Position numbers and translations under genes: made by a program | The notes under the pieces: generated by a model | What the model was told of the DNA's origin: nothing | Database searches by the model: none | The model's input: only the letters and a program-made list of their open reading frames with translations | Source: Spirochaetota bacterium | Lineage (GTDB): Bacteria > Spirochaetota > GWE2-31-10 > JAFGQB01 | Length of the DNA stretch: 35,349 nt | Reading direction: 5' to 3' | NCBI GenBank assembly: GCA_016935915.1 | Contig: JAFGQB010000032.1 | Coordinates: 1 to 35,349 of the forward strand | Shown: positions 1 to 35,349 of the stretch, piece after piece | Layout of the letters: each line of letters starts with the position of its first letter | Numbering within the stretch: the first letter of the stretch is position 1

Positions 1-299
1 AGTTCTTTCTGCAGAAGGGGTAAAAACTGTTTATTAAGAAGTGCTTTTAAGATTGAAGCCCTGAAATAATTGTCGAAATTATTGCTGAAAATATATTTGA
101 TAAGATTATCTATCTGTTTTTCTTTGAGCCTTTTATCCGTGAATGCCATTATTATGGCTTCTTTCATCATATTTTTTAAAAGATCGTTCCAGTTTGGTGC
201 GAGATTGCTGTTGACTCCGGCGCCTATATAAAGAACAAAAGGTTTGTCTTTTATGACTTTTTTTAATTCATCAAAATTCTGACTTTTAATTGTTGAAAT
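1..299 (-). CDS. SIR2-like domain protein, N-terminal part (runs off the left edge)
   Basis: Reading leftward from 299 gives about 99 open codons to the window edge. Residues 20-40 contain the Rossmann glycine motif FVLYIGAGVN followed by SNLAPNWNDLL, the typical opening of SIR2-like NAD-binding domains (often written as GAGVS...PSWxxLL). The first beta-strand begins about 20 residues into the protein, as in that family. The reading frame has a stop 12 bases upstream of ATT 299-297 and no ATG, GTG or TTG between them and the domain. AAGGA lies 7 nt before the ATT, so I take ATT as the start. SIR2-like proteins of this kind are frequently NAD-depleting antiphage effectors, but the C-terminal part that would define the type is missing, so the function is open. 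A degraded gene or a base error at the start is the alternative. Confidence 0.68.
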   Translation of the reverse strand, partial: MSTIKSQNFDELKKVIKDKPFVLYIGAGVNSNLAPNWNDLLKNMMKEAIIMAFTDKRLKEKQIDNLIKYIFSNNFDNYFRASILKALLNKQFLPLLQKE

Positions 300-740
300 A
301 TTAGATTCCTTAATTTTTAAATTTTAAATCTTTAGTAAATATTTGGATATAATAAAAAATCGGATGAAGAAGTTAAATAATTAAATGTGAAAAGAGGATT
401 TATGCGATAAAAATAGTTTTTTTTAAATAAAACCAATTTTTGAAAATAAAATTATTATAATATATAATATTTTTTTATAGAATTTATAATATTAATATAA
501 TCTAACAGATAAATATAACAAATAGATATATACAATCACTGATTATCGTATTATAATTAATTAAAAATATATTTATTTTATTGGTTCGATTAAACATTAT
601 ATTATTATTTTAAAAGTTATTATATGTATGTTGTTTTTTTATTTTTAATGAAAAATCAACATAAGTCATTTAAAAGACTGATGGCTTTTATGACCCTCTA
701 AAAAACTTTTAAAATAAAAGAAAAAAACAGGAGAATTTAA
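300..740. other. 441-base non-coding gap, very AT-rich
   Basis: No convincing ORF on either strand. It separates the SIR2-like gene (minus) from the pectate lyase gene (plus), so it must hold both promoters. There are many TATAAT-like hexamers between 455 and 560, too many to pick one. The last 80 bases form the pectate lyase leader, with an imperfect hairpin at 665-694 (GTCATttAAAAG pairing with CTTTTATGAC). I recognise no riboswitch. Confidence 0.6.
665..694 (+). promoter_or_regulatory. Hairpin in the leader of the pectate lyase gene
   Basis: GTCATttAAAAG (665-676) can pair with CTTTTATGAC (685-694) around an 8-base loop, with a two-base bulge. It lies 46 bases before the ATG and has no U-tract after it, so it is not a standard terminator. 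It may affect mRNA stability or translation. The role is inferred from position only. Confidence 0.3.
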
Positions 741-1739
741 ATGAAGAAAGGTAAATTAGTAGTTGTTGCGGTTTTATCTGCAATTCTTTTGATTGTATGG
801 TTCAACTGTAATCCTTTTTCTGAAAGAAATTCTGATACTTCAGTGTTAAATGTGCTGGATGGTTCGGACATTGCAAGAGCAAGTGCTACTCTTTATGTTA
901 CACCTACAGGTTCATCATCTGCAGGCGGAACAAGTTTCAGCGATGCATTGAGTTTTTCAGCTGCTTTAAGTAAAGCTGCAGCCGGTACAACTATTTTATG
1001 TCAAGCTGGTACTTATAGGATTTCTTACACATCTGGCAGTAAAAACACAATCACATTTTCAAAATCAGGCACATCAAGCGAAAATATAAGAGTTGAAGGA
1101 AGCGGCGGTCAGGCTGTGTTCGACTTCCAGTTCCCGACAAGTTCATGGGTTCAGGACTCATACGGTTTTTATGTAACCGGAAGCTACTGGTATTTTAAAA
1201 ATATCACAATAACAAGAGCTGGTTATCAGGGAGCTTATGTTACTGGCGGCTACAACACTTTTGACGGCTGTCAGTTTAATACTAACAGAAATACCGGACT
1301 TGAAATCAATAAGGGCGGACATCATACTAAAGTAATTAATTGTTCTGCAACCGATAATTTTGATCTTAAAAACAATGGTGGTATGTCTGATGGATTTGGA
1401 CCTAAACAGACCATGGGTGCAGGCAATACTCTCACCAATTGTACTGCAACCAGCAATGGTGATGATGGATTTGACCTTTATGACAGTCCTCAAACTGTAA
1501 TTATTGATGGCTGTAAAGCATACTCTAACGGCGAAGCAGACGGTAACGGTGAAGGTTTTAAACTCGGCGGTAATTACACACAGGCAGTACATTATGTATC
1601 AAATTGTATTTCCAGCAATAACAGACATCACGGTTATACTCCAAACCATAATCCAGGTCCTATCTATATTAGAAATTGTACTGGTTCAGGTAATGGCGGT
1701 GAATTATTTGCTGAAACAGAATATATTATTTTTCAGTAA
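741..1739 (+). CDS. Pectate lyase, PL9-type right-handed beta-helix, probable lipoprotein
   Basis: 332 residues with start ATG behind CAGGAG. Residues 6-22 are a hydrophobic signal ending in FNC, so Cys23 is a possible lipobox cysteine (Asn at -1 is unusual). From about residue 50 the chain is a parallel beta-helix. The PL9 signature is clear: SDGFGPK (Asp217), then SNGDDGFDLYDSPQ (Asp241, Asp242, Asp245), then GEGFKLGG (Lys274). In Dickeya Pel9A the equivalent aspartates bind the catalytic calcium and the lysine is the base. The enzyme should cleave polygalacturonate by beta-elimination at the cell surface. The gene is alone, with no pectin transport or sugar-acid genes beside it. By eye its G+C is higher than the flanking genes, compatible with transfer or high expression. 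The C-terminus is somewhat short after the last coil. Confidence 0.88.
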   Translation: MKKGKLVVVAVLSAILLIVWFNCNPFSERNSDTSVLNVLDGSDIARASATLYVTPTGSSSAGGTSFSDALSFSAALSKAAAGTTILCQAGTYRISYTSGSKNTITFSKSGTSSENIRVEGSGGQAVFDFQFPTSSWVQDSYGFYVTGSYWYFKNITITRAGYQGAYVTGGYNTFDGCQFNTNRNTGLEINKGGHHTKVINCSATDNFDLKNNGGMSDGFGPKQTMGAGNTLTNCTATSNGDDGFDLYDSPQTVIIDGCKAYSNGEADGNGEGFKLGGNYTQAVHYVSNCISSNNRHHGYTPNHNPGPIYIRNCTGSGNGGELFAETEYIIFQ

Positions 1740-1759
1740 TTAACATTTAAATCCATTAA

Positions 1760-1788
1760 AGCGTCATTTTACAATGGCGCTTTTTTTG
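1760..1788 (+). terminator. Rho-independent terminator after the pectate lyase gene
   Basis: AGCGTCATT (1760-1768) pairs with AATGGCGCT (1773-1781), with one G-U pair and a 4-base loop, and is followed by a run of T to 1787. Confidence 0.85.
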
Positions 1789-1796
1789 TTTATAAT
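1769..1796 (+). promoter_or_regulatory. Candidate promoter for the ankyrin lipoprotein
   Basis: TTACAA (1769-1774), a 16-base spacer and TATAAT (1791-1796), 34 bases before the ATG. The -35 box would lie inside the terminator hairpin of the preceding gene. Consensus match only. Confidence 0.4.
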
Positions 1797-1830
1797 GTAA
1801 ACTGTATGCAATTATATCAGGAGCACTAAT

Positions 1831-2460
1831 ATGACTAAATACTTAATAATATTTATTTTTTATATAATGATTACGGGATGTAACAAAAAATCAGACATTT
1901 TTACTGCTATTGAACAAAATGATTTAAAATCCGTAAAAAGAATAATAAAGGAAAATAAAAATGTTTTATTAAATCAGGATGTAAATTATGATTATCCGAT
2001 TTTCTATGCAATACAGCTCAAATCGGGTGAGATTGTAAAATATTTAATGAAGTTTGAAATTAATCATACATTAACGAGTCTTGATGATATCTATATTCTT
2101 AATTATGCGGATACATTTGCAAATTTTGAAATCGTGAAAATACTTATAGAAAGCGGGCTGGATATTGATACACTGGATACGGAAAAAAAGACTTTACTTA
2201 TGGCTGCACCTTATGGTAACCGGAAAGAGCTTGCTGATTATTTAATAAAAAAAGGTGCAAATGTAAATTATCAGGATCCTGTACACGGTCAGACAGCTTT
2301 GATACTATGTGGATTTTACGGATCATATGATGTTGCAATGTTATTATTGGAAAACGGCGCTGATAAAAAGCTGCAAAATAAGGAAGGTTATACTGCGGAA
2401 GGATTTGCAGTAAAATTTGATCATGAAAATGTTGCAGAGTTAATACGTAATTTTAGATGA
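1831..2460 (+). CDS. Ankyrin-repeat lipoprotein
   Basis: 209 residues. The start has CAGGAG 8 bases upstream. Residues 1-16 are a short signal ending in ITGC, so Cys17 is a good lipobox cysteine and the protein is probably anchored in a membrane on the periplasmic or outer side. The rest is a set of degenerate ankyrin repeats. The clearest units are at about residues 95-205, with KTLLMAAPYGN, LADYLIKKGANVNYQD, GQTALILCGFYGS and VAMLLLENGADKKLQN. Ankyrin repeats bind protein partners, and no catalytic domain is present. It follows the pectate lyase but is separated from it by a terminator, so it is probably its own unit. The partner is unknown. Confidence 0.82.
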   Translation: MTKYLIIFIFYIMITGCNKKSDIFTAIEQNDLKSVKRIIKENKNVLLNQDVNYDYPIFYAIQLKSGEIVKYLMKFEINHTLTSLDDIYILNYADTFANFEIVKILIESGLDIDTLDTEKKTLLMAAPYGNRKELADYLIKKGANVNYQDPVHGQTALILCGFYGSYDVAMLLLENGADKKLQNKEGYTAEGFAVKFDHENVAELIRNFR

Positions 2461-2520
2461 ATATTAATGAATTTTTCATATTTTAAAAGCATGCTGGATC
2501 ATTTTAGCCGTGTTTGTTAT

Positions 2521-2814
2521 TTAATTATCAAGATGTTTTATTAACGAAGGTGAAACATTCCATTTGTAGTTATCATCGGTTTTTATTGAGACAGTTTTTT
2601 TATTCAGTTTAAAAATCGTTCCTTTTATCAATCTATTTTCATAATCCGTAAAATAAACCCGCTCCCCTATATTGAATTTTGCCATATGAGCGGTGCTTTT
2701 TTGTTGTGATAAAAGTTTGACTCGTTCTATTATGAGACGGTTCATATATAATAATTCATCTTCTTTTAATGTTTTTATAAAATCTTCGATTCTTCTTATA
2801 TCAACATTATTCAT
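2521..2814 (-). CDS. Small conserved-looking hypothetical protein with a C-terminal SH3-like barrel
   Basis: 97 residues. The start is ATG at 2814 with AAGG 7 bases upstream. Residues 1-42 are helical and charged (RRIEDFIKTLKEDEL, MNRLIIERVKLL). Residues 46-95 look like a small beta-barrel of the KOW/SH3 kind (FNIGERVYFTDYENR, GTIFKLNKKTVSIKTDD, WNVSPSLIKHL), a layout common in small nucleic-acid or ribosome-associated proteins. I do not recognise a named family. The gene converges with the ankyrin gene and diverges from the LeuB-like gene, so it is a single-gene unit. A regulatory or RNA-binding role is only a guess from the fold. Confidence 0.7.
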   Translation of the reverse strand: MNNVDIRRIEDFIKTLKEDELLYMNRLIIERVKLLSQQKSTAHMAKFNIGERVYFTDYENRLIKGTIFKLNKKTVSIKTDDNYKWNVSPSLIKHLDN

Positions 2815-2907
2815 AAATAAACCTTGTAATTTTTAAATTTTTTTATATTTTTATTATCACATTTTTTTATTTTGTTCAACAAAATAAAAAATAAAACCAA
2901 ATAATAA

Positions 2908-2935
2908 TTGATTTTTTTTAAAATTTGATTATAAT
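2908..2935 (+). promoter_or_regulatory. Sigma-70 type promoter for the LeuB-like gene
   Basis: TTGATT (2908-2913), a 16-base spacer and TATAAT (2930-2935). The predicted transcript starts near 2942 and has a leader of about 87 bases ending in AGGAG 6 bases before the ATG. Confidence 0.6.
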
Positions 2936-3028
2936 TGCCAAAACATTTTTTTATTATCTTTAAGTGATTTAAACCGCGTCCATTAGCGTAATGTGGTTGA
3001 AATAAATATTTAATTTTAGGAGTAATCA

Positions 3029-4081
3029 ATGTATAAAATTGCTGTTATCGGAGGCGACGGTACAGGGCCTGAAGTTGCTGCTGAAGGGGTTAAGGTTTTA
3101 AAGGCTGCCTGTGCAAAAAGGGAAGTAAAAATTGAATTTACAAATTTTGATTTTGGCGGTGAAAGGTATTTAAGAACAGGTGAGGTATTGCCATCTACCG
3201 CTGTTGAAGATTTAAAGAAATTTGATGCAATATATTTAGGAGCAATCGGTCATCCGGATGTGGCTCCAGGGATTCTTGAAAAAGGCATATTGTTAAAATT
3301 AAGATTTGATCTTGATCAGTATATAAATTTAAGACCCGTTAAATTATATCCTGGAGTTGAGACTCCTTTAGCAAATAAGGGACCTGAACATATTGATTAT
3401 ATAGTTGTTCGGGAAAACACCGGTGATCTTTACACAGGTGCCGGCGGATTTTCAATGAAAGGTACACCGAATGAAGTTGCAATTCAGACTTCCGTTTACA
3501 ATAGATTTCAGGTTGACAGGTGTTTAAGATATGCTTTTAATTTAGCAAGAAAAAGAAACAAGAATAAGACTCTGGCTCTCTGCGGAAAGACCAATGTTCT
3601 TACCTTTGTTTATGATCTCTGGGAAAGGGCATTCCATGAAATGGGCGAAAAAGAGTTTCCTGATATAAAAAGAGATTACTATCATGTTGATGCAACCTGC
3701 ATGTGGATGGTTAAAAACCCCGAGTGGTTTGACGTAATAGTAACAGGAAATATGTTCGGTGATATAATCACAGATCTGGGTGCAATGACTCAAGGAGGCA
3801 TGGGCGTTGCAGCAGGCGGCAATATAAATCCTGAAGGTGTAAGCATGTTTGAACCAATCGGAGGTTCTGCACCTAAATATACAGGATTGAACAAGATCAA
3901 TCCTATAGCAGCGATCGGTGCAGGAATGATGATGATGGAAGAATTGGGTGAAAAACAAGTTGCCGTTGACATTGAAAAGGCTATGATAGATGTAATGCAG
4001 AAAATGAAATCTATGAGCGCAGGGCAGATGGGAATGACAACAACCGAAGTCGGCGACAATATAGCGAAGCTTTGTTCTTGA
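3029..4081 (+). CDS. 3-isopropylmalate dehydrogenase-family enzyme (LeuB/Icd-like beta-decarboxylating dehydrogenase)
   Basis: 350 residues, full length for the family. AGGAG lies 6 bases before the ATG. Residues 1-20 are the nucleotide-binding start ([13 protein letters not shown]). Substrate-site residues are Arg92 and Arg102 (LRFDL, NLRP) and Arg128 (VVREN). The catalytic pair is Tyr135 and Lys187 (CGKTNV). Metal ligands are Asp221, Asp245 and Asp249 ([12 protein letters not shown]). The [13 protein letters not shown] stretch fits isopropylmalate rather than isocitrate, so the likely reaction is oxidative decarboxylation of 3-isopropylmalate in leucine synthesis. The cofactor loop reads GSAPKYTG (Lys283-Tyr284). 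That pair marks NADP specificity in E. coli isocitrate dehydrogenase, whereas classical LeuB has Asp there. No leuA, leuC or leuD is nearby, so the substrate is not fixed by context. It is probably monocistronic and ends in a strong terminator. Confidence 0.85.
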
Positions 4082-4111
4082 TAATTTAAAATATTCTTTA
4101 ATCTAATAAAA

Positions 4112-4190
4112 AATAGCCACAAAGTTTACGAAGATCAGGATGGTTTGATTTTTTTAAATGCTTCGTGATCTAAAGTGGTTATTTCTTTTT
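4112..4190. terminator. Two-part hairpin terminator, probably bidirectional
   Basis: AATAGCCAC (4112-4120) pairs with GTGGTTATT (4175-4183). Inside it TTACGAAG (4126-4133) pairs with CTTCGTGA (4161-4168), with an internal loop between the two stems. A T-run follows on the plus strand (4184-4191), and the complement gives a U-run on the minus strand. It lies between the converging ends of the LeuB-like gene and the small ORF at 4190-4336. Confidence 0.7.
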
Positions 4191-4336
4191 TATCTTTTTA
4201 CAAGCATTCTCTCATTCATTCTGTCGAGATTTAATTCCATTTCAATGATTTGTCTTGTCCTGTAACTTGCAACTTCTTTCGGAAGTTTTAAAACATTTAA
4301 AAAATGGTTATAAAGTTCTTTTTCATGTGTACTCAC
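4190..4336 (-). CDS. Small ORF, 48 residues, hypothetical
   Basis: A GTG-started ORF encoding 48 residues (MSTHEKELYNHFLNVLK at the N-terminus, ERMLVKR at the C-terminus). AAGGA (4345-4349 complement) lies 8 bases upstream of the GTG, a good ribosome site. The product is amphipathic, strongly helical and rich in Glu, Arg and Lys, and carries the segment KLPKEVASYRTRQIIEMEL. Its stop codon sits right at the shared bidirectional terminator. I do not recognise a family. A short leucine-rich helical peptide could be a regulator or a partner-binding protein, but nothing in the context says which. The support is the start signal, the amino-acid composition and the placement. Confidence 0.55.
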   Translation of the reverse strand: MSTHEKELYNHFLNVLKLPKEVASYRTRQIIEMELNLDRMNERMLVKR

Positions 4337-4821
4337 TTTACATATCCTTAATTATAAATTTAAAAAGCAAAAATGATACTTAATAAATAGAAAATTTTGC
4401 TTCATGTTAATAATTTTCGATTGATTTTAAAAATATATTAGATATTTATTGAAATTTTTAAAAATCTTATTTTAATTTTATTAATTTTTTATCAATTTTT
4501 TATTAAAATTTTATATTGACATTTAAAATTTATTGACATTAATTATAATTTGAATTATTTTCTAAAAATAGCAAATATTGGGAAAGTAATAGATTCAAGG
4601 TACTTTTTTTAAAATTTTGCATAAATTTTCCTAAAAAATTAAAGAAAAATTCATTTATTAATATTGATTAAGAATATTCATAAGCCGTTGGCTTAGTTAG
4701 TTTAAATAATAATATATCTTACAATAATAAGATGACAATAAGGTAAAATTTTATAAATTTTAATCTATTTTTTACTTTGTGTCCTTTATTGCATTTGTAA
4801 GGAAATTAAAAGGATAAAAAA
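4337..4821. other. 485-base gap upstream of carB
   Basis: No further ORF is supported. Two exact TTGACA hexamers occur (4516-4521, 4533-4538), but the TATAAT at 4544-4549 is wrongly spaced for either. A more plausible carB promoter is TTAGTT (4697-4702), 17 bases, TACAAT (4720-4725), which would give a leader of about 90 bases. A perfect 6-bp hairpin TAAGCC-GTT-GGCTTA lies at 4681-4695. I see no PyrR-type binding loop or known riboswitch. The promoter of the small minus-strand ORF must also be here. Confidence 0.5.
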
Positions 4822-8025
<3,204 letters not shown>

Positions 8026-8030
8026 AAAAA

Positions 8031-8096
8031 GGCAGTCTTAAAAAGTCATATTATTTTTAAGTTGGAGTACATAAAAAAATCTTTTTAAGACTTGCC
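8031..8096 (+). terminator. Long inverted repeat after carB
   Basis: GGCAGTCTTAAAAAG (8031-8045) pairs with CTTTTTAAGACTTGCC (8081-8096), a 15-bp stem with one bulge and a 35-base loop, starting 5 bases after the carB stop. There is no clean U-run behind it, so it may act as an mRNA-stabilising hairpin or a weak terminator. Confidence 0.55.
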
Positions 8097-8235
8097 ATTA
8101 AGTTGTTAAGCTTTTGTATTTTATTTAGTATTTAATTATTATATTGTAAATCAGGTTTTTTTGAATTTTATCTTACGGAAATATCTTAATTAAATTAAAA
8201 TAATATTTAAATATTTTCATAAATATTTTCATTTC

Positions 8236-8265
8236 TTGACATTTTTTCCAAATTCATTATATAAT
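8236..8265 (+). promoter_or_regulatory. Promoter P1 of the 8377 gene
   Basis: Exact TTGACA (8236-8241), an 18-base spacer and TATAAT (8260-8265). The predicted start is near 8272, leaving a leader of about 105 bases that contains the palindrome at 8291-8317. Confidence 0.65.
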
Positions 8266-8290
8266 TAAAAATTATGATTTTTAATTTATT

Positions 8291-8321
8291 TAATGACAAT
8301 TTGAACAACTGTCATTATAAT
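8291..8321 (+). promoter_or_regulatory. Perfect 8-bp inverted repeat overlapping a second promoter (P2)
   Basis: TAATGACA (8291-8298) and TGTCATTA (8310-8317) are exact inverted repeats with an 11-base centre. The left arm contains ATGACA (8293-8298), a -35-like box 17 bases before TATAAT (8316-8321). A dimeric repressor on the palindrome would cover P2 and block elongation from P1. It could equally act as an RNA hairpin in the P1 transcript. Confidence 0.45.
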
Positions 8322-8376
8322 ATAAATGTGAATTTTTTATTTTTGAATTGATATTTAAAATAAAGGAGTTTTTTTT

Positions 8377-8970
8377 ATGTCTTTTATTTATAAAAAATTA
8401 TTTTTTGTTTGTTTTATTTTCATTGTCCCGTTTGTTTTTATCAATTCCAGCGACAGAACCGATGCATTGGATTTATTGACTAAATGTGAACAGGGTTCAA
8501 AACAACTTGAAATTACTGTAAAAAATTTCGGTGAAAAAAATGATCTTGATGATTTTGAAAAAGGTATTGGTTTGATTAATCTGGGAAGGGTAAAATTAGC
8601 TCAAACAAAGTATCTTGACGCAAAAACAAATTTTCAAAACTATCTTAATCTTGAATATAATATTTATAAAAGCCTTGCCGCAAGATATATAAAACGTGTT
8701 GAACAGCTCTTTGATGAAACATCAAATGAACTTGCAGCTAATATCAGTAATGAAAAGGTGCTTAAGAATTTTGAGACTGCAAACAGTTACCTTGAAAATG
8801 CAAAAATGCAATTGACAACAAAACATTATTTGGAGGTTGTAAAAATTTCAAGGCTTGCAAAAAGATCTCTATTGTCCAATTATGAAATTGCAGGGAAAAA
8901 GATTCCTGATGATTATGCAAAGGATTTTGCGGACAACAATAACACAATTTATACCTCCCCTGCTAAATGA
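8377..8970 (+). CDS. Secreted helical protein of unknown function
   Basis: 197 residues, ATG behind AAAGGAG. Residues 7-24 form a hydrophobic signal peptide (FFVCFIFIVPFVFINSS), so the product is exported. There is no lipobox cysteine at the cleavage point. The mature part is alpha-helical, with TPR-like helix pairs (LDLLTKCEQGSKQL, GLINLGRVKLAQTKYLDAKTNF, FETANSYLENAKMQL, HYLEVVKISRLAKRSL). I do not recognise a family. The last 20 residues are polar. It is monocistronic: carB upstream is separated by a long gap and the downstream gene converges. The two promoters and the palindrome in front of it suggest control at transcription. A periplasmic scaffold role is possible but not shown. Confidence 0.72.
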   Translation: MSFIYKKLFFVCFIFIVPFVFINSSDRTDALDLLTKCEQGSKQLEITVKNFGEKNDLDDFEKGIGLINLGRVKLAQTKYLDAKTNFQNYLNLEYNIYKSLAARYIKRVEQLFDETSNELAANISNEKVLKNFETANSYLENAKMQLTTKHYLEVVKISRLAKRSLLSNYEIAGKKIPDDYAKDFADNNNTIYTSPAK

Positions 8971-8985
8971 ACAATTGAATTTCAT

Positions 8986-10077
8986 TTAAATATGACTGTA
9001 TTTAAAAAAGTTTGCACAATTGCCTTCAGCACTTACCATACATGCACCGACAGGATTATCGGGAGTACATACTTTTTTAAATAATTTACAGTCTAAAGGC
9101 TTTAAAATTCCTCTCATTATATCTCCGCAAATACAAAGAGGATTTTCTTCTGTATCATTTATTTTTATTTCAAATCTTTTTTCGGCATCAAATTCTGAAA
9201 ATTCTTTTTTTATTTTCAAACCGCTATTTTTAATTGAACCGATGCCTCTCCAAATACTGTCTGTTTCTTCAAATATTTCATTTATTATTTTTTGAGCTTT
9301 TATATTGCCCTCATAATTTGCCGCTCTTTTATACTGAATTTCGTTTTTTATGCAATTGTTTTTTAGCTGTTTTAATATCATTTTTATTGTTTGAATAAGG
9401 TCGACCGGTTCAAATCCGGAAGTTACGCAAGGTATTTGATAATCATTTGCTATTTTATCATATATTTTCGAGCCTGTTATAACAGTTACGTGACCTGGAC
9501 ATATAAATCCGTTTATCTTGATTTTATTGTCAGTTATCAATGATAGCATTGCATTCGGCATTGTTTTTAAACCGCATAGGGTGCTGAAATTGTTTATATT
9601 TTCATCATAGGCATGTTTGATCGCTGCTGAAACAGAAGGGGCTGTAGTTTCAAATCCTATACCTAAAAAAATAATCTCTTTGTCTTTATTTTCTTTTGCA
9701 ATTTTAACAGCATCCATAGTTGACAGACAAATCTTAACAATATTTCCGTTTTCTTTTTCCTTTTGAAGGCTTGATTCGGATCCCCGTACTTTTATCATAT
9801 CGCCGAAAGTTGTGATGATTGTATTTTTTATTCTTGATAATTTTACGGCTTTATCAATAAAATTATTTGGAGTTACGCATACAGGGCATCCGGGTCCGCT
9901 TATCAGATTTATGTTTTGTGGTATAAGTTTTTGAATACCGTATTTCAATATGGATAATGTATGTCCGCCGCAAACTTCCATGATATTAACTTTTTCTGTG
10001 ATTTTTATTTTTTTTATTTCCTTAATTATTAGATCAGCTGTTCTTTTATCTCTGTATTCATCAATAAATTTAAGCAT
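8986..10077 (-). CDS. hypD: Hydrogenase maturation protein HypD
   Basis: 363 residues, full length. HypD with HypC holds the Fe(CN)2(CO) unit while the [NiFe] active site is built. The conserved motifs are EVCGGHT (Cys36), GPGCPVCVTP (Cys64, Cys67), FGDMIKVRGS, GFETTAPSVSAA, FICPGHVTVITG and PCVTSGFEP. The C-terminal [4Fe-4S] cysteines are around Cys315, Cys317, Cys330, Cys337, Cys346 and Cys354 (LCICGDIMRG, DCKLFKKVCTP, PVGACMVSAEG). The gene start overlaps the hypC stop by 8 bases, so translation is coupled. It is the last gene of the minus-strand DUF554-hypF-hypC-hypD unit and converges with the secreted protein gene. Confidence 0.97.
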   Translation of the reverse strand: MLKFIDEYRDKRTADLIIKEIKKIKITEKVNIMEVCGGHTLSILKYGIQKLIPQNINLISGPGCPVCVTPNNFIDKAVKLSRIKNTIITTFGDMIKVRGSESSLQKEKENGNIVKICLSTMDAVKIAKENKDKEIIFLGIGFETTAPSVSAAIKHAYDENINNFSTLCGLKTMPNAMLSLITDNKIKINGFICPGHVTVITGSKIYDKIANDYQIPCVTSGFEPVDLIQTIKMILKQLKNNCIKNEIQYKRAANYEGNIKAQKIINEIFEETDSIWRGIGSIKNSGLKIKKEFSEFDAEKRFEIKINDTEENPLCICGDIMRGILKPLDCKLFKKVCTPDNPVGACMVSAEGNCANFFKYSHI

Positions 10078-10294
10078 TACTATTCTCTTTGATTTGATTT
10101 ATAAGATTTATTGATTCTATAGCCTCAGCTTCGTTAATTTTATTTATGGCAAAACCTGCATGCACAATCAGATACTCGCCAATTAAAGGATTATCTATTA
10201 ACTCAAGATTAACTTTATAATTAATGTTTCCCAGTTCTACGATTCCGTTTATTCCGTCAATCTTAATCAATTTCATTGGAACTGCAAGGCACAT
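10070..10294 (-). CDS. hypC: Hydrogenase maturation chaperone HypC
   Basis: 74 residues, the usual size. The N-terminus MCLAVPMKLIKID carries the essential Cys2 that binds the iron centre after Met removal. The rest is the OB-fold pattern (GIVELGNINYKVNLELI, GEYLIVHAGFAINKI). HypC shuttles the Fe(CN)2CO group with HypD and keeps the large subunit open for nickel insertion. GGAG lies 6 bases upstream of the start. It begins 12 bases after hypF and overlaps hypD by 8 bases. Only one HypC-type chaperone is present in the window, which fits a single hydrogenase here. Confidence 0.96.
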   Translation of the reverse strand: MCLAVPMKLIKIDGINGIVELGNINYKVNLELIDNPLIGEYLIVHAGFAINKINEAEAIESINLINQIKENSNA

Positions 10295-10306
10295 ATTTAA
10301 CTCCGA

Positions 10307-12634
10307 TTAAGAATTTTCACAGGCAATAACTGCCTGTCCTAGTGAAATACCTGCATCATTACACGGTGTATTTTTATGCGTAAAAACATTGAACTTTTCT
10401 TTTTTTAGGACATATGTAAGTTTGTTCAGCAAAAAAAAGTTCATGAAACAGCCGCCGCTTAATACTATATCATTAATCAGAGTTTTATCCCTGATTAATT
10501 TACATATATTTGATAATCCGGAGATTATAGCAAAATGAAATCTTTTTGAAATTTTCGAAACTGATATTTTATTTTTTAAATCCTTAATTATATTTTTAAT
10601 GACAGGCGACCAGTCTAGAGTATAATGATTTAAATTGTCGGTAACTTCAAAACAGTAATGATCTTTTATTTTTTTTTCATCGTTTATTGCATTTTCAAGC
10701 ATTATTGCAGGCTGTCCGTCATAAGTGGTTTCGAGGCATAAACCGCACAATGAACTGACTGCATCAAATAATCTTCCGCAACTTGATGTTAAGGGAGTGT
10801 TAATATTGTTTTTGATTTGATAGATGGTCATATCAAGCTGCTCTTTTTTTATGTCGCTAAAGACTTCCGGAATCATATCAATCCAGTCTGATTTAAAAAT
10901 TTCATAAATATATGATATAGCCATTTTCCATGGATTAATTATTGCCGACTCACCGCCAGGCATTAAAGCTTGTTTGAAATTGCCTATTCTTTTAAACTTT
11001 TTAAAATTTGCAATTAAGATTTCACCGCCCCATACAGTATCATCAGGACCGTAACCTGTTCCATCAAGTATTATTGCGATCACATCATGATTCAAATTAT
11101 TATCAACCATACAACTGGCTGCATGTGCATGATGGTGCTGTACTTCAAATATTTTTGCTTTTTTTAAATGATCAAATTCGTCGGGAATATTGATCGCAAA
11201 TTGAGTGTTCAGGTACTGTCTGTGCATATCACAGGCAATTATATCAGGATTTGATTTATATAAATAAGTTAAATGTCTGATGCTTTTTTTGAACAGCTTG
11301 AATGTTTCAAGCGATTTAAGATCGCCTATATGATTTGATAAAATGGCATTATTGTTTTTTATCAAGCAGATTATGTTGTTGTTTTCGGCACCCAAGGCAA
11401 GTATTTCTTTTTTATTATTATTATTAAGGGTAAGGACATTGGGTACGAATCCTCTGGACCTTCTAATAAAATAATCTTTATTTTTAATTAATTTAACTAC
11501 TGAATCATCACTGTTTATTATTATATCCCTGTCACCTGTCAGAAAAAAGTCGCATATTTTACTGAGTTTTTTAATTGATTCATTATCATTTATTATAATT
11601 GGTTCTTCGCTGATATTTGCACTTGTCATAATAAGCGGATAATTGAAATATTTGAACATAAGATAATGAACCGGAGTATAAGGAAGCATAATTCCCAAAT
11701 AATTATTATCAGGGGATACAAATTTGGATAATTTTTCTGGTCTTTTCTTTTTTAATAATATTATTGATCTGTCTTTTTCCTGCAATCGTTTTTTTTCTGC
11801 TAAAGTAATTTCAGTATGTTTTTCAACTTCCTTAATATCTTTCATCATAACGGCAAATGGTTTTGCTGGTCTGTTTTTTCTTTTTCTTAAGAGTTTTATA
11901 GCTTCGTCATTGAAAGCATCACAGGCTATGTGATAACCGCCTATGCCTTTTATTGCGATTATTTTTCCGCTATTAAGAAACTCTGCTATTTGCTTAAAGA
12001 TTTTAACTGTTGATGTTTCATCAATTCCTTTTATCAATAATTTGTTATTGTTATCAATCAATTTTAATACAGGTCCACATGAAAAACAGGCATTGTTTTG
12101 TGAATGAAATCTTCTGTCAGAAGGATCAAAATATTCCTTTTCGCAATCTTTACACATTTTAAATTTTTTTAAAACTGTTGTCTCTCTGTCATAGGGCATT
12201 TCTTTTGTAATTGTGAACCTCGGTCCGCATTTTGTACAGCCTGTGAAAGGATATTGATACCTTCTGTTTTTTTTATCAAATAATTCAGTTAAACAGCTTT
12301 CGCAGAGTGAAATGTCGGCAGCTATTGAAAGAAAACTGTTTTTTGATTTTAAGCTTTTCTTTATGATAAAGTTCTCAAACTTTTTATTTAAAGTCAATTC
12401 ATCTACTTCAAATGATTTATAAAATGCAAGATCAGGTTTTTTTTCTTTTAAAGCTTTTATAAACTTTTTGATATGATTTTCGTTTTGCTGTGCTAAAATA
12501 ATTACACTGTCGGAATCATTTAAAACATAGCCTTTTATTTTGAATTTTTTGGAAAGATCAAAGACAAATGGTCTGAAACCTATTCCCTGAACAATTCCTT
12601 TTATTCTTATCTGAAAAGTTTTTAATTCATGCAT
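10307..12634 (-). CDS. hypF: Carbamoyltransferase HypF (cyanide ligand synthesis)
   Basis: 775 residues, complete. The acylphosphatase domain occupies about 1-95 (KGIVQGIGFRPFV with Arg21, and Asn39). Two zinc fingers follow: Cys111-Cys114 with Cys133-Cys136, and Cys161-Cys164 with Cys183-Cys186. A YrdC-like domain spans about 205-390 (KGIGGYHIACDA, AKPFAVMMKD, PLIMTSANISEEP). The Kae1-like carbamoyltransferase domain runs from about 410 to the end, with the metal motif HHHAHAASCM (500-509) and LDGTGYG. It converts carbamoyl phosphate and ATP to the carbamoyl group passed to HypE, the source of the CN ligands. HypE is not in the window. The carB product supplies carbamoyl phosphate. The gene follows DUF554 with a 16-base gap. 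Confidence 0.97.
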   Translation of the reverse strand: MHELKTFQIRIKGIVQGIGFRPFVFDLSKKFKIKGYVLNDSDSVIILAQQNENHIKKFIKALKEKKPDLAFYKSFEVDELTLNKKFENFIIKKSLKSKNSFLSIAADISLCESCLTELFDKKNRRYQYPFTGCTKCGPRFTITKEMPYDRETTVLKKFKMCKDCEKEYFDPSDRRFHSQNNACFSCGPVLKLIDNNNKLLIKGIDETSTVKIFKQIAEFLNSGKIIAIKGIGGYHIACDAFNDEAIKLLRKRKNRPAKPFAVMMKDIKEVEKHTEITLAEKKRLQEKDRSIILLKKKRPEKLSKFVSPDNNYLGIMLPYTPVHYLMFKYFNYPLIMTSANISEEPIIINDNESIKKLSKICDFFLTGDRDIIINSDDSVVKLIKNKDYFIRRSRGFVPNVLTLNNNNKKEILALGAENNNIICLIKNNNAILSNHIGDLKSLETFKLFKKSIRHLTYLYKSNPDIIACDMHRQYLNTQFAINIPDEFDHLKKAKIFEVQHHHAHAASCMVDNNLNHDVIAIILDGTGYGPDDTVWGGEILIANFKKFKRIGNFKQALMPGGESAIINPWKMAISYIYEIFKSDWIDMIPEVFSDIKKEQLDMTIYQIKNNINTPLTSSCGRLFDAVSSLCGLCLETTYDGQPAIMLENAINDEKKIKDHYCFEVTDNLNHYTLDWSPVIKNIIKDLKNKISVSKISKRFHFAIISGLSNICKLIRDKTLINDIVLSGGCFMNFFLLNKLTYVLKKEKFNVFTHKNTPCNDAGISLGQAVIACENS

Positions 12635-12650
12635 ATTCTTAAGTCACAAA

Positions 12651-13349
12651 TCATTTGAAAAAATATACAAAAAGCAATTTAGAAATAAAGTATATCAATG
12701 GTATAAATATCGAAGGTATCATATTGCCTACTTTGATCTTTTTAATTTCAAGTATATTTATACCAATGCCAATTATTATTATACCGCCGATTGATGTCAT
12801 CTGGTTTATAACTATGTCAGTTAGATATGGTTTTAATAATGAAGCTGTAATTGTAATTGTTCCCTGATAGATCAATACTATAACTGATGAAAAGATAACT
12901 CCGATACCCAGAGATGATGCGAAAATTATCGATGCTATGCCGTCAAGTAATGATTTAACATATAATGTTTTATGGTCTTGAGTCAAGCCGCTTTCCAGTG
13001 ATCCTACAATTGCCATTGATCCCACACAAAATATAAGACTTGATGTAACAAAAGATTTTATAAAGTTTGAGTTGTCTTTTGAAAATTTATTTTCAAGCCA
13101 TTGACCTAACTTTTCAAGGTTTTCTTCTATTCTTAATAATTCCCCAATATATGATCCCAATACTATACTAATGATTATCAGAAGAAGAGAATCCGATTTT
13201 AAACCGTTAATAATACCTACCATTATAACACTTAATCCCAATCCCTGAACTATTGTAATACGAAATCTTTCTGGGATAATCTTGTTAAACAATAATCCTA
13301 TGACTGAACCTATGATAATTGCGGAAAAGTTTACAATGGTGCCCAGCAT
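12651..13349 (-). CDS. DUF554 family membrane protein
   Basis: 232 residues with 6-7 predicted membrane helices. The N-terminus MLGTIVNFSAIIIGSVIGLL and the motifs GIINGLKSDS, VGSMAIVGSLESGL and LLDGIASIIFASSLGIGV are characteristic of the DUF554 (YqgA/YdfK-like) family, putative transporters of unproven substrate. GAAGGG lies 11 bases before the ATG. It is the first gene of the minus-strand unit that continues into hypF, hypC and hypD, reading from the promoter at 13393-13421. Its placement with the hyp genes makes a role with nickel or another hydrogenase-related solute conceivable, but it may simply be a passenger. Confidence 0.88.
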   Translation of the reverse strand: MLGTIVNFSAIIIGSVIGLLFNKIIPERFRITIVQGLGLSVIMVGIINGLKSDSLLLIIISIVLGSYIGELLRIEENLEKLGQWLENKFSKDNSNFIKSFVTSSLIFCVGSMAIVGSLESGLTQDHKTLYVKSLLDGIASIIFASSLGIGVIFSSVIVLIYQGTITITASLLKPYLTDIVINQMTSIGGIIIIGIGINILEIKKIKVGNMIPSIFIPLIYFISKLLFVYFFK

Positions 13350-13392
13350 TTTTTTATATACCCTTCTTTAGTATCATAAATAATAAATCATG

Positions 13393-13421
13393 ATTATAGA
13401 TTAAATTGCTTAAGTTTTCAA
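13393..13421 (-). promoter_or_regulatory. Promoter of the DUF554-hypFCD unit
   Basis: On the minus strand TTGAAA (13421-13416), a 17-base spacer and TATAAT (13398-13393). The predicted start is near 13386, giving a leader of about 37 bases. Confidence 0.65.
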
Positions 13422-13507
13422 TTGTTATTTTTTATCATTATGGTTTTTATTCACAAAATTTGTAAAATAGATTATAAAATAAAAAAAACTTAATTTAAAA
13501 ATATTTT

Positions 13508-13536
13508 TTGCATTTTATTTTTTTTTTTTTTATAAT
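13508..13536 (+). promoter_or_regulatory. Promoter of the hydrogenase operon with a 14-T spacer tract
   Basis: TTGCAT (13508-13513), a 17-base spacer and TATAAT (13531-13536). The T run 13518-13531 fills nearly all of the spacer and ends in the first T of the -10 box. The predicted start is near 13543 with a leader of about 23 bases ending in TAGGA 6 bases before the hydB start. Confidence 0.68.
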
Positions 13537-13565
13537 ATTAAAAATATAACAATTTAGGATCCTTT

Positions 13566-14609
13566 ATGCAAATATATAAAATTTTAAAAAAATCAAATCT
13601 GGACAGTCTAGTTTCAATATTATCTAAAAAACAAAAATTTATGGCTCCAGTAAGCAAAGGATTAAATAAATTTGCTTTTGAGTCGGTAACATCTTCAAAG
13701 GATATAGCTTTAAAATACATTCCGACTATTTTAGCTCCAAAGAAATATTTCATGCCTCAATATGAAACTCTTATCGAATATGATACCAAAGAAGGACAGA
13801 ACATGAAAGCTGTCGTTGAATATGAAAATATGGTCTTATTTGCTGTTCATACCTGCGATTTGGCAGGGATACAGTGTCTAAATATAGTTTTTTCCGATAG
13901 ACCCAAAGATTTGAATTATTTAGTTAGAAAAAATAAAATAACAATTATCGGGCTTGAGTGCAATGAAGTATGTGATGAATATTCCACTTGCGCTTTTATG
14001 GATAATGATCTTCCTAATGGAGGATATGACCTTTTTTTTACTGATCTTGGGGAATATTTTATTGTTCATGTAAATACTCAGATGGGTGATGCAATAATAA
14101 ATGACACTAAACTTTTTGAAGATGCTACAGTCAGCCATATAAATGAGTTGGAAAAATTAAGAGAAAAAAAGAGAAAATTATTTATAAATCAATTTGGAAT
14201 TGACAGACAAAAAATTCCGGAGCTTTTTGATAAAAGTAAAGAAAGTCAAATCTGGGATGATATTGGGAACAGATGTCTCTCCTGCGGTAATTGCACGAAT
14301 GTCTGTCCAACATGTTATTGTTTTGATGTAATGGATGTTCAAAATCTTGATCTAAAGACAGGTAAAAGAATACGGGTTTGGGATTCATGCCAAAATGAAA
14401 CCTTTGCGAAAGTATCAGGAGGTGAAAGTTTCAGGGAAGCAAGAAGCGACAGGAAAAGACACAGATTTTATAGAAAATTTAAATATCCTGTAAACAGATA
14501 TTCAAGATTTTTCTGCACAGGCTGCGGTAGATGCACAAGAACATGCATGGCAAAAATCAGCCTTTTGGAAACTCTTGAGTTATTAATTAAGGAGAATAAG
14601 GTAAAATGA
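13566..14609 (+). CDS. hydB: Group 3b [NiFe]-hydrogenase (sulfhydrogenase) beta subunit, iron-sulfur protein
   Basis: 347 residues, related to HydB of Pyrococcus sulfhydrogenase and to AsrA of anaerobic sulfite reductase. Two classical [4Fe-4S] motifs are visible: Cys237-x2-Cys240-x2-Cys243-x3-Cys247 and Cys317-x2-Cys320-x2-Cys323-x3-Cys327. The N-terminal half holds the family pattern HTCDLAGIQCL (92-104) and a Cys group (Cys132, Cys136, Cys142). The subunit carries electrons between the flavoprotein HydG and the small subunit HydD, and in archaeal enzymes takes part in sulfur reduction. It acts in the cytoplasm. It is the first gene of the operon and overlaps hydG by 4 bases (ATGA). Confidence 0.93.
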   Translation: MQIYKILKKSNLDSLVSILSKKQKFMAPVSKGLNKFAFESVTSSKDIALKYIPTILAPKKYFMPQYETLIEYDTKEGQNMKAVVEYENMVLFAVHTCDLAGIQCLNIVFSDRPKDLNYLVRKNKITIIGLECNEVCDEYSTCAFMDNDLPNGGYDLFFTDLGEYFIVHVNTQMGDAIINDTKLFEDATVSHINELEKLREKKRKLFINQFGIDRQKIPELFDKSKESQIWDDIGNRCLSCGNCTNVCPTCYCFDVMDVQNLDLKTGKRIRVWDSCQNETFAKVSGGESFREARSDRKRHRFYRKFKYPVNRYSRFFCTGCGRCTRTCMAKISLLETLELLIKENKVK

Positions 14610-15442
14610 AAAAACAGATTTTAAACAATTCTGAATATATAATTAAAAAAGCTAAAGTAGTGAGAACAAAAAAGTTAACTGACCTTGAAAAATTCTTTGA
14701 AATTTCAATGCCTAATAATGAAAGTCTTGATCATGATCCGGGTCAATTTGTTGAGGTGTCTTTATTTGGTGTCGGAGAAGCTCCTATATCCATTGCATCA
14801 AGCCCTACTATGAGAAACTCTTTTGATCTATGCGTAAGAAGGGTAGGCAAAGTAACAAGTGAAATGCACAAACTTGAACAGGGTGATGAGATAGGCATCA
14901 GAGGTCCATTTGGAAAAGGATTTCCGATCAGGATTTTAGAAGGTAATGATCTTTTTTTCATAGCAGGTGGTCTTGGCATAGTACCATTAAGATCATTGAT
15001 AAATTATGTAATTGACAATAGAAGGGACTTCGGCAATGTAAATATTCTGCTGGGATGCAAAACTCCTGACAGCATGCTCTTTGGTGATGAAGTTGAAATT
15101 TGGCAGAAGAGACTTGATGTAAATTTCAACTGTACTGTAGATAAAGCAGATCCAGACTGGGCTGGCAATGTAGGATTAATAACTTCATTGATACCGGGAG
15201 TTAATCTTGATCCAGATAGAACATTTGCCATAGTTGTAGGTCCTCCGATAATGTATAAATTTGTAATAAAAGAACTTATAGCAAAAAAAATACCTGAAAG
15301 ACAGATATATTTATCTCTGGAAAGACATATGAAATGCGGTCTGGGCAGATGCGGTCATTGTCAGATAGAGGATATTTACTGCTGTCAGGATGGGCCTGTT
15401 TTCTGCTATGATCAAATAAAAAAAATAAGAGGAGCAATTTAA
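14606..15442 (+). CDS. hydG: Group 3b [NiFe]-hydrogenase gamma subunit, FAD/NAD(P)-binding
   Basis: 278 residues. It has the ferredoxin-NADP reductase layout: an FAD barrel to about residue 105 (PGQFVEVSLFGVGEAPISIASSP), then a nucleotide-binding domain (FFIAGGLGIVPLRSL at 118-132, LLGCKTPDSMLF), then a [2Fe-2S] loop with Cys244, Cys249, Cys252 and Cys260 (MKCGLGRCGHC, CQDGPVF) as in PyrK and HydG. It exchanges electrons between NAD(P)H and the iron-sulfur chain of the hydrogenase. It starts inside the end of hydB by a 4-base overlap and ends 1 base before hydD, so all subunits should be made together. Confidence 0.95.
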   Translation: MKKQILNNSEYIIKKAKVVRTKKLTDLEKFFEISMPNNESLDHDPGQFVEVSLFGVGEAPISIASSPTMRNSFDLCVRRVGKVTSEMHKLEQGDEIGIRGPFGKGFPIRILEGNDLFFIAGGLGIVPLRSLINYVIDNRRDFGNVNILLGCKTPDSMLFGDEVEIWQKRLDVNFNCTVDKADPDWAGNVGLITSLIPGVNLDPDRTFAIVVGPPIMYKFVIKELIAKKIPERQIYLSLERHMKCGLGRCGHCQIEDIYCCQDGPVFCYDQIKKIRGAI

Positions 15443-15443
15443 T

Positions 15444-16205
15444 ATGAAAAGACCAAAAATTGCTTTTTTTGATTTTGCATGCTGTGAAGGCTGTCAGCTT
15501 CAGGTTGCAAACATCGGAGAGGCTTTATTGGATATACTTGATATAGCCGATGTAGTTGAATTCCGTGAAGTAATGTCGGAAAAATGGGATCAAAGTTTTG
15601 ATATTGCCGTGGTTGAAGGCAGTATAACAGATCATCATGCAATAGAAAGGATTAAAATGATTAGAAGCAGATCTAAATTGCTCATTGCATACGGATCATG
15701 TGCTACAATCGGCGGAATTAATGGAATGAAAAATAATTTTGAACTTGATGAGATAAGAAAAGAAGTTTACGGAAAGGATTATAAATACTTTGATACTATA
15801 AAAACAATGCCTGTTCATCATGTGGTAAAGGTTGATTATTTTGTAAACGGGTGTCCCATTTATCCTCCTGAGTTCATCACTGTATTAAAAGCTGCATTAT
15901 CCGGTATACCTTATGATGTTCCAGATAAATCAGTCTGCATAGAATGTAAATTCAATGAAAATATATGCATGTATGAAAAGGGATTAACCTGTATGGGACC
16001 AATAACAAGAGCAGGATGCAATTCATGGTGTATAAATAATGGAAATATTTGTTATGGATGCAGAGGTATGGTATCCAATCCAAATGAAAAAAGTGCAAAA
16101 GATATACTGGAAAAATATAAAATTGACTTGAATTTGATTTTAAATAGAATAAATATGTATAATAAATGCAGGGAGCTGGAAGACAATGAACAAAAAAGAT
16201 ATTAA
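15444..16205 (+). CDS. hydD: Group 3b [NiFe]-hydrogenase delta (small) subunit
   Basis: 253 residues. The proximal [4Fe-4S] cluster cysteines are in FACCEGCQ (Cys14, Cys17), YGSCATIGG (Cys86) and VNGCPIYPPE (Cys137), the standard small-subunit set. Eight more cysteines in two groups (Cys165, Cys168, Cys175, Cys183 and Cys192, Cys196, Cys203, Cys206) would hold the medial and distal clusters. There is no twin-arginine signal, so the enzyme is cytoplasmic. The start has GGAG upstream. The end overlaps hydA by 20 bases. Confidence 0.96.
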   Translation: MKRPKIAFFDFACCEGCQLQVANIGEALLDILDIADVVEFREVMSEKWDQSFDIAVVEGSITDHHAIERIKMIRSRSKLLIAYGSCATIGGINGMKNNFELDEIRKEVYGKDYKYFDTIKTMPVHHVVKVDYFVNGCPIYPPEFITVLKAALSGIPYDVPDKSVCIECKFNENICMYEKGLTCMGPITRAGCNSWCINNGNICYGCRGMVSNPNEKSAKDILEKYKIDLNLILNRINMYNKCRELEDNEQKRY

Positions 16206-17520
16206 TATTAACGTTGAATATTTAACGAGAGTGGAAGGTCATGGAAATATAGTAGTAAATGTTGAAGATGGAAAATTAGAAAAATGTGAATTACAGATTG
16301 TTGAATCTCCCAGGTTTTTTGAAGGTATGCTTGTAGGCAGATCTATTTTTGAAGCTCAACATATTACCTCAAGAATTTGCGGAATTTGTGCATGTGGGCA
16401 TACATTAGCTTCTGTTCAGGCAGCTGAAGATGCAATCGGATTTAAACCTTCAATACAGACCATAAAATTGAGAAAATTACTTTTACACTTCGAGAATCTT
16501 GACAGCCATCTTCTTCATATATATCTTCTTGTTGCTCCTGATTTATTGGGAGTAAAAAGTTTTGTACCTTTGATTGATTCACACAACAAAGTTGTAAGAA
16601 GAGCATTAAGGATGAAAAAAGCCTGCAATGATCTTTGCGATATTTTAGTAGGAAGACATGTTCATCCTATATCCTGCATAGTCGGCGGTTTTACAAAACT
16701 GCCTAAAGAAATAGACCTTGATAACATGCTTGGAATATTAAACGGCATGCTTCCTGATATGGATGCAACTATTGAACTTGCAAGAAACTTAAAATTCCCT
16801 GATTTTGAAAGAGAAACTGAATATGTAGCTTTAGTTTCCGATGATAAGGAATACCCCTTGCTGATGGGAGATGTAGGCTCGACAGACGGTGTCAGAATGA
16901 ATAAAAAGGATTATAAAAAAATTACAAATGAGTTTGTTGTACCTCATTCAAGTGCAAAACATGCAAAGCTGAGTCGTGAATCATATGCTGTAGGAGCATT
17001 GGCAAGATTTAATTTAAATTATGATAAGCTTCATAAAAAGGCAAAGGAAATCGCAAAAGCAATAAGCTTAAAACCAAAATGTACAAATCCTTATTTAAAT
17101 ACTGCAGCACAATTAATAGAATGTGTTCATTGTATTGAAGATTCAATTGCAATTATAAACGATTTAAAAGAAAAAAAAATAAATCAAGAAGAAACAGTTG
17201 TTGTCGGTTTAAATGAAAAAAAAACCGTAAAAGTAAATGCTGGTAATGGTGTAGGTGCTGTAGAAGTACCCAGGGGTATTTTGTTTCATAATTATGAAGT
17301 TGATGAGAAGGGGATAATAAGGAAAGCTAATTGTATTATACCTACAAGTCAAAATGTTAATAACATTGAGTTTGATATGCAAAAATATGTTAAGGAAAAT
17401 TTAGAAAGATCTGAAGCTGAAATTACTCTTGGATTAGAAATGCTTGTAAGATCTTACGATCCTTGCATTTCATGTTCAGCTCATATGCTTGATGTGAAAT
17501 TTATAAATGGAAAAAAATAA
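16186..17520 (+). CDS. hydA: Group 3b [NiFe]-hydrogenase alpha (large, catalytic) subunit
   Basis: 444 residues. The NiFe site ligands are in RICGICACGH (Cys65, Cys68) near the N-terminus and DPCISCSAH (Cys427, Cys430) at the C-terminus, with the RVEGHGN motif at 15-21. The subunit activates H2. His433 is followed by 11 residues (MLDVKFINGKK) that the endopeptidase encoded by the next gene should remove after nickel insertion. The length and motifs fit group 3b, not membrane-bound group 1 or electron-bifurcating 3d enzymes. The gene overlaps hydD by 20 bases and the protease gene by 14 bases. Confidence 0.96.
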   Translation: MNKKDININVEYLTRVEGHGNIVVNVEDGKLEKCELQIVESPRFFEGMLVGRSIFEAQHITSRICGICACGHTLASVQAAEDAIGFKPSIQTIKLRKLLLHFENLDSHLLHIYLLVAPDLLGVKSFVPLIDSHNKVVRRALRMKKACNDLCDILVGRHVHPISCIVGGFTKLPKEIDLDNMLGILNGMLPDMDATIELARNLKFPDFERETEYVALVSDDKEYPLLMGDVGSTDGVRMNKKDYKKITNEFVVPHSSAKHAKLSRESYAVGALARFNLNYDKLHKKAKEIAKAISLKPKCTNPYLNTAAQLIECVHCIEDSIAIINDLKEKKINQEETVVVGLNEKKTVKVNAGNGVGAVEVPRGILFHNYEVDEKGIIRKANCIIPTSQNVNNIEFDMQKYVKENLERSEAEITLGLEMLVRSYDPCISCSAHMLDVKFINGKK

Positions 17521-17965
17521 AACAGCAATACTTGGTGTCGGCAATCCTCTTCGAACGGATGACGGAGTTGGTCCTGAAATAATTAGAATTTTGCTTGAAG
17601 AAAAAGATATTATTAATGCAGATATAATCGATTGCGGCATTAATGTTTTTTTATTGTTTAATTATTTAGAAAAATATAAAAATATTATAATAGTTGATGC
17701 ATTAAATTTTGATTCGGATCCCGGAACAATTAAATTGATTGATATTAATGAATCAGAAAGTTTTGATTTTATTGATGCATTATCAACTCATGGATTTGGA
17801 TTAAAAGAAGTTTTGAATATGGCAAAAAAAATGAATATATCAAATAAGATTACTGTTGTGGGTATTCAGGCAAAAAATATATCTTACGGTAATGAAATGT
17901 CAGAGGAAATAAAAGAAAAAATACCTCAAATAGTTGATGAAATAAAAAAACAGATGAATAGTTAA
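17507..17965 (+). CDS. Hydrogenase maturation endopeptidase
   Basis: 152 residues of the HycI/HybD family. The N-terminus GVGNPLRTDDGVGPEI is the family signature. Likely nickel-sensing ligands are Asp18 or Asp19, Asp64 (IIVDA) and His95 (STHGFGL). It cuts the 11-residue tail of HydA once nickel is in place. The start overlaps the hydA end by 14 bases and has no clear Shine-Dalgarno of its own, so translation is likely coupled. The stop codon overlaps the stop of the convergent lyase gene. The exact name (hycI, hydD-type protease) cannot be chosen from sequence alone. Confidence 0.93.
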   Translation: MEKNKTAILGVGNPLRTDDGVGPEIIRILLEEKDIINADIIDCGINVFLLFNYLEKYKNIIIVDALNFDSDPGTIKLIDINESESFDFIDALSTHGFGLKEVLNMAKKMNISNKITVVGIQAKNISYGNEMSEEIKEKIPQIVDEIKKQMNS

Positions 17966-17982
17966 AAAATGTCTGTTTTTTT
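17944..17982. terminator. Bidirectional terminator spanning two overlapping stop codons
   Basis: AAAAAAACAGA (17944-17954) and TCTGTTTTTTT (17972-17982) are perfect 11-bp inverted repeats with a 17-base loop. The loop contains the stop of the protease gene (17963-17965) and, on the other strand, the stop of the lyase gene (17962-17964). The A and T tracts give a U-tail for both directions. Confidence 0.72.
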
Positions 17983-19533
17983 AAGGAAATCTCTAACTTT
18001 AATAATCTCTTCATCCATAGGTCTGTCTTTGTCAAGAAATTTTGTAAACTTCCTTATTTCCAGATGAACATTTTTTGAGAAATTGCTGAAATCATTTAAT
18101 CCGATCAAGTCCATTGCCTGTAAAACAGCTAATAAATGTATAGAAAACTGCAGATAAGCTAAATCTATTGAGTCCCTTAATTTTCTTGCTGATATAGTAC
18201 CAAGAGAAACTTTATCTTGATTTAATGATTCTGTAGGTCTTGAATGAATGCTTATAGGATTAGATAAATATTGAATTTCACTGCAGATTGCAGATATGGA
18301 AATTTGCGCAGCTTTAAATCCATGTTGTATTCCTTTTAACGGTGAGTCATCTTTAAATTCTGGGATCAAATTTTCTGTCAGATTATTAAATTTACCATCT
18401 ATAATCAAAGCTGATTGTTTGTCAGATAGATCAATGATATTTGCCAATGCTACTCTTAAATAGTCGCATGCGCAGGAAATGTGCCCACCATAAAAGTTTC
18501 CGCTGTTGTAAACTGTTTTGTCATCAGGATCTATCAATGGGTTGTCATTTGCTGAATTAATTTCATTTTCTATCCATGTTTTTGAAAATTTTAATGTGTC
18601 TCTCAATACTCCGTTTATCTGAGGAGCGCATCTTACCGAATATCTGTCTTGAATTCTTCTGTCATTTTTTTTAAAATTATTTCCTTGGATAGTACCTATA
18701 ATATTTAATAAGTTTTCATATTTATAAACTCTTTTTGAATTTTTTAAAATATTAAAGATATATTGAGCGCTTTCAATCTGTCCGATATGATTTTTAATCA
18801 ATGAAACTTTTTCTCTGAACGGTATTTCATTACCGTTGATAATTTCTACTGTTACGGCTGTTATAAAATCAGAAATGTTAGAAAGTTTTTTAAGATCCAT
18901 CCATGCTATGCTGGCAATTGCAGTCATAACTGATGTGCCATTCATCAGAGCAAGTCCTTCTTTTGATTTTAATTTTAATGGTGTTAGTTTTTCTTTTTCC
19001 AAAGCTGTTTTTGTATCAGTTATTTTATTTTTATAAATTACCTTTCTTTGACCCATTAATACCGCTGCTATGTAGCTTAATGGCGTTAAGTCACCTGAAG
19101 CACCTACTGATCCGATTTCGGGGATACATGGTACTATGTCATGATTTAATAAATTTTTCATTAATTCAAGCAATTCAAATCTGACACTTGAATAACCTTT
19201 TGCATTTGAGTTTAATCTTACAGCGGTTATTGCCCGACTTTCAGATTCTGAAAAAAAACCGCCAACTCCTACTCCGTGAAAATTAACTAATGATTCTTGC
19301 AGCAGTTCAGTTTTTGTTGTGCTGATCTGATTATTGCATGAATCTCCAAAACCTGTAGTAACACCATAGATTGGATATCCCTGTTTTATATAATTTTCTA
19401 GATAATTTCTTGATTCTATGATTTTATTTTTAAAATCAAATCCTTCAGGAAAATCTATTTTTGTTTTATTAATTGCAATATCATAAACATTTTCAATTGT
19501 TAAGTTATTTCCGTCTATTATAATATTTTTAAT
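17962..19533 (-). CDS. MIO-type aromatic amino acid ammonia-lyase or aminomutase (histidine ammonia-lyase superfamily)
   Basis: 523 residues if started at ATT 19533-19531. AAGGAG lies 7 bases before that codon and an in-frame stop lies 27 bases upstream of it. The first residues KNIIIDGNNLTIENV match the usual N-terminus of the family, so no upstream start is needed. The MIO cofactor triad Ala-Ser-Gly is at 145-147 (GSVGASGDLTPLS). The catalytic Tyr is Tyr56 (IYGVTTGFG). The substrate-selecting pair is Phe85-His86 (VNFHGVGVG), where HAL has Ser-His and TAL His-Leu. The C-terminal motif reads NQDKVSLG, like TAL and aminomutases (NQDVVSMG), not HAL (NQEDHVSM). No hutU or hutI is nearby. Likely substrate is tyrosine or phenylalanine, and an aminomutase is possible. 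Confidence 0.85.
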   Translation of the reverse strand: MKNIIIDGNNLTIENVYDIAINKTKIDFPEGFDFKNKIIESRNYLENYIKQGYPIYGVTTGFGDSCNNQISTTKTELLQESLVNFHGVGVGGFFSESESRAITAVRLNSNAKGYSSVRFELLELMKNLLNHDIVPCIPEIGSVGASGDLTPLSYIAAVLMGQRKVIYKNKITDTKTALEKEKLTPLKLKSKEGLALMNGTSVMTAIASIAWMDLKKLSNISDFITAVTVEIINGNEIPFREKVSLIKNHIGQIESAQYIFNILKNSKRVYKYENLLNIIGTIQGNNFKKNDRRIQDRYSVRCAPQINGVLRDTLKFSKTWIENEINSANDNPLIDPDDKTVYNSGNFYGGHISCACDYLRVALANIIDLSDKQSALIIDGKFNNLTENLIPEFKDDSPLKGIQHGFKAAQISISAICSEIQYLSNPISIHSRPTESLNQDKVSLGTISARKLRDSIDLAYLQFSIHLLAVLQAMDLIGLNDFSNFSKNVHLEIRKFTKFLDKDRPMDEEIIKVRDFLKKTDIF

Positions 19534-19607
19534 AAGAGTGCTCCTTATCTTTATTTAAGTAAAAAAAGTTATTTATTTTAAACAACGACAGGATAAAATT
19601 TCAGTAG

Positions 19608-19636
19608 ATTATACTTTTAAAAACCAAAAAAGTCAA
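19608..19636 (-). promoter_or_regulatory. Promoter of the lyase gene
   Basis: On the minus strand TTGACT (19636-19631), a 17-base spacer and TATAAT (19613-19608). The leader is about 67 bases and ends in AAGGAG before the ATT start. Confidence 0.65.
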
Positions 19637-19797
19637 GGTATTTGGCAAAAGTTTGATTTATTAAAAAAATAAAATTAAAAAAAATAATTGATAAAATCAT
19701 GAATTAATTATATTTATTTTTTTATTCTAAAATTTTAAAATTATTTTTTAAAAAAAATTGAATTATATAAAAAATGTTTAATAACGGAGTGATTTAA

Positions 19798-19935
19798 TTG
19801 AAAAAAATAAATAAATTATACTGTGATTCATTTAAATTTTTTTTATTTGGTGTAGCATATTTTATTGTAATATTAAATATTATGATTATTGGTTCAATTT
19901 TTAAATTTTTGTCTCTTAAAAAAAATATAAAATAA
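19798..19935 (+). CDS. Small single-pass membrane peptide, 45 residues
   Basis: A TTG-started ORF with CGGAG 8 bases upstream. The product begins MKKINKLYCDSFKFFLFGVA, has one membrane helix at about 12-38 (through FIVILNIMIIGSIF), and ends in a lysine-rich tail (SLKKNIK). The charge pattern would place one or both ends in the cytoplasm. It stands alone ahead of the acidic-protein gene, 163 bases away. No family is recognised. Small one-helix proteins often regulate a membrane complex, but this is not shown here. Confidence 0.5.
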   Translation: MKKINKLYCDSFKFFLFGVAYFIVILNIMIIGSIFKFLSLKKNIK

Positions 19936-20098
19936 AATATAAAATATATAAAAAGCAATTGACAAATATAGATAAAATAAATTAAAATTTATATATAGTA
20001 TAAAAAATTTAAAAATTTTGTCGATTTATATAAGAAGGGATTTATATTTTATTTATTTTAAATATATTTTACTTATTTAAACCATATAAGAGGTTTTT

Positions 20099-22540
20099 AT
20101 GTCTGCAAAAAAAAATGACAATAACGATGAGAATTTAGAAATAAATCTTGATGATGAACTTAATTTAGAAAATTTAGAAGAATTAAAAATTGACTCAGAC
20201 ATAGAAGATTTAAAATTAGATGATTTAGAAATAAATAAATCAGATGAAACAGATATGAATAATAAAGCCAATGAAGTCAATGAAAATATTGATTTGTCAG
20301 AAGATTTAAAATTGGATGAATTAATTATTGATGATGTAAATCATAATATAGGTTCAATGGATGATGAAATTAGCGAACAGAATAATTTAGAAAAAAAAGA
20401 AAATGAGATTTCCGATATAAAATTGAATACCGATGAAATTAATGAAAATGTTGATTTGTCAGAAGATTTTAATCTGGATGATTTTAATCTGGACGATAAA
20501 AATGTTGATAATTCTGATAATAATGATTTGGAAGATTTGGAAAGTCTGGAATCAGTTGAAGGTAGTGATATTGATTTATCAGATAAAATCGATACTGATG
20601 TTAATAATGTCAATGAACCTGAAGATAATGTTGATCTAAATATTGAAGATTTAGATTTGAGTATGAATGAGCTTAATATTGAAGATGACAAGAATTTGGA
20701 TATAACAGATGAACTTGAAAATATGGATGTTTCATCCGAAATTAATGATTTTGATGATACTATAACAGATCAGAATTTATCACATCAGGAAGATATTGAT
20801 GATATAGACCTTAATCTGGATAATCTTGATCTGGAATCTGATTTACAGGATATTGAAAACGATACTCTAGAAGAAAAGCGGACAAAAACTCCAAAAGTTG
20901 TTGACACAAAAGAAGATGAATTGGATTTGAAATCAGACCTGGGACTTGAGGATGAACTTTCCTTATCAGAGGAAACATCCGGTTTGTCTGATAATGATTT
21001 CAATATAAATCTTGTTGATGATCAGGGAGCACCGATAGAATCTTCCATAGAAGAATATGGTGTTGATTTAAAATCAGATCCAGAAACCATAGATACAACA
21101 ATGGATGATTCTGAAATAAATATTGATGAAATTATTGATAATGAAAAATACATCGAAGAAATGGATAAGGATGACAAAATAGAAAAGATTTCAATTCCAG
21201 AAAAAAAAGAGATAACTATTGATGAAGACCAGGATGATTTTCTTTCAAAAGAAATTAATGATATCAATTTAAATGAACAAATTGAACTATTAAAGTCTGA
21301 GGAAATCCAGCTTGCAGATTCGGGATCAGACATTACTACATTGGATGAAGATCTGGATTTTGATGATAAATTAAAAAATGATATAGGATTAGTTGATAGT
21401 TTAGACGAAGAAATAGACAATCTCGATTTAGATATTGGTCTTGAAGAAGAAATACCTTCGTCTGACGATTTAAATAAAGAGGATACAGATTCAGAAGACG
21501 ACACTCTTTTAATGGAAGAGATTAATTTTGATGACTCATCAAAAGATAAAAAAGGTAAAAAGACCGAAGAATTGGATATCGATTTGATTGATGAAGATCT
21601 TAAAGGTTTTGATATAAATGAAGATGCAATTAATTCGGACCTTGAAGAATTAACTGCGGATGATGTTTTAGAAATTCCCGATGATAAAGCTGAAAGTGAA
21701 TCAATTAATTTAGAGAATTCTTCTGAAATTGAAAATAAAAATGATATACTCAATTTTAATGAAACACCATCGGTGATTCAAAGTTCAATTTTAAAGGAAA
21801 ATAATAGTGATATGAGTGACTTTGATGATAATAAAATTAATCTGGAAGAAGGTGAGTTGTCTGATATTGAAGATAAACTTTTTCCTGATGATTCAGACAT
21901 GCCGGATTTAGATGACGAGATAAAAAATATCGAGGTTTCAAGTGATGAAGAGGAATTAACCAATTCAATATCTCCATTAACAGATGCGCAGACAGTTTTT
22001 TCTGATAGCCCTGAAATTGATTTGAATATGTATAATGATACAAATGAAAATGTCGGGGATAATATTGATCTGGAAAATGTACCTGAACCTCTTCAGAGTA
22101 CAGAGGAAGATGATGAATCGATAGGATTATCTAATAATGAACTTGATGAAATAATATCCTCATCAGATTTGGTTGAACAAGAGAATAAAGATGAATCTGA
22201 AACAATAGATCTTGAATCTTTAGATGCAGAATTAAAAGATGTTGAAGATGATGAAAGTCTTGATGAAGATGAAAAGCTGATTAAGGATATCAAAAAATAC
22301 AGTGAAAATTTAATAACAGATGAAGAAATTCAATATGCAAATTTAAAATCTCAAATGGGTAAATTAAAAGATGAAAAAATATCTTCGGATATAAATGTTC
22401 TAAAAAAAAATGTTAAAGAAGTTTTAAGTTATTTAGATCAATTATTAGATGCATTACCTGAAGAAAAGATAAAAGAATTTGCTAAGTCATCGACTTTTAA
22501 TAAGTACAAAAAATTATTTGAAGAATTAAAAATAATATAA
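20099..22540 (+). CDS. Large acidic, repetitive Asp/Glu/Leu-rich protein with a small C-terminal helical domain
   Basis: 813 residues with AGAGG before the ATG. Residues 1 to about 720 are low complexity, built from short L-D-E-D/N-L units such as DLKLDDLEIN and LDLSMNELNIED. The net charge is strongly negative, and by eye there is no Trp or Cys in this part. Two in-frame copies of ENIDLSEDLKLDEL and ENVDLSEDFNLDDF share a 19-base identical DNA stretch (20289-20307 and 20451-20469, 162 bases apart), showing recent internal duplication. The last 90 residues are different: an ordered helical domain (IKKYSENLITDEEI, VKEVLSYLDQLLDALPEEKI, FAKSSTFNKYKKLFEEL). There is no signal peptide, so it is cytoplasmic. 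I do not recognise a named family. It probably works with the GAF protein encoded just downstream. Confidence 0.8.
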   Translation: MSAKKNDNNDENLEINLDDELNLENLEELKIDSDIEDLKLDDLEINKSDETDMNNKANEVNENIDLSEDLKLDELIIDDVNHNIGSMDDEISEQNNLEKKENEISDIKLNTDEINENVDLSEDFNLDDFNLDDKNVDNSDNNDLEDLESLESVEGSDIDLSDKIDTDVNNVNEPEDNVDLNIEDLDLSMNELNIEDDKNLDITDELENMDVSSEINDFDDTITDQNLSHQEDIDDIDLNLDNLDLESDLQDIENDTLEEKRTKTPKVVDTKEDELDLKSDLGLEDELSLSEETSGLSDNDFNINLVDDQGAPIESSIEEYGVDLKSDPETIDTTMDDSEINIDEIIDNEKYIEEMDKDDKIEKISIPEKKEITIDEDQDDFLSKEINDINLNEQIELLKSEEIQLADSGSDITTLDEDLDFDDKLKNDIGLVDSLDEEIDNLDLDIGLEEEIPSSDDLNKEDTDSEDDTLLMEEINFDDSSKDKKGKKTEELDIDLIDEDLKGFDINEDAINSDLEELTADDVLEIPDDKAESESINLENSSEIENKNDILNFNETPSVIQSSILKENNSDMSDFDDNKINLEEGELSDIEDKLFPDDSDMPDLDDEIKNIEVSSDEEELTNSISPLTDAQTVFSDSPEIDLNMYNDTNENVGDNIDLENVPEPLQSTEEDDESIGLSNNELDEIISSSDLVEQENKDESETIDLESLDAELKDVEDDESLDEDEKLIKDIKKYSENLITDEEIQYANLKSQMGKLKDEKISSDINVLKKNVKEVLSYLDQLLDALPEEKIKEFAKSSTFNKYKKLFEELKII

Positions 22541-22577
22541 TTTAAAAAATTTTTATCAATAAAATTTAAATCCATTC

Positions 22578-22583
22578 TATAAT
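22578..22583 (+). promoter_or_regulatory. Candidate -10 box ahead of the GAF protein gene
   Basis: TATAAT 25 bases before the ATG at 22609. The -35 region (ATCAAT at 22555-22560) is poor, so the gene could also be read through from the acidic-protein gene. Confidence 0.35.
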
Positions 22584-22608
22584 TTTATAGTTGTTTTTTA
22601 GGGTAGAT

Positions 22609-23853
22609 ATGGGATTACTGAAGAAAGCATTAATTTACAGAAATAGTTACTTAAATAAACTTGATTCTAAAAAAGAACGAGGTTTATTAAATCGTGCATT
22701 ACAGTATTTAGAAGATAATGACGGTATTTATAATAATATTAATTCGGATGAAAATAATTTTAATATTCAAACACAGGTATTAGAGGATAGTTATGATTTA
22801 TCAAAATATTATGATAGTGAAAATATTATTGATACAGATCTGTCAGATGAAAAGATTGAATTAATTGATGAAGACAATAAGTTAAGCAGATTTTCCAATT
22901 ATTTTGATGTATTAAACAATATCGCTGATGAATTGTCACAAATATCATTAAAGAATAATCCCAGTAAAAGATTAATAAAAACAATAAGCAATAATTTTAG
23001 ATTTAAGAAAGATATCTTATTAATTTATAATTTCGATAAAGAAAAATTTATTTATTGGCAGGGAAATAATATTGATTTTGAAACAATCAATAAAATGAAA
23101 TTTGACTTAAAATTTAATAATATTTATAATGAAATTGTAGAAAATAAATTTTTATATATAAATAAGAATGAAAACAGAGATGTTTTTTCAGAACTTTTAT
23201 CAAATGAAGATAATAAACACAGTGATTTTCTTTTATTTATACCTTTTACTTTTTCAGGACATATAATCGGAATATATTCTGTGTTAAAATTATATAATAA
23301 TAGCCAACCTGAAGATGATTTAATTCAGGCTTTAATGACTGTAGGAAGATTAAACGGTTCACTATTATATAATATTTATCAACAGGAAAAATTGCAAAAG
23401 TTAAATAACCATATTAATGATACTGATCTAAAAGATAATTTTAATAAAAATGATGAATTTAAATTAAATGATCCTCTGGTTAATTTTAAAACATTTATAA
23501 AGAATTTATTTGATAAAAAAATAAGTAATTTTTCTATTATTCAAATTGAATTTAAGATAAATAATGGCAAACTTGAATTTGAATTAATAAATTTTTACAG
23601 TGATATACAATTTATTGTTATGAATATAGTAGGAACTAATTCTTATGTTGAAATAACTGAGGATCTTAATATATATGTTATTTTACCTTCGATTAATAAA
23701 GAATATGCTTTAAAAACTGCAAAAAAAATTAAAGAAGAAATAAAAAATATTTTTACTGAAGTTACTGAAAATTTTATACCTGAATTAACCTCAAAAATAA
23801 TAACATATCCCGATGATGCTATTAACTTATTAGATATTTTAAGTTTGTTATAA
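22609..23853 (+). CDS. GAF-domain protein with degenerate GGDEF-like C-terminus
   Basis: 414 residues from ATG 22609. An upstream in-frame TTG at 22591 is possible, but AGGG just before 22609 favours the later start. The N-terminus repeats the motif GLLKKAL (2-8) as GLLNRAL (25-31). Residues about 40-95 are an acidic linker resembling the neighbour's composition. Residues about 98-265 fit a GAF fold (NYFDVLNNIADELSQIS, DILLIYNFDKEKFIYWQG, FLLFIPFTFSGHIIGIYSVLK). Residues about 285-414 have the outline of a GGDEF domain (NFSIIQIEF, IYVILPSINKEYALKTAKKI, YPDDAINLLDIL) but no GG[DE]EF active site, so no cyclase activity is expected. It is likely a cytoplasmic sensor or scaffold. Gene order pairs it with the acidic protein. 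Confidence 0.7.
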   Translation: MGLLKKALIYRNSYLNKLDSKKERGLLNRALQYLEDNDGIYNNINSDENNFNIQTQVLEDSYDLSKYYDSENIIDTDLSDEKIELIDEDNKLSRFSNYFDVLNNIADELSQISLKNNPSKRLIKTISNNFRFKKDILLIYNFDKEKFIYWQGNNIDFETINKMKFDLKFNNIYNEIVENKFLYINKNENRDVFSELLSNEDNKHSDFLLFIPFTFSGHIIGIYSVLKLYNNSQPEDDLIQALMTVGRLNGSLLYNIYQQEKLQKLNNHINDTDLKDNFNKNDEFKLNDPLVNFKTFIKNLFDKKISNFSIIQIEFKINNGKLEFELINFYSDIQFIVMNIVGTNSYVEITEDLNIYVILPSINKEYALKTAKKIKEEIKNIFTEVTENFIPELTSKIITYPDDAINLLDILSLL

Positions 23854-23894
23854 ATTTTAAATCATATCATTTTTATAATAATTCTTATATAATT

Positions 23895-23923
23895 TTGATT
23901 TAATCCGAAATTATAAATAATAT
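23895..23923 (+). promoter_or_regulatory. Candidate promoter for the 23965 lipoprotein gene
   Basis: TTGATT (23895-23900), a 17-base spacer and TAATAT (23918-23923), 41 bases before the ATG. Confidence 0.45.
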
Positions 23924-23964
23924 CCAGTTTTATTATATAAAAATAATTATTTTTGGAGGAATTA

Positions 23965-24381
23965 ATGAAAAAAATTTATTTAATTTCTTTAATAATCATA
24001 TTGATTTTTTTTTCATGTTCAAATAATTTAGTAATAGGTACAATATGGCTTGGGAATATGGAAATCAGCGGGGCTGATTATGATCTTGAAATATATTTCA
24101 AACAGAATAGCATTTCAAAAATTTATGTTATAGGTGATTTTGACCCTCTCACAGCCGGTGATGAAGTGTCTTTTGGCTCAGGCACTTATAATATAACAAG
24201 TAAAAATGAGTTTACAGCTGTTTATAGTGATTTTTTTATTCTTGGAGCTGAATATAATTTAAAATTGACAGGTATAATAAATTATTCAGACGGTTCAGGT
24301 TATGGAGATTATGAAATAAAATCCGGCGGAGTCAAACTTGTTGATGATGATTGGAAAATTTACAAGCTGAATACTTATTAA
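23965..24381 (+). CDS. Small lipoprotein, unknown function
   Basis: 138 residues. The start chosen is ATG 23965, because GGAGG lies 6 bases upstream. A TTG-initiated extension from 23953 would swallow the ribosome site. Residues 1-17 are a signal ending in FFSC, so Cys18 is the lipidated residue. The mature part is a beta-rich domain with short repeating strands (IGTIWLGNMEISG, YDLEIYFKQNSIS, YNITSKNEFTAVYSD, NLKLTGIINYSDGSG, DWKIYKLNTY), like a lipocalin or immunoglobulin-type lipoprotein. No family can be named. It has its own promoter and stands alone between the GAF gene and the fusion gene. Confidence 0.78.
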   Translation: MKKIYLISLIIILIFFSCSNNLVIGTIWLGNMEISGADYDLEIYFKQNSISKIYVIGDFDPLTAGDEVSFGSGTYNITSKNEFTAVYSDFFILGAEYNLKLTGIINYSDGSGYGDYEIKSGGVKLVDDDWKIYKLNTY

Positions 24382-24460
24382 TAAATATTTTTTTAATAAC
24401 ATATATGTAATCTTACTTTTGAATAAATTAATAATTATGGTTTATTAAATCATGAATAAG

Positions 24461-24476
24461 TGATTTATATAAATCA
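24461..24476. promoter_or_regulatory. 16-bp perfect palindrome before the ATP-grasp/FMN fusion gene
   Basis: TGATTTATATAAATCA is a perfect palindrome 18 bases before the ATG at 24495. AAATCATGA also occurs as a direct repeat at 24448-24456 and 24471-24479. It does not fit the FNR/CRP spacing (TTGAT-N4-ATCAA). It could be an operator for an unknown dimeric repressor overlapping the promoter. Confidence 0.4.
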
Positions 24477-24494
24477 TGACAGATGGAGCATTTA

Positions 24495-26786
24495 ATGAAG
24501 CCTTATGATTCTAAAAGTATATTAATTATCGGAGCTGGACTTTTACAAGTGCCGGTCATTAAAACTGCTAATGAATTGGGTTTAAAAACAATTGTTACTG
24601 ATTACAATATAGATGCGCCTGGTATGAAAATAGCTGACCATCCTGTAGTGATATCAATTAAAGATATTGACGGTACGGTCAGAGTTATAAAACAACTTAA
24701 TAAAAAAATCAAGATTGATGGTGTTATTACATCAGGTACTGATGCATCTATGACTGTTGCAGCTGTGGCAAATGCATTAAACCTTCCCGGTATACCTTTT
24801 GAAAATGCAGAAGCTGCAAGCAATAAATTTAAGATGAGAAAACGACTCTTAGAACATAATGTACCTATTCCGAAATTTTTTAAATGCTGGAGCTTTGATG
24901 ATCTTTTAAATATTTCTAAAGAACTTAATTATCCTTTTGTAATTAAACCGGTTGACAATATGGGTGCAAGAGGAGTAATGAAAATAGACAATGAAGCACT
25001 GCTTCATGTCGCATTTGATAACGCAAAAAAAGGAAGCCCTTCAGGCGAGTTAATAGTGGAAGAATATATGGAGGGAAGTGAATTATCAATCGACTCAATA
25101 GTTTATCATGATCAAATAAAAATAACAGGAATAGCGGACAGGATTATTGCACGGGAACCATATTTTATTGAATTAGGACATATATTGCCATCCAATCAAC
25201 CTGAAAATGTTTTAGAAAATGCCGTTGATGTTTTTAAACAGGCGATAAAGGCTATAGGTATTACACTTGGAGCGGCTAAAGGCGACATTAAGCTTACTAA
25301 AGAAGGTGCGAAAATAGTTGAAATAGCAGCAAGACTGTCAGGCGGATTTATGTCTGCATATACATATCCTTATGCTACAGGTGTTAATCTTATCAGAATA
25401 GCAATTGATCTATCATTAGGCATCGAACCATTACCTCAACTTTTTATACCTACAAAAAACAGGATTTCTATAGAAAAGGCAATTATACCAAAACCTGGTG
25501 TAATTAAGGAAATAAATGGAGTTAATGAAGCATTATCAATACATGGTATTATGAATGTATTTACAAGAGTTAACATAGGTGATGAGATTTTTGATCCTAA
25601 AAGCAATGTTGAAAAAGCGGGAAATATCATTGCAGTCAAGGATACAAGAGAAGAAGCTTTAAAAACCATAGAAGAAGCTGAAAAATTCATTAATATACTT
25701 ACTGAACCGTTTAAAGTATTAAGCTGGGATACTATTTGTCATAAAGCAAGAGAAAGATTTAACAGGGCATGCTATGTATGCAATGTTTGCAACGGTGTTG
25801 AATGCAGAGGAAAAATGCCAGGCATTGGCGGGATCGGTAATGGAAATGCTTTTATCAGAAATTATAAAGATCTAAATAAAATATTGATTAAAACAAGAAT
25901 CATACATAATATAAAAGATATAGACACTTCATGTGATTTTTTTCATGTCAAATTATCATTGCCGTTGATCGCTGCGCCTATCTCTGGATGTGATATCAAT
26001 CTGGGCGGTAATATTACTGAATTGGAATATGATTTAGCTATAGTAGAAGGTTGTAAAGATAACGGAATAATTGGATTTGTAGGGGACAGAGCAAATGATA
26101 ATCTTTATAAAATAGGGCTTGAAGCTATCAAAAATGTCAATGGCTATGGCGGGATTATATTTAAACCACATGAAGATCAGAATGAATTAAAAAAAAGATT
26201 AAATGAAGCTAAAAATAATAATGTAAAATTTGTCGGTATAGACATTGATGCTAGTGCATTTTTAAAAATGAAATCATATAATCAAAATGTCAGTCCAAAA
26301 ACTTTTGAACAGCTTTTAGATCTAAGAGAATCAACCGGCACACCTTTTATAATTAAAGGAATAATGACAATTGATGATGCATTATTATCGATAAAATCGG
26401 GAGCTGATGCAATAGTAGTAAGCAATCATGGTGGAAGAATTACCGACAATCATCCCTCTTCAATTTCAGTTTTAAGAGAAATTTCAGAAGCTGTAAAAGG
26501 TAAAATTAAGATTATTTTTGATGGTGGAATAAGAAGCGGAGAAGATATATTTAAGGCAATTGCATTGGGGGCTGATTATGTAATGATAGGCAGACCTTTT
26601 GCTATAGCAGTTATGGGCGGAGAAAAAATTGGTATAAATATTTTGATTAATCGTTATAAAGAAGAGCTTGAAAAAATAATGTTAATAACCGGCTGCAGGA
26701 CAATCTACGACATTAAAGAAGATTTAATTATTACACCTGATTTCAGACAGAGTATTTACATTCAGAACGGAAGGTGTTATAATTAA
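24495..26786 (+). CDS. Fusion of an ATP-grasp ligase and an FMN-dependent alpha-hydroxy-acid dehydrogenase-type domain
   Basis: 763 residues from ATG 24495 (GGAG lies 5 bases before it; an ATG at 24483 would overlap that site). Residues 1-405 form a PurT/CarB-type ATP-grasp enzyme: Rossmann start ILIIGAGLLQVPVIK, ATP lid FVIKPVDNMGARGV (148-161), metal/phosphate site KIVEIAARLSGGF (273-285). Residues 420-450 hold Cys426-x2-Cys429-x2-Cys432-x4-Cys437 just before MPGIGGIGNGNAFIRN. From about 440 the FMN barrel follows, with FIIKGIMT (Lys621), SNHGGR (His645, Arg648) and FDGGIRSGEDIFKA with IGRPF (676-702). The FMN half resembles the LldD superfamily, but its four cysteines are unusual there. 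Chemically it could ligate and oxidise or reduce one substrate; which one is unknown. Confidence 0.85.
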   Translation: MKPYDSKSILIIGAGLLQVPVIKTANELGLKTIVTDYNIDAPGMKIADHPVVISIKDIDGTVRVIKQLNKKIKIDGVITSGTDASMTVAAVANALNLPGIPFENAEAASNKFKMRKRLLEHNVPIPKFFKCWSFDDLLNISKELNYPFVIKPVDNMGARGVMKIDNEALLHVAFDNAKKGSPSGELIVEEYMEGSELSIDSIVYHDQIKITGIADRIIAREPYFIELGHILPSNQPENVLENAVDVFKQAIKAIGITLGAAKGDIKLTKEGAKIVEIAARLSGGFMSAYTYPYATGVNLIRIAIDLSLGIEPLPQLFIPTKNRISIEKAIIPKPGVIKEINGVNEALSIHGIMNVFTRVNIGDEIFDPKSNVEKAGNIIAVKDTREEALKTIEEAEKFINILTEPFKVLSWDTICHKARERFNRACYVCNVCNGVECRGKMPGIGGIGNGNAFIRNYKDLNKILIKTRIIHNIKDIDTSCDFFHVKLSLPLIAAPISGCDINLGGNITELEYDLAIVEGCKDNGIIGFVGDRANDNLYKIGLEAIKNVNGYGGIIFKPHEDQNELKKRLNEAKNNNVKFVGIDIDASAFLKMKSYNQNVSPKTFEQLLDLRESTGTPFIIKGIMTIDDALLSIKSGADAIVVSNHGGRITDNHPSSISVLREISEAVKGKIKIIFDGGIRSGEDIFKAIALGADYVMIGRPFAIAVMGGEKIGINILINRYKEELEKIMLITGCRTIYDIKEDLIITPDFRQSIYIQNGRCYN
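26755..26783 (+). promoter_or_regulatory. Promoter of the hexokinase gene (extended -10), leaderless type
   Basis: TTTACA (26755-26760), a 17-base spacer and TATAAT (26778-26783) preceded by TGT (extended -10). It lies within the last codons of the fusion gene. The ATG begins 8 bases after the -10 box, so the transcript would start at or beside the A of the ATG. Confidence 0.6.
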
Positions 26787-26791
26787 AAATA

Positions 26792-28078
26792 ATGAATAAT
26801 AATTTTAAAAAAGTTGAAAGATTTTTAAAAAAATATAATCTTCATCATTCTTTAATTAATATAGATCATTATTCAAATTTATTCATCAAAGAAATGAAAA
26901 AAGGACTTCTGCAAAAAAGAAGTTCCTTAAAAATGCTTCCTACATTTATTAATACCAAGGAAAAAATACAGTCTGGTCAAAAGATAATCGTTATAGATGC
27001 CGGAGGTACAAATTTACGAATAGCTTTAGTTGAATTTAATAAAAGTTTTATTCCTGATGTTACATATTTAAAAAATTTTAAAATGCCTGGTTATAAAAAA
27101 GAGATATCTTCACATGATTTTTTTAAGATGCTTAAATATTATTTAAAACCGATAGAAAACTTAAGCGGCAAAATTGGTTTTTGCTTTTCATATCCTACAG
27201 AGTCAAATTCGGATAAGGATGGTAAAGTAATATCATTCAGCAAGGAAATAAGTATAAATGGATTAAAAGGCAATTATTTGGGTAATACTTTAAATTCATA
27301 TTTCAAGCATAAGAAAAAAATTATTGTTTTAAATGATACTGTTGCAGCTTTACTGTCAGGACTTATATATAAAGAAAAAAAATATGATTCTTATATTGGT
27401 TTTATTCTTGGAACCGGCACCAATTGCGGTTATATTGGTGATTATTATAATGTTAAAAATAGAATTAATTATACACAACAGGTTATAAATATTGAATCTG
27501 GTAATTTTAATAAAATAAAAAGAGGTATGATCGATATTGAATTAGATAATAATACTGATAATCCTAACAGTTATACTTTAGAAAAAATGATATCAGGACA
27601 ATACCTTGGATCATTAATTAATTCAGCATTGAAGTATGCTGTACACCAAAACCTTTTTGATAAAAACAGCGGCTATAAATTATTAAAAATTGATAATATT
27701 TCAACAAAGGAATTGTCTGATTTTTTAGATAATCCTTTTTCAAGTGAAAATATTTTATCTGCTTCGCTTGATAAAAAAGATGATGACAACAGAGTTACTT
27801 TGTTTTTATTAATTGATAATTTTATTGAAAGAGCGGCAAAAATATCAGCATTTATCTTATCAGCTGTTTCAATATATCTGAACAAAGGAAAAAATCCGAT
27901 CAAACCTATTTGTTTTGTATGTGAAGGTACAACTTTTAATAAATTGAATAATTTAAAATTCAAAACCAATTTTTATTTAAAAAATTATCTTGAGCATAAT
28001 AAAAAAATTTTTTTTGATATTATCAATATCAACAATGCTACATTGATAGGTTCTGCTGTAGCTGCTTTGATAAATTAA
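26792..28078 (+). CDS. Hexokinase (sugar kinase, hexokinase family)
   Basis: 428 residues. The phosphate-1 motif VIDAGGTNLRIALV (Asp69, Gly71-Gly72-Thr73-Asn74) is followed by the sugar-binding stretch FCFSYPTES (130-138), the catalytic loop LNDTVAALLSG (Asn181, Asp182) and phosphate-2 LGTGTNCGY (206-214). These fit the eukaryote-type hexokinase family found in spirochaetes, larger than ROK or Glk kinases. The enzyme phosphorylates glucose or a related hexose with ATP in the cytoplasm. The N-terminal 60 residues are helical. The gene starts 5 bases after the fusion gene stop with no Shine-Dalgarno and has a strong extended -10 promoter right in front, so it is probably leaderless. Confidence 0.92.
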   Translation: MNNNFKKVERFLKKYNLHHSLINIDHYSNLFIKEMKKGLLQKRSSLKMLPTFINTKEKIQSGQKIIVIDAGGTNLRIALVEFNKSFIPDVTYLKNFKMPGYKKEISSHDFFKMLKYYLKPIENLSGKIGFCFSYPTESNSDKDGKVISFSKEISINGLKGNYLGNTLNSYFKHKKKIIVLNDTVAALLSGLIYKEKKYDSYIGFILGTGTNCGYIGDYYNVKNRINYTQQVINIESGNFNKIKRGMIDIELDNNTDNPNSYTLEKMISGQYLGSLINSALKYAVHQNLFDKNSGYKLLKIDNISTKELSDFLDNPFSSENILSASLDKKDDDNRVTLFLLIDNFIERAAKISAFILSAVSIYLNKGKNPIKPICFVCEGTTFNKLNNLKFKTNFYLKNYLEHNKKIFFDIININNATLIGSAVAALIN

Positions 28079-28087
28079 TTATAATTA

Positions 28088-28116
28088 TTAATAATAAAAA
28101 AATTTTATGCTATACT
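28088..28116 (+). promoter_or_regulatory. Promoter of the HAD gene (extended -10), leaderless type
   Basis: TTAATA (28088-28093), a 17-base spacer and TATACT (28111-28116) with TGC directly before it. Six bases separate the -10 box from the ATG, so the predicted start is at the ATG. Confidence 0.55.
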
Positions 28117-28122
28117 TGTTTA

Positions 28123-28836
28123 ATGACGGATTTTCTTTTTTTATTTGATATTGACGGAACAATTCTTGATTCAAATGGATACGGAAAAAAGGCTTTTATA
28201 GAATCATTTGAAAAATTATTTAATAAAAAGATAGATTTTGATGTTTCTTTTTTAGGCGGTATTGATAATGTAATTTTTAAACAGCTATACCAAAAATTTA
28301 AATTAAATAATAAATACATAAATATTTATTGGGAAAAATTTAAAAAAGAATATTTATTAATTTTACAGGAATATTCGGATACAAGAGAATGGTCATTATA
28401 TCCCAATGTATATGAAACGGTCAGTTATTTAAGCAAATATTCAAATGTTTCTATTGCTACAGGTAATATTAAAAAAGGAGCAGAAATAAAGTTGAAAAAA
28501 TTCAATCTTTTAGGATTTTTCCCTGTGGGTGGCTATGGAGATAAAGCAATTGATAGAGTTGATTTCATTTATGATTCAATAAGAGAAAGTGAAAAAAAAT
28601 ATAATAAAAAGTTTAAATTACAAAATATATATCTTTTCGGTGATACAGAATTGGATGTAAAAAGCGCAAATCAATGTGGAATAAATTCAGTTTTAATCGA
28701 TCATAATGAAAAGTATAAAAAGTCAGCTTTAAATTGGAATACAAAATATTACGGAAATTTTAAAAGTATTGATAAGTTTATGAAATTGATATCATTACAA
28801 GAAAAAATAAACCATAAGAAAATTTATTTTTTTTAA
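28123..28836 (+). CDS. HAD-superfamily hydrolase (phosphoglycolate phosphatase-like)
   Basis: 237 residues. Motif I is FLFDIDGTILDS (nucleophile Asp9, acid/base Asp11). Motif II is SIATGNIKKG. Motif III is the Lys in DKAIDR or nearby. Motif IV is YLFGDTELDVKSANQCGINSVLID, with acidic residues for magnesium. A helical cap (about 18-95) between motifs I and II marks type C1 phosphatases such as Gph. Substrates of this group are small phosphorylated metabolites such as phosphoglycolate or sugar phosphates. No Shine-Dalgarno is visible before the ATG; an extended -10 box sits 6 bases upstream. Confidence 0.9.
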   Translation: MTDFLFLFDIDGTILDSNGYGKKAFIESFEKLFNKKIDFDVSFLGGIDNVIFKQLYQKFKLNNKYINIYWEKFKKEYLLILQEYSDTREWSLYPNVYETVSYLSKYSNVSIATGNIKKGAEIKLKKFNLLGFFPVGGYGDKAIDRVDFIYDSIRESEKKYNKKFKLQNIYLFGDTELDVKSANQCGINSVLIDHNEKYKKSALNWNTKYYGNFKSIDKFMKLISLQEKINHKKIYFF

Positions 28837-28863
28837 ATTATATAAATTTCATTTAAAATAATT

Positions 28864-28869
28864 TATAAT
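28864..28869 (+). promoter_or_regulatory. -10 box of the START-like gene, leaderless type
   Basis: TATAAT, with 7 bases between it and the ATG at 28877. A -35 box is not convincing. The gene has no Shine-Dalgarno. Confidence 0.5.
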
Positions 28870-28876
28870 ATTAACA

Positions 28877-29563
28877 ATGATTAATAAAAAAATGAGAAGA
28901 AACACGGTAATTTTTAAAATTATATTAATATTTCTATTAGCAGAAACAAGAATATTTCCAACTGTTTTTGATTCGGTAAAATGGAATCTTGAAAAATCAA
29001 AAAATAATATTTCTTTATACATTCAGGATGATAAAAATTTGAAAATTAATTTTTATAAAGCTGAAACCATTGTAAATGGTATTGATATGGAATTGATTTT
29101 TAATAATATTGCTGATTGTAATCAGTATAAAAAGATTTTTACTAATATTGAAATATTTGAAATTGTTGAATTCTTCTCTAATAATAGTTTTTTATTGCTT
29201 GCCGAACTTAATTTTTTTCCGTACAAAAACAGATCTTATCTTGCAGAATGTAGTCTGGTTAAGGATGATGAAAATAATACTTTCATTTTTGAATGGCATC
29301 CGATTTATGATTTTAAAAAAGAATCTTACATTAAAAACAAAAAAAATAATAAAATTGTCAGTTTTATTTATGGGCGTTGGATGGTAAAAAAAATTGATGA
29401 TAATATGGTTTATGTATCGATAGAATATCATAATGATTGGGAAACGAATTTACCCCTGAAATTCATACATGAAGTGGAGAAATTTTATACAATTAAAAAT
29501 TTACAGACAATTATAAATTATACTTTTAAACAACAGAAAAATTTATTAAAATTACATAAATAA
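28877..29563 (+). CDS. Exported START/SRPBCC-like lipid-binding-fold protein
   Basis: 228 residues. A signal peptide (about 1-28, FKIILIFLLAETRIFPTVFD) is followed by a domain with the helix-grip layout of START proteins: KWNLEKSKNNISLYIQDD, then YKAETIVNGIDMELIFNNIADCNQYKKI, then beta strands NFFPYKNRSYLAECSLV, FIFEWHPIYDF and VYVSIEYHNDWETNLPLKFI, and a final helix. START domains bind a lipid or other hydrophobic ligand in a deep pocket. It lies directly upstream of the P83/100 gene with 26 bases between, so the two exported proteins may be co-transcribed. The fold call rests on pattern only. Confidence 0.62.
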   Translation: MINKKMRRNTVIFKIILIFLLAETRIFPTVFDSVKWNLEKSKNNISLYIQDDKNLKINFYKAETIVNGIDMELIFNNIADCNQYKKIFTNIEIFEIVEFFSNNSFLLLAELNFFPYKNRSYLAECSLVKDDENNTFIFEWHPIYDFKKESYIKNKKNNKIVSFIYGRWMVKKIDDNMVYVSIEYHNDWETNLPLKFIHEVEKFYTIKNLQTIINYTFKQQKNLLKLHK

Positions 29564-29589
29564 ATTTTTAAATAATTAAGGAGCAAAAT

Positions 29590-31260
29590 GTGAAATCAAA
29601 ATTCTTTATATTACTTTTTGCAACTATAATTTTTTATTTATCAGCCCTTGAAGTTGATATTGACGAAATTAAAAATGTAAATAAAATACAATTTGAAAAT
29701 TATAAGGGGCATATTGACAAATATGATTCTGAACGCAGTATCAGAAATATTGGCTATCAATTGGGACTTTTTGAAAAAGAAAATGAATTGTTCAGGTATC
29801 ATATGAAATATTCAATAATACATGCGATTGATGAAAAAACAAAAGAAAAATATGATGCAGATATTTTCTCAATAGATAGTGATGCGCAAGTCGGTCATAT
29901 AAGAAATATAAGATTTATAATAAGCGGTTATCTTTCAAAACAATATGGTTATACAAAAAGACAATCAGATGCTTTAGCATTATTTTTAACTTATTATAAT
30001 GCATATTACAGAGGTAATCTAGAATATTTTAATGATAAGTATAAAGAAATTGTTATAAACTATATTAATAAAAGCAATGCAGGTATTTCTACCAAGTATT
30101 ATGAATGGCCCGGCAGTACAAAAATTCTTATTCCATTAACTAAAAGTTCTCAAAAAGATAAATTAAAATCACTGGAAACCTTTGAAATCAGCAATTCAAA
30201 AATTATTGATGAGATGAGGAAAAGTGATGATAAAAAAATAGATGAAAGAAAAGAGATGGTAAAATTAAAGGAAAAAGAACTTGTTGAGGAAAAAAAGTCA
30301 ATAGAAAAAGAAAAAAAAGATGTTCAGACTGAGAGAAAAGAAATTGAAAAGCAGAAAGATACGATCGAAAAAGAAAAAGAAGAAATTGCTAAAAAAGAGG
30401 ATGAGATCAAAAAAGAAAAAGAGGAAGTAAAAAATATAAAAGATGATAAATCAAGAAAAAATAAAGAGGAAGAAATTAAAAAAGAAGAAAAGAAGCTTGA
30501 AGAAAAAAAAGCTGAAGTAATAAAAAAAGAAGAAGCAGTTAAAAAAGAGGAGACAAAAGTATCAAAAAAAGAAGAACAGGTAAAGCAGAAAGAGCAGACA
30601 GCTTTAACTAAGACACAGACAGTACAGAAAGAAAAAGAACAGATTAAAAGAGACATTACTCAGCCTAAATCAAGGGAAGAAGCATTAGCGCAAAAAGAAA
30701 AAGAGTTGAAGGAAAGAGAAGATGAGCTTAAAAGACAGCAGAGAGATGATAAGGTTTATGCAGATAAATTTTATTATTTAAAAACCAAAGAATATATGGT
30801 CGGAGGACATTATAATAATGAGATGTATATAATCGATGCAGCAGGTATGAAAGTGAGTTTGAAATCTCCAGTTGAAAAGATCTGCGGATATAAATATCTA
30901 GTATATAAAGAAGGAGTAGTTGTAATTACATATAAAACAACTCATGAATCTGATCACAATTTAACATTACTTGATCTTGAAAAATTGGATGTTAAAAAAG
31001 CCGGTATAGACAATATTTTTTTTAGAAGCTTTATCGAAGAATATGAAAATCATATTTTTGCAATAGTTAAAAACGGTGATGATTATTATCTTGGAAAATT
31101 TAATAAAAGCCTTGAAAGAGTAGCAATATCCGATGAAAAGATTGATTTTGCCACATTTATAACATTTTATAAAGATTATATATATGTGAACAATGTTAAA
31201 AATGAGATTATTGTTTTAAATAAAAATGATTTGAAAAATATAGGCATTGTCAAGCCGTAA
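29590..31260 (+). CDS. P83/100 family antigen (spirochaete)
   Basis: 556 residues. The start is GTG with AAGGAG 6 bases upstream; the ATG two bases before it is followed at once by a stop. Residues 1-20 are a signal peptide. Residues 21-185 match the N-terminal domain of Borrelia burgdorferi P83/100: QFENYKGHIDKYDS, DADIFSIDSDAQVGHIRNIR, FIISGYLSKQYGYTKRQSDA, YYNAYYRGNLEYF and NAGISTKYYEWPGSTKILIPL. Residues about 205-390 are a charged coiled coil of repeated KKEKEEIKKEE units. Residues 395-556 are the conserved C-terminal beta-rich domain. In Borrelia it is a large vesicle-associated antigen of unknown biochemical function. This is the strongest evidence that the window is from a spirochaete. 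Confidence 0.93.
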   Translation: MKSKFFILLFATIIFYLSALEVDIDEIKNVNKIQFENYKGHIDKYDSERSIRNIGYQLGLFEKENELFRYHMKYSIIHAIDEKTKEKYDADIFSIDSDAQVGHIRNIRFIISGYLSKQYGYTKRQSDALALFLTYYNAYYRGNLEYFNDKYKEIVINYINKSNAGISTKYYEWPGSTKILIPLTKSSQKDKLKSLETFEISNSKIIDEMRKSDDKKIDERKEMVKLKEKELVEEKKSIEKEKKDVQTERKEIEKQKDTIEKEKEEIAKKEDEIKKEKEEVKNIKDDKSRKNKEEEIKKEEKKLEEKKAEVIKKEEAVKKEETKVSKKEEQVKQKEQTALTKTQTVQKEKEQIKRDITQPKSREEALAQKEKELKEREDELKRQQRDDKVYADKFYYLKTKEYMVGGHYNNEMYIIDAAGMKVSLKSPVEKICGYKYLVYKEGVVVITYKTTHESDHNLTLLDLEKLDVKKAGIDNIFFRSFIEEYENHIFAIVKNGDDYYLGKFNKSLERVAISDEKIDFATFITFYKDYIYVNNVKNEIIVLNKNDLKNIGIVKP

Positions 31261-31374
31261 TAAGATTCCAATACTATTATAAAATCAGAAGGTAATGATT
31301 CAATTAAATTATTTAGGTCAAATTTCGAATAAAAATATAATAAACAGATAGTCTTTTAGACATTCAGTTTTTCT

Positions 31375-31408
31375 GTCATTGCTAAGGCTGAAAGCCTGAA
31401 GCAATGAC
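31375..31408. repeat. REP-like intergenic palindrome
   Basis: GTCATTGCT (31375-31383) pairs exactly with AGCAATGAC (31400-31408), and inside it AGGCT (31385-31389) pairs with AGCCT (31393-31397) around a GAA loop. The core CATTGCnnnGG...CCnnnGAAGCAATG strongly recalls a short palindromic repeat family I know from many bacterial genomes. It occurs once in this window. Confidence 0.5.
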
Positions 31409-31412
31409 TTGT

Positions 31413-31450
31413 AATTTCAATGAATGAGGTGGCATCTCATGAAATTTTTT
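31413..31450 (+). terminator. Terminator after the P83/100 gene
   Basis: AATTTC (31413-31418) and ATGAG (31424-31428) pair with CTCAT (31436-31440) and GAAATT (31441-31446), with one 5-base bulge, followed by TTTT to 31450. It directly follows the REP-like hairpin. Confidence 0.55.
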
Positions 31451-31481
31451 GGGTTAATCCCTTATTCGACATTCGACCTAT

Positions 31482-32966
31482 TTATTTTGTTTCAGGATTT
31501 ATATTTTCTTTATGAATTTTTTCAGGTTTACTTTTTTTGGTGAAATTCATATAAAATTTTACTCCGAAGTTAAGTTTTATTCCGGTACCATTATTGTTTG
31601 AAAGTCTCATGTCATATGTATCGAGTGTTGTATCATTTTGATCGACATCGCTGAAAATATGCATTACTCCGCCGCCTGCTTCTATGAAAAATGCAATCTG
31701 GCTTATCAGGTAAAATTCTATACCGCCGAAGCCGTAACCTCCTAAAGTTACACTGGGCAGGAAAATATCAAAGTCATAAAAACCGAAAGTAATTCCGATA
31801 TGCATTTCAGCTCCAAGGTAGATCCTTATAAAATTTGAAAACATTGGAGAAAAAAATGCTATTGATAAAGATCCTGTTGCAATTGAAGTTCTTGTTCTTT
31901 CAGAAGTTACTGTCCCGGGAAGAGATGAACCTATATTGCCTGCTAAAGCTATTGTAAAAAGGTTTGCTATTTTGGGAGATAAAATACCTACAGCACATGT
32001 TGTGTAAATACCTGCCTGTCCAACGCTTAAAGAAAATCCAAAACCTTTTCCCCATTGATCAGATGATATTCTTTTTTTAAATATCTCTATCTCTTTTTTT
32101 CTGTCATCATTAATTTTATCCAATCTTTTTTTAATGTCGTCTTTTATTTCAATATTAAGGTTTTTCAATTCGTCTAGTAATGAATTTAAAAGCTCTTCAT
32201 CTGAGACTGATTTTCTGGATAAAAGTTCAACTGTTTCGCTTAGCTCTTCTATTTTTTCATAAAGCTGATCGACATTTTCAATATCTTCTTTTTTTATTTC
32301 TGTAGTTTTAACAATTTTTTCATCGCCTTCAATGATTTTTTTGAAACTGATTTTTTCTTCAATAACAGCAATTTTTTTCATTAAATAACTTAAGAATATC
32401 GGATAAATAACTTTTAAAGTTTCCTGATCTGCAGCTAAAGCTGTAAGATTTAAATTTAGATTGTTTTTCCTGTTTTCTCTTACTATTTCGCGTGTTATTT
32501 CTGTCAACATTTCATCTGTAACTGTAAGATCCAGTTTTTGAAGAAGTTCTTTGACTTTATCCCTGCTTTCAGCAATGAGTTTTAATTCTTCCTCTTTTAT
32601 TTTTTCTTCAAATACAACAAATCTGTTTTTTAAATATTTTAATGTAATATTGAGTCCGTCATCAACATTTAAATATCTTTTTGTTTCTATTAATTGGTCA
32701 AGGATATCAATTTTTAAAAAAAACAGTTCATCCGATGTATAGATCTTTTTATTATATTTTTGATATTCTTTTGCAAGGGACCTTAATTCTAATATCTTTA
32801 TCTGAATATCATTATCATTTTTTAATTCTGCTATATTTTTGATGAAGTATTCAACCTGATCAAGAGCTATATAAATTTCATTCGGATCAATTATATTGTT
32901 GTCTGAATAAATGAAAAAACAAGTAATCAGCATAAAAAATAAGACAAGAAAATATTTTTTTTTCAT
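31482..32966 (-). CDS. Exported coiled-coil protein with a C-terminal outer-membrane beta-barrel
   Basis: 494 residues. A signal peptide (1-21, YFLVLFFMLITCFFIYS) is followed by a long helical region (about 25-310) with several heptad-type segments (KNRFVVFEEKIKEEELK, YEKIEELSETVELLSRKS, LLDELKNLNIEIKDDIKKR). From about 315 to 480 the composition changes to glycine- and aromatic-rich amphipathic strands (GKGFGFSLSVGQAG, IYLGAEMHIGITFGFYDF, VTLGGYGFGGIEFY, GIKLNFGVKFYMNFT), a typical 8-10-strand barrel. The tail is polar. The start overlaps the sugar transferase stop by 4 bases (ATGA), so translation is coupled. A periplasmic stalk or surface anchoring role is inferred from architecture. Confidence 0.75.
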   Translation of the reverse strand: MKKKYFLVLFFMLITCFFIYSDNNIIDPNEIYIALDQVEYFIKNIAELKNDNDIQIKILELRSLAKEYQKYNKKIYTSDELFFLKIDILDQLIETKRYLNVDDGLNITLKYLKNRFVVFEEKIKEEELKLIAESRDKVKELLQKLDLTVTDEMLTEITREIVRENRKNNLNLNLTALAADQETLKVIYPIFLSYLMKKIAVIEEKISFKKIIEGDEKIVKTTEIKKEDIENVDQLYEKIEELSETVELLSRKSVSDEELLNSLLDELKNLNIEIKDDIKKRLDKINDDRKKEIEIFKKRISSDQWGKGFGFSLSVGQAGIYTTCAVGILSPKIANLFTIALAGNIGSSLPGTVTSERTRTSIATGSLSIAFFSPMFSNFIRIYLGAEMHIGITFGFYDFDIFLPSVTLGGYGFGGIEFYLISQIAFFIEAGGGVMHIFSDVDQNDTTLDTYDMRLSNNNGTGIKLNFGVKFYMNFTKKSKPEKIHKENINPETK

Positions 32967-33667
32967 ACATCACTTCTTTTATTTTTTTGTATATTAAAAA
33001 CAATTAAAAATGTTTTTATTATAATAAATAAATCAGTTATTATAGACATATTATTAATATATTGATGCGCCAGTTCTATTTTATCAGGAAGTATATTTTC
33101 AATATAATATGAGTTTATTGTATTCCCATTTTTTTTTGCTTTATATAAGATATCCTCTTCATTGATATATTTAATTGAAGCAAAATCTGTAATGCCAGGT
33201 TTTACTGTCAATATTTTATTGAAATTAATGTTATCGATTACATATTTAGGAACTTCAGGTCTAGGCCCTACTATGGACATATCGCCCTTTAGAACATTGA
33301 ATAATTGAGGAAGTTCATCAAGTTTAAATTTTCTTAGTATAGCTCCTAATTTTGTAATTCTTTCATCATCAGTAGATGTAATGAATAAATTATTGTTTTC
33401 TGATGAACTGATCATTGTTTTAAATTTATAAATGTAAAATTTTTTATAATTTTTACCTATTCTAATCTGCTTAAAAAAAACATTGCCGGAAGTGGTTATT
33501 TTTATTAAAATATAAATTATTATAAAAAGAGGAGAAAATAATATAATTCCAAAGACTGACAGTAATAAATCAATAAACCTTTTTAATATTATATAATAAT
33601 TTAGTTTAACTTCATAAATATCATAGCTGTACAATCTTATCTTTTTATCAATAAAATCAGCTGACAT
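32963..33667 (-). CDS. Initiating sugar-phosphate transferase (bacterial sugar transferase family)
   Basis: 234 residues of the monotopic PssY/WcaJ-type catalytic domain. A membrane helix (about 31-56, FIDLLLSVFGIILFSPLF) is followed by NVFFKQIRIGKN, the IYKFKTM motif (79-85), the acidic pair in KLDELPQL (Asp117-Glu118) and GDMSIVGPRPE (128-138). The enzyme moves a sugar-1-phosphate from a UDP-sugar to undecaprenyl phosphate to start a cell-surface glycan. It lacks the N-terminal multi-membrane domain of WcaJ. The start has a weak AGGGG 12 bases upstream, behind a promoter at 33692-33720. It overlaps the downstream barrel protein gene by 4 bases. Confidence 0.93.
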   Translation of the reverse strand: MSADFIDKKIRLYSYDIYEVKLNYYIILKRFIDLLLSVFGIILFSPLFIIIYILIKITTSGNVFFKQIRIGKNYKKFYIYKFKTMISSSENNNLFITSTDDERITKLGAILRKFKLDELPQLFNVLKGDMSIVGPRPEVPKYVIDNINFNKILTVKPGITDFASIKYINEEDILYKAKKNGNTINSYYIENILPDKIELAHQYINNMSIITDLFIIIKTFLIVFNIQKNKRSDV

Positions 33668-33691
33668 AAAAAGTTAAGCCCCTATGTTTTA

Positions 33692-33720
33692 ATTATATTC
33701 GGTTTTATAAAATAATACAA
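33692..33720 (-). promoter_or_regulatory. Promoter of the sugar transferase unit
   Basis: On the minus strand TTGTAT (33720-33715), a 17-base spacer and TATAAT (33697-33692), 24 bases before the ATG at 33667. Confidence 0.6.
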
Positions 33721-33766
33721 ATTAAAAAAAATAATTTAATATTTTGTCATTTTTTTTAATATTTAT

Positions 33767-34882
33767 TTATAATTTATTTAATCTTATAAATTTTACAATT
33801 TTTTCAGCTCTTTTGATATTTATTTTGTTATGCAGCGGTAAATTTATTACTTTTAATGATGCTTCATTCGAGTTAGGATATTTGTTGATATTAAAATTTA
33901 AACCGTCGACATTGCTGCCATGCGGATGAAGCGGGCAATTAAACCAATCTCCGATTTCAATTTTATTTTTTTCAGCTTTTTGTAGAATTTCATTTTTATT
34001 TTTTACAAAAATCGGATATCTTAATAATATCGATCCTTTAGTATATTTAAAAGCCCTGATATTATTTTCAGTTAGCAGTCTGTCATAACATTTCATTAAT
34101 TTTATTCTTTTAGGATATGTTAATTTTGACTTTTTCTTTTCTAAGAAAAATAATAATTTTTGAATGATGCCCATTTTCTTTAAATAATCCTTAATATATT
34201 TGCCTTTCAACTCCTGCTCTGTGCTTGAACCGACTAGTAATCCTCTATCACTTAAATAATTTAATATTTTTTTAAAAAACCAGAAAAAATGAGGGCTGAA
34301 AAATATTTTATAAAAAAGATATTCAAACATCAGTAATATTGATTCAATGATCCCTGGATTTAAAGCAATTTTATGAATTTCTTTTAATTTATTAACAAAT
34401 TTTACATTATTCATTACAGCTATACCGCCAAGACCTGTGGTGAAAGGTTTGTTCCATTGAGATGAATAAAATGATGCATCTGCAAATGAACCGGGTTTAT
34501 CAAAACCATAATCATTTATATTTATATGAGCACAGTCCTCTATAACAAAAAGATTGTTTTTTTTTGCCCAATTGCATATATCTTTGGTTTCATTATTCAT
34601 ATTTCCGTATGTGTGCTGAATGATAATTGCCTTGATTTTATCTTTTTTTCCTGATGCACAAATCTCATTATATGTTTTAATATATTCTTTTAATGGGGAA
34701 TTATATGTTTCAATATCTATATCCGCATAATTTGGCACTAAGCCGAGATGTTTTATCGGATAAACAGCGACAATGCAGGTGTATGCAGGTATGATAACTA
34801 TTTCATTTTTTTTTAAACCGAATGCTTTTAAAATTGCATAAAGGGCAACTCTTCCCTTATAAAAGTAAAATATATTTTTCAT
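33767..34882 (-). CDS. DegT/DnrJ/EryC1/StrS family PLP-dependent sugar aminotransferase
   Basis: 371 residues. The N-terminus FYFYKGRVALYAILKAFG and IIPAYTCIVAVYPIKHLG fit the family opening. The PLP-binding aspartate is Asp116 (VIEDCAH). The probable Schiff-base lysine is Lys145 in SQWNKPFTTGLGGIAV, with the SxxxxK spacing of the subgroup seen in polysaccharide clusters. Residues 175-265 include an unusually long hydrophobic/basic insertion (LFYKIFFSPHFFWFFKKIL). The enzyme should aminate a keto-sugar nucleotide for a surface polysaccharide. The start overlaps the end of the glycosyltransferase gene by 4 bases (ATGA). Confidence 0.88.
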   Translation of the reverse strand: MKNIFYFYKGRVALYAILKAFGLKKNEIVIIPAYTCIVAVYPIKHLGLVPNYADIDIETYNSPLKEYIKTYNEICASGKKDKIKAIIIQHTYGNMNNETKDICNWAKKNNLFVIEDCAHININDYGFDKPGSFADASFYSSQWNKPFTTGLGGIAVMNNVKFVNKLKEIHKIALNPGIIESILLMFEYLFYKIFFSPHFFWFFKKILNYLSDRGLLVGSSTEQELKGKYIKDYLKKMGIIQKLLFFLEKKKSKLTYPKRIKLMKCYDRLLTENNIRAFKYTKGSILLRYPIFVKNKNEILQKAEKNKIEIGDWFNCPLHPHGSNVDGLNFNINKYPNSNEASLKVINLPLHNKINIKRAEKIVKFIRLNKL

Positions 34883-35349
34883 AATTTTTTGTTAAATATT
34901 GATTTTTTTAAAAGATAAAAAAAAGAAACTAATGACCCTGTACCATAAGAAAAGTGCAGTGTATAAAAAGCTTTTATTAAATTAAAAAAACTTGTTTGCT
35001 TATTGCAAAGCTTTATTGATTCTGTAATAATTGCAAAATTATAAAAGATAAATGAGATTATGGATAAATAAATTAGATTAAAATAAAAAAATGAGAAAAT
35101 AACTGGTAATATCAGAGACATTATAAAAATCAGCGGTATATAATGACGCAAGCTTAATGATCTAATGTTTTTTGTAAAAACTGCAGTCAATATAACCCAT
35201 AAACCGTTCTGGAAATTATTTAATGTGATTTCTCTGTAAGTCTCTCTTATATAATAACAGCATTCAATTTCAGGTATTAAATAGGTTTTTCCTCCTTTTT
35301 TCATCAATCTTTTATTGAATTCTATGTCCTGATTTCGCGTGAGTCTTTC
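34879..35349 (-). CDS. Glycosyltransferase family 2, C-terminal part (runs off the right edge)
   Basis: The frame stays open to 35349, and the reading upstream of the annotatable ATG gives TRNQDIEFNKRLMKKGG, the signature at the end of the ExoA-like family-2 catalytic domain, followed by KTYLIPEIECCYYIRET. This shows that the true gene starts beyond the window. The remaining part has two to three membrane helices (YIPLIFIMSLILPVIFSFFYF, IYLSIISFIFYNFAII) as in membrane-anchored succinoglycan-type transferases. It adds a sugar to a lipid-linked glycan at the cytoplasmic face. It is translationally coupled to the aminotransferase gene downstream. Confidence 0.9.
   Translation of the reverse strand, partial: ERLTRNQDIEFNKRLMKKGGKTYLIPEIECCYYIRETYREITLNNFQNGLWVILTAVFTKNIRSLSLRHYIPLIFIMSLILPVIFSFFYFNLIYLSIISFIFYNFAIITESIKLCNKQTSFFNLIKAFYTLHFSYGTGSLVSFFYLLKKSIFNKKL

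Follow-up and report, generated by a model that had tools for sequence, protein, structure and literature searches.

In Shewanella oneidensis the sfmABCDE genes encode NeuB, a TPP enzyme, a reductase, a methyltransferase and an ATP-grasp protein, the flagellar glycan consists of mono-acetyl Pse with an O-methylated moiety, and deletion of sfmE lowers the flagellin mass and reduces both spreading and swimming (PMC3765264). The type B flagellin modification of Clostridioides difficile has an ATP-grasp carboxylate-amine ligase, CDR20291_0245, encoded in the flagellin glycan locus (PMC5207246), and the flagellin of Treponema denticola carries a 450.2-Da glycan that is essential for filament assembly (PMC9481697). 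Most spirochaetes probably require a glycan for their flagellar filaments, and the synthesis of this glycan is largely unassigned. Here we analysed a stretch of 35,349 nucleotides from a Spirochaetota bacterium (contig JAFGQB010000032.1; the window), which encodes an ATP-grasp ligase fused to an FMN barrel. The most likely role of this fusion, previously unassigned, is in the spirochaete flagellar glycan pathway.

The ligase half of the fusion resembles SfmE (SO_3265), a ~410-aa ATP-grasp protein encoded beside NeuB and a SAM methyltransferase (PMC3765264), although SfmE has neither an FMN barrel nor the four cysteines described below, and the carbon-building enzyme of the sfm operon differs. 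We draw this likeness from the published description; our sequence comparison was with an sfm-like cluster of Solidesulfovibrio (L091), in which the ATP-grasp is 32% identical. Compared by description alone, CDR20291_0245 belongs to a different glycan and has no FMN barrel described (PMC5207246). The L-amino acid ligase BL00235 (3vot) has the same set of ATP-grasp and LAL_C2 domains at 23-24% identity (Foldseek with the N-terminal half, E 8.8e-33, TM 0.87 by target), but is an unfused dipeptide ligase whose substrate presumably differs. The FMN_dh oxidases of glycolate, lactate and mandelate (1gox, 6a3t) share the TIM barrel and the KG, SNHGGR, DGGIR and GRP motifs of the C-terminal half (Foldseek TM 0.82 by target for mandelate oxidase, 6a3t); in the fusion a four-cysteine element replaces their N-terminal part, and sequence matches in the PDB end short of it. 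A standalone 'alpha-hydroxy-acid oxidizing protein' of Clostridia (Vescimonas WP_212821939) is 38% identical over the barrel and has the same four cysteines, but is unfused and has no glycan genes nearby in one annotated region. A search of the PDB and the accessible literature found no characterised enzyme of ATP-grasp/FMN-barrel architecture, which supports the description of the fusion as a candidate new enzyme in the initial annotation.

The window carries a single stop-free frame at 24483-26786 on the forward strand, a mechanical open reading frame of 767 aa. A Shine-Dalgarno-like GGAG at 24485-24488 (+), read directly from the sequence 6 nt upstream of ATG 24495, together with the nearest homologues, which start at the equivalent methionine, places the start at this ATG, as first proposed, and gives a coding sequence of 763 aa at 24495-26786 (+). 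Residues are numbered here from 24483. The N-terminal half, residues 10-405 (24510-25697, +), is an ATP-grasp ligase of the LAL type according to Pfam, Foldseek (3vot) and its invariant residues. It contains an ATPgrasp_N domain (residues 28-103; 24564-24791, +), an ATP-grasp core (ATP-grasp_3, residues 112-287; 24816-25343, +; E 1.3e-16, 61.5 bits against a Pfam cut-off of 23.2) and a LAL_C2 domain (residues 335-406; 25485-25700, +; E 8.9e-16, 58.4 bits against 29.4). The C-terminal half, residues 430-752 (25770-26738, +), is an FMN-dependent TIM barrel of the alpha-hydroxy-acid dehydrogenase type (FMN_dh, PF01070, E 8.1e-64, with the best Pfam stretch at residues 606-749; Foldseek 6a3t). AlphaFold2 on 55 fusions gave a mean pLDDT of 90.6 and a pTM of 0.62, with values below 50 only at residues 1-4 and 756-767 and of ~69-84 over the cysteine stretch; a single-sequence prediction of the barrel reached a pLDDT of 46.8 and was unusable. 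Pyruvate carboxylases headed the Foldseek results for the whole protein, but with an rmsd of ~25 over both domains these are composite alignments and do not indicate homology of the architecture. The Pfam, Foldseek and AlphaFold2 results agree with the first reading of a complete ligase and a barrel in one frame, and the open reading frame at 24495-26786 is a genuine, widely conserved two-part enzyme rather than a one-genome curiosity.

In the ATP-grasp half the ATP- and Mg-binding residues Lys155, Glu193, Asp268, Glu280 and Arg284 are invariant in the 55 fusions. All catalytic positions are present, and formation of an acyl phosphate and of an amide would therefore be expected. The barrel has the motifs that define FMN_dh enzymes (KG, SNHGGR, DGGxR and GRP). 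Lys625 of the KG motif (26355-26357, +) is invariant in 24 barrels and in the 55 fusions. Barrel alignments identify the SNHGGR motif at residues 647-652 (26421-26438, +), with the catalytic-type His649, and the FMN phosphate-binding motif DGGIR follows at residues 680-684 (26520-26534, +) with D, G, G and R invariant. In the GRP motif, residues 703-705 (26589-26597, +), the R and P are invariant in the 55 fusions and the G nearly so. The SNHGGR and phosphate-binding motifs noted at the outset are real; the histidine is replaced by arginine in one clade (L026, L031 and L033), which retains the four cysteines, and this change argues against simple hydroxy-acid oxidation there.

At the join of the domains lies CYVCNVCNGVEC, which reads C-x2-C-x2-C-x4-C followed by PGxGG (C430-x2-C433-x2-C436-x4-C441; 25770-25805, +). 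All four cysteines are invariant in the 55 fusions (46-64% identity to the window protein). The same holds for 24 FMN domains with 26-60% identity to that of the window, a set made up of fusions and of standalone proteins from Brachyspira-like, Treponema-like and clostridial genomes. Such invariance shows that the pattern is not due to chance, and cysteines are lost only from barrels that are also without the active-site motifs. Since standalone FMN homologues have the same four residues, the cysteines form the N-terminal element of the flavin domain and were not created by the fusion. The conserved pattern thus stood up, but the hinge that it had been taken for did not. The spacing of the invariant cysteines fits metal-binding proteins, as in Fe-S proteins, and the predicted metal site, probably for an Fe-S cluster, may instead bind zinc.

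The full-length fusion was found in most of the first 60 relatives searched, and a match at E 1e-25 occurs in 311 of the 393 spirochaete genomes; the fusion is present in most spirochaete lineages. Outside the phylum, a scan of 84,980 genomes, one per species, showed the fusion among the best 80 of 350 relatives in Nitrospinota, Candidatus Coatesbacteria, Lindowbacteria and unnamed bacteria (46-51% identity). Viral contigs yielded no relative, and plasmids no fusion and only single-domain matches. That the fusion is kept across phyla indicates that the two halves belong together. This part of the original proposal held; an obligatory order of ligation and then redox was not supported, since in many flagellated spirochaetes the ligase occurs without an FMN barrel, and in Brachyspira-like genomes the barrel fused to it has degenerated.

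In Brachyspira-like genomes (f11; this and the labels Borrelia-like, f36, Sphaerochaeta-like, f49, and treponemes, f19, are inferred group names) the fusions at L046:6767-8935, L048:7225-9369 and L052:6430-8595 have an intact ATP-grasp and a barrel without the four cysteines, SNHGG and DGG, and this fused barrel is predicted to be a pseudo-enzyme. Two of these genomes encode a separate 337-aa barrel elsewhere (L047, L049) with all motifs and cysteines present. We also observed the mirror case in genome G024 (f18), where one copy combines an intact FMN barrel with a decayed ATP-grasp that has lost its ATP/Mg-binding residues and another is a lone intact ATP-grasp (L042:6399-8558 and L050:7408-8673). 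Many flagellated spirochaete families have the ATP-grasp with a tail of ~150 aa and without an FMN barrel, so that the flavin step has to be optional or replaced rather than universal. By these comparisons the flavin half is dispensable.

To place the enzyme in a pathway we compared 22 loci, namely 20 spirochaete regions around spiro-SPASM genes, picked regardless of ATP-grasp, together with L035 and L039. Spiro-SPASM (TIGR04321) is a radical SAM protein and not a homologue of the fusion, but it shares operons and phylogenetic distribution with the ATP-grasp gene and can be regarded as a partner family; a literature search found no paper on it. The series runs SPASM, a ~340-aa gene, CTP_transf_3, PseG/methyltransferase, ATP-grasp, Amidase_3, GerMN and FlaA. 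The ATP-grasp gene directly follows the PseG-like/methyltransferase gene in 16 of the 22 loci; further along, the amidase is present in 15, GerMN in 14 and FlaA in 12. The ~340-aa gene that separates spiro-SPASM from the cytidylyltransferase (L108:9368-10345 and equivalents) is conserved in 18 and matches no Pfam or NCBIfam family. The window itself shows no linkage to NulO or flagellar genes; its genome has the partner genes on contig C245, where SPASM, CTP_transf_3/PseG/methyltransferase, Amidase_3, GerMN and FlaA occur in order without the ATP-grasp and the ~340-aa gene. The window fusion is the only close ATP-grasp of this genome, whose assembly is 78% complete.

The two halves can also be traced separately. 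In a treponeme of 1.14 Mb (G058) the FMN gene stands by itself after a radical SAM/SPASM gene, identified as spiro-SPASM (TIGR04321), a ~370-aa gene, CTP_transf_3 with methyltransferase, and a HAD gene. The first three of these families also precede the ATP-grasp gene of G013, and both halves thus occupy the same place in the same gene series. In fusion lineages, that of the window included, the gene usually lies away from glycan genes. Among the fusion loci compared, a PseG/methyltransferase or CMP-transferase gene was found nearby only in Brevinema (L073/L155), where the fusion adjoins a PseG/methyltransferase homologue, in G017 (L074/L157), where the two are three genes apart, and at L175 and L220. 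The order at L175 is CTP_transf_3, PseG (TIGR03590, above cut-off), HpcH_HpaI, fusion and Maf. An HpcH/HpaI-type aldolase-like gene directly adjoins the fusion in 21 Nitrospinota loci, at L175 and at L199. Among spirochaetes the L175-type aldolase is present in 10 of 42 genomes and in none of 7 aflagellate or Borrelia-type genomes, a pattern that is only suggestive of a link to the pathway. The Nitrospinota protein has 263 aa (L195:11236-12021 and equivalents), and in many of these loci it is followed by genes of ~422 and ~904 aa, which presumably resemble ATP-citrate lyase subunits.

Some recurrent neighbours were set aside. LeuA/CimA-type genes near the fusion (L072, L080) fit the branched-chain IPMS_Lepto/CimA families and were taken as chance neighbours, and KDPG aldolase (PF01081), considered as the maker of the acid, occurs in aflagellate genomes too and is non-diagnostic. 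Directly downstream of the ATP-grasp gene there is a ~340-aa membrane protein with a GGDEF-like end and/or a ~455-aa TPR membrane protein at L086, L088, L046, L048, L052, L043 and L044; these recur in several lineages and were uninformative as a clue to its role.

The distribution of the ATP-grasp follows that of the flagellar glycan genes. Of the 393 spirochaete genomes, 298 have both an ATP-grasp match and spiro-SPASM, 13 the former only, 5 the latter only and 77 neither (Fisher p 3e-61, a value that treats genomes as unrelated when their counts share ancestry). Among the discordant genomes, G359 and G316, counted as ATP-grasp only, owe their match solely to the FMN domain, aflagellate G386 has only a capsule-type pair, and most of the remainder are incomplete assemblies; G320 and G114 are exceptions without explanation. 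Flagellin (PF00669), searched in 80 of the 393 genomes, was found in 32 of 32 sampled carriers of both ATP-grasp and SPASM. It was not found in 25 f49, 3 f44 and 2 f50 genomes, none of which has ATP-grasp or SPASM other than G359 and G386, explained above. Flagellated relatives, G297 (f44) and G244 (f50), retain flagellin, ATP-grasp and SPASM, which indicates joint loss in at least three lineages. All 28 carriers tested have NeuB (best E 1e-48 or better), against a strong match in 2 of 17 non-carriers; for Maf the figures are 28 of 28 and 1 of 17. The 14 Borrelia-like genomes have flagellin and are without both ATP-grasp and spiro-SPASM, so that Borrelia-type genomes are now shown to be without this gene set. 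The independent events behind the co-occurrence are the three losses and the separate gene clusters.

It is very likely that the fusion acts in the spirochaete flagellin NulO (pseudaminic-type) glycan pathway, given the linkage of its orthologs in 16 of the 22 loci and in the L175 cluster and its co-occurrence with NeuB, Maf and flagellin. Where the initial annotation could name no pathway, we therefore put flagellin NulO glycosylation, for which context and co-occurrence argue and in which SfmE is known by deletion in Shewanella. An alternative is that the fusion attaches an amino acid or another acid to an amino sugar in the synthesis of surface polysaccharide, capsule or LPS, with an indirect link to flagella. 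ATP-grasp relatives are found in both NulO and capsule clusters, the nearest non-fused plasmid ATP-grasps belong to capsule clusters that also encode sugar transferases and DegT aminotransferases, and 6-8 kb downstream of the fusion the window encodes a DegT aminotransferase and a Bac_transf protein. However, the capsule types differ in their motifs (TDK, HTEI and RLGGG in place of ADR, AKGD and RLSGG), and across three aflagellate lineages the gene comes and goes together with flagellin, Maf and NeuB, with only the capsule-type pair in aflagellate G386. The gene series that contains the ATP-grasp ortholog ends with FlaA, and we consider a capsule function improbable. In a tree of ATP-grasps the tail-type clade is recovered at 100/100 with the capsule group apart; the root is not resolved, and the fused types separate from the capsule types without firm support.

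A housekeeping enzyme, for instance of lactate or amino acids, lost with flagella through genome reduction, would account for the very wide conservation, for retention in the 1.14-Mb treponeme and for neighbours that differ in most fusion lineages. Yet aflagellate lineages with genomes of up to 3.6 Mb are without the gene while a 1.1-Mb treponeme keeps it, and this reading leaves the synteny of the gene with those of PseG, CMP-transferase, FlaA and Maf without explanation, which makes it improbable. It is also conceivable, if rather unlikely, that the ATP-grasp is the flagellar-glycan ligase and the FMN barrel acts elsewhere or is a regulatory or redox-sensing module. Many flagellates have no barrel or a degenerate one, in one clade arginine takes the place of its histidine, and in one clostridium a barrel with the four cysteines stands alone, with no adjoining ATP-grasp. 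Against this, the fusion has been retained over several phyla, the separate FMN gene of the 1.14-Mb treponeme lies within the glycan gene series, and the second fused copy in f18 has an intact barrel while its ATP-grasp decays. As a whole, the best explanation is that the fusion is probably an acyl ligase/oxidoreductase of flagellar NulO modification. We think it reasonably probable that the ATP-grasp half is an amide ligase acting on NulO, and only tentatively assign the flavin half to the acyl acid.

Placement in the pathway follows from domain content, conservation, co-occurrence and gene neighbourhood, and beyond it we infer the substrates, the amide product, the direction of the flavin reaction and the Fe-S cluster. 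Where its gene is adjacent, the HpcH/HpaI-type aldolase would be the likely source of a small sugar acid. Interconversion between the 2-hydroxy and 2-oxo forms of this acid, or of something closely derived from it, may fall to the FMN barrel and its four-cysteine element, and O-methylation of the acid to the methyltransferase fused to PseG. The ATP-grasp half would use ATP to activate the carboxylate, and the activated acid would be joined to a free amino group of NulO, or of a UDP- or CMP-linked precursor, as an N-acyl amide, a reaction like that proposed for SfmE in Shewanella, before Maf transfers the finished sugar onto flagellin. Such a set would parallel sfmABCDE in its methyltransferase and ATP-grasp, with the aldolase and FMN enzyme possibly replacing the TPP enzyme and reductase. 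The glycan of T. denticola, of 450 Da, reportedly (Kurniyati and colleagues, 2017) carries a 2-methoxy-4,5,6-trihydroxyhexanoyl group; we hypothesise that this C6 acid could arise through a pyruvate aldolase, redox at C2, O-methylation and an amide ligase. More speculatively, and at present doubtfully, the fusion may be a bifunctional 'acyl-NulO synthase', in which an aldolase product is turned by the flavin half into a 2-hydroxy (later 2-methoxy) 3-deoxy sugar acid, which the ATP-grasp half loads onto the flagellar NulO. If true, this would account for the T. denticola group and tie genes of the syphilis spirochaete without an assigned role to motility. We can now name a candidate ligase, its partner flavoenzyme and a conserved series of genes found in most flagellated spirochaete lineages sampled, and the spiro-SPASM family gains a likely role in the flagellar glycan pathway.

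Other genes of the window were also noted. A hexokinase (26792-28078, +) begins 5 nt after the fusion; neither it nor the HAD gene was kept as a functional neighbour, the placement in the window not being conserved among relatives. A homologue of Borrelia P83/100 (PF05262, E 1.6e-74) lies at 29590-31260 (+). HypD, HypF and DUF554 genes at 8989-13349 (-) and 13566-14606 (+) lie beside a Fer4_22 protein, and this region is probably part of a hydrogenase locus. An aromatic amino acid lyase (PF00221) at 17965-19173 (-), with a TTG start, matches positions 110-465 of the profile only, and its N-terminus may be missing or its start misread.
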